Positions 1-64,000 of a stretch of 64,000 nucleotides of DNA are shown in pieces. Source of the DNA: Nocardioides panacis. Lineage in GTDB: Bacteria > Actinomycetota > Actinomycetes > Propionibacteriales > Nocardioidaceae. The notes under the pieces are model-generated. The model did not search any database. It was given only the letters and a program-made list of their open reading frames with translations, and was not told the origin of the DNA. Location of the stretch: assembly GCF_019039255.1 (NCBI RefSeq), contig NZ_CP077062.1, positions 372,001 to 436,000 on the forward strand. The letters run 5' to 3'. Every line of letters begins with the position of its first letter. The stretch's first letter is position 1. The position numbers were made by a program, and so were the translations under genes.

Positions 1-1
1 G

Positions 2-286
2 GAATCTGTGCGACGGACGATGGCCCTCGGCCTGTACGGGCGCGGCCAGAACTTCACCGACGAGGAAGCCGACCTCCTGCTGCGGCGGGGAGCCGGTCAG
101 CACATCGACCAGATGCTCACCTATGCCGCCGTCGGAACCGCGCGCGAGGTCGCCGACTACCTCGAGGCATTCCGCATCAAGGCCGACGCAGACGAGTTGA
201 TCACCGCCCACCAGGCGCCCACCCAGGAGGGCCGGCTGCGTTCGGTCACGTTGACCGCCGAGGCAATGGGCTCCGACAGCGTATGA
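2..286 (+). CDS. C-terminal end of a luciferase-like (LLM class) flavin-dependent oxidoreductase, 5' truncated by the window edge
   Basis: The reading frame is open from base 2 and ends at TGA 284-286, so only about the last 94 residues of a roughly 330-residue protein are present. The tail matches the end of bacterial luciferase-like oxidoreductases: a helix with DEEADLLL, a G-T-x-x-E-V-A-D-Y-L segment (the AREVADYLEAF helix) and the sequence ADELITAHQAP typical of the last TIM-barrel strand and helix. Such enzymes use reduced FMN or F420 on unknown substrates. The internal GTG at 8 is not taken as the start because the upstream codons read through in frame. The family call is fairly sure; the substrate is unknown. 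Confidence 0.7.
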   Translation, partial: ESVRRTMALGLYGRGQNFTDEEADLLLRRGAGQHIDQMLTYAAVGTAREVADYLEAFRIKADADELITAHQAPTQEGRLRSVTLTAEAMGSDSV

Positions 287-313
287 CGCGGACGCGGACG
301 CGGACGCGGACGT
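285..313. repeat. Short tandem hexamer repeat (GACGCG)n
   Basis: Nearly five copies of GACGCG begin inside the stop codon of the luciferase-like gene and run directly downstream. It is a simple-sequence tract with no visible coding role. Confidence 0.8.
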
Positions 314-656
314 GGTCGCTGCCGCAGGACCGCGGGACGTGAGGGCCTACAACGGCGTCGACTGGTGAAGGGGGCTGGTGGGGGGGAACCGTGCGACCGC
401 CGAGATCCATGTTCGCTCACGCAGCGGACGGGGGATTCCTCCGGCGATCTCCGCGAGCTCGGCGACGGCCTTCGCGAAGCAGGTACTGGAGCCGGCCTGC
501 TGATGGTCTCCTCCACGAGCGTGCCCCAAGTCGTGGGCGCCGGTACGCAGCATGGCTGGTCCACGACGCGACGACACCGACGACCGGCCGCCTCGTCACC
601 TGCCGGCGGAATGCGGAGGGTTGCCTAGGCCGGGTGGCCGGGGTACGACAGAGAGC
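314..656. other. Intergenic region without a recognisable gene
   Basis: No open frame here has a good ribosome site. A stretch on the minus strand around 390-480 has actinobacterial-like codon bias (FAKAVAELAEIAGG) but no start, stop or family match that I can support. It may be a gene remnant. Confidence 0.4.
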
Positions 657-851
657 ATGACTACCGACCCGGGATTGCCAGAGGCCGACCCGGCCGACGT
701 CGCTGAGCAGCAAGAGGACGTGGAGCCTCCCACGGACGACGAAGAGCTGGGTGTCGAGCCGGACGAGCCTCCATTGGAGGCCAACGAGGCAGACGTCGCA
801 GAACAGCGGATGGAGGTGCCTGGCATCGAAGGTGGGACGGACGAGGACTGA
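657..851 (+). CDS. Small very acidic protein with an internal repeat (64 aa)
   Basis: A 64-residue protein rich in Asp, Glu and Pro, with no membrane segment and no cysteine. It contains two copies of a short unit: EADPADVAEQQEDVEPP near the start and EANEADVAEQRMEVPG near the end. The ATG at 657 is chosen because the acidic bias begins exactly there; the frame upstream is Arg/Pro-rich and looks non-coding. I recall similar short acidic proteins in Nocardioides and relatives, with no known function. It is probably a disordered cytoplasmic protein. Confidence 0.65.
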   Translation: MTTDPGLPEADPADVAEQQEDVEPPTDDEELGVEPDEPPLEANEADVAEQRMEVPGIEGGTDED

Positions 852-859
852 ACCTCGCC

Positions 860-895
860 CGGCAAGGGCCCTTTTGCCCACGGCGGCCCTTGGCC
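860..895 (+). terminator. Possible hairpin terminator after the acidic protein
   Basis: AAGGGCC (864-870) can pair with GGCCCTT (885-891), starting about 12 bases after the stop codon. There is no U-tract after it. Actinobacterial terminators often lack one, so the call rests on position and stem only. Confidence 0.3.
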
Positions 896-967
896 GACAT
901 CTGCCTGGGCGGCTGGTGCTGGTCGGCCCGCGCCAGCCCGCCGCGGGTGAGCGAGCCGGCAACCAAT

Positions 968-1117
968 CGTGCCTTGGACCAGCAACTCTCGGACCACCTC
1001 GACGAGTTCAACCAGGCAGCGACATCGGGAGTTGCCCCAGCCCGCTAACTGACGGTGCAAGTCCGCGACAGCACGGGCGAACTCGTCGGAGGGACCGCGC
1101 GGATCGTGGCTACTTGA
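968..1117 (+). pseudogene. Remnant of a GNAT N-acetyltransferase N-terminus
   Basis: One frame reads RALDQQLSDHLDEFNQAATSG..., then a TAA at 1046, then LTVQVRDSTGELVGG before a TGA at 1115. This is the usual opening of a GNAT-like protein: an N-terminal helix with a D-x-x-N-x-A-A-T pattern, then a strand ending in D-x-x-G-E-L-V-G-G. The TAA falls where family members carry a Glu (ARELTV), so a GAA-to-TAA nonsense change is likely. The acetyl-CoA site is missing. The rest of 852-1283 shows no supported gene. Confidence 0.55.
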
Positions 1118-1283
1118 GGACGTTCGACCTGCGCACTCGCATCCGCCGGTCCCCGCGCCGCCCGGCACGCCGTACCGCATTCACTTCGATGACCAGTCCT
1201 GGGTCAGCGAATTTCAGGGGTTCTCGGCTCCACGGGAACGACCATGGTGTCACTGCCTGGGGCCGCTGCATGCGCGAGATGGG

Positions 1284-1950
1284 CTAGCTCACGTGGACGC
1301 GGTGCTGCATGGCCAGCACGGTCAGCTCGACTCGCGAGTGGATGTCGAGCTTGAGGTAGACGTGCTTGAGATGGGCGTCCACGGTGTGGCGGGAGAGGTG
1401 GAGCTCCTCGGCGACACTGCGATTGGTCATCCCCTCAGCTACGCAGGAGACGACGCGCAGCTCGGCGCCGGTGAGCGACGCCCACCCCTGGTCCGTTCCG
1501 TCGTCGCCGTCCGTACCTTCCTTGACCATGGGATACCGGGCTACGGCAGTGACACTAGCGGCGGGCGGGTACGCCATCGGGTGCAGGTACAGGGGGTTGT
1601 CGATCACCGTGCGGTCCAGCAGAACCGTGGGGTGAGTGCGGAGCACCTCGACGAGCATGTCCGCCCCGAATTTCTGCAGGTCGTAGAGGCACATGAGGAT
1701 GGCGGGCATCTGCTCGACGGCGAGGTTGAGGGCCGACTCGTACAGGAACAGGGCCTCCCCGCCCGGGGGGCCCGGGCAGCACCCACGACATCTCACCGGC
1801 GGCCCGGAGAAGGTCGAAGTCGTCTCCGATCGCCGCGTCCGCGCTCTCGGAGAGGAAGCTCAACATGTCTTCGACTCTGAACACTCCTGAGCGGAGGTAG
1901 GCGTCCGATGCCCGTTCGACGTCGAGCTGTGCCGATCGTTGCGAGTACCG
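1284..1950 (-). pseudogene. Truncated, frameshifted MEDS-domain LuxR-family transcriptional regulator
   Basis: The C-terminus is an intact LuxR helix-turn-helix (LTGAELRVVSCVAEG, then SRHTVDAHLKHVYLKLDIHSR). Before it lies the second half of a MEDS (DcmR-type sensory) domain with LRAAGEMSWVLPGPP and LMCLYDLQKFGADMLVEVL. Two defects are visible. A C6 run on the coding strand (1765-1770) breaks the frame, and removing one base restores PGPPGGEALFLYE. In addition, the first roughly 90 residues of the domain are missing: related codons (ERASDAYLRSGVFRVEDM) extend to about 1950 with no start, and the next gene's stop lies at 2070. The 5' loss looks real; the frameshift may be a sequence error. Confidence 0.7.
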
Positions 1951-2069
1951 GCCGTCAGCACGACGCCCACGTGCACGCGTTCGAGATCACGTTGGCGCCG
2001 TCGACCACGTCCAGCCGGTGGGCCTCAGTTCCGGTCGGTCCTTCGCCCCGCCCGTCCACGGGAGAGCGC

Positions 2070-3047
2070 TCAGCCGCCCTTGGGCAGCAGCATGCCCTTC
2101 GGGACGTTGAGGTGGACGGTGTCCCCCTCCACGCTCTCGATCTCGGTGACAGCGGCGTACGCGTCCCGGGCGAAGATGCCCTTGCGGTCGATCTGGATGT
2201 AGCCGACGCGGAGCAGCCGCTCGGCGAACGGTCTGGGCACAAGCGGCATCATGCTCGGGTCCTCGCCGGCGATGGTGACGGCTCCGGGGTCGCCCAGCTT
2301 GACGAACTCCACCTTGCCGACCTCCTCACCGTCCGCGTCGACGACCCGCATGCCTTCGACAACCTGCTCGATCGGCCCGATCCTGTCGATGGACCCACGG
2401 TGCTCGTCATGGCGCTGGACGTCGGTGCTGCCCTCGCCGGTGAGGATCCTCTGTGCCAGCGACACCTCCTCCTCGGTGCCGTGCGCGACGAGCAGGAAGT
2501 TGCCGGTGCGGACGAGCTCCTCGTACTTCGGGAGATGCCTCTTGGTCACGAAGTGCCCGAGCACGGCACCGACGGTTCCTCCGAGCAGAGCGCCTTCCGC
2601 AGCCCCCACCGCGCCCGCTGCCAACGGACCCAGGACGACCAGCGGCCCGAAGCCGGGAACGGCCAGGAAGGCCACACCGCTGAGGACGCCGAGCAGGCCG
2701 CCCACCCAGGCGCCCGTTGCCGCGCTCGGTCCGGCGACGTCGCCGACGGTGACGAACCCGTTGATCCGGGTCTCGCTCTCGATGCCGGTGCCGACGATGG
2801 AGATCTTCTCGACCGGGAACCCGGTCTCGGCCAGCTTCCGGACGGCGCGCTCCGCGGAGTCCATGTCGGGGAAGACGGCGATCACGGCCCGGTCGTCGAC
2901 ACCGATGGGCCGCGCGTCGGTGCCGGGCGCGTCCGTGCCGAGGGTGTGGGTCGCGGTGCCGCGGGTCATCGCGTCGTCGCTCTGGTTCGTGCGGCTCTGG
3001 GGCGGTACCGACGGGGTCGTCGCGCCCCGTGTCGTGTGCTCAGTCAT
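2070..3047 (-). CDS. General stress protein 17M/YflT-like domain protein with glycine-rich hydrophobic segment and PRC-barrel-like tail
   Basis: A 325-residue protein. Residues 1-50 are a Thr/Ser/Asp-rich linker. Residues 52-112 form the YflT/general-stress-protein fold (VIAVFPDMDSAERAVRKL, then VEKISIVGTG). Residues 125-175 are a Gly/Ala-rich hydrophobic hairpin of the glycine-zipper type. Residues 215-325 resemble a PRC-barrel-like module (VVDADGEEVGKVEFVKLGD and GDTVHLNVPKG). The ATG at 3047 follows GGAGGGACGGAC, a good ribosome site. Actinobacterial members are linked to general stress responses; the biochemical role is unknown. It may be membrane-associated through the hydrophobic hairpin. 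Confidence 0.8.
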   Translation of the reverse strand: MTEHTTRGATTPSVPPQSRTNQSDDAMTRGTATHTLGTDAPGTDARPIGVDDRAVIAVFPDMDSAERAVRKLAETGFPVEKISIVGTGIESETRINGFVTVGDVAGPSAATGAWVGGLLGVLSGVAFLAVPGFGPLVVLGPLAAGAVGAAEGALLGGTVGAVLGHFVTKRHLPKYEELVRTGNFLLVAHGTEEEVSLAQRILTGEGSTDVQRHDEHRGSIDRIGPIEQVVEGMRVVDADGEEVGKVEFVKLGDPGAVTIAGEDPSMMPLVPRPFAERLLRVGYIQIDRKGIFARDAYAAVTEIESVEGDTVHLNVPKGMLLPKGG

Positions 3048-3532
3048 GTCCGTCCCTCCAAGGCGTGGTCAGACCGCCGGCCGTGCGCGTCGGTCCCGAT
3101 GTCATCGAGCCTCAGCCTGCGACGGACCGGTGCCCACCGCATCCCGCGATCGAGTGCAATCGGGCCGGCGCCGGAGCGCCGGAGTGGTTCTCCTGCCGAG
3201 CCGGATCGAACGAATGTTCTGTGTCGCCTGGACGGGAGGTACGAGCGCGGAGTTGGTTCCGATCCGTGACGAGCAGGAGCCCCGACACGCCGGCAGGGCA
3301 TCGGGGCTCGGGTTGGACTCCTTGAGTGCGTAGCCCCTCAGCGGACGAAAGCAGTCGCAGACCACTCGCAGCGCGCTCGTCGTGCGTCCCCCATAGGCAC
3401 GTCAGTGCGTTCGGGAAGACCGCCGTCACCGTCGTGACCGGTGTCTGAAGACTTTCTCCGCTCAGTGCCCGGACCGAGTTGGGTCGGCCGGTCGTTGGCA
3501 CCAGAGTGCGACTTCGTCGGGCGGTTGGGTCC
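3048..3532. other. Intergenic region with one hairpin
   Basis: No supported gene. The 3' part carries the hairpin at 3277-3309. The part next to 3047 must hold the promoter of the YflT-like gene, but I cannot point to a clear -35/-10 pair. Confidence 0.4.
3277..3309 (-). terminator. Hairpin, possible terminator for the minus-strand gene ending at 3533
   Basis: A perfect 9-bp inverted repeat, GAGCCCCGA (3277-3285) and TCGGGGCTC (3301-3309), with a 15-nt loop. It lies about 220 bases downstream of the stop codon of the 110-residue minus-strand gene. No U-tract follows. Confidence 0.4.
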
Positions 3533-3865
3533 TCAGTGCTGGTGTTGGTCCATCGCCGCTTCTACAGCGATGAAGCCCCCGAGACGTGTCGTGAGCGGCC
3601 ACGGTGGAGCTTCAGGCTTCCGCGACCAAGTGAGGTGAACGATCGCGAAGGTGTCGTCAGATGCGCGGAACACCACGTTGTCGCAGCCTTGGCACTGTGC
3701 GAGGGCGCGAAGAGCCAGACCGTGCAACTCGTGGGCTGGTGCTACTTCCACGTGCGCCTCGTTCTCGAAGCTCTGCCCGTGCTCGGCATCAAGGCGGGAC
3801 CACGGCTCCCGGAAGTCGACATCATTCACGGTCGGAGCCTCGCATGAGATTCCGCTCATCGGCAT
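3533..3865 (-). CDS. Small conserved protein of the VHLTWS/PPWP type (about 110 aa)
   Basis: The protein has a conserved core: HELHGLALRALAQCQGCDNVVFRASD, then the strand and Trp-Pro motif FAIVHLTWS and EAPPWP, then an EAAM helix near the C-terminus. I recognise this arrangement (an L-x-G-x-x-[LV]-x-A-[IL]-A start, V-x-L-T-W, P-P-W-P) from a widespread family of short bacterial hypothetical proteins with no assigned function. The start is either ATG at 3865 or ATG two codons later at 3859; neither has a strong ribosome site. Codon bias upstream of these is poor, so longer versions of this frame are unlikely. Confidence 0.65.
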   Translation of the reverse strand: MPMSGISCEAPTVNDVDFREPWSRLDAEHGQSFENEAHVEVAPAHELHGLALRALAQCQGCDNVVFRASDDTFAIVHLTWSRKPEAPPWPLTTRLGGFIAVEAAMDQHQH

Positions 3866-4001
3866 GACCGGTCGCGTGGTGGGCAGTGCTGCTTGTTGAC
3901 GACCCCGGCGAAACCGCGGCGCAGGACTGTAGCCAGGGCTTGCTTGGCCCGCTCGCCGGCAGGAACCGCCGGAGCTGGCAGCCCTCAGTAGCGTTCCCGG
4001 T

Positions 4002-5207
4002 ATGACGAAAGACTTCCGTTTGCTCCTGGCCGGGCAGGTGCTGTCGTGGTTGGGCAACGGCTTCCAGACGGTCGCGCTCGCGGTAGCGGTCGTTCTGCAT
4101 GGCGGAGGTCCGGGCGCGCTCGGGCTGGTGATGGCGTCCAGCATCCTTGCGCGGCTTGTCGGCTCGCTGTTCGGAGGCGTCTGGGCTGACCGGGTCCAGC
4201 CGCAGCAGATCTTGATCGGCTCCGACCTCGTGCGTGCTGCGACCGTCAGCGCAATGGCGATCATGTTCGGGACAGGCCACTACTCGGTGCCCCTGCTCTG
4301 CCTGCTCGCGGCGCTCACGTCCTTGGCTGGGTCGTTCTTCCAGCCCGCCATGACCGCACTCAAGCCGATGCTGATCCCTGTCGCCGGTCGGCAGTCCGCG
4401 AATGCCAGCCTGAGCATGCTGCAGACGATCTGCTCGGTCCTCGGGCCAGTCGCCGGGGGGCTGGTCGTCGCGGGGTTCGGTGCCGCTGCGGGCTTCGCCG
4501 TGAACGCCGCCAGCTTCGTGGCGTCGGTCGCCACCGTTGCGCTGATCAGGGCTCGCGTGGAAAGGGTCCGGGGCGCTGGGATGTTCCAAGAGATGGGCGA
4601 TGGCTGGGCCGAGATCCGAAGGCGGGACTGGCTGCTCTCCGGGGTTCTGGCCGCCACCGTCTACCACGTGGCCAACGGTGTGGTGCTGGTGCTGGCGCAG
4701 GTCGTGGCCGTCCAGCAGCTCGGAGGCGCCAGCTCGGTGGGCGTCATCGCTGCCGCCGAAGGTCTCGGAGGCGTCCTGGGAGCCGCCGTGGCGCTGCGGG
4801 TGAAGCCTCGCCGGATGCTGCTTGCGGGGTGGGCGGCCCTGCCCCTGATGACGCTTTGGGTGCTTGCGTATGTCGTGCCCGGCACGCTCAGTGCCGTTCT
4901 GGCTGGCGCCGTCGTGGGCTACGCCGGACTGATCTTCTTCGATGTCTGCTGGGAGACCGCGATCCAGGACCACGTGCCGCACCACGTCCTGGCGCGGGTG
5001 GCCAGCTGGGACACGCTGACCTCGTTCCTGGGCATGCCGGTGGGGAACGCGCTCGCCGGTCCGCTGGCCCACTGGTTCGGCATGGACCGGGTCCTGGCCG
5101 GATGCGCAGGAGTGCTCCTACTGGCGAGCCTGGCGCCACTGCTGGCCAAAGGAACCCGCACCCTGGTCCGCCCGGACCCAGTCGGGGAGGAGCCTCTGCC
5201 CGCTTGA
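4002..5207 (+). CDS. MFS transporter (MFS_3/enterobactin-exporter-like family)
   Basis: A 401-residue integral membrane protein with about 12 hydrophobic segments. The N-terminus FRLLLAGQVLSWLGNGF and the loop GGVWADRVQPQQIL match the signature of the MFS_3 group of drug and siderophore exporters, which carry an Asp-Arg pair between helices 2 and 3. Length is normal. The gene stands alone, with no regulator next to it, so the substrate cannot be inferred. The ATG at 4002 is the only start that keeps the first helix, although its ribosome site is weak. Confidence 0.85.
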   Translation: MTKDFRLLLAGQVLSWLGNGFQTVALAVAVVLHGGGPGALGLVMASSILARLVGSLFGGVWADRVQPQQILIGSDLVRAATVSAMAIMFGTGHYSVPLLCLLAALTSLAGSFFQPAMTALKPMLIPVAGRQSANASLSMLQTICSVLGPVAGGLVVAGFGAAAGFAVNAASFVASVATVALIRARVERVRGAGMFQEMGDGWAEIRRRDWLLSGVLAATVYHVANGVVLVLAQVVAVQQLGGASSVGVIAAAEGLGGVLGAAVALRVKPRRMLLAGWAALPLMTLWVLAYVVPGTLSAVLAGAVVGYAGLIFFDVCWETAIQDHVPHHVLARVASWDTLTSFLGMPVGNALAGPLAHWFGMDRVLAGCAGVLLLASLAPLLAKGTRTLVRPDPVGEEPLPA

Positions 5208-5321
5208 TCCCGCAAGAAGCGATCCACCCGCGGCACGCGTTCGGAGAATGGGTGGGACTCGAACACGCACGCGACGTCACCGGGTGATCTGCCCAAGCGG
5301 GCCGTCGACCTGCGGAGAGGC

Positions 5322-5570
5322 TTAGGGGTTGCGGGGTGCTGGTGGGCGCCGAGAGATCTGACTGGATCTCGACTGTCTCGCGCCTTCGCGCCGTACCGTC
5401 ACCGGACGCGTCAGAGTGAGGAGGTCGAAACGGGCTAGCCCGACCATCACCTCCGTCGGGTCAACATCGAGCAGTCCCGCGATGTCGATGAGCGCTTCGT
5501 CAGTGCTCGATGCATCGGTGAGCAACCGCATCACCTCGGGGGCTGAGGTGAGATTGCCACTCCTCGCCAT
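5322..5570 (-). CDS. Small protein with a DNA gyrase A-like helical segment (82 aa)
   Basis: Residues 10-55 read APEVMRLLTDASSTDEALIDIAGLL and then EVMVGLARFDLLTLTR. The spacing of a D-x-x-E-A helix, a V-D-x-x-E-V-M helix and a final L-T-R is reminiscent of the tower/coiled-coil segment of GyrA and ParC, which is also found in short actinobacterial proteins. The tail after residue 58 is Arg/Ser/Pro-rich and probably disordered. The ATG at 5570 opens the conserved part. The relation to GyrA is tentative and there is no catalytic residue. Confidence 0.45.
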   Translation of the reverse strand: MARSGNLTSAPEVMRLLTDASSTDEALIDIAGLLDVDPTEVMVGLARFDLLTLTRPVTVRREGARQSRSSQISRRPPAPRNP

Positions 5571-5723
5571 CCGTGACGACAGCGGGACGCCGACGTGAGT
5601 GTGAAGAAGCGAGCGCCCGGCTCAGGACGTTCAGATCGAGCCGGAACTGCTTCGGGTCTTGATGGCGGCGGACGCGCGTCGCCAGGCACGGCTCGAGCCG
5701 TCCGGGCTCCCTAGAGTGTGCCC

Positions 5724-6743
5724 ATGAGTGCGAGTCGCTGGGCCCATCGGCTGGAGCAGACCTGGGACGGGGCGCGGCTGCGGCGGGCTGGCAGCCGAAT
5801 GCCTGTCGACCTGCGCATCGAGCCGTACATCGGCCACGGAAGTGACCAAGGGGTGGTGGTGCGCGGACGGGTCCTCGATGACCCGATCCCCACCGAAGCC
5901 GTGCAGGGTGAGGGCGTCGGCGCCGCGGTGCGCCGTACCGTGCAGCGGTTCCTGACCGACGACCTGCCGGGTGTGCCCCTGCGGGTCACCGTCGCGGGCA
6001 CGACCGTCGAGACCGTCACCGACGCCGACGGCTACTTCCGGGTGTGCCTGGAGCCAGCGCCTGGTCAGCTCACCGCCCCGTGGACCAGCGGGACTGTCGA
6101 GCTCGCCGACGAGTACCGCGGCGTCACCGAGCCGAAGAGCACGCCGTTCGAGGTCCTGGTCCCCGGTCACGACGCGACGTTCGGGATCATCTCGGACGTC
6201 GACGACACCATCCTGGAGACCGGTGTCCAGCGGGTCGGGCAGATGATCCGGCGAACGTTGACCGGCTCCGCGCTTACCCGGACGCCCTTCCCGGGCGCGG
6301 CGGAGCTGTACGGCGACTTGGCGGCCGGCGCCAACCCGGTCTTCTACGTCTCGTCCAGCCCGTGGAACCTGCACAGCTTCCTGGTGGCGTTCATCCGGCA
6401 TCGCGCGTTTCCGATGGGACCGGTGCTGCTTTGCGACCTGTTCGGAACCGCCTCCGGTCGCGAGCAGAAGCCGGTTCGTATCCAGGAGGTCCTCGACCTT
6501 CATCCGCGGCTGCGGTTCGTGCTCATCGGCGACTCGGGGGAGAAGGATCCCGAGATCTACGCCACCGTCGCTCGGGCGAACCCGGGACGCATCCTCGCGA
6601 TATACATTCGCGAGGTTCGGCTCGACCCGGGCGACGGTCGGGTGGAGGAGGTCTCGGGCACCTGGACCGAGGACGTGCCCTTCGTGCTCGCGGCCGACAC
6701 CGACGCCGTACGCCGGCACGCGGTCGCGGTCGGCCTCCTCTGA
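5724..6743 (+). CDS. App1-family phosphatase (DUF2183, phosphatidate phosphatase-like)
   Basis: A 339-residue protein. An N-terminal beta-rich part (about 45-120) with GVPLRVTVAG and DADGYFRV precedes a HAD-like catalytic domain whose nucleophile motif is DVDDT at about residue 158, followed by YVSSSPWNLHSFL and later LIGDSGEKDPEIY. These are the motifs of the App1 catalytic domain, which in yeast dephosphorylates phosphatidate; bacterial members are uncharacterised. The ATG at 5724 is chosen over the GTG at 5718 because the family usually starts with a short basic helix. No signal peptide is seen, so it is cytoplasmic or peripheral to the membrane. Confidence 0.85.
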   Translation: MSASRWAHRLEQTWDGARLRRAGSRMPVDLRIEPYIGHGSDQGVVVRGRVLDDPIPTEAVQGEGVGAAVRRTVQRFLTDDLPGVPLRVTVAGTTVETVTDADGYFRVCLEPAPGQLTAPWTSGTVELADEYRGVTEPKSTPFEVLVPGHDATFGIISDVDDTILETGVQRVGQMIRRTLTGSALTRTPFPGAAELYGDLAAGANPVFYVSSSPWNLHSFLVAFIRHRAFPMGPVLLCDLFGTASGREQKPVRIQEVLDLHPRLRFVLIGDSGEKDPEIYATVARANPGRILAIYIREVRLDPGDGRVEEVSGTWTEDVPFVLAADTDAVRRHAVAVGLL

Positions 6744-6933
6744 CCGGGCTGCGCCCTCACCCCGTCGGACTGGGGTCCCCGCGGCGGAAAGAATCGCGTC
6801 GCGAACGCGCAGACTGCGGCAGATCCGGGAGTCGGCAATTGCCCCTGTCACCATGGTCCGTCCTTTGGCTGCACCCCACCGTTGCTTGGATTGACTATTG
6901 CGCCGTCGACAACGCGTGGCCGACGCTTGGATT

Positions 6934-7110
6934 GTGAGAACCGTCAAAGCGGTCGTCTGTGCGGTCTTCCGACATGACTGGGGTCCTGTCGAGGGCCACG
7001 GAGCCGTGGCTGAGCGCAGCTGCAGGCGGTGCGGGCGCGTTCATCGTCTGGACCTGGACAGTCATCCCGTGGACGGGCGGGCGCATCATGAGTTCGGTGA
7101 TGGAGTCTGA
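6934..7110 (+). CDS. Small zinc-ribbon-like protein (58 aa)
   Basis: The frame from GTG 6934 gives a 58-residue protein with FRHDWGPVEGHG, then AERSCRRCGRVHRL with a CxxC pair, then HPVDGRAHHE. Cys9 and His residues in the first half, the CxxC and the paired His near the end could form one zinc site. I recall comparable short actinobacterial proteins with a HDW...CRRCG...HPVDG layout. Its 3' end overlaps the earliest possible starts of the next gene, but not the preferred start at 7217. A 10-bp direct repeat, GCTTGGATTG, occurs at 6884-6893 and again at 6925-6934, right at the start codon. Confidence 0.55.
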   Translation: MRTVKAVVCAVFRHDWGPVEGHGAVAERSCRRCGRVHRLDLDSHPVDGRAHHEFGDGV

Positions 7111-7216
7111 GCCACATCCTCCTCAGCTTCGCCGTTCACGCGGGACCCCAACGGGTGCTGCAGCCCGAGCCCGGAGCGAGGTCGACCGCACTGAGCCGGG
7201 CGATGTCGGGTCTCGC

Positions 7217-8869
7217 ATGAGTGCGGATCCGAGCCGGAGCGCGTGGTCGCGATGGGTTCCGTGGAGGTTGGTCCTCACGGTCGCGACCGCCTACGCAGCC
7301 GGGTCGCTGTTCGCCTTTTGGGTGCTCCACGCACCCTTGGCCATCGCGGTGCTCTTTCCGCCGGCCGGGGTGAGTCTCGCAGCGCTGATCCTCAGCGCAC
7401 GACGGGACTGGCCGTGGGTGCTCGCCACGGTGTTCGCCACCGAGATGACGATCGACATCGTGCAGGGCTACCAGCTCCCGGCCGCGCTCGGGTTCGCCAC
7501 CGCGAACACGGTGGAGCCGCTGGTGTCCGCGCTGCTCGTCTGCCGGGCACTACCGTCCCCGGTCGACCTGAGCCGTCGCCGCGACCTGGGCGTCTTCCTG
7601 GCGTACGCCGTGGTCGCCGGACCGTTCGTCGGCGCCCTGGTCGGGGCGACCACCATCGCCTTCGCCGCGCACCTGCGCTGGGCTGGTGCGTTCCCGCTGT
7701 TCTGGGCCGGCGACGCTCTCGGCGCCCTGACCGTCGGTGGCGCCATCCTGACCGGCGCAGCGGTGCGGCGAGGCTCCGCGGAGTGGCTCCGGCTCGGCGG
7801 GGTGCTGGCGCTCACCGCGGCGGTCACCGCGCTTGGGTTCCTGCCGAGCAACCTGCCGCTGTTCTACATCCCGGCCCCTGCGCTCTTGTGGATCGCCCTG
7901 CGGTACGGCGTACCCGACCTGGCCGCCGCAGGCCTGGTGTTCTCGCTGACCGCGAACCTGGTCACCGCGCTGGGGCGTGGTCCCTGGGGTTACCTGATCG
8001 GGTCACCGCGGGGGGAGGCTGCCAGCCTGCAGCTGTTCCTCGCGGTCACGATCCTGGCGGGGTGGCTGCTGGCGGTGACGATCCTGGAGCGCGAACGCGC
8101 CGCCGGCCTCTACGAGCGGGAGCACGAGGCGGCGCTGCAGCTGCAACGGGCCATGCTGCCCGAGCTGCCGCGGCTCCTGCCGGGAGTCACCGTCGGCGCT
8201 CTCTACCGTCCCGCGGACACAGCGAACGCGGCCGGCGGTGACTGGTACGACGTCTTCGCGCTGACGGGCGGCCGGGTCGGCATCGCCGTGGGCGACGTCG
8301 TCGGGCACGAGCTGCGGGCTGCGGTGGCGATGGGGCGTCTGCACACGGTGCTGCGCCTGGCCGCGACCGCGCCCGGGAATGGACCAGCCGCCGTGCTCGC
8401 GGCGCTGGACAGCGCCTGTGCAGCCATTCCCGACGCGCTGTGTACCACCGTGGGCTACGCGGAGTACCAGCCTCGAACCGGCGAGTTGCGTTACGCCTGC
8501 GCGGGCCACCCACCGCCGATGCTGGTGACCGCGAAGGGCGAGCCGCAGTACCTGTCGGAGGGGCGATCGACCCCGTTGGGCGTCACCGACCTGGCGCGCG
8601 AGGACGCCGTCGTCCACGTCCCCCCGGCGTCGACGCTCGTGTGGTACTCCGACGGGCTGGTGGAGCGCCGGAGCGAGGACATCGACACGGGCCTGGCGCG
8701 GCTGGTCACGGCGACTCGCGACCTACCCCTCCAGCAGCAACCGGACCAGTGGTGCGAGTCGATCCTCCATGCGCTGACGGACCACAGTCACATCGAGGAC
8801 GACATCGTCTTGATCTGCGTTCGGCTGCTCGGCGTGCACGTCGAAGCGCCCATGAGTCCCCAGGACTGA
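7217..8869 (+). CDS. MASE1-domain membrane sensor with PP2C (SpoIIE-type) phosphatase domain
   Basis: A 550-residue protein. Residues about 12-290 are hydrophobic, with 7-8 membrane helices matching MASE1 (LFPPAGVSLAALIL, VFATEMTIDI, LWIALRYG). A short helix with LQLQRAMLPELP then leads into a SpoIIE/RsbU-type PP2C domain (about 325-545) with the metal-site motif AGGDWYDVF, then VGDVVGHEL, LRYACAGHPPP and WYSDGLVERR. It probably dephosphorylates an anti-anti-sigma factor in response to a membrane-sensed signal, as in RsbU pathways. The ATG at 7217 is chosen because the frame upstream lacks coding bias and overlaps the zinc-ribbon gene. A HATPase anti-sigma-like protein occurs elsewhere in the window (35.2 kb). 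Confidence 0.85.
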   Translation: MSADPSRSAWSRWVPWRLVLTVATAYAAGSLFAFWVLHAPLAIAVLFPPAGVSLAALILSARRDWPWVLATVFATEMTIDIVQGYQLPAALGFATANTVEPLVSALLVCRALPSPVDLSRRRDLGVFLAYAVVAGPFVGALVGATTIAFAAHLRWAGAFPLFWAGDALGALTVGGAILTGAAVRRGSAEWLRLGGVLALTAAVTALGFLPSNLPLFYIPAPALLWIALRYGVPDLAAAGLVFSLTANLVTALGRGPWGYLIGSPRGEAASLQLFLAVTILAGWLLAVTILERERAAGLYEREHEAALQLQRAMLPELPRLLPGVTVGALYRPADTANAAGGDWYDVFALTGGRVGIAVGDVVGHELRAAVAMGRLHTVLRLAATAPGNGPAAVLAALDSACAAIPDALCTTVGYAEYQPRTGELRYACAGHPPPMLVTAKGEPQYLSEGRSTPLGVTDLAREDAVVHVPPASTLVWYSDGLVERRSEDIDTGLARLVTATRDLPLQQQPDQWCESILHALTDHSHIEDDIVLICVRLLGVHVEAPMSPQD

Positions 8870-8954
8870 GATCATCGGCGCTCACGAGATGCCGCCCGGG
8901 CTGGCTTCGGCATGAACGGACCTTCCGCTGCGCGCCATTCGTCACTCCGCCGAA

Positions 8955-9072
8955 CGTCCGCACCTTGGCGACGGATCGGTCCATGCCCGGGATCACCCGC
9001 GTGTAGACCTGCTGGGTGAACGCCACGCTCGAGTGTCCGAGGCGCTCACTGATGACCTTCGGTGGCGCGCCC
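8955..9072 (-). pseudogene. C-terminal remnant of a tyrosine recombinase (phage-type integrase)
   Basis: The minus strand reads GAPPKVISERLGHSSVAFT and QQVYTRVIPGMDRSVAKV. This is the end of the catalytic domain of actinobacterial integrases: the S-E-R-L-G-H-S-S motif holds the fourth conserved residue (His), and the Tyr of VYTRV is at the nucleophile position. Nothing upstream on that strand encodes the R-H-x-x-R part or the arm-binding domain, so only about 40 residues survive. Confidence 0.7.
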
Positions 9073-9459
9073 AACTTGGGATCGCAGCACGGCAGCAGTG
9101 ATCCTGCTCCATGACCGCTACCGTCCCCTCGCCGCATCCGGTGACGAATCAAGCCGGACGCGGAAGTGTGCGCACGGCGGTGAGCGATCGCGGGGCGACC
9201 CGTGAGCCTGTTGCCAGTGCTCAGGGCAGAGGGGCTGTTCCGCGCGGGCCCGGTCGCGCTGCCGAAGACTTGGGCTGAGCGATTGGTGTCGGGCGCAAGA
9301 AGGGAAAGCGGCGCCTGCGAGAAGCCTCGGTGGCTGCGCGTGCGGTGTCGAAATTCGGGCTTCACCCCGTCAGGGTGAAGTATCGGCCTCTGTGCCTTGG
9401 CACCTTGAGTGAGACAGCCCGCGCCCTTGGACGTGGGGATCGTAGGAAGGAGCTCACTC
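9073..9459. other. Intergenic region between the integrase remnant and the DUF6325-like gene
   Basis: No supported gene. It contains the hairpin at 9360-9380 and must contain the promoter of the downstream gene. Confidence 0.4.
9360..9380. repeat. Perfect 8-bp inverted repeat
   Basis: CTTCACCC (9360-9367) and GGGTGAAG (9373-9380) flank a 5-nt loop, 80 bases upstream of the DUF6325-like start. It could be a terminator, an operator or a recombination-site relic. Position alone does not decide. Confidence 0.5.
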
Positions 9460-10071
9460 ATGGCGATCGGACCAGTTCAGCTCCTGGTGCTGGGCTTCAC
9501 GCACCCGGACTTCCACGGTGAGATCATCGCCGAACTCGAACGACTCCGGGAGAGCGACACCGTCCGGGTGATCGACTCGCTCGCGGTCTACAAGGACGCC
9601 GAAGGGGAGATCGAGGTCGAGCATCTGAGCAATCTGACGCAGGAGGAGGCTGTCGAGCTCGGCAGCAAGGTCGCGGCTCTGATCGGGCTCGGTATCGAAG
9701 GCGAGAAGGGCCTCGAGGAGGGCGCGGAAATCGGTGCGGAGGCGGCGTCCGAAGGGGTGGAGTTCTTCTCCGAGGAGGACGCTTGGGACGTCCTGGAGGA
9801 GATCCCGAACGACTCCGCCGCGGCCCTGGTCCTCCTGGAGCACCATTGGGCCGTGCCTCTGCGAGACGCGATCGCCAGAGCTGGTGGCTTCCGCATCGGC
9901 GAGGGATTCATCAGCCCGCTCGACCTGGTGGCGATCGGCTTGCTCACCGCCGAGGAGGCTCGGGAAATGCACGCCCGCGAGACGGAGATGGCCGTTGCGC
10001 CCGGCGCCGCCAGGATGCCGCAGCAACGTCAGGAGACCACCATGCCCGAGAAGACGAAGACGGAGGCCTGA
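9460..10071 (+). CDS. DUF6325/DUF1269-like protein
   Basis: A 203-residue acidic protein. The first strand and helix (GPVQLLVLGFTHPDFHGEI, then ELERLRESDTVRVIDSLAV) match the DUF1269/DUF6325 family, which has a ferredoxin-like fold. The central region is a Gly/Ala/Glu stretch (GIEGEKGLEEGAEIGAEAA) where relatives often carry glycine-zipper helices. A second alpha/beta half follows (SAAALVLLEHHWAVPLRDAI). The C-terminal 25 residues are Gln/Lys-rich. The ATG at 9460 has the strong ribosome site AGGAAGGAG. A 25-codon basic micro-ORF starts one base after its stop. The family is linked to stress and gas-vesicle-type regions but has no known activity. Confidence 0.75.
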   Translation: MAIGPVQLLVLGFTHPDFHGEIIAELERLRESDTVRVIDSLAVYKDAEGEIEVEHLSNLTQEEAVELGSKVAALIGLGIEGEKGLEEGAEIGAEAASEGVEFFSEEDAWDVLEEIPNDSAAALVLLEHHWAVPLRDAIARAGGFRIGEGFISPLDLVAIGLLTAEEAREMHARETEMAVAPGAARMPQQRQETTMPEKTKTEA

Positions 10072-10072
10072 G

Positions 10073-10150
10073 ATGTTGGGATCGTCGCGCAGAGTCGCTC
10101 GTCGTACGTCCCGGCGTACCGCACGGCGTGTCAGCAGACGACGCCGGTAG
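10073..10150 (+). CDS. Arg-rich micro-protein (25 aa) translationally linked to the DUF6325-like gene
   Basis: ATG 10073 follows the upstream stop by one base (TGAGATG). The peptide begins MLGSSRRVARRTSRRTARR and is made almost only of Arg, Ser, Thr, Val and Ala. I recall similar R-R-x-x-R-R-T peptides just after DUF6325-type genes in other actinobacteria, which argues that it is a real gene. Such a peptide could bind nucleic acid, acidic protein or membrane. No function is known. Confidence 0.6.
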   Translation: MLGSSRRVARRTSRRTARRVSRRRR

Positions 10151-10393
10151 ACACCTTCACAGGTGAGATGGCCGGGAGCGGCCATGTACCACTGACCATG
10201 CGGGGTCGACGGCCGGCCCCGCACCTGGCCTCCGAACCATGCAGACGAACGGTTGCCTGAGCGAGCGGACTTGGCCCGCGTTTCTGACGTCTCGGTCCAG
10301 ACCGGGCCTCCTCACCCGTCCAGGATGATGCCGGGCCACGGGTCCGGGCGCAGGCTGAGAACCGCAGTGTCGCGTTCTTCGAGGAGGCTTGAG

Positions 10394-10894
10394 ATGAGTG
10401 ACATGCGGCAGCAGAGGGCAACCGGTCCTACCGCTGCGACCGGAGCCACTGAGACCACCGGAGCCCCTGGAGTGCCGCAACAGCGCGGCTACCAGGCGCC
10501 GCCTGAGCCCAGCGCCTGGACCGGTTGGGTGACCTTCGCCGCGATGATGATGGTCCTGCTTGGCGTCTTTCAGGCGATCGCCGGGCTCGTTGCGCTGTTC
10601 GATGACGGCTACTACCTGGTCGGACCCAGCGGCTTGGTGGTCAACGTCAACTACACCACCTGGGGCTGGGTGCACCTGATCGTCGGTCTCGCTGCCCTCG
10701 CCGCTGGGTTCGGGCTCTTCCGGGGTGCCATGTGGGCTCGGGTCCTCGGCATCACGGTGGCGTCGATCAGCGCGATCGTGAACTTCGCGTTCATCGCGGC
10801 GTTCCCGTTCTGGGCGCTCACGATGATCACGCTCGACGTGATCTTCATCTACGCCATCGCGGCCCACGGACGGGAGCTTCAGAACCAGGGCTGA
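10394..10894 (+). CDS. DUF7144-type four-helix membrane protein
   Basis: A 166-residue protein. A flexible N-terminus (residues 1-43, Thr/Gly/Pro-rich) is followed by four membrane helices: GWVTFAAMMMVLLGVFQAIAG, a helix starting at TTWGWVHLIVG, then MWARVLGITVASISAIVNF, and the last helix with MITLDVIFIYAI. The W-x-x-F-A-x-x-M-M start and the DDGYYLV loop are the family hallmarks. The ATG at 10394 follows GAGGAGGCTTGAG, a good ribosome site. Function unknown. It stands alone and its promoter must lie in the 240 bases upstream. Confidence 0.8.
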   Translation: MSDMRQQRATGPTAATGATETTGAPGVPQQRGYQAPPEPSAWTGWVTFAAMMMVLLGVFQAIAGLVALFDDGYYLVGPSGLVVNVNYTTWGWVHLIVGLAALAAGFGLFRGAMWARVLGITVASISAIVNFAFIAAFPFWALTMITLDVIFIYAIAAHGRELQNQG

Positions 10895-11198
10895 CCCCCG
10901 CTGTCCCAGTACGCGGCGGTGCCAAGAGGACGAGGGCCCGGCCGGGGTCGACCTTCCTGGACACATCCACCTGTTGGGTGGGCGCAGAGGCAACGCGGCG
11001 AAGTCATGGGGCGGGTCGAGTCAGCTCGTGACAGATTCCCGGCCGGGCTTTTCGTCTTGACGGCCGCGGCCCACGATCGGGCGCCAGTGGGTCTTGCTCG
11101 CGGGCGCCCTGGCCCTCCGGCTGTTCTGGTGGCTGCTGCCAGCGTGCTTGGTGGTCGTCGCCTGTGCGCAGTTCGAAAGTAGCGTTGCGTGTCCTGAC
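10895..11198. other. Intergenic region between convergent genes
   Basis: Space between the DUF7144-type gene and the 3' end of the LysA gene. A plus-strand hydrophobic stretch near 11090-11190 looks like a lipoprotein signal but runs straight into antisense LysA sequence, so no gene is called. Confidence 0.4.
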
Positions 11199-12458
11199 TC
11201 AGTCGACGTCGCGGGCCGAGAGGTCGTCCCAGGTCTCCCGGCGGACGACGAGGCGGGCGTGGTCGTCGCGGGCGAAGACCACCGGGATCCGGCGGTTCCC
11301 GTTGTAGTTGTTCGACATGGTGAAGCAGTAGGCCCCGGTCGCGGGTACGGCGAGCAGGTCGCCCACCTCGGGCCGTGAGAGGTCCACCCCGTCCACGAGG
11401 ACATCACCGCTCTCGCAGTGCCGGCCGACGACCGTGACCCGCTCCGGGTCGGGTCCGTCGAAACGACCCACGATGCCCGCCTCGAACCGCTGCCCGTACA
11501 GGGCGACCTCGAGGTTGTCACCCATCCCGCCGTCGACGGCGACGAACGTGATCGTGCCGTGCTTGACGGTGGTGACGCGGTAGATCGTGGTGGCCGACTC
11601 GCACACCATGCTCCGGCCGGGTTCGATGATGATCTGTGCCTCCGCGGGCAGGTGCTCGCGCGCGGCACCGATCAGCGAGTCGAGGTAGTCGCCGACGGCC
11701 GGCGGTTTGTCGGCCCAGGTGTAGCGGGCGCCGAGCCCGCCACCGAGGTCGTAGACCGGGAACTCGCCGAGTCGCGCCACCGCGGCCACCGACTCGGCGA
11801 ACGGCTCGACCTCGAGAATCTGCGAGCCCACGTGCACGTGCAGGCCCTGCATCCGCAGCCGGGCGCTCTGCTCGATGCGCCTGATCAGCGGCTCCGCGGC
11901 TGCAGGGACAAGTCCGAACTTGGATCCGTCGTGGCCCGTGAGCACGTGGGCGTGCGTGTCGGCCGTGACGCCCGGGATGATCCGCACCAGCACGTCCTGG
12001 GTCCGACCGTCCGGGACGGTGGCCTCGAGCCGGTCGACGTCGTCTGAGTTGTCGACCACCACCAGCCCGATCCCGTGCTCGACGGCGAGTGCGATCTCCT
12101 CGTCGCTCTTGGCGTTGCCGTGCAGGACGACGAGTCCCGGTTCGACGCCCGCCTTGAGTGCGGTGAGGAGCTCGCCGCCACCGGCCACGTCGAGCCCGAG
12201 ACCCTCCTGGACCATCACCCGCTGGACAGCAGTGCAGGGGAACGCCTTCGACGCGAATACCACGCGTGAGTTCGCCCATCGGACCGTCAGCTTGTCGGCG
12301 AACTCGCGTGCCCTCGAACGGAGGGCTTCCTCGTCGACGACGAGCACCGGCGTGCCGAACTCTGCGACCAGGTCGTCGGCGCGGCATCCTCCGACGACGA
12401 GCATCCCGTCGTCGGCGAGCGTGCTGCCCGCAGGGAAGAGCGACAGCAGGCCGGCCAC
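11199..12458 (-). CDS. lysA: Diaminopimelate decarboxylase-type PLP enzyme (LysA family)
   Basis: A 419-residue fold-type III PLP decarboxylase. The PLP lysine is in FASKAFPC (about residue 70). The phosphate loop is YDLGGGLGARY (about 245), the substrate-binding segment is EPGRSMV (about 285), the active-site Cys of the partner subunit is in GRHCESGDVL, and the final motif is AYCFTMSNNYNG. Together these indicate meso-diaminopimelate to L-lysine decarboxylation. It is not next to argS, thrA or hom, so it could be a second, specialised copy acting on another amino acid. The start is GTG 12458. The ribosome site is weak, and an ORF ends 10 bases upstream, which suggests coupling. Confidence 0.85.
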   Translation of the reverse strand: MAGLLSLFPAGSTLADDGMLVVGGCRADDLVAEFGTPVLVVDEEALRSRAREFADKLTVRWANSRVVFASKAFPCTAVQRVMVQEGLGLDVAGGGELLTALKAGVEPGLVVLHGNAKSDEEIALAVEHGIGLVVVDNSDDVDRLEATVPDGRTQDVLVRIIPGVTADTHAHVLTGHDGSKFGLVPAAAEPLIRRIEQSARLRMQGLHVHVGSQILEVEPFAESVAAVARLGEFPVYDLGGGLGARYTWADKPPAVGDYLDSLIGAAREHLPAEAQIIIEPGRSMVCESATTIYRVTTVKHGTITFVAVDGGMGDNLEVALYGQRFEAGIVGRFDGPDPERVTVVGRHCESGDVLVDGVDLSRPEVGDLLAVPATGAYCFTMSNNYNGNRRIPVVFARDDHARLVVRRETWDDLSARDVD

Positions 12459-12468
12459 GACGGAGCCA

Positions 12469-12684
12469 TCACTCGTGCTCGAGAAAGAGGCAGGCTGCGA
12501 CGCCCGTGGCCGGAAGCTCGCCCAGAGTGGGGTACGCGGAGGAGTACGGCGAGCCCGAGACCGGACTGCGCTCGATGTCCAGGAACTGACCGTAGACGCC
12601 GGCTTCCATGCTCGCGGTGGCGTCCTCGTGACCGCGCGCTTCTTCAGTCCCGGAGGATCCCATCACTGGATTGTGCCTCACCAT
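12469..12684 (-). CDS. Small hypothetical protein directly upstream of LysA
   Basis: The frame ends 10 bases before the LysA start on the same strand. The last 46 codons (from MEAGVYGQFLDIERSP to the end) have strongly GC-biased third positions and a folded-looking composition (PYSSAYPTLGELPATGVAACLF). I do not recognise the family. Possible starts are ATG 12684, 12663 and 12609; none has a strong ribosome site. It may be a leader or partner gene of lysA, or the 3' end of a lost gene. Confidence 0.4.
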   Translation of the reverse strand: MVRHNPVMGSSGTEEARGHEDATASMEAGVYGQFLDIERSPVSGSPYSSAYPTLGELPATGVAACLFLEHE

Positions 12685-13344
12685 CCGGACGGTTTGTGGG
12701 TTCGGCCACCACGGGTAGACGTGCGGACCTCGGCAGATTCGGTGAAGGCTCCATGCCCTCTCCCGAGACTTCTCGTGCCGGCCGCCGGCAACGGTCCGGT
12801 CGATCTGTTCGTAGAGGGCTTCCCTGACGACGCCGCCGTCGTCTCGGCGCCGGAATCCCGTCGACCGGCGGATCTGCGTGGAGCGTGCCGCCGAGGGTAG
12901 GGCGCGCCGCCAGCCGTGACCAGCGTAGAACGAGGCACCCCCTCGGATGTCGGTGCGCTTGGCCCGACATCCGAGGGGGTGCTGCAGGAAACTTTACGGC
13001 GAGCGTCCCGCACCGTCGAGACTCGATCTGACTACTACCCGGCCCGCATCCGCGCCCCCTGGGATGGGATCGGGCTCGGGAAGGTCGGTCGGGGGAGACG
13101 CGCCTGCCGAAGCAGACGGGGGCGTTTCACGTAGAGCTGACCCGGACGGGGGAGACCGGGCCAGCAGGTCGAGCGTAACGCACATCTGGTGCCGAACGAG
13201 TCCCGTGAAGCCGGGACGTTGTGACATGCGCTGCAGCCAATGACGGCCCCAGAAGAGGGGCGTCAGAGTCACGAGAGGTCTCTCGTCATGGTTGCTGCAG
13301 TCTGCTCCTGGCTCAGCGGCGCCACCCGTCACCGCATCTGCTGA
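12685..13344. other. Intergenic region with a long perfect hairpin
   Basis: No supported gene. It contains the 19-bp inverted repeat at 12935-12982 and otherwise no recognisable feature. Confidence 0.4.
12935..12982. repeat. 19-bp perfect inverted repeat (strong hairpin)
   Basis: GCACCCCCTCGGATGTCGG (12935-12953) and its exact reverse complement (12964-12982) flank a 10-nt loop. No U-tract flanks either side. It could be a bidirectional terminator left after a lost gene, a structured small RNA or a protein site. It is the most stable hairpin I noticed in the window. Confidence 0.75.
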
Positions 13345-13680
13345 CGGACCGCGGCCGTCGGCCAGCGGTGGGACACCTTCGACGTCGCGCCGAGTCCTGA
13401 CGGCGCGGACCAGGTCGAAGAGCTGCGTGGGGGAGCGGACCGCCCGAGCCAGACCCGCCGTCGTTGGACAACCAGGTCACGTTGACTGGGTCGGTCCCGG
13501 CTGCGCGGCGGCGCACCGCTCCCTCGGTGTCGGAGCGCGAGTGTGCGGAGAACGCGAAGGTGCGCAGGCCCGGGCTCAGGTCCGCGGTGTCGGCGGTGTC
13601 GGTGGTCGTGATCGACAGCCCGGTCCGGCCGTCACGTCGATGACCACCTGCGGGAACCTCGTCCAGCAGCCGGGGAGCAG
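13345..13680 (-). pseudogene. Broken coding sequence, possibly a response-regulator receiver-like domain
   Basis: On the minus strand, several frames with strongly biased codons can be chained: FPQVVIDVTAGPG, then GLRTFAFSAHSRSDTEGAVR, then LFDLVRAVRTRRDVEGVPPL. The chain resembles strands 3-5 of a CheY-like domain (VVID...; TFAFSAHS; LVRAV) but needs at least two frame changes and lacks a start. It lies just downstream of the GGDEF gene. The family call is tentative; that it is broken coding DNA is more certain. Confidence 0.4.
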
Positions 13681-13688
13681 CGGACCGA

Positions 13689-14714
13689 TCACGCTTGGGC
13701 GGGCACGGGTGCCGCCGCAGGAGCCTTTGCCTCGTACATCCGCTGGTCCGCCTCCGCGAGAAGGTCGTGAGCCGCCACGCCTGCCTCGCTCGTCGTCGCG
13801 ACGCCGACGCTGCAGCCGATCCGGACGCTTCCCACCGAGAGCTCGAAGGGCTCGGCCAAGGCGGTTCGCACTCGTTCTGCGATGATCGACGCCTCCTGCT
13901 CGGTGGCGAGGTCCTCGCACAGCACGACGAACTCGTCGCCGCCGATCCGGCTCACCGTGTCGCCCGGCCTCACGACGCCCCGTAACCGCGCGCCGACCTC
14001 CACCAGGAGCTCGTCGCCGGCCTGGTGTCCATGCAGGTCGTTGACGGCCTTGAACTTGTCCAGGTCGCAGAAGAGCAGCGCCAGCAGGCGACCCCTCCGT
14101 CCGGCCCGGGCCAGTGCCTGGGTGAGTCGGCCGTTGAGCTGCGTCCTGTTGCCGAGGCCGGTGAGGTCGTCGCGCAGGGTCAGGGCCCGCAGCCGGTCCG
14201 CCTCGGCCTGGCGGTGCCGACGGAGCTCTTCCTCCGCCTGCTTGCGCTCGGAGATGTCGGTGAACGTCACGACGGAACCCACGACGACCCCGTGCTTGAC
14301 GATCGGTGACGCGGCGTGGGAGACGGGGAAGCTGGTGCCGTCACGGCGCCACAGCACGTCGTCGTCGACTCGGATGCTTTCGCCGGTCAGGGCGGCGCGA
14401 CCGATGGCGCACTCAGTGGCCGGATAGGACGATCCGTCCTCGTGCGAGTGGTGCACCAGGACGTGCACGGCGCTGCCGATCAGTTCGTCCGTCGGCCATC
14501 CGAGCATGTCGCTGGCGGCCCAGTTGACGAAGGTGCAGCGCCCCTCCAAGTCGGTGCACCACAGGCCTTCGACGACGGTGTCGATCAGCAGGCGTAGGTC
14601 ACTAGCGTCGAAGGCGGGCGGACGGCGGGCGCGGAGGAGACCGCCGGCGAGCTGGGAGGGCACCCCGAGCACGCGGCCCACCGTCGCGAGGACCTGCTTC
14701 GCAGACGTCAGCAC
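13689..14714 (-). CDS. Diguanylate cyclase with PAS domain (PAS-GGDEF)
   Basis: A 341-residue protein with no membrane segments. Residues about 38-160 form a PAS/PAC sensor (LLIDTVVEGLWCTDLEGRC, then VGSVVTFTDISERKQAEEEL). After a coiled-coil linker comes the GGDEF domain (about 178-335), with DDLTGLGNR, LFCDLDKFKAVNDLHGHQAG and the intact catalytic motif IGGDEFVVL. An RPGD inhibitory-site motif (RxxD) sits five residues before GGDEF, so product inhibition by c-di-GMP is expected. It makes c-di-GMP from two GTP. An EAL phosphodiesterase is encoded at 35.7 kb. The start is at 14714. Confidence 0.9.
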   Translation of the reverse strand: MLTSAKQVLATVGRVLGVPSQLAGGLLRARRPPAFDASDLRLLIDTVVEGLWCTDLEGRCTFVNWAASDMLGWPTDELIGSAVHVLVHHSHEDGSSYPATECAIGRAALTGESIRVDDDVLWRRDGTSFPVSHAASPIVKHGVVVGSVVTFTDISERKQAEEELRRHRQAEADRLRALTLRDDLTGLGNRTQLNGRLTQALARAGRRGRLLALLFCDLDKFKAVNDLHGHQAGDELLVEVGARLRGVVRPGDTVSRIGGDEFVVLCEDLATEQEASIIAERVRTALAEPFELSVGSVRIGCSVGVATTSEAGVAAHDLLAEADQRMYEAKAPAAAPVPAQA

Positions 14715-15168
14715 AGCACCTTCTCTGCACTCGCGTACGGATCACAGCGCAGCAGCCGCGCTGCGTGTTCAAGTAAAGAGTCGGTCTCTTTCGGACGCAT
14801 CTGAACCCTTGGCTGCCACCGATTGGCCACGCCAGCCACGGCGTGGTCATCGCTCCGGCGGCGCGGGTATGGCGGAGTTTGTGCAGGTTCTCGGCCCGGC
14901 AGCCTTCATGGCGGTGGTCTTGCCAGCACCCGCGGGTGTTTTCGGACCTCGCGGGAGGCGGACTTCAGGGGTCCTGGTGAGGTGACCTGACCTAGTCAGA
15001 ACGGAACGGGTCACGGATGCTCGGCTGGTCGCTTCGGGCGATGCCGGTGCAACGGCGTTACGTCGTAGCGTGGAACCCAAACTCACCACCGCAGCCGGCG
15101 GCGCCGCCGGCGCCGGGGGAGGCTGAGGCGCCGCAGCGGAGCGCGGACCTGCCTAGCGAGGAGGCCTC
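14715..15168. other. Divergent intergenic region with GC-rich palindromes
   Basis: It separates the GGDEF gene from the MBL-fold gene and must hold both promoters. CACCCGCGGGTG (14927-14938) is a 12-bp palindrome followed by TTTT, terminator-like on the plus strand. GCCGGCGGCGCCGCCGGC (15094-15111) is an 18-bp palindrome 57 bases before the MBL start. No gene is supported here. Confidence 0.4.
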
Positions 15169-15996
15169 ATGACCACCACATCCGCCACCACCGGCCTGGC
15201 GCCGTACCAGATCGCCGACGAGACGTTCGTCATCCCCTGGAACCTCCCGGCGCCGCCGGTCGGGCTCTTCCCGATGAACTCCATGGTCATCCGGGGTGCG
15301 GAGCCGACCCTGATCGACACGGGCGCTCCGGCCAACCGTGAGGACTGGCTCGCCGCGGCCTGGGGGCTGGTGGACCCGCTCGATGTGCGCTGGGTGTTCC
15401 TGTCGCACGACGACCGCGACCACTCCGGGAATCTTGTGCAGGTGATGGAGGCCTGCCCCAACGCGACCCTGCTCACCAGCTGGTTCGCCGTCGGTCGGAT
15501 GTTCGAGGAGTGGGAGACGCCACTGAACCGGGTTCGCTTCGTCAACGACGGCGACCGGGTCGACATCGGGGACCGCGAGCTCGTGGCGCTCCGCCCGCCG
15601 GTCTTCGACAACCCGACCACGCGCGGAGTCCTCGACACCCGCACCGGCGCGTACTGGTCGGTGGACACCTTCGCGACCAATGTCCCCGAGCCGATGGCCG
15701 AGTCGGACGAGCTGCCGGACGACGCGTTCGAGGACGGACAGCTGTTCGGGGGCCGTCTCGTGGCTCCATGGCACGAGCTGCTCGACGACGCGAAGTACCA
15801 GCGCTACGTCGACCGTGTGCAGAGGCTGGACATCTCGGTGGTGGCCGGCTGCCACACGCCCGTCATCCGCGGCCCCCGCATCGAGAAGGCGTTCGCGGCC
15901 ACACGTCGGCTGCCGAGCCTCGACGCCTGGCACGACTTCAGTCAGGCCGACCTCGAGGCGTGGATGGACGCGATGGGACCGCCGCCCGAGGCCTGA
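15169..15996 (+). CDS. MBL-fold metallohydrolase, flavodiiron (ODP)-like
   Basis: A 275-residue protein. The metal-site loop is FLSHDDRDHSGN (about residue 82), the H-x-[ED]-x-D-H variant seen in the diiron domain of flavodiiron proteins rather than the HxHxDH of hydrolytic MBL enzymes. Other features are LIDTGAP (strand before the site), SVDTFA (bridging Asp) and GCHTPVI (last His). No flavodoxin domain follows, so it is a stand-alone ODP-like protein that may bind O2 or NO or act in redox sensing. The start ATG 15169 has GCGAGGAGGCCTC, a strong ribosome site. Confidence 0.8.
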   Translation: MTTTSATTGLAPYQIADETFVIPWNLPAPPVGLFPMNSMVIRGAEPTLIDTGAPANREDWLAAAWGLVDPLDVRWVFLSHDDRDHSGNLVQVMEACPNATLLTSWFAVGRMFEEWETPLNRVRFVNDGDRVDIGDRELVALRPPVFDNPTTRGVLDTRTGAYWSVDTFATNVPEPMAESDELPDDAFEDGQLFGGRLVAPWHELLDDAKYQRYVDRVQRLDISVVAGCHTPVIRGPRIEKAFAATRRLPSLDAWHDFSQADLEAWMDAMGPPPEA

Positions 15997-16234
15997 CCCC
16001 GGCCCGCGGCCCCTCAGCGGCGTGCGCGTGGGAGCGACACGGCGCACGAACTGGATGCTGCTCGAAGCGACTGTGCGCACCCGACGAGCTGAGAGGTTCT
16101 TGGGGTTACACGCGGGCGTGCCTACGTGTCTTCGGGTGCGAGCACTTCCTGTCACCCATGCTCTGGACGTTACCTCTGGCGCAGCCCAGTTCATGCCGAG
16201 GGCGACCCAGCTGATCGCGGAGAGCTCTTGGGGG

Positions 16235-17015
16235 TCAGCCCAGTTGCAGAGTCTCTCCCCGCGCAACTCGCCGGACGACTGTTCCGAGGCCGGCCGCGGA
16301 CACCCGATCCATGAAGTCCGATAGTGGCGATCGGAAGACGCCGTAGTCGTCGTAGTGAACCGGGACGGCTTCTCGAGGGCGAAGCCGCTCGAGGAAGTCG
16401 ACGCCCTGCTTCCCGTCCATCGTGACGGTGTGGAAGAGAACCCGTGTTCCGCCGAGGTGCAGGACGGCGAGGTCGATGTCGTGATGGCGCCGTGCGATGT
16501 CATTCACGTGGTCGCCGGTGAGGGTGTCTCCGCTCACGTAGACGCGCCGGCGTACGGCGCCTCCGATCTGGTGCTCCACGAGGAAGCCGATCACCGGAGG
16601 CAACAGAGCGGCCATCGCTCCACGGGCGTGGATTGCCGGCATCGCCTCGATGGAAAGGGTCTCGTCGCCACGAGTCAGGGTCTCGCCGGCCCAGGTGTCG
16701 AGGCCGTGCGCGTCGAAGCCCCAGTCGGTGAGTCGTTGAGCACCCTGGCGGGTGGTCAGCACCGGCGGTGTCCGCGACAGCTGGGCTCGCGCTACGCGAT
16801 CGAAGTGGTCTCCGTGGAGATGAGAGAGGAGGACGACATCGAGGGCCGGCAGCTCGCGGGGCTCGAGGGCGGGTTCCGTGAGCCGCTTCGACCACAAGCC
16901 CTTGCCAAGATATGCGCACTGACCGCGGTGCAAGAAGTTCGGGTCCGTCAGGATCGTGGAAGGAGCCGAGCCTCATCAGGGTAGTCGCCGTGCCGACGAA
17001 GGTGAGCGTGTCCAT
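16235..17015 (-). CDS. UlaG-like MBL-fold hydrolase, one frameshift
   Basis: The first codons (ATG 17015, MDTLTFVGTATTLMRLGSF) are in one frame and the rest in another. Removing one C of TTCC (plus-strand G at 16958/16959) joins them as LGSF-TILTDPNFLHRGQ and gives 259 residues, a normal length. The metal motif is LLSHLHGDHFD; SGDT and HLGG follow, and a final VPVHYDDYGVF carries the last His. This is the UlaG/RomA type of MBL fold. The substrate is unknown. I judge the frameshift a sequence error because every motif is intact. Confidence 0.7.
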
Positions 17016-17583
17016 GGGCTCGCGTACCCCTGGCGTGATGCGGCCATGCCCGCGGGCACCCATCGCTGCAGCCTGCCGACGCGAGCCGATGCCGAGTGTC
17101 GCCGTCGTACCGGACCTGCGCATCGCGGTACTTCTCGTTCGGACCGTCCTCGACGTCCGCCCAGGCGCGCACACGCTTCTCGGCCGCGGCTCCGTCCCAT
17201 GGTGGTCAGCTGGTTCATTCCCGGGTCGTTTGCGCCTCGCCTTACAGGGTAAAACGCAGACGTGTTGCTCACGCAGCAGCGCACACAGAGCGCCCTTCGC
17301 CGACCTCCCAGCGGCGAAGGGCGCTCCTCATCCACGAAGAATCGAGCCGTCGCGTCCTCTGAGCGAGTGGTACAGCTCCGTTCGTAGCCAGAAGGCACGC
17401 CTGGCGTCATGTACCCGTCCGCCCGGGGGTGCGGCGGGCTAGACGAGCCGCAGGCTGTCTCCTCGGGCGCGTGCCAGAACCCGGAGTGTTGCTGGCGAGC
17501 ACGGCATCAAACGCCAGATGTTGGGCAATGGCCCTTGCGGTGGCCCCGATCGGGCGGGCCGTTGCACTCGCGGGAGGGGCACA
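17016..17583. other. Intergenic region with a hairpin and a coding-like fragment
   Basis: The minus strand at about 17060-17180 reads RAWADVEDGPNEKYRDAQVR with good codon bias but no start, and may be the remnant of a small gene. The hairpin at 17289-17325 is listed separately. The remainder shows nothing. Confidence 0.4.
17289..17325. terminator. Strong hairpin, terminator-like
   Basis: AGCGCCCTTCGCCG (17289-17302) and CGGCGAAGGGCGCT (17312-17325) form a perfect 14-bp stem with a 9-nt loop. It has no U-tract. It lies between decayed sequences, so the gene it once served is unclear. Confidence 0.5.
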
Positions 17584-17739
17584 GTGGTCGACGTGGTCGA
17601 CGTTCATGTCACGCATGCTCTGCGCATGCCGACTCAGGTAGCGCATGATCACGCCTGGCGCCGAGTCAAAGACGCAGGGTTCGGGCTGACCATCGGCGAG
17701 TACCGGTGTGAGCTGTGTGCCGCTACATGGCGTCTGTGA
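17584..17739 (+). CDS. Small CxxC protein (51 aa)
   Basis: GTG 17584 is preceded by GGGAGGGGCACA, a good ribosome site. The protein starts VVDVVDVHVTHALRMP and ends in HAWRRVKDAGFGLTIGEY, then a C-E-L-C pair and a Trp. The C-terminal half resembles a single zinc knuckle of the kind found in short actinobacterial proteins (RCxLCxxxW). An ATG at 17626 would give a 37-residue form. Function unknown. Confidence 0.5.
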   Translation: MVDVVDVHVTHALRMPTQVAHDHAWRRVKDAGFGLTIGEYRCELCAATWRL

Positions 17740-17977
17740 TCAGGGGCTACGCGTAGGTCCGGCGGGTCGTGCGGAGCACGCGTGGTACGCGGTCCGTGCG
17801 GCTCGGGAGGGGTTCGAGTGCTTCGGTCGACGCACTCACGGATGACAGTCGAGGCCGTGGCAAGCGGCGGATTGATCGCGAGCGGGGCCGGTCTGGCAGC
17901 AAACGACCTTTCCAGGTTTGTGCGGCGCGACTTGGGAAACTGGCGCTGCACGAACGTCGAGCGTGAGGGGGCGGCGC

Positions 17978-18742
17978 ATGAAGGGACTCCAGCGAGGATT
18001 CGACCGTGGACCTAGCAGGATGGTCCTGGTCCGACATGGCGAGAGCATCGGCAACGTCGCGGACAACGAGGCGCGGGAACGGCATGCGGATCGGCTGGAC
18101 CTGACCGTCCGGGACGCCGACGTGGAGCTGTCAGCCACCGGTGAGGACCAGGCCGAGGCGCTGGGCCGTTACCTCCACGGGCTCGCCGACGATCAGCGGC
18201 CGACGTTGGTCCTGACGTCTCCCTACGAGCGCGCTGCGGCGACGGCGGGTCGGGCCCTCGTTGACAGCGGTCTCGAGGTCGTCACCGACGAGCGCCTTCG
18301 GGAGCGTGACCTGGGGCAGCTCGATGGGCTGACCGGGGACGGCATCCGCAACTTCTTCGCCGATGAGGCGGAGCGGCGGAAGAAGGTGGGCAAGTTCTAC
18401 TACCAGCCGCCGGGTGGCGAGAGCTGGGCCGACGTGGTTCTTCGGGTGCGGTCCCTTCTGTCCGATCTGCGCCATGGCTTCGACGCGGAGCGGTTGTGGA
18501 TCTTCACCCACCAGGCGGTGATCATGAGCTTCCGCTACGTCCTCGAGGGGGTCAGCGAGTCGGAGCTGTTGGCGATCGATCGCACCTCGCCTATCCCGAA
18601 CTGCTCATTGACGACGTACGAACGGTCGGGTGGGACGTTCCGCCTGCTCGGCTTTGCCGACACCGAGCCTCTGGACCGGAACCGTGCACCGGTGACGGCC
18701 GAGCCCTCGGGGTCTGACCGAGGAGCATCGAGCCATGCCTGA
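17978..18742 (+). CDS. Histidine phosphatase family protein (phosphoglycerate-mutase-like)
   Basis: A 254-residue protein. The catalytic motif is MVLVRHGES (about residue 15). TSPYERAAATAGRAL is the T-S-x-x-x-R-A-x-x-T-A element, RERDLGQLDG holds the acid Glu, and FTHQAVIMSFRYVL holds the second catalytic His. It probably hydrolyses a small phosphomonoester. Its last 8 bases overlap the start of the NAD(P)HX dehydratase gene, so the two are co-translated. The ATG at 17978 has GAGGGGGCGGCGC before it. Confidence 0.85.
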   Translation: MKGLQRGFDRGPSRMVLVRHGESIGNVADNEARERHADRLDLTVRDADVELSATGEDQAEALGRYLHGLADDQRPTLVLTSPYERAAATAGRALVDSGLEVVTDERLRERDLGQLDGLTGDGIRNFFADEAERRKKVGKFYYQPPGGESWADVVLRVRSLLSDLRHGFDAERLWIFTHQAVIMSFRYVLEGVSESELLAIDRTSPIPNCSLTTYERSGGTFRLLGFADTEPLDRNRAPVTAEPSGSDRGASSHA

Positions 18743-19613
18743 GACGTGCGAGGTGGACGCAGACCTGCTCAGGGGATGGGCGCTTCCCGAGCCGGGATCG
18801 AGCAAGCACAGCCGCGGCACTGCCCTGGTCGTAGGCGGTAGTCGCAGCACCCCCGGTGCCGTGATCCTGGCAGGTGAGTCGGTCCTCCGTGCCGGCGGAG
18901 GAAAGCTCCAGGTGGCCACCGCGGAGAGCACCGCGGGGCAGGTGAGCCTGGCGCTACCGGAGGCGCTCGTCGAGGGCTTTCCCGAGAGCGGGTCCGGCGA
19001 CGTTGACCCAACGGCGTGCGATGACGTGGTCGAGTTGGCACAGGGGACGTCGGTGACGCTGCTGGGGCCTGGACTGCTGGATCCGGGTGCTGCAGCCGAC
19101 CTCCTGGAGGGCATCGTCCCTCGACTGGATGCTGCGGTGGTCATCGATGCGTTGGGCTCCGCCTACGTCACGCGCAACCGCGAGGGTCTGCGTCATGTGC
19201 GGGGACGATGTGTGCTGACGCTGAACCACGACGAGCTGGCGAAGACCCTGGACCTCGACGCCGAGGACCTGGGAGACGACCCCGTCGACGCGGGCCTCGA
19301 GCTGGCTGCGACGACCGGCGCAGTGGTGCTGTACGGCGGGTCCCACAAGCTGGTCCTCACCCCCGACGCGGACTGTTTCCGCATCACGGTCGGTGGCCCC
19401 GGACTCGGGGTGTCGGGATCGGGCGACGTACAGGCAGGCCTGGTGACCGGCCTGCTGGCCCGCGGTGCCGGAGCCGTCCAAGCCGCGGTGTGGGCCGCCT
19501 ACTTGCACGGCGCGGCCGGCGACGACCTCGCCGAGGAGGTGGGGCACGTGGGGTTCCTGGCCCGGGAGATCCCTCCCGCCGTCCCTGGTCTGCTGAGTCG
19601 GCTTGGGGGCTGA
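18735..19613 (+). CDS. nnrD: ADP-dependent NAD(P)H-hydrate dehydratase
   Basis: A 292-residue protein with the ribokinase-like fold of the YjeF C-terminal domain: KHSRGTALVVGGS near the start, GAVILAGESVLRAGGGKLQV, LLGPGL, VIDALGS, LTLNHDELAKTL, and the ATP/ADP-site motif GVSGSGDVQAGLVTGL with the catalytic Asp. It repairs the S-form of hydrated NAD(P)H using ADP. The N-terminal epimerase domain is absent, so an epimerase must be encoded elsewhere. The 8-bp overlap with the histidine phosphatase suggests a two-gene operon for metabolite clean-up. Confidence 0.9.
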   Translation: MPETCEVDADLLRGWALPEPGSSKHSRGTALVVGGSRSTPGAVILAGESVLRAGGGKLQVATAESTAGQVSLALPEALVEGFPESGSGDVDPTACDDVVELAQGTSVTLLGPGLLDPGAAADLLEGIVPRLDAAVVIDALGSAYVTRNREGLRHVRGRCVLTLNHDELAKTLDLDAEDLGDDPVDAGLELAATTGAVVLYGGSHKLVLTPDADCFRITVGGPGLGVSGSGDVQAGLVTGLLARGAGAVQAAVWAAYLHGAAGDDLAEEVGHVGFLAREIPPAVPGLLSRLGG

Positions 19614-19710
19614 CCTGAGCAAGGCCGAGGGTGACAAAGGATGCCGTCCCTCAAGGCATTGCTCGGGAGAGCGGCGGGTACGGAACGCCGACCGACAAGG
19701 GGGAACAGAA

Positions 19711-20181
19711 ATGGGTGACGCGAGTCGATCCGTGGATCGCAACTGGGACGAGCTGCTCCAGGAGTTGCGAGTGACCCAAACAGGTCTTCAGATCCTGACC
19801 GGCTTCCTCGTCTCGATCCCGTTCCAGCAACGCTTCTCGGACATCACCTCGCTGCAGCAGACGCTCTATCTCGGGGCTTTGGCTGTGGCACTCACGGCCA
19901 CCCTGACCGTGCTCGCACCGGCCAGCTTCCACCGGCTGCTGTTTCGTCAGCAGGAGAAGGAATGGCTGGTTCGCATGGGGAACCGTTTCGCGCGCGCCGG
20001 CCTTGCCCTGTCCGCTGTTGCCATCGCGCTGGTGGCCTGGTTGCTGTTCGACGTCGTTCTCGGACGCACCGCCGGCCAGATCGCCGTGGGAAGCGTGATC
20101 GTCCTGGTCGTGGTTCTTTGGTACGGCGTCCCTCTCGTCGCTCGGCGACGGAGCACGGTGGCCGGTACGCCGCACTCGTGA
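19711..20181 (+). CDS. DUF6328 membrane protein
   Basis: A 156-residue protein. A soluble N-terminal helix (DRNWDELLQELRVTQTGLQIL) leads into four hydrophobic segments: LTGFLVSIPF, LGALAVALTATLTVLAP, ALSAVAIALVAWLLFDVV and a last helix with VIVLVVVLWYGVPL. The E-L-L-Q-E-L-R-V-T-Q-T-G-x-Q-I-L stretch is the DUF6328 signature. The ATG at 19711 follows GGGGGAACAGAA; longer forms lack coding bias. Function unknown. The gene is 97 bases after nnrD and may share its transcript. Confidence 0.8.
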   Translation: MGDASRSVDRNWDELLQELRVTQTGLQILTGFLVSIPFQQRFSDITSLQQTLYLGALAVALTATLTVLAPASFHRLLFRQQEKEWLVRMGNRFARAGLALSAVAIALVAWLLFDVVLGRTAGQIAVGSVIVLVVVLWYGVPLVARRRSTVAGTPHS

Positions 20182-20338
20182 CCCTCCTCGCCGCGCTCGC
20201 TTTGATCCGGACATGACGATCCCGCGAGCCGCTCACCCACGTCGAGAAGCGCCGACGTTCCTGTCTAGGCAGCCTGCATGCTCCCCTAGGGCAGGGGTAT
20301 CGGTCCTCATCCACATGCCCACTCGTGAGGAGGAGACC

Positions 20339-20767
20339 ATGCCGAGTGCACGCGACATCATGACGGGTTCCGCGGAGTGCGTCAGCACGAGCGCCACCCT
20401 TGTCGAGGCGGCCCGCAAGATGCGAGAGCTCGACGTCGGCGCCTTGCCCATCTGTGGTGAGGACAACAGGCTCGCAGGAGTCCTCACCGACCGTGACATC
20501 GTGGTCAAGTGCGTCGCCGAGAGCGGCGACCCCGCCTCGACGAAGGTGGCGGACCTGGCCGAGGGCAAGCCGGTGACGATCGGGGCCGACGACCCGGTCG
20601 AAGACGTCCTTCGCACGATGACCCAGCACGGAGTCCGGCGTCTGCCGGTCATCGACGGCCACCAGCTCGTGGGCATCGTCTCGCAGGCCGATGTGGCCAA
20701 GAACCTGCCCGAGGACAAGGTGGGCGACCTCGTCGAAGCGATCTCCTCGGCACCCGCCAGCCGCTAG
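20339..20767 (+). CDS. CBS-domain-pair protein (Hrp1-like)
   Basis: A 142-residue protein made of two CBS motifs: residues 7-60 (ARDIMT, then LVEAARKMRELDVGALPI, LAGVLTDRDIV) and 72-128 (PVTIGADDPVEDVLRTMTQHGV, RRLPVIDGHQLVGIVSQADV). Such pairs bind adenine nucleotides or S-adenosylmethionine. Mycobacterium Hrp1 is a hypoxia-induced example of the same size. The ATG at 20339 has GTGAGGAGGAGACC upstream, a strong site. No partner domain is present. Confidence 0.85.
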   Translation: MPSARDIMTGSAECVSTSATLVEAARKMRELDVGALPICGEDNRLAGVLTDRDIVVKCVAESGDPASTKVADLAEGKPVTIGADDPVEDVLRTMTQHGVRRLPVIDGHQLVGIVSQADVAKNLPEDKVGDLVEAISSAPASR

Positions 20768-20786
20768 GCGACTGGGGGACGAGTCC

Positions 20787-21267
20787 GTGGCCATCTGGAC
20801 ACGAGTGCTCCGGGGCGCGGTGGCCGGCGCTGCGGGAACAACAGCGCTGAACGCGGCGACCTATCTCGACATGACTCTGCGAGGCCGGGGGGAGCAGCCC
20901 TACCCCCGAGCGGGGCGTCGAGAAGCTGGCCGACCTGGCGGGCGTCGACGTCCCGGGTGGAGACGAGGACGCGCGGTCGAACCGGGTCGAGGGCTTGGGG
21001 GCCCTGCTCGGGACGATCACCGGGGTGACGATGGGCGTGGCGTGGGCCGTCGTGGACGACCTCACCGACGGAGTCCTGGAACGGCTGCCCGTCCCGGCCG
21101 GTGGGGTGCTTGTGGGGGCGGTGGCGCTGCTCGGGGCGAACGGACCGATGGTTGCCCTGGGCGTTACCGATCCCCGCGGCTGGGCACTCGCGGACTGGGT
21201 CAGCGATCTCCTCCCACACCTCGCCTACGGCCTCGTCGTGGCGGTTGCCTACCAGCGACCTGGGTGA
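20787..21267 (+). CDS. Actinobacterial membrane-associated hypothetical protein, one frameshift
   Basis: GTG 20787 opens VAIWTRVLRGAVAGAAGTTA and a NAATYLDMTLRGRG segment. The frame then changes near 20898-20907 (CCTACCCCCGAG) into TPERGVEKLADLAGVDVPGG, and continues with GALLGTITGVTMGVAWAVVDD and a final LPHLAYGLVVAVAY helix. With the indel corrected the product has 159 residues: an N-terminal membrane helix, a charged middle and three further hydrophobic segments. The domain order matches small actinobacterial proteins of unknown function. It starts 19 bases after the CBS gene and is probably in its operon. Confidence 0.6.
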
Positions 21268-21574
21268 AGATCCCACTTCGCCTCTGCATCACGTCCCCAG
21301 CTCGGTGGACATCGCCTCCACCTACCGGTGGTCCTCGCTGAGGATCCCGATTACGTCACGCTCTCGTGAACCATGGCACCCGCCATACATTGCAGTCGGT
21401 CGCCGTCCGACCGGGCGGCGATCGACGGCTGTGTCCGTACGCGACTGAGCACACACGTCGAACCGTGCCGGCGCTACCACCGCTGCCAGGCCGAGCAACC
21501 GCCACACCGGTTGATGGTGTCGCCCGTGGGTACGAGGCCCGGGTGGGTGACCGACGTCTGAAGGAGGCATGTCA
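21268..21574. other. Intergenic region upstream of the chimeric dehydrogenase
   Basis: No gene or clear regulatory motif is seen. The ribosome site AAGGAGG at 21561-21567 belongs to the next gene. Confidence 0.35.
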
Positions 21575-22570
21575 GTGAAGGCTTTGACCTGGCAGGGCAA
21601 GCGCGACGTACGCGTCGAGCAGGTCGACGATCCCCGCATCGAGCTGCCCACGGATGCGATCGTCCGCGTGACCTCCACGGCCATCTGCGGCTCTGACCTG
21701 CATCTCTACGAGGTGCTGGGCCCGTTCCTGAGCCCGGGCGACATCCTCGGGCACGAGACCATGGGCGTGGTCGAGGAGGTGGGGGCTGAGGTCACGCACG
21801 TCAAGCCGGGCGACCGGGTGGTCATCCCGTTCAACATCTCGTGCGGTCACTGCTGGATGTGCAGCCGCGGGCTGTTCGCCCAGTGCGAGACCACGCAGAA
21901 CCAGCGCACCGGCAAGGGCGCCTCCCTGTTCGGCTACACCGAGCTCTACGGGTCGGTGCCGGGAGGACAGGCGGAGTACCTCCGCGTCCCCCAAGCCCAG
22001 TTCGGCCCCATCAAGGTCCCCGACGAAGGACCGGACGAGAAGTTCCTGTTCCTCTCCGACATCTTGCCGACGGCCTGGCAGGCCGTGAAGTTCGCGGACC
22101 TGTCCGAGGGCGACACCGTGGCGGTGCTGGGTCTCGGCCCGGTGGGTCCCGAGGGCGCACTCAGCGTCCGCTCCGGACCCACCGACTGCGGTCCGCTGAA
22201 CGCCTGGCAGGCGACCAGGGCCAGCCGGTACATCCCGCACGACAAGAACGCGCCGCGCGGGTACGGCACCGTCACGGTGTCGGTGTTCGGGGGACCCACC
22301 ACCCCCGGCGCCGCCGACCAGGGCGCCCTGACCGTGGACTACGGCTCGGTCCCCGACACCTACTACGGCGGGTGGTCCCAGCCGAGGACCACCACCGTGA
22401 TGACAGGCCCGGACGTCAGTGACCACACGACGACCAGCGCCACGGTCCCCATCGGCATCATGGATGGTGAGGCGCCGGGCTTCGGGTGGCGGTTCACCAC
22501 CCGGGACGGCGCCAGCTACGACGTCGCCACCGTCACGTTGACCTACACCTACCTGACGCCGCAGGGCTGA
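21575..22570 (+). CDS. Chimeric gene: N-terminal half of a zinc-dependent (formaldehyde-type) dehydrogenase fused in frame to an unrelated beta-rich C-terminus
   Basis: Residues 1 to about 190 are a zinc-dependent alcohol dehydrogenase of the glutathione-independent formaldehyde dehydrogenase group: AICGSDLHLYE, GHETMGVVEEVG, the structural-zinc segment NISCGHCWMCSRGLFAQC and GDTVAVLGLGPVG. At the Rossmann glycines the homology stops. From about 22147 the frame encodes some 140 residues rich in Thr, Gly, Tyr and Pro (RYIPHDKNAPRGYG, YYGGWSQP, VATVTLTYTYL), like the end of a secreted beta-sandwich protein. The NAD domain is missing, so dehydrogenase activity is unlikely. GTG 21575 is preferred to ATG 21569 because AAGGAGG lies 7 bases before it. 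Either a deletion or a misassembly made this join. Confidence 0.75.
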   Translation: MKALTWQGKRDVRVEQVDDPRIELPTDAIVRVTSTAICGSDLHLYEVLGPFLSPGDILGHETMGVVEEVGAEVTHVKPGDRVVIPFNISCGHCWMCSRGLFAQCETTQNQRTGKGASLFGYTELYGSVPGGQAEYLRVPQAQFGPIKVPDEGPDEKFLFLSDILPTAWQAVKFADLSEGDTVAVLGLGPVGPEGALSVRSGPTDCGPLNAWQATRASRYIPHDKNAPRGYGTVTVSVFGGPTTPGAADQGALTVDYGSVPDTYYGGWSQPRTTTVMTGPDVSDHTTTSATVPIGIMDGEAPGFGWRFTTRDGASYDVATVTLTYTYLTPQG

Positions 22571-22713
22571 ACCCCCCCGGAAAGCCGTGCGGCCGGGAAC
22601 GGCCTCCTCGCCGACGGGCAACCCGCGCCGGGAAGTGGGAGCTTGCCGAGGCGATGGCCACGTGCGCATGCAGCAGCCACGATGTGCTGCGACTGCTCCC
22701 TGTCCGGGATGGC

Positions 22714-25013
22714 TCAGGTGAGGACCGGGCCGAATCGCTCCCAGACCCGGTGCGACCCGAGCAGCGCGTGTACCGCGGCGAAGACCTCAGCGGGATCGGA
22801 ACCGCGCACGACACCGGGATCGTCCGAAGACAGGCCGACGAGATCGAGCGCGTCGGTACCGGTGCCCCAGGCGCCGATCGCCTTCGCGTGCCGATAGGCC
22901 TCCTGCACGATGAGCGAGACCCGCGGGTCGAGCACGGGTGCGCCCTCCTCCGCCGCCTTGCTGTCGCGCACCGGGCGTGCGTCCGGCGCCGGCACCGGGC
23001 TCCCAGCGAGCAGGAGGGCGTCGAACTCGACCGACCGTGTGGCTCCGAAGCTCCGCTGGATGGCCATGCCGGTCGGCAGCTTGCCTCCGTGAGGAGCCAC
23101 GACCAGGGGCACCATGCCGGCGGCCTTGACCGCGGCGGCGACCTCCTCGATGCCGGTGAGGTCGCCGTCCGGGTCGACGATGATCCCGATCATGCGACCG
23201 TCGGTGGGCCAGCTGCCACCGATCTGGGACAAGGCGGGACTGGGGTCGAGGTCCACGAGCGGGACAGTCGGTTCGGGGGCCGGAAGCCCCAGCCCGGCTG
23301 CCACCTGGGCGCACAGCTCGGTGTCGATGTTGGCCAGGGCCAGCAGCTGCCGCTCCTTGATGACCTGTTCGTAGCAACGCGCCAGCTCGAAGGTGTAGGC
23401 GAGCACGATGTGTTCTTGCTCCGGAGGCGTCATGCTCAGCCAGAACTGGCGCGCCTGGCTGTAGTGGTCGTCGAACGAGGCCGGGTTGGCACGGGTCTTC
23501 ACAGCTTCCGCCACCCGCGCCGCCACCTCGACGAACGCCCCGTCCTTGGGTCCGCCCGCGTGGAACGGGCAACCCCCGTCCAGCGAGTTCGGCCGGTACG
23601 GCGCCACTCCGCCGTGCACGGCGTCCTGGTGAAATCCGTCGCGCAGCATGTCGTTGACCGGAGCGTGCGGCCGGTTGATCGGGATCTGGTGAAAGTTCGG
23701 TCCGCCCAACCGGGTGAGCTGGGTGTCGAGGTAGGAGAACAGCCGCGCCTGCAGCAGCGGGTCGTTGGTGACGTCGATGCCTGGCACCAGGTTGCCCAGG
23801 TGGAAGGCGACCTGCTCAGTCTCCGCGAAGTAGTTGGTCGGGTTCGCGGTCAAGGTCAGCAAGCCGACCGGCTGGACGGGCGCGAGCTCCTCGGGGACCA
23901 GCTTGGTCGGGTCGAGCAGGTCGATGCCGTCGAAGGTCTCGTCGTCGGTGTCCGGGAAGACCTGCAGGCCGAGCTCCCACTGCGGGTAGGCACCCGACTC
24001 GATGGCGTCCGCCAGGTCGCGGCGGTGGTAGTCGGGGTCGATGCCGGCGAGCAGTTGCGCCTCCTCCCAGGTGAGGGAGTGGACGCCGAGCACCGGCTTC
24101 CAGTGGAACTTCACCAGCGCGGTCTCGCCCTGCGCGTTCACGCACCGGAAGGTGTGGACGCCGAAGCCCTCCATGGTCCGGTAGGAGCGGGGGGATGCCT
24201 CGGTCGGACATGTTCCACAGGGTGTGGTGCTGCGCCTCGGTGTGCAGCGAGACGAAGTCCCAGAACGTGTCGTGCGCGCTCTGGGCCTGCGGGATCTCCC
24301 GGTCCGGGTGCGGCTTGGCCGCGTGCACGACGTCGGGGAACTTGATGCCGTCCTGGATGAAGAAGACCGGGATGTTGTTGCCGACGAGGTCGAAGGTGCC
24401 CTCGGAGGTGTAGAACTTCGTCGCGAACCCCCCGGGTGTCGCGGACCGTGTCGGCCGAGCCCCTGGAACCGAGCACCGTGGAGAACCGCACGAAGACGGG
24501 GGTCTCCACGTTCTTGGCGAGGAACCCGGCCTTCGAGACGGGTCTGGCGTTGCCGTAGCCGATGAAGACGCCGTGCGCGCCTGCCCCGCGGGCGTGCACG
24601 ACCCGCTCGGGGATGCGCTCGTGGTCGAAGTGGGTGATCTTCTCCCGCAGGTGGTGGTCCTGCAGCAGGGTCGGGCCGCGCTCGCCGGCCTTCAGCGAGT
24701 GGTCGGTGTCGCGCAGGCGGGCTCCCTGGGAGGTGGTCAGGAACCGTCCCTGCTGGGCAACGTCGGAGGGCGCCGCCCCAGTCTCGGCGCCGGTCGCGGT
24801 CCGTCGGTCCGGCCCGTCCTGGTCAGGCTTGGGCGGCATCGGACCCTTCGTCCTGGTGGGCTCCTCGAGCGCCGGCGGCTGGGGCGCCGGGGCCCCGGGG
24901 ATCGGCGGTGGCACGAGGTCGGCGACCTTGGCGAGGGCTGCCTCCGCCGCCTGGGTGACGGTGCTCTTGACGGCCTTCTTGACGGCCTTCGCTGCGCTGC
25001 TGGACTCAGCCAT
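22714..25013 (-). CDS. katE: Large-subunit heme catalase (KatE/HPII type), two frameshifts
   Basis: With one base removed from each of two G6/C6 runs (24428-24433 and 24189-24194) the gene encodes 765 residues, normal for clade 2 catalases. Motifs: catalytic His in [12 protein letters not shown], Asn region [28 protein letters not shown], heme-ligand Tyr in [30 protein letters not shown], and a C-terminal class I amidotransferase-like domain ([21 protein letters not shown]). It breaks down H2O2 in the cytoplasm. An unusual Ala/Lys-rich extension ([15 protein letters not shown]) and a Pro-rich linker precede the catalase domain. ATG 25013 follows GGAGGACCAC. Confidence 0.85.
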
Positions 25014-25081
25014 GTGGTCCTCCAGGGAGTAGGTCCCGGTGCGTACCCCGGGCGCCCGGGGCCATTCGCCCCGATCCGCCG

Positions 25082-25210
25082 ATGGCGAGTGAGGGGGTCT
25101 CCCGCGCCAATGTCGCGGAGCAGACGACGCTCGACCTGGAGGCCCAGCAGTACCTGGACGCGGCGGCTCGTCGGCGTCGTGGCCGGGCCCGGTCGCTCAG
25201 TGGGTGGTGA
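25082..25210 (+). CDS. Candidate small protein (42 aa) between katE and the oxidoreductase operon
   Basis: ATG 25082 opens a 42-codon frame with strongly GC-biased third positions. It reads [20 protein letters not shown], then a helix with [14 protein letters not shown], and ends SLSGW. The last 14 bases overlap the 3' end of the convergent oxidoreductase gene. There is no clear ribosome site and I do not recognise a family. It may be a helical basic peptide. Confidence 0.35.
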
Positions 25211-26207
25211 TGGCCACCTTTCCGCGGACGTCTCCGGACGCGAGTCGCCGCATGGCCTCGGGAACCTGTTCGAGCGGGTAGCTCTTGTCGATGCTCGGGG
25301 TGACCTGACCGGATTCGATGAGTGCGGTGAGCCGGTCCAGGTCGCTGGCCCGTTCCTTGTTGATGAAGTTCACGAACCGCTGCCTGGTGAACGGGGAGAG
25401 GGCGAGTGCGCGCAGGGTGCGACTCATGCCTCCGGTGAGGTTTCCACCCTCTTCGCCGCCGACGATCACGACCGTGCCGGTGGGTGTGAGGGCTCGCCGC
25501 AGCCGCGACAGCTTCGGGTTTCCCGCGATGTCGAGGATCAGGTCGAAGCGGACCCCGGTCGCCGCGAAGTCGTCCCGGGTGTAGTCGAGGACGTGGTCGG
25601 CGCCGAGCGAACGCACCAGGTCGAGCTTGGCGGTGCTGGCCACCCCGGTGACCTCGGCCCCGAGTGCCTTGGCGATCTGGACGGCGTAGCTGCCGACCCC
25701 GCCTGAGGCGCCGATGACCAGCACTCGTTGACCCGGTTCGAGACGGCCGTGGTCGCGCAGCGCCTGCAGGGCGGTGGCGGCCGAGATCGGCACCACCGCG
25801 GCCTGCTCGAAGGTCAGGCCGACCGGTTTGCGGGCCAGCTTGTCGGCGCGGGCCACGGCGTACTGGGCGAACGAGCCGCGGCCGACGCCGTACACCTCGT
25901 CGCCCTCCTCGAATCCGGACACCTCAGCACCGACCGCGGCAACTTCGCCGGCCAGGTCCCGGCCCGGTACCCGGTCCTTCGGTCCGGCGAAGCCCAGGCC
26001 GGCGACTCGCATCAGGTAGGGCTTGCCGGTCATCAGGTGCCAGGTGCCGCGGTCGAGTCCGGCCGCGTGCACTCGCACCAGGACGTCGTTGTCTCGGACC
26101 TCAGGAAGGGGGATGTGCTCGTGGCGCAGCATGCTCGCGTCGCCGTACTTGTCCTGGACGATGGCGCGCATGGTGCGCGCCTCGCTCCGCGGGTCTTCCG
26201 CGCTCAT
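25197..26207 (-). CDS. Zinc-independent medium-chain NAD(P)-dependent oxidoreductase (quinone oxidoreductase-like)
   Basis: A 336-residue MDR-superfamily protein. GRDLAGEVAAVGAEVSGFEEGDEVYG covers the start of the catalytic core, and the nucleotide site is VLVIGASGGVGSYAVQIAKALGA (about 163-185, GxGxxG variant). The zinc-ligand Cys and His residues of true alcohol dehydrogenases are absent, which points to quinone or enone reduction with NADPH. The ATG at 26207 overlaps the upstream stop by 4 bases (ATGA), so it is the third gene of a tight operon with the thioredoxin-reductase-like protein and a small membrane protein. Confidence 0.85.
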   Translation of the reverse strand: MSAEDPRSEARTMRAIVQDKYGDASMLRHEHIPLPEVRDNDVLVRVHAAGLDRGTWHLMTGKPYLMRVAGLGFAGPKDRVPGRDLAGEVAAVGAEVSGFEEGDEVYGVGRGSFAQYAVARADKLARKPVGLTFEQAAVVPISAATALQALRDHGRLEPGQRVLVIGASGGVGSYAVQIAKALGAEVTGVASTAKLDLVRSLGADHVLDYTRDDFAATGVRFDLILDIAGNPKLSRLRRALTPTGTVVIVGGEEGGNLTGGMSRTLRALALSPFTRQRFVNFINKERASDLDRLTALIESGQVTPSIDKSYPLEQVPEAMRRLASGDVRGKVAITTH

Positions 26208-26497
26208 CGCGATGTCCTCGGGCTGACGACACGTCCGACCCGGGTCAGGAGCTGACCGCGGAGCCGGTGCAGCTGTGGCATCAGGCCGTAGATGACGATG
26301 GGCACCGCGATGGTGGCGAGCACGAACGTGCGGGCGACCGGGTTCAGGGTGTGCAGCCAGCCACCGAGGACCAGGTTGAGGAGGGTCAGGGTCGGGAAGA
26401 CGGCCAGCCAGATCATCAGCGCGAGCTGGTGCTTGCTCGCCGGGCCGGGCCCGGCGGGTCGGTCGCTCGGGCCGGAGTTCGGCAGAGGGTTGTTCAT
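26204..26497 (-). CDS. Small two-helix membrane protein in a redox operon (97 aa)
   Basis: A Pro/Gly-rich N-terminus (about 22 residues) precedes two membrane helices: LALMIWLAVFPTLTLLNLVL and TFVLATIAVPIVIYGLMP, followed by a basic tail with RLRGQLLTRVGR. This resembles short actinobacterial membrane proteins found beside FAD or quinone oxidoreductases. Both ends overlap their neighbours by 4 bases (ATGA), showing translational coupling in the order reductase, membrane peptide, oxidoreductase. Function unknown; an anchor or quinone-side partner is possible. Confidence 0.75.
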   Translation of the reverse strand: MNNPLPNSGPSDRPAGPGPASKHQLALMIWLAVFPTLTLLNLVLGGWLHTLNPVARTFVLATIAVPIVIYGLMPQLHRLRGQLLTRVGRVVSPRTSR

Positions 26498-27468
26498 CGT
26501 GACTCCTTCGGCTGGGTGGATGCGGGTGAGGTGGCGGGAAGTCCGTGGTCGAGGTCGCTGACGGCGTTGCGTACGTCGTCATCGACGAGGTCGGCGTTGA
26601 GGGCGATGGCGGCGGCCGAGCCGGCACCTGCCGCGGTGATGACCTGGGCGCGCGGGTCGACGACGTTGCCGGCCGCCCAGACTCCGGGAACGCTCGTGCG
26701 TCCGGTGGCGTCGACGCTGACCCAGCCGTCCGGGTCGCTGGTGCAGCCGAGTCCGGCCAGGAGGGTGGTGTTGGGGACGAACCGGGGCGGGACGAACAGT
26801 GCGTCGCGCGGGATCACGCAGCCGTCGTTCATCTGTACGCCGCGCAGGTGGTCCTCGTCGTCGACGGCGAGCTGGTCGATGGTGCCCTCGACGACGCCGA
26901 TGGCGCGGGCGAGCAGCCCGGTCCGTTCGGCGTTGGTGAGGGTGTCCGGGGGGGTGAAGTAGACGAGGTCGTGGGTCCACTGGCGGACGATCTGGGCGTA
27001 CCGGACGGCGCCCGGGGTGCCGCCGACGACGCCGAGCTGGCGGTCGCGGACCTCGTGCCCGTGGCAGTAGGGGCAGTGCAGGACGTCGCGGGCCCACCGG
27101 TCGGCGAGTCCGGGGATGTCGGGCAGCTCGTCGCGGAGGCCGGTGGTGACCAGGAGCCGTCGCGCCGAGATGCGTCGTCCGTCGCCGAGGAGGACCCAGA
27201 AGCCGCTTCGCCCGTCGGGCACCAGGTCGGTGACGGTGCCCGACAGGATCTCGCCGCCGTACCCGCGGACCTCCTTCCTGCCGGTTGCCAGCAGGTCGGC
27301 AGGGGCCTGTCCGTCGCGTGAGAGGTAGCCGTGCATGTGGCTGGCCGGGGCGTTGCGCGGCTCCCCGGCGTCGACCACCAGGACCGTGCGGCGGGCTCGG
27401 GAGAGGACCAGGGCCGCGGACAGGCCGGCGGCGCCTCCGCCGATGACCACCACGTCGTATCTGTTCAT
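26494..27468 (-). CDS. Thioredoxin-reductase-like NAD(P)/FAD-dependent oxidoreductase
   Basis: A 324-residue flavoprotein. The FAD dinucleotide motif is VVVIGGGAAGLSAALVLSRA (residues 5-24), the ATG-like motif is LLVTTGLRDELPDIPG, the redox pair is CPYC in HCPYCHGHEV (about 142-145), and the NADP site is LGVVGGTPGAVRYA. FAD binding ends with VPGVWAAGNVVDPRAQ. It belongs to the TrxR-like group without a linked thioredoxin, seen in actinobacterial redox operons. It is the first gene of a three-gene operon, divergent from an XRE-cupin regulator 68 bases away. That spacer carries a palindrome likely to control both. Confidence 0.85.
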   Translation of the reverse strand: MNRYDVVVIGGGAAGLSAALVLSRARRTVLVVDAGEPRNAPASHMHGYLSRDGQAPADLLATGRKEVRGYGGEILSGTVTDLVPDGRSGFWVLLGDGRRISARRLLVTTGLRDELPDIPGLADRWARDVLHCPYCHGHEVRDRQLGVVGGTPGAVRYAQIVRQWTHDLVYFTPPDTLTNAERTGLLARAIGVVEGTIDQLAVDDEDHLRGVQMNDGCVIPRDALFVPPRFVPNTTLLAGLGCTSDPDGWVSVDATGRTSVPGVWAAGNVVDPRAQVITAAGAGSAAAIALNADLVDDDVRNAVSDLDHGLPATSPASTQPKESR

Positions 27469-27514
27469 TCCCCTAGGCTGCAGCCGGGCGCCGCGATCAC
27501 CTACGAACGTTGCT

Positions 27515-27527
27515 GTTTCCGGGAAAC
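27515..27527. promoter_or_regulatory. Candidate operator palindrome between the XRE-cupin regulator and the redox operon
   Basis: GTTTCCGGGAAAC is a perfect 6-1-6 dyad. It lies 47 bases from the start of the reductase gene and 9 bases from the start of the regulator gene, in a 68-base divergent spacer. Its position over the regulator's ribosome-site region suggests autorepression. That the XRE protein binds it is inferred. Confidence 0.6.
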
Positions 27528-27536
27528 GGGAGTCAG

Positions 27537-28136
27537 ATGAACCTCGTGGAGGACGAAGCAGGAGCGGCCATCGCCGCCGCGCTCGAGCAGGTCGGGCCCC
27601 GACTCAAGGCACTCCGCCAGCACCGCCACATGACGCTGACCGGTGTCGCGGAGACCACGGGCATCTCCAAGAGCACACTGTCGCGGCTCGAGACGGGAGG
27701 ACGGCGACCCACCATGGAGCTGCTGCTCGCCCTCTCGCACGTCTATCGGGTGCCGCTCGACGACCTGGTCGCGGCCCCGGAGCAAGGCGACCCGCGCCTT
27801 CGGCTCAAACCAGGCCGCGTCAAGGGCAGGACGGTGATCCCGCTGACCCGCCAGCCGGACGGCATGCAGGCCTGGAAGATCATCATCCCCACCGACAAGG
27901 CCACCCCCGAACCCCGCGCGCACGACGGCCACGAGTGGATCTACGTGCTGTCGGGTCACCTGCGCGTCGTTCTCGCTGACCAGGACGTGGTGCTCGGGCC
28001 CGGTGAGGTCGCCACCTTCGACACCACGGTTCCGCACTGGTTCGGCAGCACCGGCACCGAGCCCGCCGAGATCCTCAGCATCTTCGGGCGGCCCGGTGAA
28101 CGCATGACAGTCCGTGGGGCGCCGGCGCAGGTCTAG
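27537..28136 (+). CDS. XRE-family transcriptional regulator with C-terminal cupin domain
   Basis: A 199-residue protein. Residues about 19-75 are a Cro/C1-type helix-turn-helix (GPRLKALRQHRHMTLTGVAE, then TGISKSTLSRLETGGRRPT). Residues about 115-185 are a cupin barrel (HEWIYVLSGHLRVVLADQDV, then LGPGEVATFDTTVPHWFG) that probably binds a small ligand or metal. It is divergent from the TrxR-like operon and is the natural candidate for its regulator. The ATG at 27537 fits the domain start; a TTG at 27510 would run through the palindrome. Confidence 0.85.
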   Translation: MNLVEDEAGAAIAAALEQVGPRLKALRQHRHMTLTGVAETTGISKSTLSRLETGGRRPTMELLLALSHVYRVPLDDLVAAPEQGDPRLRLKPGRVKGRTVIPLTRQPDGMQAWKIIIPTDKATPEPRAHDGHEWIYVLSGHLRVVLADQDVVLGPGEVATFDTTVPHWFGSTGTEPAEILSIFGRPGERMTVRGAPAQV

Positions 28137-28209
28137 GCGCCGCCGCCCCTGCGACCCGGCGTGCGCGACCGTACCCAGTCTCGGCAACTGCGCTGCTCCT
28201 ATGATTCGT

Positions 28210-28367
28210 GTGTCGACTGCGGTGCTGGCCACGAAGCTGTTCGCGCCGGCCCCACGCGCGCAGGCCTGAACACCCTGCGCACCCACTCCAAGCGGATCTT
28301 CACCAAGCTCGACGTCAAGTCCCGTGCCGCCGCCGTCCGCGCGGCCCAGGAACAGGGGCTTCTCTAG
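28210..28367 (+). pseudogene. Collapsed remnant of a MalT-type (LAL) LuxR regulator
   Basis: GTG 28210 opens VSTAVLATKLFAPAPRAQA, the usual first residues of MalT-like LuxR regulators. The frame stops at 28267. Overlapping it in another frame, from about 28260, comes LNTLRTHSKRIFTKLDVKSR and a final AAVRAAQEQGLL, the end of the helix-turn-helix domain. The whole ATPase and TPR region, over 2 kb in relatives, is gone. The remnant lies just upstream of the three-gene membrane operon that it may once have regulated. Confidence 0.65.
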
Positions 28368-28524
28368 GCCGAACCGGCCCCGGTCCGGGGTCAGGTCGGC
28401 TCGAGTCACCCCGGATGTCACATCGTCGGTCACATGATGTGGTGACGCGCACCGACCCTCTCCCTCCCTAGGTTCCAGGTATCCCCGCGGCACCGGCCAC
28501 GGACAACCCGAGATGGGACCAGAC

Positions 28525-29217
28525 ATGACCATCACCCCGAACCTTCTGACCCGGTGGGCCGGCCTCGCGGCCGCCGCTGCCGGAGCCATCTTCATCGGCG
28601 TCCAGATCAACCACCCGCAGCTGAACGCCATCACGATCCAGACCACCGACGTGACGGTGCGCGACTCGTTCAAGGTGCTGATGGCCGCACTGGCCCTGGC
28701 CGGCATCACCGGCATGTACCTGAACCAGATCCGCAAGCACGGGCTCCTCGGGCTCATCGGCTACGTGGTGTTCGCCGTCGGCTACCTCGGCATCATGTGC
28801 GTCGCGTTCACCGCCGCCTACGTGCTGCCAGAAGTCGCTTCCTCCAGCACCGGTTTCGTCAACGACGCCATCGCCGCGAACACCGCCCGCGGCACGGTCC
28901 ACGGCGACCTCGGGGCGTTCGCGACGGTGAACAAGGTGCTCGGGTTCGCCTACCTGGTCGGCAGCCTGCTGTTCGGCATCGCGTTGTACCGGGCCCGCGT
29001 CCTGCCTCGGTGGGCCGCCGCCCTGCTCGCCGTCGCCGGTCTCGCCACCGCCGTCCTCTCGCTGATGCCTGACTCTCTCTACCGCCTGCTGGCCTTCCCG
29101 AACGGCATCGCCATGATCGCGCTGGGCTACTCGCTGTGGAAGGTCGCCCACGTCGACGCCGAGACCCAGCAGGAAGCAGTCGAGGATCCGCAGCGCAGCG
29201 CGGCGGGTGTGGAATGA
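28525..29217 (+). CDS. Actinobacterial membrane protein (DUF4386-like topology)
   Basis: A 230-residue protein with six hydrophobic segments: LAAAAAGAIFIGVQI, VLMAALALAGITGMYL, LLGLIGYVVFAVGYLGIMC, VLGFAYLVGSLLFGIAL, AALLAVAGLATAVLSLM and IAMIALGYSLWKV. The layout and the fifth segment (LPRWAAALLAVAGL) resemble DUF4386-type proteins. An ATG at 28513 is possible; 28525 has GAGATGGGA at a better distance. Its stop overlaps the next start (ATGA), so it leads a coupled three-gene operon. Function unknown. Confidence 0.75.
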   Translation: MTITPNLLTRWAGLAAAAAGAIFIGVQINHPQLNAITIQTTDVTVRDSFKVLMAALALAGITGMYLNQIRKHGLLGLIGYVVFAVGYLGIMCVAFTAAYVLPEVASSSTGFVNDAIAANTARGTVHGDLGAFATVNKVLGFAYLVGSLLFGIALYRARVLPRWAAALLAVAGLATAVLSLMPDSLYRLLAFPNGIAMIALGYSLWKVAHVDAETQQEAVEDPQRSAAGVE

Positions 29218-29960
29218 ACGCCCTCCCGACCACCCACGGCTGCGTGCCCGGCACCGGTTCGGCTCCGGTGCCTGGCCGCGGGCCCCATCGGGGACGGGGC
29301 CGGGCGGGTTGGTGGGTTCCGCCGGCCTTGCTGGCGCTGGCGTTCATCCCGGTCCTGGGCGGCACCGGACGCCTGATCGAGGTGCTCGGAGGGCCCGAAG
29401 TCCTCCCGACGGATGACCGCTTCGCTGCCTCCCCGGTCCCGCTGGTCGCGCACATCGTGGCCGCCGTCGTCTACGCCGTGCTCGGCGCTTTCCAGTTCTC
29501 CGCCCGGCTACGTCGCCGCCGCCCCAACTGGCACCGCCGCGCCGGACGGCTCCTGGTGGTGCTGGGTCTCGCGGTCGCGTTCTCCGGTCTGTGGATGACG
29601 CTGGCCTACCCCCGGAAAGAGGGCACCGGCGACATCCTCTGGGGGACCCGGCTGCTGGTCAGCTCAGGGATGGGCACCGCCGTCATCCTGGGCCTGGTCG
29701 CGATCCGTCGACGTGACATCGCCCGGCACCGGGCCTGGATGACCCGTGCGTACGCCCTGGCGCTGGGCGCCGGCACCCAGGCGCTCACCGTCGGCTTCGG
29801 TGAGGCGCTGTTCGGTGCTGGCGTCGGGCGCACCGACCTGATGATGGCGGCCGCCTGGGTCATCAACCTCGCCATTGCCGAGTGGGTGATCCGCCGCCCC
29901 ACCGTCCGACGGACCAAGCGTGCCAGCCGCGCCCGTCCAGCCCTGGCGGGTCCCTCATGA
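29214..29960 (+). CDS. DUF2306 family membrane protein
   Basis: A 248-residue protein. After a 35-residue Pro/Gly-rich N-terminus come about seven hydrophobic segments. DUF2306 features are VPLVAHIVAAVVYAVLGAFQ, RPNWHRRAGRLLVVLGLAVA (H-R-x-x-G-R-L) and IARHRAWMTRAYALALGAGT (H-x-x-W-M-x-R). Conserved His residues inside or near helices suggest heme or metal binding, but this is unproven. It overlaps both neighbours by 4 bases, so the operon is translated as a unit. Confidence 0.8.
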   Translation: MNALPTTHGCVPGTGSAPVPGRGPHRGRGRAGWWVPPALLALAFIPVLGGTGRLIEVLGGPEVLPTDDRFAASPVPLVAHIVAAVVYAVLGAFQFSARLRRRRPNWHRRAGRLLVVLGLAVAFSGLWMTLAYPRKEGTGDILWGTRLLVSSGMGTAVILGLVAIRRRDIARHRAWMTRAYALALGAGTQALTVGFGEALFGAGVGRTDLMMAAAWVINLAIAEWVIRRPTVRRTKRASRARPALAGPS

Positions 29961-30259
29961 CTTCGCCCCCACCCGATGTGCCCGCGTCGTACGAACTGCG
30001 CATCGGCGGGCACCTCGACCAGCACTGGTCGACCTGGTTCGACGGCTTCACCATCACCCACCAGGACGACGGCACCAGCACCCTGTGCGGCGTGGTGCGA
30101 GACCAGTCCGACCTGCACGGCCTGCTCGCCAAGGTCCGCGACCTCGGCACGCCCCTGCTCTCCCTCACGCACCTCGAGGTCCCCGACAACGACGGCGGCA
30201 AGGGCACGGGCACCAGTACCGATACCGACCCCGCTTCCCGGGACCAGCAGCTTCGCTAG
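29957..30259 (+). CDS. Small conserved actinobacterial protein (100 aa)
   Basis: The sequence ASYELRIGGHLDQHWSTWFD, then FTITHQDDGTSTLCGVVRDQ, then DLHGLLAKVRDLGTPLLSLT, is a common short actinobacterial family: a beta hairpin with H-L-D-x-H-W-x-x-W-F, then D-Q-x-x-L-H-G-L-L-x-K-[VI]-R-D-L-G. The tail is Gly/Thr/Asp-rich. The role is unknown; relatives often accompany regulators and membrane proteins. The start overlaps the DUF2306 stop (ATGA). Confidence 0.75.
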   Translation: MTSPPPDVPASYELRIGGHLDQHWSTWFDGFTITHQDDGTSTLCGVVRDQSDLHGLLAKVRDLGTPLLSLTHLEVPDNDGGKGTGTSTDTDPASRDQQLR

Positions 30260-30317
30260 GTCGTCGGATCCGACACCGGCCGGCTGTGCCAGCGCGCGGC
30301 GAGTGGCCAAGGGAGAA

Positions 30318-30497
30318 TCAGCCGACATGTCCGCACGCGGTGGTGATGGTCGACCGCTGAAGCCGGGCCAGTGCCGAGAGTTCGCTGGCCGTGCGCATCG
30401 GGGCACGGGTGAGGTCTCCGGCGTAGTAGCCGTTGTGCCTGCGCAGGGATCCGGTGTAGGTGCCGCTGTCTTCCTCGATCGTGAACATCTCAGTCAT
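30318..30497 (-). CDS. Small hypothetical protein (56-59 aa)
   Basis: The minus strand carries AAGGAG and then ATG at 30497 and again at 30488. The second has a proper 9-base spacing and is the likelier start. The product reads MFTIEEDSGTYTGSLRRHNG, then YYAGDLTRAPMRTASELSAL, with strongly GC-biased third positions, and ends at TGA 30318. I do not recognise a named family. The Y-T-G-S-L-R-R...Y-Y-A-G-D-L-T-R pattern suggests a small beta-rich domain. Confidence 0.55.
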   Translation of the reverse strand: MTEMFTIEEDSGTYTGSLRRHNGYYAGDLTRAPMRTASELSALARLQRSTITTACGHVG

Positions 30498-30639
30498 CTC
30501 CTTGGGAACCGGGCGACCGTCGGGACGGCCGCCTCTGGTGACTCCTCACCCATGCCACGAACGGCGAGGGCCGAAATCGACAGCAAGGTCGACGATGGTC
30601 TGCATCGGAAGAAGGCAGGCTGCTCGTTCCTGAACGCGG

Positions 30640-30765
30640 CGCAGACACGCCACCCTCGGGCTGCTGGAAGCCGGCATCCGGTGCTTCCGCGAGGGTGGGT
30701 TCTCGGTGCCGATGGCTGCTCACGCGATCTCGACGGTCGACCGCTGGAGTTCGACACCGGACTGA
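30640..30765 (+). pseudogene. Remnant of a TetR-family regulator C-terminal domain
   Basis: The frame RRHATLGLLEAGIRCFREGG, then FSVPMAAHAISTVDRW, matches helices in the C-terminal domain of TetR regulators (relatives read H-H-D-A-x-L-G-x-L-R-x-A-G-F-S-x-x-M-A-A-H-A-x-x-x-L-D-S-Y). The DNA-binding domain is absent. The flanks (30498-30639 and 30766-31104) show no supported gene. Confidence 0.55.
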
Positions 30766-31104
30766 CCGGTCAGCGTGGCCGAAGCGAGCGGGCCCTCCCG
30801 CCTCAGTCCCGAGGAGCAGACGACCTTCTCGCGCGCTTGCGCCGAGCGCGAGCTCCGCCTTCGTGCCGTGCACCGGGCGGACCCGTCCGAGTGCCGCCAC
30901 GACAACCACGCTCCTTGTCGCCGTGCGCAAGCCGAAAGCACACTGGTGGGCGTGGATGCAGTCCGTGCAACTCACGAGATCGTCGTGTGCGTGCTGATCT
31001 CGATCGCTGCTGTCGCACCGCTGTTCGTCGTGTGGCGGGACGACCACAAGTGGGTTGATCGATCGGGTAGGTGAGGTGGCGAGTCAGCTGGTCTGGCGTG
31101 CGGG

Positions 31105-31749
31105 TCACGCCGGTGCCGGGTCAGCGGGGTCCGCGCCGGCCCGCGCCGCTCCCTCGCGGAAGAACAGCACCAGGGAGGTGACGTCACGGAGCTCGGTCAG
31201 TGGTCGAGCGGTTCCGAAGGGTGTGTTCCAGAACGCGCCCGAGCGGGGCGACCACGGTGCGACGTACGCGTAGGGCTCGGCGACGTGGCCGTCACCGGGG
31301 GAGACACCGTAGTCGACCTCGTCGACGGAGATCCCGACGTCGAAGTGCTCGGGCCACAGCACCGGGTCCTGCTCAGGGGCGAAGGTGCGCAGCGCGGTGT
31401 CCGCGCGCGCGAACGCGTCCAGGATCACGGCCACCGCACCGGGCTCGACCTCGAGCCTGTCGTCCTCCGTGACGCCGGGTCCGTCGTCGTACACGTCCCG
31501 CAAGGACCGGGCCGCGACCCCCGCCGCGCGGGCCAGTCCCGCAAAGGTGCCGCCCAGGGGCAGTCTCGCCTTCGGGGTGACCAGCTCGAGCCCGTGCACC
31601 CTCAGGTCGGGCGCGGTGACGGTGCCGAAGCCACCGGGCGTCACCCGGAGGCGGATGTCCTGGCTCGCGGCGTACTGCGGCCCGGCGAGCACCAGCTCGG
31701 CGACGCCGTGCAGCGAGCGTCGGGTGTGTTCCAGGTTCTGAGCTCTCAT
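31105..31749 (-). CDS. Conserved actinobacterial hypothetical protein (214 aa)
   Basis: A soluble protein with an opening helix (RRSLHGVAELVLAGPQY), strand segments IRLRVTPGGFGTV and DLRVHGLELV, and a conserved C-terminal part with PVLWPEHFDVGISVDEVDYG, YVAPWSPRSGAFWN and FG.ARPL. I know the P-V-L-W-P-E-H-F-D-x-[GA] block from a widespread, unnamed actinobacterial family; the invariant His, Trp and Asp could line a ligand site. ATG 31749 follows GAGGAGATGACCGC. No operon partner. Confidence 0.7.
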   Translation of the reverse strand: MRAQNLEHTRRSLHGVAELVLAGPQYAASQDIRLRVTPGGFGTVTAPDLRVHGLELVTPKARLPLGGTFAGLARAAGVAARSLRDVYDDGPGVTEDDRLEVEPGAVAVILDAFARADTALRTFAPEQDPVLWPEHFDVGISVDEVDYGVSPGDGHVAEPYAYVAPWSPRSGAFWNTPFGTARPLTELRDVTSLVLFFREGAARAGADPADPAPA

Positions 31750-31879
31750 GCGGTCATCTCCTCGGCCGGGATCCGGCCCTGGGTGTAACGCCGTCGCGCT
31801 CCGCGGGACTGATCCCCCAAGACGCCGTGCTCGGGCAGCGCTCCTACGGATAGGTGTTCCGGACCCAAGGAGGCGTTAC

Positions 31880-32119
31880 ATGCCATCGTCACCACGCTCA
31901 GGCATCGACGAGCCCACCGGCAGGTGGCACCCGGTCGACGCGGTCGACGCGGTCGACGCGCCGAGAAGGCTCGGCGAGCCGCGGACGCCGTCGCCGCAGC
32001 CGGCTCCACGCGGCGATGGCCACCCTCTTCGCCGCCTCAGGACCGACCCTGCTCTGCGTGCGGCAGGACGCCGACCCCCTCTGAGCCCCGGCGGCGGCCT
32101 TACCGCTGCGTCCCGATGA
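31880..32119 (+). CDS. Doubtful small ORF with a VDA repeat
   Basis: ATG 31880 has an excellent ribosome site (AAGGAGGCGTTAC). The product starts MPSSPRSGIDEPTGRWHPVD, then repeats VDA three times (DNA repeat GGTCGACGC at 31933-31959). After that it turns Arg/Pro-rich with poor coding bias, so the real frame may shift near the repeat. The good start site and the lack of family support pull in opposite directions. Confidence 0.3.
   Translation: MPSSPRSGIDEPTGRWHPVDAVDAVDAPRRLGEPRTPSPQPAPRGDGHPLRRLRTDPALRAAGRRPPLSPGGGLTAASR
31933..31959. repeat. Three tandem copies of GGTCGACGC
   Basis: An exact 9-bp tandem repeat inside the doubtful ORF. In that frame it encodes repeated Val-Asp-Ala. Confidence 0.8.
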
Positions 32120-32140
32120 CTACTCCGAAAGGAGAGACCA

Positions 32141-32872
32141 GTGACAACACCGGCAAGCACGTCCCCGAACACCCGGTACGACGACCTCAGGGCCCTGTTC
32201 GTCAACTGCACCCTGAAGAGGTCGCCCGAACCGAGCCACACCCAGGGACTGGTGGACATCAGCCGCCGCATCATGGAGGCCAACGGCGTCCAGGTCGAGG
32301 TGGTCAGGGCGATCGACCATGACATCGCCACCGGCGTGTGGCCCGACATGCGCGAGCACGGGTGGGCGACGGACGACTGGCCCGAGATCTTCGAGAAGGT
32401 CAAGGCGGCCGACATCCTGGTCCTGGCCGGACCGATCTGGCTCGGCGACAACAGCTCGGTCATGAAGCAGGTCCACGAGCGTCTGTACGGCGGCTCGCAC
32501 CTCTTGAACGACCGTGGTCAGTACCTCTACTACGGACGGGTGGGCGGCTGCCTGATCACCGGCAACGAGGACGGGGTCAAGCACTGCGCGCACAACGTGC
32601 TCTACACCCTGCAGCACATCGGCTACACGATCCCGCCGCAGGCCGACGCGGGGTGGATCGGGGAGGCGGGACCGGGGCCGTCCTACCTCGACCCAGGATC
32701 CGGCGGCCCCGAGAACGACTTCACCAACCGCAACACCACGTTCATGACCTGGAACCTGATGCACCTGGCCCGGCTGCTCAAGGACGCCGGCGGGATCCCG
32801 GCCCACGGCAACCAGAGGTCCGAGTGGGACGCCGGCTGCCGGTTCGACTTCGAGAACCCGGACTACCGATGA
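32141..32872 (+). CDS. Flavodoxin-like fold/NADPH-dependent FMN reductase family protein
   Basis: A 243-residue protein. The first strand and FMN-phosphate loop are LRALFVNCTLKRSPEPSHTQ, followed by VEVVRAIDHDIATG, then ADILVLAGPIWLGDNSSVMKQV (ribityl/ring loop) and GCLITGNEDGVKHCAHN. This matches the WrbA/NADPH-dependent FMN reductase superfamily. The start is GTG 32141 with AAAGGAGAGACCA upstream. An ECF sigma gene follows after 19 bases, so both are probably on one transcript. Likely role: flavin or quinone reduction under stress; substrate unknown. Confidence 0.8.
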   Translation: MTTPASTSPNTRYDDLRALFVNCTLKRSPEPSHTQGLVDISRRIMEANGVQVEVVRAIDHDIATGVWPDMREHGWATDDWPEIFEKVKAADILVLAGPIWLGDNSSVMKQVHERLYGGSHLLNDRGQYLYYGRVGGCLITGNEDGVKHCAHNVLYTLQHIGYTIPPQADAGWIGEAGPGPSYLDPGSGGPENDFTNRNTTFMTWNLMHLARLLKDAGGIPAHGNQRSEWDAGCRFDFENPDYR

Positions 32873-32891
32873 CCCGCGATACGCTCCGAGC

Positions 32892-33551
32892 GTGGTCACG
32901 TCGAGCCCGGACGACGCGATCGTGGCGGGTGTTCGCTCCGGTGACGAAGCCGTCTTCGCGCAGCTGCTGAGCGACTGGTCACGATCCATGCTGCTGCTCG
33001 CCCGCACCTACGTCTCCACGGACGCCTCCGCCGAGGAGGTCGTCCAGGACACCTGGCTCGCGGTCATCCGGGGCATCGAGCGGTTCGAGGGCCGGTCCTC
33101 GCTGCGCACCTGGGTGTACCGCATCCTGGTCAACACCGCGAAGAAGCGCGGCGTGCGCGAGAGCCGGACCGTGCCGTGGAGCAGCCTGTCCGGCGGCGAC
33201 GAGGACCGGAGCCCGACGGTCGACCCGGCCCTGTTCCGCGACGCCGACGACCGGTACCCCGGTGGCTGGCGCTCCTTCCCCCACGAGTGGCCGTCCTCGG
33301 AACGCACGGTGCTCGACGGCGAGGTCCTCAGCCAGGTCAGGACCGCCATCGACACCCTGCCCGAGCGGCAGCGGGTCGTGATCACCTTGCGCGACGTACT
33401 GGGACACAGCTCCGACGAGGTGTGCCAGATGCTCGACATCACCGGCGCCAACCAGCGCGTGATGCTGCATCGGGCCAGGGCTGCGGTGCGCACCTGCCTG
33501 GCGCCCTACCTGGAGCAGGCGCCGGCTACCGAGGGCGACGGGATGGCCTGA
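32892..33551 (+). CDS. ECF-type RNA polymerase sigma factor
   Basis: A 219-residue protein. Region 2 is about 15-80 (FAQLLSDWSRSMLLLARTYV, AEEVVQDTWLAVIRGIERFE, LRTWVYRILVNTAKKRG). A long acidic linker (100-145) follows. Region 4 is about 150-205 (IDTLPERQRVVITLRDVLGH, SSDEVCQMLDITGANQRVML). The next gene, one base after its stop, is a zinc-finger anti-sigma protein, the standard pairing. GTG 32892 is used. Confidence 0.9.
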   Translation: MVTSSPDDAIVAGVRSGDEAVFAQLLSDWSRSMLLLARTYVSTDASAEEVVQDTWLAVIRGIERFEGRSSLRTWVYRILVNTAKKRGVRESRTVPWSSLSGGDEDRSPTVDPALFRDADDRYPGGWRSFPHEWPSSERTVLDGEVLSQVRTAIDTLPERQRVVITLRDVLGHSSDEVCQMLDITGANQRVMLHRARAAVRTCLAPYLEQAPATEGDGMA

Positions 33552-33552
33552 G

Positions 33553-33789
33553 ATGGGGGACCTCACCTGCCAGGACTTCGTCGAGCTCGTCACCGACTAC
33601 CTCGAGGGTGCGCTCGACGCGGAGACCGCGCGGCGTTTCGAGCAGCACATGGCGATCTGCCCTGGCTGCGAGATCTACCTGAACCAGATGAAGGAGACGG
33701 CCTCGCGGCTCGGGGAGATCCCCGTCGAGAGCCTCTCCGAAGAGACAACGTCCACGCTGCTCGCGGCGTTCCGCGACTTCCGCCGCTGA
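33553..33789 (+). CDS. Zinc-finger anti-sigma factor (zf-HC2), soluble
   Basis: A 78-residue protein with the HxxxCxxC motif HMAICPGC (about residues 32-39) and an upstream helix with CQDFVELVTDYLEGAL. That is the anti-sigma-domain zinc site that senses thiol oxidation in the ZAS group. There is no membrane helix, so it acts in the cytoplasm, presumably on the ECF factor encoded just before. The ATG at 33553 is one base after the sigma stop codon. Confidence 0.85.
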   Translation: MGDLTCQDFVELVTDYLEGALDAETARRFEQHMAICPGCEIYLNQMKETASRLGEIPVESLSEETTSTLLAAFRDFRR

Positions 33790-33833
33790 ACGCCGGCTCC
33801 GGGCACGCTCATGGACTCGAACGAGGAGACCTC

Positions 33834-35049
33834 ATGCCTGACGTGGAGTTCACCAACCTTCTGGCGGTCACCGTCATCGCCCTGCTCGCGCCGTTGACGC
33901 TCGGCCTGTCGCCAGGGCTGCGCCTGCCCGCAGTCGTCCTGGAGATCATCGCGGGGGTGGTCGTGGGGCCGCAGGCCCTGGGCTGGGTCGAGGTGGACCT
34001 CCCGGTCTCGATCGTGGCCCTGCTGGGTCTGGCGTTCCTGCTCTTCCTCGCCGGCTTGGAGATCGACGTGCACCGGCTCCGCGGAAGGGTGCTCCGGCTC
34101 GCGGTGCTGGGCTACCTCGTCACGGTGGCCCTGGGTGTCGCCGCCGGTGTCGCCCTCGATGCCGCGGGCTGGGTCGACAGCCCGGGGCTCGTCGCGATCA
34201 CCCTGTCGGCGACGTCGTTGGGGCTGGTCGTCCCCGTGCTCAAGGACGCCGGTCAGGTCGACACCGGACTCGGCCAGGCCGTCGTCGCCGCGGCCTCGGT
34301 CGCCGACTTCGTCGCGATCGTGCTGCTCTCGTTGCTGTTCTCAGGCTCGGACGCAGGTACCGGCAGCCGGCTGGTGCTCCTCGTCAGCTTCGCGGCCCTC
34401 GTCGCCACGACGGCGGTCGTGATCTCCTACGTCGCCAGGTCCCGCCGCCTCGACATGACGTTGACCCGCCTGCAGGACACGACCGCGCAGATCCGGGTGC
34501 GTGCGGCCGTCGTCCTGCTGGTCGCCTTCGTGGCACTGGCCGAACGGTTCGGCCTGGAGAGCATCCTGGGTGCGTTCCATGGCCGGCGCCGTGGTGGGGC
34601 TGCTCGACAAGGACTCCCGGGCGCACCCGAACTTCCGGGTGAAGCTCGAGGCGATCGGTTACGGCTTCCTCATCCCGGTGTTCTTCGTGACCAGTGGGCT
34701 CCGGCTCGACCTGAGCGGCCTCCTGGAGAACCCGTCGGCCCTCGGCCGGGTCCCGATCTTCGTGCTCGCGCTGCTGGTCGTCCGCGGACTACCGGCCATG
34801 CTCTTCGGTCGGCAGTTCGACCGTCGCTCGGTGGCCGCGGCCGGCCTGCTCCAGGCGACGTCGTTGCCGTTCATCGTCACCGCGACCCAGATCGGCGTCC
34901 TGACCGGCCTCATGAGCGCCGTCACCGCAGCGGCGCTGGTCTGCGCTGGTCTCCTGTCGGTGATGCTGTTCCCGGCTGCTGCCCTCGCCCTGCTCCGGGC
35001 CCAGCGGGCCGACCAGCTCCAGCGAGGGAAGCAACGTCAGACCCGGTGA
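33834..35049 (+). CDS. CPA2-type cation:proton antiporter, one frameshift
   Basis: With one C removed from TTCC at 34577/34578 the gene encodes 404 residues with about 12 membrane helices: RLPAVVLEIIAGVVVGPQAL, FLLFLAGLEIDVHRLRG, LSATSLGLVVPVLKDAGQ and LGAF-MAGAVVGLLDKD. The F-L-x-A-G-L-E-[ILM]-D motif and the L-G-A-F-x-A-G-A-x-x-[GS]-L block are typical of the Na+/H+ exchanger family PF00999. No TrkA domain is attached. Start ATG 33834 follows CGAGGAGACCTC, 44 bases after the anti-sigma gene, so it may be a target or member of that operon. Confidence 0.8.
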
Positions 35050-35211
35050 CTCCAGATCGTCGCCCGGATGTCGCTGGGGCCACGGTCCGAACCCCCAGCA
35101 TCGGGACGAATACCGAAAGGGGACGTACTGTGGCCGGATACGGCCGTCGATGCCCAGACCCCGCACTGACGTTGGCCGTAGCGGCGTGCGCTCAACCCGG
35201 CCGGGGGGCTC

Positions 35212-35604
35212 ATGGGAACGCGCACGCTGTGGTCGTACGAGGTCGAGCTGACCGCCGAGCTCGCCAGTGCGTCGAGGTCGCGGGGATTCGTTCGCCGGCA
35301 CCTGTCCGTGCACGGGCTCGCGCACCTGAGCGACAGCGTCGAGCTGGTCGTCAGTGAGCTCGCCACCAACGCGGTGCTGCACGCCGGGACCCGTTTCACG
35401 GTGTCGCTGCACGCGTTCGAGGACACGTTGCTGCTCGAGGTCGAGGACGGCTCGTGGACCGGGCCGTGCCAGGCGGTGTTCGCCGAGCCAGGCGCGGTCA
35501 GCGGTCGTGGCCTCTCGATCGTGAACCTGCTGAGCCGGGACTGGGGGGTGGACACGCAGGCGGGCGGCGGCAAGTCGGTGTGGGCCGAGTTCGAGCTGCC
35601 GTAA
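35212..35604 (+). CDS. HATPase_c-domain protein, anti-sigma kinase-like (RsbW type)
   Basis: A 130-residue single-domain GHKL protein. The N-box is ELVVSELATNAVLHAG (about 44-59), the G1 box is LEVEDGSW (a VEDGS variant of V-x-D), and the G2 box is SGRGLSIVNLLSRDWG. The C-terminal strand is KSVWAEFELP. Such stand-alone domains act as anti-sigma serine kinases or their relatives. A MASE1-PP2C phosphatase at 7.2 kb and a sigma-70 factor at 40 kb could form one network with it; this is inference. The nearby 35605-35699 spacer shows nothing. Confidence 0.85.
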   Translation: MGTRTLWSYEVELTAELASASRSRGFVRRHLSVHGLAHLSDSVELVVSELATNAVLHAGTRFTVSLHAFEDTLLLEVEDGSWTGPCQAVFAEPGAVSGRGLSIVNLLSRDWGVDTQAGGGKSVWAEFELP

Positions 35605-35699
35605 GAGCGGCGTCGAGTCGCGTTTCTGGTCGTCCAGACCGGTTTACGAAGATTGGCGCGTTCGAGATCGGGGCGGACGTGAGCAAGGAATAGTGACGG

Positions 35700-37205
35700 G
35701 TGTCCCGGGAACCGCGGCTCCCTGCGAGGCGAACGAGGTGCATCTGTGAAGCACGTTGTGCGGAAACGCGCGTAGTGCCGACACGCCGTAGCGGCGACGA
35801 CGACGAGCGCGCGCACGAGATCGTGGCGGCCGCGGACGCGGCGACCAGAGCCGCGGACGACGCGCACGTGGTGGCCCTCTCGGCTGCCGACACGACGCTC
35901 GCCGCTCAGGAAGCCGTCTCCTCCGCCAGCGAGGTCGCCTCCACGGCGAAGCTGGCGACGGCCGCCACGGTGGCCGCGGCCGCTCGGGCCGCGGCCGAGG
36001 TCGCGGCGCAGGCAGCCGTCGCGGTCGAGTCCGACGCCATCTCCCGTGCGCTGGAGACCGCGGCGCAGGCGGTGGTGGCGCTGGAGACGATCGCGGCCGA
36101 GCTGTCCGACGACGTGGACCCGGACGGTGCCAACCGAGCGGCCGCTGCGGTCGCCGCGACGGTCGCCGCGGAGGTCATCGCCCAGGTGAAGGCAACCGCC
36201 GACGCGGCGGCCAAGGTCGCCCAGGCGGTCGCGGTGGCGGCCGACGAGGCTGCGATGGCTGCGGCGACCGCAGCGGCGATCGTCGACCTGGCAGCCGGCA
36301 GCGCGGAGACTTCCGCGCACGTGGTGGCGGGCTCGAGCGCCGATACCCAGGCCGCGTCCGGTGCGGTCCTGGTGTCCACCGCACACGTAGCCGACCTGGC
36401 GCAGCGCAGGCTGGCCACGCTGCACCAGCACCCGATGGTGGTGGAGCTTCGGGACGCACTCGCGCACAACGAGCTGCTGCTGCACTACCAACCGATGTAC
36501 GACCTGGCGACCGGTGCGATCGTCGGGGTGGAGGCGCTGCTGCGTTGGCAGCATCCCCGGCGGGGGCTCCTCACACCGGTCGAGTTCCTGGACGTGGCTG
36601 AGGGACCTCACCTCGTCGTGCCGATCGGTGACTGGGTGATCGGTACGGCGATCGCCCAGGCCTCGCGGTGGCACCGGGCCCTGGGGTCGCGGGCGCCGGT
36701 GATGTGGGTGAACGTCTCCTGCAACCAGCTCGGACAGCAGCACCTCGCCGGGCTCGTGGAGGCGCAGCTGACGCAGGTCGGCCTGCCGGCGTCGCGGCTG
36801 GGGATCGAGGTCACCGAGCGGCAGCTCGCGACCCGCGTCGACGACGTTGCCGGTGACCTGGTGGCGCTGCGGGAGGTGGGCGTCGGTCTCGCGGTCGACG
36901 ACTTCGGCACCGGGTACGCGTCCCTGGACTACCTGCGGAGGTTCACCTTCGACGAGATCAAGATCGACGGTTCCTTCATCGCCGGGCTCGACCAGGACCC
37001 GACCGACACCGCGGTGACCTGCTCGATCGTGGCGCTGGGCCGGGCCCTGGACCTGACCGTCGTCGCGGAGGGAGTGGAGACGCAGGCCCAGCACGACCGA
37101 CTGCGCCAGCTCGGCTGTTCGGTCGTCCAGGGCTACCTGTTCCAGCGCCCCGCGGCCGCCGAGGTCATCGACCGCGTGCTCCGCTCGCAGTCGGTCGACG
37201 CCTGA
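35700..37205 (+). CDS. EAL-domain c-di-GMP phosphodiesterase with a long Ala-rich helical N-terminus
   Basis: A 501-residue protein (476 if the GTG at 35775 is used). Residues about 40-245 are almost continuous Ala/Val/Thr/Asp/Glu helix with no membrane segment (AATVAAAARAAAEVAAQAAV, then KATADAAAKVAQAVAVAADE). Residues about 255-495 are a complete EAL domain: HYQPMYDLATGAIVGVEALL, VNVSCNQL, LGIEVTER, DDFGTGYASLDYL, EIKIDGSFIAGL, VVAEGVETQAQ and QGYLFQRP. All metal ligands appear present, so it should hydrolyse c-di-GMP. The Ala-rich part may form a long coiled coil for dimer formation or localisation. Confidence 0.85.
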   Translation: MSREPRLPARRTRCICEARCAETRVVPTRRSGDDDERAHEIVAAADAATRAADDAHVVALSAADTTLAAQEAVSSASEVASTAKLATAATVAAAARAAAEVAAQAAVAVESDAISRALETAAQAVVALETIAAELSDDVDPDGANRAAAAVAATVAAEVIAQVKATADAAAKVAQAVAVAADEAAMAAATAAAIVDLAAGSAETSAHVVAGSSADTQAASGAVLVSTAHVADLAQRRLATLHQHPMVVELRDALAHNELLLHYQPMYDLATGAIVGVEALLRWQHPRRGLLTPVEFLDVAEGPHLVVPIGDWVIGTAIAQASRWHRALGSRAPVMWVNVSCNQLGQQHLAGLVEAQLTQVGLPASRLGIEVTERQLATRVDDVAGDLVALREVGVGLAVDDFGTGYASLDYLRRFTFDEIKIDGSFIAGLDQDPTDTAVTCSIVALGRALDLTVVAEGVETQAQHDRLRQLGCSVVQGYLFQRPAAAEVIDRVLRSQSVDA

Positions 37206-37394
37206 CCACGCCTTCAGCGCGGCCGGTCGTCTCCTTGGCGCGCCGGCCTCCGGTCCACGGGACCCCGGGACGTTCGGAGGGCGCCGTTGACCGCGGGTAC
37301 GACAGGCGAGATGGTCGACGGAGGGGGCCGGCACTCCAGGAGGAGGGTGCACGATGACGGTGCTGTGGTCGGACGGCACAGCGAGGGCGGCACC

Positions 37395-37985
37395 GTGAAC
37401 CGACGCCCCGCCTCACGCCACGACCTCCGGCGCGTCGGTGGTCTGGGAGGTGTGCTGGTTCTGGTGCTCGTCCTGGCCTCCGGTTGCGCCTACGCCACCC
37501 AGACGACCGGACCCTACGTGCCCCAAGGCGGCGTCGACGCGCGCAACGCCACCCTGGACGTGGACGACGTCTGGATCGAGGCCCCGCACGGCGTGGCCGC
37601 GGGAGGCGGTGCGAACCTGCGGCTCAGCATCTCCAACGAGTACGGGGCGCGTGACGCCCTGGTGGGTGTCCGGGCCCCGTTCGCGGCGCACGTGCAGCTG
37701 CGACTGGGCGGCCGGGACGTGGGTCGCATCCCGATCCCGCCGTACGCCTCGGTGAACCTGCAACGAGGGCGAAGCGCCGGCGTGCGGCTCGACGGCTTCC
37801 GTCGCGCCGTCGAGGCCGGCCGCTGGGTGTCGATCAGGTTGCTGTTCAGCCGCTCGGCACCGATCGCCCTGCAGGTGACCCTCGGTCCCCTGGGCGCGGA
37901 TCACCTGGACGCCTCGGCGCCGGTGCGGGCGGCACCGTCCCGGACCCGCGTGGAACGATGCGCGGGTGAGCGACTTCTCGGATGA
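37395..37985 (+). CDS. Lipoprotein with PCuAC/DUF461-like domain
   Basis: GTG 37395 opens a 196-residue protein with a basic N-terminus, the helix GGLGGVLVLVLVLASG and a lipobox LASGC (Cys about residue 31). The mature part has VDARNATLDVDDVWIEAP, LRLSISNEYGARDALVGVRA and RRAVEAGRWVSIRLLFSR, the general layout of copper-chaperone-like DUF461 proteins, but their H-x-M...M-x-H copper ligands are not visible. It is an outer-face membrane lipoprotein. Its end overlaps the DUF1684 gene by 20 bases. Confidence 0.65.
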   Translation: MNRRPASRHDLRRVGGLGGVLVLVLVLASGCAYATQTTGPYVPQGGVDARNATLDVDDVWIEAPHGVAAGGGANLRLSISNEYGARDALVGVRAPFAAHVQLRLGGRDVGRIPIPPYASVNLQRGRSAGVRLDGFRRAVEAGRWVSIRLLFSRSAPIALQVTLGPLGADHLDASAPVRAAPSRTRVERCAGERLLG

Positions 37986-38709
37986 CTGGCAGGCATGGCA
38001 CGACGCCCGGGAGCGACGGCTGCGCGATCCGGCGGGGTGGATGGCGATCACCGCGATCCACTGGCTGACCGACGAGCCCGAGAGGTTCGACGACGTGCCG
38101 GGCGAGTGGACCGGCGACGCCGGCGGCGCCACGGTCACCCTCGTCGACGACGAGAGCCTCGCGACGGAGGAGGCCATGCTGACCAAGGGGATCCACCATC
38201 TCGGCCCCCTCGACGGCGCCGGCCTCACGGTCACCTTCGACGGTGCCGTCGCGCAGGTCGCCGACCGCGGCGGCCGCGTGATCGTGCGCCCGCGCCACCC
38301 GGACTCCCCGAACCTGCGGACGTACGCCGGCACGCCCTGCTACCCGGCCGACCCGTCCTGGGTGGTCGCGGCCCGCTTCGTCCCCTATGCCGAGCCGACC
38401 GCCGACGCGGTCGGCGAGGTCGTCTTCGACCATGACGGCACCGAGCACAGGCTGGTTGCCTGGGACGGCGACGACGGCCTCTGGATCCTGTTCCGCGATG
38501 CGACGTCCGGCGTGACGACGTACCCGGCGAACCGGCAGCTGGTCACCGCGGCGCCCTCGCCGGACGGCGAGGTGTGGATCGACTTCAACCGGGCCCACAA
38601 CATGCCGTGCGCCTACACCGACTTCGCCACCTGCCCGCTGCCCCCGGCGGGCAACACGCTGCCGTTCGCGGTCGAGGCGGGGGAGAGGATCCCCGCGCGG
38701 CTGGGGTGA
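37966..38709 (+). CDS. DUF1684 family protein
   Basis: A 247-residue protein. The N-terminus WQAWHDARERRLRDPAGWMA, the central FRDATSGVTTYPANRQL, and the C-terminal block DFNRAHNMPCAYTDFATCPL, then PPAGNTLPF, are the DUF1684 hallmarks (D-F-N-x-A-x-x-P-x-C-A-[FY]-T...A-T-C-P-L-P). The conserved Cys and His residues lie at one end of the beta fold. No known activity. The GTG start at 37966 lies inside the previous gene, so the two are coupled. Confidence 0.8.
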   Translation: MSDFSDDWQAWHDARERRLRDPAGWMAITAIHWLTDEPERFDDVPGEWTGDAGGATVTLVDDESLATEEAMLTKGIHHLGPLDGAGLTVTFDGAVAQVADRGGRVIVRPRHPDSPNLRTYAGTPCYPADPSWVVAARFVPYAEPTADAVGEVVFDHDGTEHRLVAWDGDDGLWILFRDATSGVTTYPANRQLVTAAPSPDGEVWIDFNRAHNMPCAYTDFATCPLPPAGNTLPFAVEAGERIPARLG

Positions 38710-38736
38710 CGCCCCCCGAGCCGCCCAGCGAAGTGC

Positions 38737-39246
38737 TCAGGTCGCGGGCTCGTCGAGAACGAGGCGCTGCCCACCGTCCACCAGCTCACGGCACACGTCC
38801 AGGTGGCCCGCGTGGGTCGCGGTCTCGACGATCACGTGGAGCAAGACCTCTCGTAGCGAGGAGTAGGGAGGGTTCCCGCCGCCTTCGAACCACCAGGCCG
38901 GCCGCGTGTCCAGCGGCAGGTCGCTGACGGCCGCCGTCGCCAGCCGGCACTCGTCCGCGTACTGCTCGAGAAGCTCTTCGTCGCTCTGGGTCTCCGGTGC
39001 CGTCCAGCCGTCGTACCCCTGGGGGAGCTCCACGGGCTCGCCCGCCATGACCGCGCGGAACCACACTCGCTCCACATCGAGGGTCAAGTGCCGGAGGAGA
39101 CCTCTCGGGGTCCAGCCGGAGGGCACGTGTGACCGACGACGAGCCTCGGCAGGCAACGCCCTGACCTGCTCTGCGACATGCGCCCGCTGGGCGTCGAGCC
39201 ATTCCAGGAGCTCACTCTTCGTGGTCTGTTCCGCGTTGATGTCCAC
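38737..39246 (-). CDS. DinB superfamily protein (DUF664, mycothiol-dependent enzyme-like)
   Basis: A 169-residue four-helix protein. ELLEWLDAQRAHVAEQVRAL is helix 1; SGWTPRGLLRHLTLDVERVW carries the first metal-ligand His (R-H-L), and LLHVIVETATHAGHLDVCRE carries the H-x-x-x-H pair. These three His residues bind the metal in DinB/DUF664 proteins, which in actinobacteria act with mycothiol or as uncharacterised hydrolases. The start GTG 39246 (VDINAEQTTKSELLEW) is chosen because the frame upstream lacks coding character and overlaps the divergent DUF899 gene. Confidence 0.75.
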   Translation of the reverse strand: MDINAEQTTKSELLEWLDAQRAHVAEQVRALPAEARRRSHVPSGWTPRGLLRHLTLDVERVWFRAVMAGEPVELPQGYDGWTAPETQSDEELLEQYADECRLATAAVSDLPLDTRPAWWFEGGGNPPYSSLREVLLHVIVETATHAGHLDVCRELVDGGQRLVLDEPAT

Positions 39247-39403
39247 CCGGGTAGTCAACCCAACGAGGTGCGTCCGGCCAGCATCGGGTTGCCGCGCAGC
39301 GCCCTCTCTCGCCGGCCGCGCGAACGTAGAGTGCTGTTGGGCCGTCTCGTGCCACGGGTCCTGCCACTCGGCTGCCGGCCCGTGGTGGAAGGAGGAAGGG
39401 TTC

Positions 39404-40095
39404 ATGCAGACACCTGCGGTCGTCTCCCCCAGGAATGGCAAGAGGCATGGGAGCGCATGCTCCTGAAGGAGAAGCAGCTCACCCGGGCGCGCGACGCGCT
39501 GGCGGCCGAACGCCGGCGCATGCCGTGGATGCTCGTGGAGAAGGACTACCGCTTCGAGGGACCGAACGGGGCGGCACGTCTGCTGGACCTGTTCCAGGGC
39601 CGCCGCCAGCTGATCGTCTACCGCGCCTTCTACGCGCCGGACATCACCACCTTCGCCGAGGGCGGGTCCTACCCGGACCGTGCCTGCGTGGGCTGCTCAC
39701 TCGTGGCCGACCAGGTCGCGCACCCGGCGCACCTGAACGCCCGTGACACCGCTCTGGCGTTCGTCTCGCGAGCCCCGCAGTCGGACATCGAGCACCTCAA
39801 GGCGCGCAACGGCTGGCAGCTGATCCCTTGGTACACACTGACCGACGACTTCGACGCCGACTTCGGAGTGGACGAGTGGCACGGCACCAACGCCTTCATC
39901 CGGGACGGCGATCAGGTGTTCTGCACCTACTTCCTCAACGCTCGTGGCGACGAGGCGATGGGCAGCACGTGGAGCTACCTCGACATCACCGCGCTCGGAC
40001 GCCAAGAGGCGTGGGAGGACTCCCCCGAGGGCTATCCCCAGAGCCCGCCCTACCAGTGGTGGAACTATCACGATGCGTACGGACCAGAGGCGTAG
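39404..40095 (+). CDS. DUF899 family thioredoxin-like protein, one frameshift
   Basis: ATG 39404 has GGAGGAAGGGTTC before it and opens MQTPAVVSP. The C5 run at 39426-39430 then breaks the frame, and adding one C gives PQEWQEAWERMLLKEKQ and a 230-residue protein. DUF899 features follow: LTRARDALAAERRRMPW, LFQGRRQLIVYRAFYAPDIT, RACVGCSLVADQVAHPAHLN, and ending in QWWNYHD. It has a thioredoxin-like fold with a C-x-x-C-S motif. Function unproven. The 3' end overlaps the convergent sigma gene by 28 bases. Confidence 0.75.
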
Positions 40096-40910
40096 CCCGG
40101 CGCACCGCGGGGTGCAGGGACGTCGAGGTCGCGAGTGTCCGCCAGGACGTTCCTCAGGTGTCCCAGCGCGCTCACCTCGATCTGACGTGCCCGCTCAGCG
40201 GTGACCCCGAGCCTGTCGCCGATCTGGCGCAGGGTCTGCTGTGGCACCCCTATGCCGTAGTGGGCGCGGACGACGACACGTTCGCGATCACCGAGTCGCT
40301 CCGTCAGCTCGAGCACGTCGTGCCGTTCCAGCGCGTCGAGCACCGTCTCGAATGCCAGCTCGGCAGCACCGTCGGGGAGCTGGTCGCGCAGAGCGGCGGC
40401 TCCCTCGGCGTCCCCGGTCAGGCCGGGCTGATCCAGGCTTCGCGGCGTACGCGCGGCGAGCTCCAGGTGTTCCAGATGCGGTCGGGACAGTCCCGTCGCC
40501 CGAACCAGCTCGTCGCTGGTCGGCTCGGCTCCACGGGCCTGGAGGTGCTCGCTGCGGGCCGTGACCAGCGCGGCGAGGTCCCGAGCGGCCCGGTCGGACA
40601 AGGCGACGGGGCGGGTCAGCTCCGCGACGAGCCGCTGCATGGCCTTGCGGACCCAGAACGACGCGTACGCCCAGAACGGGACGTTCCTGGTGGCGTCGTA
40701 CCGACGAGCCGCCGAGAGCAGCCCGACCACGCCCTCCTGAAGCAGCTCCTCGCGGAGGACCCCGTCCCCGATCGGGAAGTGGCGGGCCTGCGCGGAGATA
40801 GCCGGAAGGAAGGCGTCCACCAGGCGCCGGCAGGCCTCGGCATCCCCGGCCTCGGTCGCGACCACGAGATCGCGCTCCTGCCGGGAGGTGAGGTGTACAG
40901 GAACAGTCAC
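40068..40910 (-). CDS. Sigma-70 family RNA polymerase sigma factor (group 3-like)
   Basis: A 280-residue protein. Region 2 is about 15-95 (EELLQEGVVGLLSAARRYDA, VPFWAYASFWVRKAMQRLV). A region 3-like part is about 105-165 (EPTSDELVRATGLSRPHLEH). Region 4 is about 205-265 (GDRERVVVRAHYGIG, QIGDRLGVTAERARQIEVSA). It lacks region 1.1. The domain set is that of alternative sigma factors between SigB-like and RpoD-like. No anti-sigma gene adjoins it. The start is ATG 40910; the C-terminal 20 residues are Pro/Gly-rich. Confidence 0.85.
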   Translation of the reverse strand: MTVPVHLTSRQERDLVVATEAGDAEACRRLVDAFLPAISAQARHFPIGDGVLREELLQEGVVGLLSAARRYDATRNVPFWAYASFWVRKAMQRLVAELTRPVALSDRAARDLAALVTARSEHLQARGAEPTSDELVRATGLSRPHLEHLELAARTPRSLDQPGLTGDAEGAAALRDQLPDGAAELAFETVLDALERHDVLELTERLGDRERVVVRAHYGIGVPQQTLRQIGDRLGVTAERARQIEVSALGHLRNVLADTRDLDVPAPRGAPGYASGPYAS

Positions 40911-41163
40911 GACGCATTGCCTGCCTGAGCCGATGGTGTGCCGACAGTTACCCCTGCCCGAGACTCTCCGATGGTTCCATCACCGTGCAGGTGGGGGAAC
41001 CCTCCGGCCCAGTCCGGCGCCGCCGTCCCTTGAGCGCGGCCCGTTCCGGCTTATTGGCCTCGGAGTCCAGTAGTCGCCGTCTCAGTCGTGAGGTGCGAGC
41101 AGCGTCCCGACCGCCGACACCGCCGGGTCGCTGCACAGCCTCTGTCGACGCCAAGGAGCAGCC

Positions 41164-41634
41164 ATGAGCACCGCACACATGACCATCCCGTCCCCGCCGG
41201 AGGATCAGGACCTGGCGACCATCCCCATGAAGTTCGAGGTCACGCCCCTGCCGGTCACCGACTTCGACCGCGCGAAGTCCTTCTACCAGCGCCTCGGGTG
41301 GCGTCTCGACATCGATCTCCAGTTCACCGAGCAGATCCGCGGCGTGCAGTTCACACCGCCTGGCTCGCCGGCATCGATCCAGTTCTCGCCGCCGGGCGCG
41401 GGACCGCTGCAGCACCTGTTGCTGATCGTCGAGGACATCGAGGCGTCCCGCGCAGAACTGGTGGACCGCGGCATCGACGTGAGCGAGATCTGGCACGGCG
41501 CCCCTGGGCAGCCTCCTGAGCCCGGCCGCGATCCGGAGGGCGGCTCGTACGTCAGCCAAGCGACCTTCTCGGACCCGGACGGCAACCAGTGGGTCCTCCA
41601 GGAGGTCACCGAGCGCATCCCCGGCAGGGTCTGA
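41164..41634 (+). CDS. VOC family (glyoxalase/bleomycin-resistance-like) protein
   Basis: A 156-residue protein with one VOC unit: FEVTPLPVTDFDRAKSFYQR, LGWRLDIDLQF, VQFTPPGSPASIQF, LLLIVEDIEASRAELVDRGI, and SQATFSDPDGNQWVLQE with the last acidic metal-ligand position. Most VOC proteins bind a metal and act on small reactive molecules; the substrate cannot be read from the sequence. ATG 41164 has AAGGAGCAGCC before it. Confidence 0.85.
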   Translation: MSTAHMTIPSPPEDQDLATIPMKFEVTPLPVTDFDRAKSFYQRLGWRLDIDLQFTEQIRGVQFTPPGSPASIQFSPPGAGPLQHLLLIVEDIEASRAELVDRGIDVSEIWHGAPGQPPEPGRDPEGGSYVSQATFSDPDGNQWVLQEVTERIPGRV

Positions 41635-41676
41635 TCGAGCGGGTGAGGCCACGGACCGGAGGGCCTGGTACGCCCC

Positions 41677-43222
41677 TCAGCTCCGACCGCCTGCCGAGGG
41701 GACTGTGTGGTGGTCGACGAAGACCTGGTTGCCCCCTTCGGTCGCGACCAGGCGCAACCCGCGCAGGCGCCGGTTCTCGCTGCTGCCGAAACCGTCCGCG
41801 TAGCGTCGGACGAGCACCTCGACCTGGCCGGACCGCAGGTAGCGCATCATGTCCCGCTGCCACCTCGCGTTGTGGCTGCGGGACCGCACCGTCCCGTCGG
41901 CGAGGGGCACGGCCTTGTCCCGGCCGTAGAGCAGTCCGGCCGGGTCGACGAGCTCGGGGCACCCGTGCCGCAGGTCGTTGCCGAAGGCGTCCAGGAGGAC
42001 CAGCGCACCGACGGAGTCGCTGCTGACGCACCGGGCTCCCGCCACGGAGCTGCGCAGGGCCGCGGGGAAGGTGTGTCCCGTCTCGGTGGTGCTGTCCAGT
42101 CGGGCGGTGCTTCCGAGGGCGCCCCCGATCAGCAGCGCCAGCACGACGACGGCGGTGACGTGCAACGAGCGGACCACGACGCGGGTGTGGGGAGCGCGGA
42201 CGGCGACCGCCGTGACCGCGGCGGCCGCGGTGAGGGCGATGGCAGGCGCGACGTACGCCGGGTAGAAGGTGTAGAACGAGGGGCTCGCCACCAGCACCAG
42301 CAGCTGGGCGACGAGCAGGACCGTGAACGGTCGGCCGGGTCTGAGGGTCAGCCAGGTCCACACCAGCAGGGGAGCCACGACGGCGGCGGCGACCAGCACC
42401 ACGCCGCGCGACCCGGTGTGCATCTCCCCGTGGGCGTACAGGGCGAGCCCGCCTGCCAGCCGGTCCCAGACGGTCGGAGGGGTCCGCGGCCGGCCCAGCT
42501 GGTCACCGATCACCATCGCGACCATGGCCCCGCGGGCAGCCAGCAGGAACGGGAGGCAGATCGCCGTGCCGGTGAGCGCCAGCGCGGCGAGCACGTGCGC
42601 CGCTGCCCGGGCGCCCCACCGCCCGGTGCACCAGAGCAGGACCACCAGCACCGGCACGGCGGCCCAGATCTTCACGGTGAGGGCGAAGCCGAGGCCGGCC
42701 CCGGCCACCACCAGGGCCCACCGGGACAGCGGCCCGCGGTGCCGGGAGAGGACGGCGAGGGCGATCAGCAGCCCCAGGCTCAGGTAGGGCTCCAGCCGCG
42801 GTTGCGTCTCCGCCATCACCGCCGGACGCCAGACGGCGTAGAGCAGGCCACCCGCCGCAGCCCCGACCAGGCTGAAGCGTCGGGCGGCGAGCACGACCAG
42901 ACCGGCATCGACCGCTCCGACGAGCACCGTGAGCACGCGCGCGAGCTCGAGCCCGAGCGTGTCGTGGGTCAGCTTGCTCACCAGGCCCCACGGGGCGAGC
43001 GCCACGATGATCCCCGGCGGGTGCAGGAAGACGAAGTCCCGGTAGGGCATCCGCCCGAACGTCACCGCCTCTGCCGCGGAGAAGTAGACCCCCCTGGTCG
43101 TAGCCGACCAGGCCGCTCAACCCGCCGCTGTGCGCGATGACCAGGGCCCGGGTCGACGCCGCGGCGAGCATCGCCAGGCAGACGAGCGTCCACGTCGCCC
43201 CACGCGCGCTTCGCTCGCTCAC
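41677..43222 (-). CDS. GT-C type glycosyltransferase-like membrane protein, copy B, one frameshift
   Basis: Removing one base from the G6 run near 43090-43095 joins VGYDQG to GVYFSAAEAVTFGR and gives 514 residues. The catalytic first loop and following segment are MPYRDFVFLHPPGII; about 9-10 membrane helices follow, and the C-terminal periplasmic part has LVDPAGLLYGRD and SRSHNARWQRDMMRYLRSGQ. This is the PMT/ArnT-like GT-C fold (polyprenyl-phosphate-sugar donors). The start GTG 43222 overlaps the stop of copy A (GTGA). Role: probably transfer of a sugar to a cell-envelope acceptor. Confidence 0.75.
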
Positions 43223-44905
43223 GGACGGCTCCTCGACTGGGTGGCTGCCACCTGACTCGACTCGCCCGGTCCCGGGTCCGCAGGAACGTCCCCGGTGTCG
43301 GGCTGCTCGGGTTGCGACGCGGAGCCGTTGCCGAGCAGGGCGAACGAGGTGCCGGCCTCCAGGGCCGGCAACGACTGCAGGCGCCGTACGGCGGTCCCGT
43401 AGCTGCCGTCGCCGCGCGGACGCAGCACGAAGATCGCCTGGCCGGAGAGCAGGTAGGACCCGAGATCGTGCTGCCAGCGCACGTTGTGGCTGCGCGAGAC
43501 CGCGGTGCCGTCGGGCCGGTGAGGCAGCGCGTCCCGGTCGTAGGTGAGACCCCTGAGGTCGACGGGCACCTGGCAGCCGCGTCGCAGGTCGCGCGAGAGC
43601 AGGTCGGTCAGGATCAGGGCATCGGGGGGAGTCGGCGGTCGCACACCGAGCAGCGGCAGCGGTCCGCGCCAGTGCCGTCGCGGGGAACGGGGAGCCGTCC
43701 ACCACGACCGAGTCGACGATCAGGCACGTGCACACGGCCAGCAGGGGGCCCGCGGCGAGCAACGGGACGGCGCCGGGCCGCATCGCCAGCGGTGCCCGCG
43801 ACGTCGCACCCGGACCCGACGGGCTGCCAGGCCGGCGGACCAGCTGTGCCACCACCAGCGCCAGGCCGGGAGCGGCGAAGGCGCTGTAGTAGTCGAAGAA
43901 CGAGGGACTCAGCAGGAGCACGAGCACCTGCACGCCGAGGAGGCTGAGCGCGAACCGGCCGGGTCCGCTGCCCGCGCAGGCGAGGCAGACCACGACCGCT
44001 GCGCAGCCGCCGAGGATCCAGGTCGCCGGCCCCGGCGACCAGTGGGGAGGCGGCGTGGCCCACGGCAGGAAGACGTGCCCGAGCCGGGCCGCCGTGCCCA
44101 TCGGGGTCCGTCCGCGGCCGATCTGGTCGCGGACGACCATGCGGACCATCTGCGCGGGTGCCGCGAGCAGGAAGGGCCCGTCCACGAGGGTTCCCGCCAG
44201 CAGCCCGCCCAGCACGGTCCACCCCGCGGCCTGCGCGCCGGCGCGGCGCCAGACCCACAGCAGCACCAGCGCGGCGGGGGCCACCGCCCAGATCTTGACG
44301 CTGACCGACAGAGCGAGGGCGACCCCCACCCAGAGCAGCACGCGCCGCGACGGAGGCCCCGGCTGCCGGGACAGCAGGCTGACCGCGACCAGCAGTCCGA
44401 GCGAGACGAGGGGCTCCAGGCGGGTGTTCGTCTCCGTGAGGGCCACGGGGGTCCACACGGCATAGAACAGCCCGCCCGCGGTCGCTGCCCACAGACCGCA
44501 CCGGCGGCAGATCCAGAAGACCAGGGTCGCGTTCAGCGCCCCGACGAGCATCCAGGCCACGCGGGCCGTCTCGAGACCCACGTGGTCGCGGGTGAGCCGC
44601 CCCACCAGCGCGAACGGCGTCAGCGCCAGCATCACGCCGGGCGGGTGCAGCAGCACGAAGTCGCGGTAGGGGAGCCGCCCCCACAGGAACGAGACCGAGG
44701 CTGCGTAGTACACGCCGTCGTCGTACCCGTAGGTGCCACCGACGCCGCCGCCGCGCACCGCGATCCACAGTCGCACGGCGAACGCGGCCCCGGCGACGGC
44801 GAGCACGAGTCCGGAGGCCGCCCACCGCTCGCGGGTGCGCCGAGCTGTCAGCAGGCTCCGTTCCACCATGACAGTGACCCCGTCGAGCGAGTGGGCGACG
44901 ACCAT
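43219..44905 (-). CDS. GT-C type glycosyltransferase-like membrane protein, copy A, one frameshift
   Basis: A C6 run on the coding strand (43624-43629) breaks the frame; removing one base joins CATADSP to DALILTDLLSRDLRRGCQVP and gives 561 residues from ATG 44905, or 549 from ATG 44869. The motif LPYRDFVLLHPPGVMLAL and the C-terminal SRSHNVRWQHDLGSYLLSGQ parallel copy B, so these are tandem paralogues. The first loop holds GYDDGVYY, with the paired Asp of GT-C enzymes. About 10-11 membrane helices. It is divergent from the glutamine-synthetase-like gene. Confidence 0.75.
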
Positions 44906-45052
44906 CGAGACCCGTGTCCACTATCGCTCGCACAGCCTGCCAACTGCCTGAACGGGATGCGCCGTGGGCCGCGACGCGTGGTCACGGCCACCGTGGTCGG
45001 CGCCTGGTGGACGGGTCGTGGACGCAGCTCTAGCCTGAGCCAGGGGTGAGCC

Positions 45053-46429
45053 TTGGACACGAAGTGGCGTGAGAAGCAGGAGCGCAGCGCGCACGCGCGC
45101 GTGGCCGCCCTGGCCGAGGACGGGGTCGACGGGGTCGCGCTGAGCTACGTCGACAACGCCGGCGTCACCCGGGTGAAGACCGTGCCGCTGGCGGGGCTGC
45201 CGCGCGCCAGTGCCTGGGGCGTCGGCATGTCGCCCGTGTTCGACGTGTTCTGCGTCGATGACAGCATCACGTCCGGCCGGCTCGCAGGTGGGCCCGGGGG
45301 AGACCTGCGGCTGTACCCGGACCTCGACCGCCTCGTGAGCCTGGCGGCGCAGCCCGGTTGGGCGTGGGCGCCGGTGGACCGGTACACCCAGGACGGCGAG
45401 CAGCATCCCGGGTGCCAGCGTGGCTTCGCCCGACGGGCGGCGGCGGAGGCGGCCGACGACGGACTCGAGGTCAAGATGGGCTTCGAGGTCGAGTGGGTGG
45501 TGGGGACCGACGTGGACGGCGAGCTCCGTCCGGCGTGCAGCGGCCCCGCGTACGGCATGACGCGGCTGGTCGAGCTGTCGGACTACTGCCACGACGTCCT
45601 GACCGCCCTCGCGGCGGAGTCGGTGGACGTGCTGCAGCTGCACCCGGAGTACGCCGCCGGGCAGTTCGAGCTCTCGGCCCGACCGCTCGACCCGGTGGGT
45701 GCCGCGGACCAGGTGCTGCTCGTGCGCGAGACGGTGCGGGCCGTGTCCCACCGGCACGGCCTGCAGGCCTCGTTCGCCCCGGTCGTGGTGGCCGGATCGG
45801 TCGGCAACGGCCAGCACCTGCACCTGTCGCTGCGTCACGGCGGGGTCAACCTGCTCGACGGTGGTTACGGCCGGCACGGAATGACCGGGGAGGGCGAGTC
45901 GTTCCTCGCCGGCGTTCTCGAGGCGATGCCCGCGCTCACCGCCGTCCTCGCCCCGAGCGTGGGCAGCCACCTGCGGCTGGTGCCGTCCCGCTGGGCGGGT
46001 GCGTACCGCTGCTGGGGGCGGGAGAACCGCGAGGCCGCCCTCCGGCTGGTCACCGGCTCGACGGGGGAGACGCACGCAGCCGCCAACGCAGAGGTGAAGT
46101 GCCTCGACGCCAGCGCGAACCCCTACCTGGCGGTCGGCGCGATCCTGACGGTCGGTGTCGCCTCGCTGGACAAGGGGCTGACCCTTCCCGAGGAGGTCGG
46201 CGGTGACCCCGACGCCCTCGACCCGGCAGAGCTGCAGCGGCTCGGCGTCCAACGGCTGCCGGAGACCGTGGCCGCGGCCCTCGCGTGCCTCGACGAGAAC
46301 GACCTCCTGAAGAACGCGATGGGCGACTACCTGTACGACGCGTTCACCGCCGTACGTCGCGCCGAGGCCGCGCACTTCGCCGACTCCTCGCCCGAGCACG
46401 TCGTCGCGGCGACCCGCTGGCGCTACTAG
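45053..46429 (+). CDS. Glutamine synthetase-like gamma-glutamyl ligase (GlnA4/FluG C-terminal type)
   Basis: A 458-residue protein with the GS fold: MGFEVEWVVG (metal Glu), GNGQHLHLSLRHGG (the N-G-x-H-x-H substrate loop), RLVPSRWAGAYRCWGRENRE (ATP and glutamate Arg residues) and AEVKCLDASANPYLAVGAIL. The N-terminal beta-grasp part (GVALSYVDNAGVTRVKTVPL) is typical of the group that ligates glutamate to amines rather than ammonia. It is followed after 8 bases by an amidohydrolase, together equal to the two halves of fungal FluG. TTG 45053 with CAGGGGTGAGCC is the start. Confidence 0.85.
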   Translation: MDTKWREKQERSAHARVAALAEDGVDGVALSYVDNAGVTRVKTVPLAGLPRASAWGVGMSPVFDVFCVDDSITSGRLAGGPGGDLRLYPDLDRLVSLAAQPGWAWAPVDRYTQDGEQHPGCQRGFARRAAAEAADDGLEVKMGFEVEWVVGTDVDGELRPACSGPAYGMTRLVELSDYCHDVLTALAAESVDVLQLHPEYAAGQFELSARPLDPVGAADQVLLVRETVRAVSHRHGLQASFAPVVVAGSVGNGQHLHLSLRHGGVNLLDGGYGRHGMTGEGESFLAGVLEAMPALTAVLAPSVGSHLRLVPSRWAGAYRCWGRENREAALRLVTGSTGETHAAANAEVKCLDASANPYLAVGAILTVGVASLDKGLTLPEEVGGDPDALDPAELQRLGVQRLPETVAAALACLDENDLLKNAMGDYLYDAFTAVRRAEAAHFADSSPEHVVAATRWRY

Positions 46430-46437
46430 GTCGTCGC

Positions 46438-47574
46438 ATGGGCATCGTGGACGAGACAGCCGACCTGCCCCTGGTCGACCAGCACTGCCACCCGGTCGTG
46501 CTGGAGCCGCTGGACCGCGCGGGCTTCGAGCTGCTGCTCACGGAGGCGCACGAGCCGGGACCCGCGGGGACCAGCCAGTTCGACACCCAGGTCGGTCTGG
46601 CAGTCCGCCGGTGGTGCGCGCCGGTGCTGGGGCTGGAGGCACACGCGGACCCGGACGCGTACCTCACGCGGCGTGCCGAGCTCGGCCCGCGGGAGGCCGC
46701 CCGGCTGCTGCTGGGAGCCTGCCGCACCAGCGACCTGCTGGTCGACACCGGGCTGCGGCATCCCGGCCTCTGCGAACCGGCGGAGCTGGCCGGCCTCTCC
46801 GGCGGCCGGGTGCACGAGGTGACCCGGATCGAGGCCGTCGTCGAGGAGTTGGCGGCGAGCGGCGTGGAGGCGGCCGCTCTCGGTCCCGCGGTCGCCGACG
46901 CGCTGGCCGACCGAGCGGCCCGGTCGGTGGCGTTCAAGACCGTCGCGGCCTACCGGGTCGGGCTCGAGCTCCCGGCTGATCCGCCCTCCAGCGCTGACGT
47001 CAGACGTGCCGCGGATCGTTGGCTCACGGACTGCGAGTGGAAGGATCGGTACCGGCTGGACGACCCGACGCTGGTCGCGCACGCCGTGCACACCAGCCTG
47101 TCCCTGGGCCTGCCGCTGCAGGTGCACACCGGGTACGGCGACCCCGACCTCACCCTGCACCGCGCCGACCCGTCCCTGCTGACCCCGTTCCTGCGCGCGC
47201 TGCCGCCGGCGACCGGGCCGGTCGTGCTGCTGCACTGCTACCCCTACCACCGGCAGGCCGCCTACCTCGCGAACGTGTTCCCGCAGGTGCTGGTCGACGT
47301 CAGCCTCGCGGTCAACCACGTCGGTCCGCGCGGCCCGGCCGTGCTCGCCGAGACGCTCGAGCTCGCGCCGTTCGGGTCGCTGCTCTACGCCTCTGACGGG
47401 TTCGCCCTGGCCGAGCTCCACCATCTCGGCGCCGTGCTCTTCCGGAGGGCGCTCGCACGGGTGCTCGACGAGTGGCTGGCCGACGACGCGATGACCGCCG
47501 ACGACGCACGCCGGATCGCCCGGCTGGTGGCGCACGACAACGCGCGCCGGACCTATCACCTCGAACCGTCCTGA
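46438..47574 (+). CDS. Amidohydrolase family protein (FluG N-terminal type)
   Basis: A 378-residue TIM-barrel metal hydrolase. The first metal motif is LVDQHCHPV, the carbamate or bridging position may be the Lys of SVAFKTVAAYRVG, then LQVHTGYGDPD, VVLLHCYPYHRQAAYLANVF and LYASDGF (last Asp). The domain order equals the N-terminal half of FluG and of gamma-glutamyl-amide hydrolases. Paired with the ligase upstream it may release an amine or process a gamma-glutamyl intermediate. ATG 46438 is 8 bases after the ligase stop. Confidence 0.8.
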   Translation: MGIVDETADLPLVDQHCHPVVLEPLDRAGFELLLTEAHEPGPAGTSQFDTQVGLAVRRWCAPVLGLEAHADPDAYLTRRAELGPREAARLLLGACRTSDLLVDTGLRHPGLCEPAELAGLSGGRVHEVTRIEAVVEELAASGVEAAALGPAVADALADRAARSVAFKTVAAYRVGLELPADPPSSADVRRAADRWLTDCEWKDRYRLDDPTLVAHAVHTSLSLGLPLQVHTGYGDPDLTLHRADPSLLTPFLRALPPATGPVVLLHCYPYHRQAAYLANVFPQVLVDVSLAVNHVGPRGPAVLAETLELAPFGSLLYASDGFALAELHHLGAVLFRRALARVLDEWLADDAMTADDARRIARLVAHDNARRTYHLEPS

Positions 47575-47673
47575 ACAACGCCGGACGCGGTCCTCGCCGC
47601 AGCGACGGCCCTTTCCGGGCCGGCCACCCGGCTCTCGACAAGCGCCCGCGCCGCGCTCACGATGGAGTGACCA

Positions 47674-47702
47674 GGTGGCGGCACGGGCGACGTACCGCCA
47701 CC
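47674..47702. promoter_or_regulatory. Inverted repeat upstream of the 44-aa gene, possible operator
   Basis: GGTGGCGG (47674-47681) and CCGCCACC (47695-47702) form an 8-13-8 dyad ending 22 bases before ATG 47725. Regulatory use is inferred from position only. Confidence 0.3.
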
Positions 47703-47724
47703 GCACGCACGACGCGGAGAGATC

Positions 47725-47859
47725 ATGGGAAACATCGGGACGGAACGCCGAGAGGTCGAGTTCGAGCCGGTTCCGGAGGTCGCGCCGGCGCAACCGGCCC
47801 GGCGTCGCGACCAGCCGCAGCCCACGCCCGCGCCGGAACCGGCTCCGGCGGGCCAGTGA
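47725..47859 (+). CDS. Small Pro/Ala/Glu-rich protein (44 aa)
   Basis: ATG 47725 follows GCGGAGAGATC. The protein begins MGNIGTERREVEFEPVPEVA and ends in a Pro/Ala-rich tail (PQPTPAPEPAPAGQ). It has no membrane segment. The N-terminal I-G-x-E-R-x-x-[VI]-E-F-E-P-[VL]-P pattern is familiar from short actinobacterial proteins, but no function is known. Its stop overlaps the next start as GTGA, so the two genes are coupled. Confidence 0.6.
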   Translation: MGNIGTERREVEFEPVPEVAPAQPARRRDQPQPTPAPEPAPAGQ

Positions 47860-48572
47860 CGCAGGAACGTCGCCCGCTGCCCGACCTGGTGCCGGGCCAG
47901 TTGCGCGGCTTCCGTCAGTTCGAGCTGCGTCACGACGGGCTGTACCCGTTGGTGCACACGGAGTTCGGCCCCTGGGGCAGTCCGCTGGAGCGCGCCGCCT
48001 GCGACGGGGCCGACGGCCACGCCGCCCCTGCCGCTGCCTGTCGGTGCGGTCTGTACGGCTGGTACCTCCCGGGCAGTGCGACGGTCGCCCTCGGTCGGGC
48101 CAACGCGGTGGTCGCGGCACAGGGGCGATGCATCCTAGGTGACCGGGGCTTCCGGGCGGCCGCGGCGCACATCGACGCCGTCGCCCTGCCGGCGATGGTG
48201 CGCACGAACCCCAGGGCGGCGCGCCGCGCCCGCACCATGCTCGCGGCGCGGTACCCGGGCACCGTCGTGTACGACTCGACGAGGCGGATGCTGAGGCACT
48301 ACCCGCCCGACGACGTGAGCGCACTCGGCATCCGCCCGCCCCGGGACCGCAGCCGCGGCTACCGGGCGGGAACCGTTGCGCTGTGGTGCGCGCTCGTGCT
48401 GCCGATGTACGCCCTGTTCGTGCTGCCCCATGACGCCATCGCAGGCACCGTCGCGCGCTGGTGGCCGGTGGTCCTGCTCCTCGTCGTCGCCTGGCAGGCG
48501 GGCATGGTGTGGCTGCTCGGGAGGCTGCTGTCCCTCCAGGTCAGCAACCCCGGAGGTCACCCGTCGTCCTGA
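47856..48572 (+). CDS. Hypothetical protein with soluble N-terminus and two C-terminal membrane helices (238 aa)
   Basis: The first 150 residues are soluble and contain CRCGLYGWYLPGSATVALGR, then VVAAQGRCILGDRGFRAAAA and RAARRARTMLAARYPGTVVY. Two membrane helices follow: GTVALWCALVLPMYALFVL and WPVVLLLVVAWQAGMVWLLG. Similar actinobacterial proteins exist (C-x-C-G-[LI]-[YH]-G...G-x-[VI]-x-x-G...R-[AC]-x-x) with unknown function. The Cys-rich H/C-x-C-G segment may bind a metal. GTG 47856 overlaps the stop of the 44-residue gene. Confidence 0.65.
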   Translation: MTQERRPLPDLVPGQLRGFRQFELRHDGLYPLVHTEFGPWGSPLERAACDGADGHAAPAAACRCGLYGWYLPGSATVALGRANAVVAAQGRCILGDRGFRAAAAHIDAVALPAMVRTNPRAARRARTMLAARYPGTVVYDSTRRMLRHYPPDDVSALGIRPPRDRSRGYRAGTVALWCALVLPMYALFVLPHDAIAGTVARWWPVVLLLVVAWQAGMVWLLGRLLSLQVSNPGGHPSS

Positions 48573-48594
48573 CGGGCCCGGAAGTGAGGTGGCC

Positions 48595-49444
48595 ATGTGT
48601 CGTTGGCTGGCATACACCGGTTCGCCGGTGCTGGTGCACGACCTCCTGTTCAAGCCGAGAACTCTCTCGTGGTGCAGAGCATGCACTCGCGGCTGGGGGT
48701 GGAGGCCGTCAACGGTGACGGCTTCGGCGTCGGCTGGTACGGCGCCCAGGAGACGCCAGGCGTCTACCACAGCACCGAACCGGCGTGGAACGACCGCAAC
48801 CTGCGGGAGCTCGCCGCCCACGCCTCCGCGGGTCGCGTGTTCGCCCACATCCGCGCCTCCAGCGGCTCGGCGGTCCAGCAGACCAACTGCCACCCGTTCC
48901 GGCACGGCCGCTGGCTCTGGATGCACAACGGGGCGATCGCAGACTTCCTGGCCGTGGAAGCGTGACCTGGCCCTGGCCGTCGACCCCGCGCTCTATCCGT
49001 TGATCGAGGGCTCGACCGACTCCGAGATCTTCTTCTTCCTCGCCCTCACGTTCGGGCTCGAGGAGGATCCGCCGGACGCGGTGGCTCGAGCCGTCGGACT
49101 CATCGAGGAGACCGGGCGGCGGCACGGCACGGAGCACCCGATCCAGATGACGGTGGCGACCACCGAGGGGGACACCCTGTGGGCGTTCCGCTACTCCAGC
49201 GAGGGGAGGTCACGCTCGCTGTTCCACAGCACCGACGTCTCCACGCTGCGTGCCCAGTATCCAGACAACCCGGTCCTGCACGAGCTCTCCGACGACGCCC
49301 GGCTCGTGGTGTCCGAGCCGCTCGGGGACCTGCGCGGCGCGTGGCGTGAGGTGCCCGAGTCCACGTGCGTCGTCGTCCGCGGTGGCCGCGAGGAGCTCCG
49401 GGAGTTCTCGCCCACGCACGTCAGCTCCCCCCGTGCGGTCCTAG
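48595..49444 (+). CDS. Class II glutamine amidotransferase, three indels
   Basis: ATG 48595 gives MCRWLAYTGSPV, with the N-terminal nucleophile Cys2. Three single-base indels are needed to read through. One G is missing near 48655 (restoring FKPENSLVVQSMHSRLG), one G is extra near 48956 (restoring FLAVKRDLALAVD), and one C is extra in the C6 run 49427-49432 (restoring THVSSPVRS and a stop at 49444). The result is 282 residues of the YafJ/EgtC-like family: GDGFGVGWYG, FAHIRASSGSAVQQTNCHPF, MHNGAIADF and STDSEIFFFLAL. It probably hydrolyses a gamma-glutamyl bond. Confidence 0.75.
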
Positions 49445-49453
49445 GCTGGCCGG

Positions 49454-50413
49454 GTGCGGCGCATCGGACTCGTTCTGGGCGCGGGCGGTGTGGTGGGCCA
49501 GGCCTACCACGCAGGAGTCCTTGCGGCCCTGGAGAATGACCTTCGTTGGGACCCCCGCGACTCCGAGGTCATCGTCGGCACCTCCTCCGGCTCGATCACC
49601 GCGTCCCTGCTGCGCAGCGGGGTCCCCGCGGCGGAGCTGGCCGCCTGGACCGTGCGCGCGCCGCTGTCCACCGAGGGGCAGGTGCTCGAGGACCTGTTCG
49701 GGACGGAGACCCCACGCTTCGAGCCGTTCCGGCCCCGGGACCTGATCCGTCGGCCACCGTCCCTGCCCGGACGTCACATGGTGCAGCACGCGCTCATGCG
49801 GCCCTGGTCGTTCCGTCCGATGACCGCCGCGCTGGCCCTGCTGGCACCGGGCCGGACCGACGTCACCGAGCACCTGCGGTCGCTGCGCCAGGTGGAGGGT
49901 GAGGGCTGGCCGGACCGGGACCTGTGGGTCTGCGCGGTGCGCCGCCGAGACGGCCGGCGGGTGGTGTTCGGACGGCCCGGTGCCCCGGACGTGCCGCTGA
50001 GCCGCGCGGTGGCGGCGTCCTGCGCCGTACCCGGCTACTTCGCTCCCGTCCCGATCGACGGCCACGGGTACGTCGACGGAGGCGCGCACTCGCCCACCAA
50101 CGCGGCCACCCTGTGGAAGCGGTCGCTGGAGCTGGTCATCGTCGTGTCGCCCATGTCCGGTCCCAGCGGCCTGCCCAGGGACCCCTACGGCACCACCCGC
50201 TGGCACGCGGCCCGGCTGCTCCGGAGGGAGGCCCGGGCGCTCCGGGCCCAGGGCACGTCCGTGGTCGTCTTCCAGCCCGGGGCCGCTGAGCAGGAGCTGA
50301 TGGGCAACGACTTCATGAGCAACGCCCGCGTCGCCCAGATCGTGCAGGCGTCCTTCCTCGCCGCCGGCGCGCACGCGGCCTCGCCGGAGGTCCAGCAGCT
50401 GCTACGGGGATGA
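49454..50413 (+). CDS. Patatin-like phospholipase family protein
   Basis: A 319-residue protein. The oxyanion loop is GLVLGAGGVVGQAYHAGVLA (residues 5-24), the nucleophile elbow is VGTSSGSIT (Ser about residue 43) and the catalytic Asp is in GYVDGGAHSPTN. These make a complete Ser-Asp dyad of bacterial patatins, lipid acyl hydrolases. No signal peptide is seen. GTG 49454 is the start; it follows the corrected stop of the amidotransferase by 9 bases. Its end overlaps the convergent slipin gene by 12 bases. Confidence 0.85.
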   Translation: MRRIGLVLGAGGVVGQAYHAGVLAALENDLRWDPRDSEVIVGTSSGSITASLLRSGVPAAELAAWTVRAPLSTEGQVLEDLFGTETPRFEPFRPRDLIRRPPSLPGRHMVQHALMRPWSFRPMTAALALLAPGRTDVTEHLRSLRQVEGEGWPDRDLWVCAVRRRDGRRVVFGRPGAPDVPLSRAVAASCAVPGYFAPVPIDGHGYVDGGAHSPTNAATLWKRSLELVIVVSPMSGPSGLPRDPYGTTRWHAARLLRREARALRAQGTSVVVFQPGAAEQELMGNDFMSNARVAQIVQASFLAAGAHAASPEVQQLLRG

Positions 50414-51214
50414 CTCCGTGCGCCGGGCGTCGTCGGGCGGCGCCGTGGCCGGCGTGCCCGAGGCGAGGGCGTCGAAGTACCGCAGCATCTCGACCGGGAA
50501 CGGCAGCACGAGCGTCGAGTTCTTCTCGGCGGCCACCTCCACCATCGTCTGCAGCAGCCGCAGCTGAAGGGCGGCCGGGGTCCGGGCCATCACGGTCGCT
50601 GCCTCGGACAGCCGCTGGGACGCCTGGAACTCGCCGTCGGCGGTGATGATCCGGGACCGGCGTTCGCGCTCGGCCTCCGCCTGCCGGGACATCGACCGCT
50701 TCATCGACTCGGGCAGCGCGACGTCCTTGATCTCGACACGGTCGATCTCGATGCCCCAGGGCGCGGCCGGGCTGTCGAGCATCACCTCGAGGCCCTGGTT
50801 GAGCTGCTCCCGGTTGGAGAGCAGGTCGTCCAGCTCGCTCTTGCCGATGATCGAGCGCAGCGAGGTCTGCGCCACCTGGGCGATCGCGTACCCGTAGTCC
50901 TGCACCTCCACGACCGCACTGATCGGGTCGATCACCCGGTAGTAGACGACGGCGTCGACGCGGACGGTCACGTTGTCGCGGGTGATGCCGTCCTGGGCCG
51001 GGACCGGCATGGTCACCACCTGCATGTTGACCCGTTTCATCCGGTCCACGAGCGGAACCAGCGCGGTGAAGCCCGGCTGTCTCGGCTGCGGCTGGGCCCG
51101 CCCCAGGCGGAACACCACGCCACGCTCGACCTGCTGGACCACGCGCGCACTCGCGACCCAGACCACACCCGCGACGACGGCCAGCGCCGCCAGCAGGTAC
51201 CAGACGATGTCCAT
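50402..51214 (-). CDS. Slipin/SPFH (stomatin-like) membrane protein
   Basis: A 270-residue protein. One N-terminal membrane helix (IVWYLLAALAVVAGVVWVAS) is followed by an SPFH domain: VVQQVERGVVFRLGRAQPQP, GFTALVPLVDRMKRVNMQVV, VDAVVYYRVIDPISAVVEVQ and LRSIIGKSELDDLLSNREQL. A helical region follows with MKRSMSRQAEAERERRSRII and the C-terminal LVLPFPVEMLRYF. It is expected to oligomerise at the inner membrane. A NfeD partner gene is not present here. ATG 51214 starts right at the membrane helix. Confidence 0.9.
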   Translation of the reverse strand: MDIVWYLLAALAVVAGVVWVASARVVQQVERGVVFRLGRAQPQPRQPGFTALVPLVDRMKRVNMQVVTMPVPAQDGITRDNVTVRVDAVVYYRVIDPISAVVEVQDYGYAIAQVAQTSLRSIIGKSELDDLLSNREQLNQGLEVMLDSPAAPWGIEIDRVEIKDVALPESMKRSMSRQAEAERERRSRIITADGEFQASQRLSEAATVMARTPAALQLRLLQTMVEVAAEKNSTLVLPFPVEMLRYFDALASGTPATAPPDDARRTESSP

Positions 51215-51374
51215 GACGACTCCGGTGACGAGACGAGCCTCGCTACGAGCGTACGCCGGTCGGACGGGGCGACCCGGCCCGCTTCTCACCACCGCGGGAT
51301 GAGGAGGTCGAGGCTCTCCGCTCCTACCGTGGACCTGCTGCGAGTGTGCGACGCGTCGGCGTGAGGAGAGGGCC

Positions 51375-51872
51375 GTGACGACGAAGACGGACTTCACGGA
51401 AGAGGAGTGGACGCGGGTGGTCCGGGCGCCGTTGGTGGCCGGGATGGCGGTGTCCCTGGCCGACCCCGGCGGCCCCATCGAGGCCACGAAGGAGTCGGTG
51501 GCGTCGCTGAAGAGCGCCACGAACCCGCCGAGCCGGGAGCAGCTGCTGGCCGAGGTGGCGCTGGAGGTGCAGGCCATGGCGCAGGAGCGGCACAACCCGT
51601 TGAGCGGGTTCAAGCTGGCCAAGGACCGGCCCCCGGGGGAGCAGGTCCTCGACGAGCTGCGGGGCGTGCACCGGATCGTGGCCGACAAGGCCACGCCCGA
51701 GGAGCAGGAGGCGTTCGGTGAGTGGCTCGTCGTGGCGGCGCAGGCGGCGGCGGACGCCGCGAAGGAGGGCGGCTTCATGGGGATCGGCGCCGAGCGGGTC
51801 AGCGCGGGAGAACGCGAGATGCTGACGAGCATCCGGGCCGCGGTCGCCGGCGACGCCCCGGCGACGGGCTAG
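51375..51872 (+). CDS. Conserved actinobacterial hypothetical protein (165 aa)
   Basis: A soluble helical protein: FTEEEWTRVVRAPLVAGMAV, then SLADPGGPIEATKES, VLDELRGVHRIVADKATPEE and a C-terminal GGFMGIGAERVSAGEREML. The [FW]-x-x-x-E-W-x-x-[VI]-x-x-[AS]-P...G-G-F-x-G-x-G...V-S-x-x-E layout is one I recognise from short actinobacterial proteins of unknown function. GTG 51375 follows GTGAGGAGAGGGCC, a strong site. It is monocistronic. Confidence 0.7.
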   Translation: MTTKTDFTEEEWTRVVRAPLVAGMAVSLADPGGPIEATKESVASLKSATNPPSREQLLAEVALEVQAMAQERHNPLSGFKLAKDRPPGEQVLDELRGVHRIVADKATPEEQEAFGEWLVVAAQAAADAAKEGGFMGIGAERVSAGEREMLTSIRAAVAGDAPATG

Positions 51873-51894
51873 GAAACCCGGCACCCGCCCGGCG

Positions 51895-52125
51895 TCAGGC
51901 GCCGCGGTGCCGCCGGACCTCGAGGAGGATGCCCCGTCCCAGGCACCAGATGCCGGTGATCGCGAGGACCAGTCCGACGAGGGGTGCAGCAGCGTCGGTG
52001 GCGGAGACGGACCCGAGGACCCAGGCGACGTAGAGCATCGCGACGCCGGTGAGGATCGAGTACCACCCACGGCTGATCCGGCCGCGGGACAGCACGGTGG
52101 TGGCGAGCTGCCGCAGGACCTGCAT
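51895..52125 (-). CDS. Small two-helix membrane protein (76 aa)
   Basis: ATG 52125 opens MQVLRQLATTVLSRGRISRG. Two membrane helices follow, the first starting SILTGVAMLYVAWVLGSV and the second PLVGLVLAITGIWCLGRGIL, and a basic tail EVRRHRGA. Longer forms of the frame lack coding bias. Function unknown. Confidence 0.55.
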   Translation of the reverse strand: MQVLRQLATTVLSRGRISRGWYSILTGVAMLYVAWVLGSVSATDAAAPLVGLVLAITGIWCLGRGILLEVRRHRGA

Positions 52126-52231
52126 GCGGTGAGCGTAGCCATCTCGGTGGCCAGGTGGTGCCACATGCAGCGAGGCCCCAGCCCGGAACGGGCTGAGGCC
52201 TCGCGGCCGGGACAGCAGATCCTTCGTGCGG

Positions 52232-52516
52232 TCAGAGCGTGTTCGCCTTGCGCCCGCCGGTGTTCCGTCCGGTGAGCGTGGAAGCGATCACGACCAGGAC
52301 GGCCGCGACGAGGATGGCGACGATCCAGCGGGTCCAGTCGATGCCGGGGCTGCCGTTGCCGCCGAACGCCGTGTAGACGAACCAGCCGAGGATGACCCCG
52401 CCGACGCCGCACAGGACGGTCAGCCAGATCGGGATGTTGTCCTTGTCGCCAGGAGCGACGAACTTGCCGAGCAGTCCGATGATGATGCCAGCGATGATGA
52501 CGCCGATGATCTCCAT
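52232..52516 (-). CDS. GlsB/YeaQ/YmgE family stress-response membrane protein
   Basis: A 94-residue protein with three hydrophobic segments: MEIIGVIIAGIIIGLLGKFV, then PIWLTVLCGVGGVILGWFVY with the Gly-rich motif, and TRWIVAILVAAVLVVIAST. The P-G-D-K-D...G-x-x-G-A-x-[IL]-G layout is that of transglycosylase-associated GlsB-type proteins, induced by envelope or general stress in several bacteria. ATG 52516 has GGGAGGGACACCTC upstream. A sigma-F/B-like promoter candidate lies 49-73 bases upstream of the start. Confidence 0.85.
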   Translation of the reverse strand: MEIIGVIIAGIIIGLLGKFVAPGDKDNIPIWLTVLCGVGGVILGWFVYTAFGGNGSPGIDWTRWIVAILVAAVLVVIASTLTGRNTGGRKANTL

Positions 52517-52564
52517 GAGGTGTCCCTCCCAGTTGAGGGGCCGCGGTGGCGGCCCACACGCCAC

Positions 52565-52589
52565 GTACCCCCACCTCGGAGTCTCAACC
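52565..52589 (-). promoter_or_regulatory. Sigma-F/sigma-B-like promoter candidate for the GlsB-type gene
   Basis: On the minus strand GGTTGA (52589-52584), a 13-base spacer and GGGTAC (52570-52565) resemble the GGTTT/GGGTA promoters of actinobacterial general-stress sigma factors. The spacer is a little short. The distance to the start codon allows a leader of roughly 40 bases. Confidence 0.4.
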
Positions 52590-52713
52590 CCGCCTTGAGG
52601 CCGGTCAACCGGTGCGGTGCGGTGTCCGGACCGGTGAGGGTGCGGACCCGGGAGCCGGCCGGGTGGCGCCGGGGCGGTGGACGCGGCGTCCCTGCCGTGC
52701 TTTGGTTGCCACC

Positions 52714-54097
52714 GTGACGCGGACGGTGGAGGTCGACTATCTCGTGGTCGGGGCGGGGGCCGCCGGCATGGCGTTCACGGATGCCCTGATCGACCACTCC
52801 GAGGCCCGCGTCGCGCTCGTCGAGCGCCGGCACGGACCCGGGGGGCACTGGCTCGAGGCCTATCCCTTCGTGCGGCTGCACCAGTCGTCCACGTTCTACG
52901 GCGTCGCGTCCACGGTGCTCGGCGGCGGGCGGATCCAGCAGGACGGCCCGGAGAGGGGACTGCACGAGCGGGCCGACCAGCCGACGATCTGTGCCTACTA
53001 CGACACGCTGCTCGCCGACCGGATGGTCGGACCGGGCCGGGTGGAGTTCTTCCCCGGCTGCGACTACCTCGGGGACCGCAGCTTCGTCTCGCTGGCCTCG
53101 GGGGAGCGGTTCGAGGTCCCGGAACGCTGCCGGGTCGTCGACGCGCGCTACCTGGCTCCCGACATCCCGGCGGAGGCACCGGTGAGGTTCGGCGTCGCGG
53201 ACGGAGCACGGGTGATCCCGGTCAACGACGTCCTGCGGACCGACGACGACCCGAGCCAGTACGTCGTCGTCGGCTCGGGCAAGACCGCCACCGACGCGTG
53301 CATCCAGCTCCTGGCCGGCGGGGTGGACCCCGACGCGATCTGCTGGGTGCGCCCGCGCGAGCCGTGGATGCTCAACCGGGCCCTGATCCAGCCGGATCCC
53401 GCGATCTACCTCGGCATGGTCGCGGACATGATGCGGGCGGCCGGCACGGCGGTCTCCCTGCCGGCGCTGTTCCTCGCGCTCGAGGACCTCGGCATCATGT
53501 TCCGCATCGACCGATCGGTCACGCCGACCATGGCCAAGGCGCCCACCCTGGGCAGGTGGGAGCTCGAGCAGCTCCGCACCATCGAGAACGTCGTGCGCCG
53601 CGGCCACATCGACACCGTCCGTCGCGGCCGGATCGACTTCGCGGACGGCTCGGTCGCCGTCGCCGACGACGCCCTCGTCGTGAACTGCGCCGCGGACGGC
53701 CTCAAGATGCCGCCGCGGGTGCCGGTCTGGCGGCCGGAGACGATCACCGTGCAGCCGGTGCGAGCCGGGTTCCCCTGCTTCGGTGCGGCGATCACCGGGT
53801 ACGTCGAGGCGACCCGCGACGACGACGCCGTGAAGAACGCGCTCTGCGCGCCCTCGTCGTTCGGCAACACGCTGGCGGACTGGGCGCGGATGAACGTCCT
53901 CGGCATGCGCAACGCAGCGGCCTTCGGGTCGGAGCCCGACATCAAGGCGTGGTCCGACCGGGTCGCGCTCAACCCGTCGCGGATCCCTCCCGACTACCCC
54001 GGATCCCCCCGAGCTGGACGACGCCCTGGCCCGCCTGCAGTCCTACTCGCCAGCCGGGCTGGCCCGGCTGGCCCGGCTGAGCGGGATGCCCGCCTAG
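52714..54097 (+). CDS. FAD/NAD(P)-binding oxidoreductase (monooxygenase-like), one frameshift near the 3' end
   Basis: GTG 52714 starts VTRTVEVDYLVVGAGAAGMA, the FAD dinucleotide fold. HGPGGHWLEAYPFVRLHQSS follows, the usual G-G-x-W...Y-P-x-x-x-[LF] region of flavin monooxygenase-like proteins, and QYVVVGSGKTATDACIQLL is the second nucleotide fold. Near the end the C6 run 54005-54010 breaks the frame; removing one base gives GSPELDDALARLQSYSPAGL and a stop at 54097, 460 residues in all. Substrate unknown. It converges on the CYP102-type gene with 33 bases between the stops. Confidence 0.75.
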
Positions 54098-54130
54098 GCG
54101 GGTGCGCGGCTCCGCACGGCCGGCGCCCGG

Positions 54131-57100
54131 TCATCCGCCCCAGATGTCCTCGACCAGCCGGCCGCCCGCGCGGAGCCCGGCCAGCCACGCGTCCGCGTCG
54201 CTCTCCCCGGCTCCCGTGCGCTCACGGAAGATCGCGGCCAGCGACGTCCGCACGCCCGGGGCGATCGTGGACGCGTTCCCGCACACGAGCACCACGGCCT
54301 CCTTCTGCAGGAGGTCCCAGACCTCGTCGGCACGGTCGAGCATCCCCTGCTGGACGTACCTGCGCGTGGTGCCCGGCTCGGCCGACAGGCAGCTCTCGGT
54401 CCGGACGACGCCCTGTGCCTCGAACGCGGCCAGCTCGTCGGCGTACAGCAGGTCCTGGTCCGCGCGGCGGCACCCGAAGAACAGCAACGAGGTGGCGATG
54501 GGGACGCCCTGCTCCCGCAGCGCCGCGCGTTCCTGGAGGAAGCCCCGGAACGGAGCCAGCCCGGTGCCGGCGCCGACCATGATCATCGCGACGTGCGGGT
54601 TCTCCGGGGGCCGGAACGGGATCGACGGGGGACGCACGAAGACGAAGACGGTGCCGTCGACCGGCAGCTGGGCGAGGTGGGTGGAGCAGACGCCGGTGAA
54701 CGTGCCGGCGCCCGACCGCGCCGGCGCACGCAGCACGCCGGCGGTGATGCTGCAGGTGTCCGGGCTCACCAGGGGCGAGGAGGAGATGGAGAAGTAGCGC
54801 GGTCGCAGCGCCGGGAGCAGGTCGAGGTAGACCTCGAACGGCAGGTGGCACGCCGGGAACTCGTCGAGCAGGTCCAGCACGGAGCGGTTGGGCGCGTAGA
54901 CCTGGTCCCGGTACGCCGCGTGCGAGGCCTCGTCGTCACCCGCCAGCGCCTCGAGCGCGGCCTTCTGCTCCGGGTCGTCGGTGTGCCGGGCGAGCACCGC
55001 CACGTTGTCCCTGGTGGCCACGTCCTGCAGCTCGACGCAGCTCCCGAGCACGCCGAGGAGGGGCGTGGGCTCCTCGATCGGCAGATGGGTGTGCGAGCCG
55101 CTGTTCGGGATGATCGTGACGTACTGCCCGGCGTCGAGGCCGAAGCGGACCATCACCCGGCGGATGGTGTCGATCGCGTTGCGGGGGAGCACCCCGAGGT
55201 GGTCACCGGCCTGGTAGGTCGTCCCGGCCGGGAGCCCGATCTCCACGTGCCGGACCGAGCGCTCCGGCGGCGTCCCGTCCGCGCCCGCGCGGACCAGCTC
55301 GCGGTTCTCCCGGACGAGCCCCGGGTGCGCCTCGTAGGAGACGATCACCGGGTTGCTGACCTGCCGGTTGGTGAGGGTGATGGAGAGCCGGGGTCCCGAC
55401 GGGACGGCCTGGCCGACCTCCTCCGGCAGGTCGAGCGCCTCGGCGATGTCGGACCACACGGCGCCGTGCCAGGTCCGGTAGTCCGCGTCGAAGTCGCCGG
55501 CTGCGTTGCCCTCGCCGCGCGGGTGGACCCGGTGCCCGCCGTGCTTCTCGAGCTGCGCGTCGACCAGCTCGGGCACGGCCTGGTAGGTCGCGGCCCACTC
55601 CGTGTTGCCGCACCCGAACACGGTGTACGACACCCCTCTCGCGGCGTCCGGTGCCGCGGTCGTGATCCAGTCGCAGAACGCGGCGGCGTTGTCGGGAGGC
55701 GTCCCGTTGTACGACGCGGTGACGACGACCAGCGCGCCGCCGGTGGGGAGGTCGTCGACGTGGTCGTCGAGTGCTCCGACGGTCACGTCGAAGCCGCGCT
55801 CGGCGCCCTCCTCCGCGATGCGGGTCGCGAGGGACTCGGCGGTGCCGAGGTTGGAGCCGAACAGCACCGTCAGCCGGGTGCCGTGCCGGGGCACCAGCAG
55901 CGCCGGGGCGGCCGCCGGCGCGGTGTCCGGCGAGGTGGCCACGGACCGGGCGGGCGCCGGGGTGTCGGCACGCCGGACGTGCACGCCGGGGCGCGGCCGG
56001 ACCCGGATCCGGAAGTCGGCGGGCTTGACGGTGAGCGTGGTCTTGGTGACCAGCTGGTAGTCGAGGTGGTCGACGAGGTCGAAGCGCTGGAGGAGCATCC
56101 CGAGCACCAACGCGGCCTCCTGCAGCGCGAACTGCCGACCGATGCAGGCGCGCTGCCCGGTCCCGAACGGCTTGTAGACCGCCGACGGCACCGCGGCCAG
56201 CCGTTCGGGCGCCATGTGCTCGGGGTTGAACTCCGCGGCGTCCGGCCCCCACACGGAGGTCGCCCGGTGCAGGGCCGGGGTGAGCACCGTGATGGTCGTG
56301 CCCGCCGGGATGGCGTACCTGCCGCCGAGGACGGTGTCCTCGAACGGGTAGCGGCTGAACCCGGGCGCCGTCGGCCACAGCCGCAGGCACTCGTCGAGGA
56401 CCTGCCGCACGTAGGTGAGCCGGTGCACCTGCTCGAAGGTGGGACTCGCGGTGTCCCCGAGGACCTCGTCCACCTCCGCGCGCGCCCGCTCCAGGAAGGC
56501 CGGGTTCTTCAGCAGGTAGTAGAGGGCGAAGGACAGCAGGCCCGAGGTGGTCTCGTGACCGGCGATCAGGAAGGTGATGCACTGGGCGCGGATGTTGGCG
56601 TCGGGCAGCCGCTCGCCGGTCTGGCGGTCGACCCCGGTGAGCATCCGGCCCAGCAGGTCGGTGGTGTCGCCGGCCTCGCCCTCGGCCCGCCGCTCGGCGA
56701 TCAGCCGGTCGACCAGGTCGTCCATGAACCCTTGGTCCTCCTCCACCTGCCGCTGCGCCCGGATCTTCAGCCGGGTCTGGATCGGCAGCTGCCGCGCCCG
56801 GGCCTGCGACTCGGAGAGCGTGCGCACCATCGCCTGCACGAACGGGTGCGGGGTGTCGCGGTAGAAGGAGTTGAAGCGGTAGCCGAACCCGCACAGCGCG
56901 ATGGTGTCCAGGGTCAGCCGGGTCATGTCGTCGGGGACGTCCACCTCGTCGCCCTCGTTGAGGCGGTCCCACTTGTCCATCAGCTGGTCGGCGATGTCCA
57001 CCATCCGCGGCATGTAGTCGCGCATCGCCTGCAGGCTGAACGGCGACATCAGGATGTTGTGGGCACGGTGCCAGAGCGGGTCGTCGGTCTCGGCCGTGAA

Positions 57101-57377
57101 CAGCCCGGTGTCGGCCGCCCCCTTCCGCAGCGCGGCCAGCCCGCCACCGACCCGCTTGTCGAAGCGCGTGTCGTCGCAGATCTCCTCGACCAGCTCCGGG
57201 CCCGACGCGATCAGCCGGGTGCCGCCGGGCACCTTGAGCTTGAAGATCGGCCCGTACTTCTCGGCCATCGCCATGGAAGCCCTCGATGGGGTGGTCCGCG
57301 TCGATGTCGAAGGCGTTGCCCACGAGTGGCAGACCGGCGGGGCCGGGAAGGTCGTCGAGGTCGATCATCGTGCTCAT
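54131..57377 (-). CDS. Self-sufficient cytochrome P450/NADPH-P450 reductase fusion (CYP102/P450BM3 type), one frameshift
   Basis: Removing one C of TTCC (plus-strand G at 57275/57276) joins MSTMIDLDDLPGPAGLPLVG...EGF to MAMAEKYGPIFKLKVPGG and gives 1081 residues. P450 motifs: FLIAGHETTSGLLSFALYYL (I-helix), ECLRLWP (ExxR), PFGTGQRACIGRQFALQEA (heme Cys). Reductase motifs: LFGSNLGTAESLATRIAEEG (FMN), RYFSISSSP (FAD), MIMVGAGTGLAPFRGFLQER (NADPH), and a C-terminal Trp in DIWGG. All cofactor sites are intact. The enzyme should hydroxylate fatty acids or similar chains. ATG 57377 overlaps the stop of the upstream membrane gene (ATGA). Confidence 0.9.
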
Positions 57378-58177
57378 GGCAGGTCCTCCGGTCGGCGGTC
57401 GGTGGGTGGGGCGGCGGGGGTCGGGGACGCCGGTGCGGGTACGGCGGCCGGGCGCGGGCGGGCGGCGGCGAGGAGCAGCACGATGCTGAGCAGCAGCACC
57501 CAGCCGGGAAACACCAGCAGGGTCGCGGGGTGGAAGGTGGTGCTGAGGAGCAGGAACGTGGCGCCGAGGTAGCCCACGACCGCCACCCAGCGGGGGACCA
57601 GGCCGCGCCGCCGGGTGAGGGTGGTGGTGGTGATCATGTACATCCCCGCGGCGCGCACGCCGAAGACGAACACCATCCCGTAGCCCGCGCCGGTCAGCGT
57701 GCGCGCCACCTCGGGGGACGGCAGCGGCGTGGAGGAGAAGACGGTCAGCAGGGCCACGGCGCCCACGGCCGCCGTACCCGCGAAGAGCATGCAGACGAAG
57801 ACCACGCCCGAGGCGAGCTGCAGCCACCGGGGCACCTCCGACGACGACCCGGGCAGCGACTCGATGAGCGACCGGGTCGCGCTCATGTGCCACAGGTAGG
57901 CGATCCCCGCGAACGGCACGATGTACAGCCCGGCCGTCACCAGCACGTTCCCCTTGCCAACGGTGTAGAAGGCGGCGTAGACGCGGTCCGGGGCGGCGAT
58001 CCCCGGTGCCTGCCGCACCAGCACCAGCGAGGCCACGAAGAGGCCGGCGAAGACGATCCCGGACACCGCGCTCATCCGGGCGTAGGTGCGGGACGGGTCC
58101 CGGCCACGGTCGCCATCGCCGGTGCGTCTCCCGACCCGTGCTCGACGGGTCCGGGGGACGGCGCTGGCGCGAGACAT
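57374..58177 (-). CDS. Seven-helix membrane protein co-translated with the CYP102-type P450
   Basis: A 267-residue protein from ATG 58177 (a longer start at 58249 is possible). After a basic N-terminus come about seven hydrophobic segments: MSAVSGIVFAGLFVASLVLV, VLVTAGLYIVPFAGIAYLWH, GVVFVCMLFAGTAAVGAVAL, GYGMVFVFGVRAAGMYMI, WVAVVGYLGATFLLLSTTFH and the last WVLLLSIVLLLAAA. The tail is Pro/Ala-rich. The family is unnamed to me; similar proteins occur in actinobacteria. The 4-base overlap with the P450 suggests a functional link, for example substrate access or membrane location. Confidence 0.7.
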   Translation of the reverse strand: MSRASAVPRTRRARVGRRTGDGDRGRDPSRTYARMSAVSGIVFAGLFVASLVLVRQAPGIAAPDRVYAAFYTVGKGNVLVTAGLYIVPFAGIAYLWHMSATRSLIESLPGSSSEVPRWLQLASGVVFVCMLFAGTAAVGAVALLTVFSSTPLPSPEVARTLTGAGYGMVFVFGVRAAGMYMITTTTLTRRRGLVPRWVAVVGYLGATFLLLSTTFHPATLLVFPGWVLLLSIVLLLAAARPRPAAVPAPASPTPAAPPTDRRPEDLP

Positions 58178-58269
58178 GGCAGAAGCGGCCCTCTTCCGTC
58201 GTTGCCGACGTCCTGCACCGGCGTCCGCCGGCGCACGCTCCACGATCACACCGGCCGGGCGGGGCCTTG

Positions 58270-58292
58270 TAGACCCGTTAGGAGCAGGTCTA
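58270..58292. promoter_or_regulatory. Candidate operator upstream of the P450 operon
   Basis: TAGACC (58270-58275) and GGTCTA (58287-58292) form a 6-11-6 dyad, 93 bases upstream of the membrane-protein start. CYP102 genes in Bacillus are controlled by TetR-type repressors with dyad operators; no such regulator gene is seen next to it here. Confidence 0.4.
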
Positions 58293-58297
58293 GATAG

Positions 58298-59206
58298 TCA
58301 CCGGGGAGGGGTGCTCTGCGCACGCAGCGCCGGCATCACCTCCGTGGCGACCTGCTCGAGGACGGCGCGTTCGCGCGGGGCGTCGTCCGGCCGCCAGGAG
58401 CCGGGCCAGTAGAGGACGAACTCGTCGATCCCGATCGAGCCGAACCTGCCGACCATGTCGGTGAAGTAGCCGGGCGACTCCCACGGGGTCAGCGGTGGGA
58501 AGCACACCAGGGAGTGCCGGATGCTCCTCGGGTCGCGGCCGTGCCCCTCGACGAGCTCGTCGAACTGCTCGCACCGCCGGGCGGTGACGGTGTAGAAGTC
58601 CGCCTCGGTCTCCACCCCGTAGCCGCCCCAGGAGCTCCAGCCGTCGGCGAACCGGGCCGCGACGGCCAGCATCTTCGGTCCGTGGGCGGCGATCGTGATC
58701 GGCGGGCGGGGCCGCTGCACCGGACCGGGGATGGTCTCCGCCTCCGTGCAGCGGAAGTAGCGCCCGTCGTACGACGTCACCCGCTGGCGGAGCAGGAGGT
58801 CGACCAGCTCGACGAACTCCCGGAACCGCGCCACCTGCTCCGCCGGGGACCAGCTGACGCCGGTCAGCGGCCCGCCTGCGGACGGGTCGCCGACGCCGAG
58901 GGCCAGCTCCACGCGTCCACCGGTCAGCTGGTCTAGGGTCATGGTGGCTTTCGCGAGCGTCACCGGCTGCCGGAAGTAGAGGCTCGACACCAGGGTGCCG
59001 ACCCGGATCGTGCTGGTGGCGACCGCCATCAGGGTCAGGGTCGTGGGGCCGTCGTACATCGGGTGACGCGGCCGGTCCGGCTCGACGACCGTGTCGCAGT
59101 TCCACACCACCTCGAAGCCGAGTCGCTCGGCCTCGGCCCAGCGGTTCGCCAGCTCGTCCAGCGGCAGGTGCTGGTACTGGTAGGCGCAGAAGCGCAACGT
59201 CGCCAC
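58298..59206 (-). CDS. LLM class flavin-dependent oxidoreductase (luciferase-like)
   Basis: A 302-residue TIM-barrel protein. LRFCAYQYQHLPLDELANRW is strand and helix 1; AERLGFEVVWNCDTVVEPDR, TSTIRVGTLVSSLYFRQPVT, LDQLTGGRVELALGVGDPSA, and RPRPPITIAAHGPKMLAVAA, then RFADGWSSWG, are the usual flavin-site segments (the last with the A-x-x-A-D-G-W motif). Cofactor may be FMN or F420. GTG 59206 has GGAGGAGGCC just upstream and is preferred to the earlier frame start at 59230. It reads toward the P450 operon and may share its pathway. Confidence 0.8.
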   Translation of the reverse strand: MATLRFCAYQYQHLPLDELANRWAEAERLGFEVVWNCDTVVEPDRPRHPMYDGPTTLTLMAVATSTIRVGTLVSSLYFRQPVTLAKATMTLDQLTGGRVELALGVGDPSAGGPLTGVSWSPAEQVARFREFVELVDLLLRQRVTSYDGRYFRCTEAETIPGPVQRPRPPITIAAHGPKMLAVAARFADGWSSWGGYGVETEADFYTVTARRCEQFDELVEGHGRDPRSIRHSLVCFPPLTPWESPGYFTDMVGRFGSIGIDEFVLYWPGSWRPDDAPRERAVLEQVATEVMPALRAQSTPPR

Positions 59207-59233
59207 GGCCTCCTCCTCCGCCCGGCGCACCCC

Positions 59234-59676
59234 TCAGTCGACATGATGGCCGCGGTGCTGCACGTCGTCCACCTCCGTGCGCCGCCAGCCCGGCAGCACC
59301 CGCCAGAGCCGACCGACGGCGACGGCCCCGACGGCGAGGAACAGGTAGGCGAGCGGGGTGAGCGCGCCACCGACGAGGTCGACCCGACCGTCGTGCACCG
59401 TGTACTCGACGTCGCTCTGGAGGAGCGCGACCCCGGACCAGGTGAATGCGCCCGTGGCGTGCGGGGACGCCGCGAGCAGCCCGTCGGCGAACGCCTGGGC
59501 GGCGTCGCTCAGGAGGCTGGTCAGGAACAGCACGCCCGCCTCGAGGTACTCCTCCGCCAGCTCCCGGGTGGTGCCGAGGTTGGCCAGCGCGCGGCGCTTG
59601 CGAAGAGGTCGTAGAGCTGCTGGTCGAGCGCCCAGACCCGGCCCTCGCGGCCCTCCTGCCGGAGGCGGCTGACCAC
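59234..59676 (-). CDS. Small membrane protein, one frameshift
   Basis: GTG 59676 opens a frame with VSRLRQEGREGRVWALDQQL, then YDLFA. Near 59596 one base appears lost; adding it gives KRRALANLGTTRELAEEYLE, then FLTSLLSDAAQAFADGLLAA and a C-terminal membrane helix PLAYLFLAVGAVAVGRLWRV. The corrected product has 147 residues. I do not recognise the family. It lies 27 bases upstream of the luciferase-like gene on the same strand and may be in its operon. Confidence 0.5.
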
Positions 59677-59838
59677 GTCGTGGCACTAGTACCCGGTCGT
59701 CCAAAGATCCCGGCCGCACCAGGACTTCTGCCGCGTCCGGCACATTTCGGCTCCCCGTCGTGGGGGCCGGTGACACGAGAAGGCCGTAGCGGGGCCCGAT
59801 GATCCGGGCGGACGATGAGGGTGACGGGGAGGTTTGCC

Positions 59839-60801
59839 ATGGCACGTCGTACGCCTGGACCCCGGCGCGGCGCGGGCGCCGGGCTGCTGGTCGGTCTGGT
59901 GCTGGCCCTCGTGACGGGGTGCTCGGCCCCGAGCGGGTCCGCGAACCCGGTGGGCGTGCCCACCCGCCCGGGGGGCCCGGTCCGCGGCGGGCCCGCCGGG
60001 CCGGTCGTCACCATCGCCGGCGACATCGGGGACCACGAGGCGGAGACCGCCCGGCTCGTCGAGGCGATCGACCCGGACTACGTCCTGACCGCCGGCGACA
60101 ATGCCTACCACGACGGGACCCGCTCCGACTACACGAGGTACGACGCGACCTGGGGCAAGTTCCTCGACAAGACCTACCCCTCGCCCGGCAACCACGACTA
60201 CCACGACGAGGCCGGGAACCCGCCGTACTACTTCACGTACTTCGCCCACCGGCTCCCCGCCGAGAACAACGGGGAGTACTACGCGTTCGACGTCGGCACG
60301 TGGCGGCTGTACAGCCTGAACTGCGAGATCTCCTGCTCCGCCTCCTCGGCCCAGGCGACCTGGCTCGCCCACGACCTCGCCACCGCGGGCAAGGGCCGGC
60401 ACAAGCTGGCCTACCTGCACCGGCCGCGCTACTCCTGCGGCGACCACGGGTCCTCGGACCTGCCCAGGGCGTTGTGGGACGTCCTGCTCGCGGCCCGCAC
60501 CGACGTCGTCGTGGCCGGTCACGACCACAACTACCAGCGGTACCCCCGGATGAACGCGGACGGCAGCCCGGCCGCCGACGGGATCATGTCGTTCGTGACC
60601 GGCACCGGCGGCGCCGACTTCTACGCGATCACCGGCAAGGAGTCCCTCCAGGGGTGCTCGCTCGTCCGGTTCGACGAGGACGACCAGTACGGCGTCCTGC
60701 AGCTCACCCTGGGCCGGCGGGCCTTCTCCTGGGCCCTGGTCACGGTGGCCGACCGGGTGCTGGACCCGGGTCGGGCGAGGACCCTGGACCCGGTCGGCTA
60801 G
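59839..60801 (+). CDS. Metallophosphoesterase lipoprotein (purple acid phosphatase-like)
   Basis: A 320-residue exported protein. The signal helix GAGLLVGLVLALVTGC has a lipobox LVTGC (Cys about residue 28), so it should be a lipoprotein. Calcineurin-like metal motifs follow in order: IAGDIGDH, LTAGDNAYHDGT, SPGNHDYHDE and VVAGHDHNYQRYPR. It probably cleaves phosphomonoesters or diesters at the cell surface. ATG 59839 has CGGGGAGGTTTGCC before it and is preferred to ATG 59815. The spacer 60802-60933 shows no feature beyond the next ribosome site. Confidence 0.85.
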   Translation: MARRTPGPRRGAGAGLLVGLVLALVTGCSAPSGSANPVGVPTRPGGPVRGGPAGPVVTIAGDIGDHEAETARLVEAIDPDYVLTAGDNAYHDGTRSDYTRYDATWGKFLDKTYPSPGNHDYHDEAGNPPYYFTYFAHRLPAENNGEYYAFDVGTWRLYSLNCEISCSASSAQATWLAHDLATAGKGRHKLAYLHRPRYSCGDHGSSDLPRALWDVLLAARTDVVVAGHDHNYQRYPRMNADGSPAADGIMSFVTGTGGADFYAITGKESLQGCSLVRFDEDDQYGVLQLTLGRRAFSWALVTVADRVLDPGRARTLDPVG

Positions 60802-60933
60802 CCCGTCGGGTCCTCGCCCGGTCGACTCCCTCAGACTCGCCGGGCCGATGTGACTGGCTCGTAACCACCTTCTCGTGACAAGTTCTACGTGGACCCGCCG
60901 GGAAGCTCCCGGTGGTCGGCCGGCGGAGGTTTG

Positions 60934-64000
<3,067 letters not shown>

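Follow-up and report, generated by a model that had tools for sequence, protein, structure and literature searches.

A rare, well-constrained alanine-rich domain ahead of an ordinary EAL domain in Nocardioides panacis

What does a stretch of some 200 alanine-dominated residues do in front of a complete EAL phosphodiesterase domain? The question is raised by a frame at 35700-37205 (+ strand, open over 501 codons) of the window, by which we mean the whole 64,000-nucleotide stretch of N. panacis DNA that was analysed. The start codon is probably GTG 35775, with 35700, the start used in a preliminary description of this locus, as the alternative. Coding-like codon-position GC sets in only at about 35740-35800, the first 25 codons from 35700 have a non-coding look by codon position, and one orthologue (L011, below) starts no more than two residues from the point equivalent to GTG 35775, which makes 476 residues the likelier product. 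The start is nonetheless not settled, since an AAGGA about 10 nt ahead of 35700 is a better-looking ribosome-binding site than at 35775, ahead of which we saw no clear Shine-Dalgarno sequence. Residue numbers of the Ala-rich domain (14-221) refer to the 476-residue reading from GTG 35775. The gene and its two domains are as follows:

35775..37205, + strand: most likely coding sequence, Ala-rich helical domain plus EAL phosphodiesterase domain, 476 residues (codon composition; start of L011)
35814..36437, + strand: Ala-rich domain, residues 14-221, 208 residues (composition; gapless alignment of five orthologues)
36444..37151, + strand: EAL domain (Pfam PF00563, 4.8e-67; alignment with PDB 4rni; invariant columns)

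The complete EAL domain that had been claimed behind the Ala-rich half was borne out: the Pfam match extends from residue 249 to 484 in the 501-residue reading and over positions 3-236 of the 236-position profile, and its score of 226 bits, against a curated cut-off of 31.3, places the protein in the EAL family. The candidate catalytic residues (E253, N313, E345, E348, D375, D376, K396, E432 and Q452), which we take to fill the catalytic roles of the EAL set in this protein (E of EAL, N, E, E, DD, K, E, Q), are invariant in all five orthologous proteins and align with PDB 4rni, so that the predicted phosphodiesterase activity is likely; judged from these residues, the protein is probably an active c-di-GMP phosphodiesterase.

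The Ala-rich domain contains 38.9% Ala and has a net charge of -16, and among the 34 window frames of at least 208 residues with coding-like GC3 its top 208-residue Ala fraction (0.394) is followed by a next-highest value of 0.212. While its richness in alanine is clear, the preliminary description of it as nearly all Ala, Val and Thr went too far, these three residues making up 58%. The same account was right about the spaced charged residues (Asp, Glu, Lys, Arg or His form about one fifth of the segment), about the absence of aromatics (0 across 208 residues) and about the lack of a usual sensor ahead of EAL, the segment having no match to any Pfam sensor family. No Pfam family matched the Ala-rich domain at E 10 in four of the five orthologous proteins (all except L027), a four-sequence profile brought up no PDB sequence relative at E 1, and a literature search, largely outside subscription journals, returned no title on an Ala-rich plus EAL architecture. 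As far as Pfam, PDB sequences and the literature searched extend, the Ala-rich input domain is undescribed.

A contig scan yielded 13 loci, three of which carry the Ala-rich part (L011, from the metagenome-assembled genome SKS3.bin76; L012, from Nocardioides sp. 21Sc5-5; and L013, from N. gansuensis). With a profile of the segment, matches were found in 4/294 genomes of the family (those of the window, L012, L013 and a new member, L027), 5/391 of the order (the window's, that of L027 and three marginal matches, later dropped), 2/394 of the class (the window's and G517, which encodes the L011 protein) and 3/215 of the genus of L012, L013 and L027, these genome draws overlapping; within the window's genus, none of six further genomes matched. 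In total, five distinct proteins carry the Ala-rich domain, every one of them fused to EAL, and no orphan domain lacking EAL or fused elsewhere was found in the genomes searched. The domain is therefore rare, having been seen in just five species of those covered by the search, and the four orthologues of the window protein comprise three from its own family and one from an Actinomycetes metagenome. A plasmid copy of the gene was sought in 72,556 records, with no match.

Several further candidates were rejected. The three marginal matches (E 2.7e-4 to 8.5e-4) contain an internal stop (L030, L032) or, judged by eye, lie antisense to a long frame (L031). The alignments of L014 (from residue 173), L020 (from 159) and L007 (from 95) reach into the Ala-rich part, in the first two over its final 75-90 residues and with only 7-9% Ala there, and the three have 7-14% Ala before EAL, so that we attribute these overlaps to helix alignment and not to kinship. 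The same holds for the NCBIfam models HmsP (from 122), LapD (182), and GepA and PvrR (186), because their scores lie far below the cut-offs. As a separate observation, L011 sits on an 11-kb contig (JAJZTN010000089.1) of a genome placed in another family, and its resemblance to the window protein equals that of the within-family orthologues; transfer and mis-binning are both possible.

The window genome contains 26 EAL matches at E 0.001, including this gene and split pieces. Ahead of EAL, 14 other frames from 20 fetched stretches hold 11.5-18.5% Ala and 4-13 aromatics, with a GGDEF-like motif in 11/14; in the genome's own EAL frames that are preceded by 208 residues, Ala makes up 11-17% of that part and a GGDEF motif is mostly present where this protein has its Ala-rich helical domain. 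Across 40 EAL frames from 39 loci (some genes counted twice), Ala does not exceed 17.3% where 208 residues lie upstream, and one truncated frame with 36 residues upstream reaches 25%. The GGDEF-EAL phosphodiesterases found in this genome and family share the candidate catalytic residues, as does the solved GGDEF-EAL example PDB 4rni/4rnh, a 'Motility regulator' that we take to be MorA. Because the nearest fetched EAL relatives besides the four orthologues (up to 47.6% identical in EAL) are mostly GGDEF-EAL proteins, we judge from these relatives that GGDEF was probably replaced by the Ala-rich domain. Elsewhere in this set, L043 and L049 (G000, near 4,884.7 kb and 10.8 kb) share the same 60 residues ahead of EAL and lie at opposite ends of a single contig, representing either a duplicated gene or redundant assembly ends.

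The domain had been proposed to form a long amphipathic coiled coil. Its conservation is periodic at 3.58 residues (reached by 1/500 shuffles), its apolar character peaks at 3.5 and 3.58 (1/500 for 3.5), hydrophobicity gives a periodicity equalled by 9/500 shuffles, and a single global heptad register is equalled by 4/500 (p 0.008). Local heptad contrast, on the other hand, was reached by 17% of shuffles (p 0.17), and a clear hydrophobic moment is seen in one helix of the five, H142-185 (p 0.004), as against p 0.03-0.57 in the rest. The heptad evidence is mixed, and support for an amphipathic coiled coil is weak.

In the full-length AlphaFold model most of EAL is good and the Ala-rich domain is broken into five helices, mostly with pLDDT <50. 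Modelled in isolation with AlphaFold2, the domain gave, at low confidence, two helices (2-96 and 103-205 in domain numbering) joined by one turn, with a mean pLDDT of 70 and a pTM of 0.38; mean pLDDT in the other four models was 46-57. The predicted elements are:

35817..36101, + strand: first arm of the hairpin, residues 15-109, 95 residues (AlphaFold2, isolated domain)
36102..36119, + strand: turn L-S-D-D-V-D, residues 110-115, followed by P-D-G (AlphaFold2)
36120..36428, + strand: second arm of the hairpin, residues 116-218, 103 residues, reaching up to EAL (AlphaFold2)

The turn ends at the V-D of DVDPDG, and its residues L110, V114 and D115 are invariant in all five proteins. Information content peaks here (3.18 bits per column in the 20-residue window 104-123), and 46 hand-picked columns around the turn have an identity of 0.67 versus 0.55 elsewhere, a difference equalled in 6/207 circular shifts, the unshifted one included. 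It is only by information content that the turn stands out, since raw identity per 20-residue window is equally high at residues 54-83 (0.72-0.74) and just after the turn (0.72). Invariant, spaced V/L/I residues flank it on both sides (V100, L103, I106, L110; V126, V130, V134), a pattern compatible with helices packing at the turn. On this modelling the hairpin is the likeliest shape of the domain, its structural relatives being unproven: Foldseek returned no match to the hairpin model at E 0.001, and VIA returned chemoreceptor hairpins, RipA, SMC arms and others at Z 10-12, a range that the tool rates as an ordinary, common arrangement for long helices.

Among known structures, the cytoplasmic hairpin of chemoreceptors is, like the model, a long antiparallel helical hairpin (PDB 3g67; Z 11.8, rmsd 6.3 over 197 residues, and Z up to 11.9 against chemoreceptor entries, on a hairpin model of pTM 0.38). 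Unlike chemoreceptors, the Ala-rich domain shows no Pfam match to the methyl-accepting signalling domain at E 10 (four of five domains, L027 left out). A role in chemoreceptor arrays is unlikely, because CheW has no match in four of the five genomes with the gene (the window's and three of the other four; G265 has three matches). The first-ranked Foldseek hit of the hairpin model is the type I antifreeze protein Maxi of winter flounder (PDB 4ke2, E 0.014, 31% identity), a comparable Ala-rich chain of 196 residues that forms a dimeric four-helix bundle according to an excerpt of the published account (PMC5304152). The identity largely reflects Ala, and, unlike Maxi, the domain has no tandem 11-residue T-X10 repeats, no such register appearing when it is cut in 11s; it falls outside the type I antifreeze proteins, and Maxi is at most a shape analogue.

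TipF-type EAL proteins (NCBIfam NF051880) likewise carry a helical segment, presumably a coiled coil, directly ahead of EAL; the match of our protein to that model (23.5 bits against a cut-off of 600, residues 239-487) is essentially to EAL only and places it outside this group. Closer in taxonomy are the actinobacterial GGDEF/EAL proteins CdgA-F, RmdA and RmdB of Streptomyces (PMC6205966). The S. venezuelae c-di-GMP enzymes are composed of PAS-PAC, GAF, TM, GGDEF, EAL and HD-GYP parts, and the enzyme table in the portion of that article consulted names no Ala-rich domain of the kind seen here (PMC6205966).

The reading that we favour, at about even odds (roughly 0.5), is that of a c-di-GMP phosphodiesterase whose undescribed input domain, a helical hairpin, serves to dimerise the enzyme or to dock it and is coupled to the EAL interface. 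The protein would be a soluble phosphodiesterase with a conserved, all-helical, Ala-rich input domain, folded as a long antiparallel hairpin with two arms of about 100 residues, in which small Ala side chains would permit close helix packing. Two protomers may pair through their hairpins into a four-helix rod, the last helix of which would continue into EAL, such that the rod holds an EAL dimer; a partner docking at the conserved turn could then alter the interface of that dimer. For BlrP1, the interface between the paired EAL domains is described as a regulatory platform of EAL activity (PMC3989770). Scaffolding of the enzyme by the Ala-rich segment, as suggested earlier, is plausible as a putative role.

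A rather unlikely alternative is that the domain is a localiser, with amphipathic helices that settle on a membrane, a granule or a polar coiled-coil protein and leave activity untuned. Long Ala-rich helices suit surface binding, and H142-185 has a clear hydrophobic moment, but acidic membranes are not favoured given the net charge of -5 to -16 in the five orthologues, the 11-residue periodicity is not significant (p 0.05-0.08), and information content peaks at the predicted turn. Less probable again is a sensor in which five shorter helices fold back into a ligand- or cofactor-binding bundle with no rod. The five helices of the full-length model and a set of invariant polar residues (D21, D29, D115, R121, Q137, S195, S201, T202) fit this idea, but the helices of that model are those with low pLDDT, and the domain lacks an invariant residue of the types that commonly bind haem, metal or flavin (Cys, His or aromatic).

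It would be far more surprising if the segment were a low-complexity spacer that has neither a fold nor a function in itself and that drifts under a GC-rich bias towards Ala codons, even though the window is 71% GC, Ala codons are GCN and no known domain matches the segment. Against drift, the five sequences are colinear over residues 14-221 and free of internal gaps, L027 being three residues short at its beginning, and the four orthologues are 52-59% identical to the window protein in the Ala-rich domain versus 19% after shuffling. Among all pairs, identity is 0.51-0.76 in this domain (shuffled 0.18-0.19) and 0.62-0.81 in EAL. Nonsynonymous distances of 0.14-0.40 compare with synonymous ones of 0.44-1.65, the latter partly saturated, and the resulting dN/dS of about 0.2-0.4 indicates purifying selection. 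The codon varies in 45/46 columns that are Ala in all five proteins, so it is the protein sequence that is kept and not the DNA. Nor is the sequence repetitive: the segment contains no long tandem array and no 33-base one, and an internal duplication was rejected, its best internal diagonal being matched by 97/200 shuffles. The suggestion that this DNA expands and contracts is therefore not supported, at least between species, where constant length and diversified codons argue against a slippery tract and lead us to reject repeat expansion on the five species compared. That the N-terminal part is an annotation artefact of a gene starting near residue 250 can be dismissed, since all four orthologues carry the segment, none begins near that residue, GC3 is coding-like from about 35800 on, and only the first 25 codons from 35700 are doubtful.

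By eye, and with Pfam applied to the window's neighbours only, no shared neighbour and hence no conserved operon was recognised around the five loci. The genes next to the EAL gene in the window are:

35212-35604, + strand: small HATPase_c_2 protein directly upstream (Pfam)
37287-37985, + strand: PCu(A)C copper-chaperone-like protein just downstream (Pfam)
37966-38709: DUF1684 protein, after the PCu(A)C protein (Pfam)

The HATPase_c_2 protein, which we take to be anti-sigma-kinase-like, has no counterpart recognised by eye at the orthologous loci. Further upstream, a Na+/H+ exchanger (PF00999, 33834-35049, + strand) is split over two frames, the one beginning at 33834 matching profile positions 2-236 and the one beginning at 34501 matching 235-371, so that either the gene is frameshifted or the sequence contains an error there. 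Similar starts, IAIVNRGEAAMR, presumably biotin-carboxylase-like, occur in the frame at 60889-61965 (+ strand, about 24 kb downstream) and in that at 10205-15727 of L034, which lies right after the EAL gene in G265; this is perhaps a coincidence.

The Ala-rich segment is thus a rare, well-constrained domain on an ordinary EAL enzyme, and at present it represents a single rare family whose catalytic half is unremarkable. More tentatively than the reading above, we suggest that it may define a new class of c-di-GMP input domain, in which an Ala-cored hairpin of about 140 angstrom (about 95 helical residues at a rise of 1.5 angstrom) replaces GGDEF, dimerises the phosphodiesterase and uses its conserved tip to bind an actinobacterial partner. 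If so, an input domain with no Pfam name would be added to c-di-GMP signalling, Ala-dominated sequence could be recognised as a constrained domain and not as filler, and the family would offer a tractable case of EAL dimer control through a helical rod.
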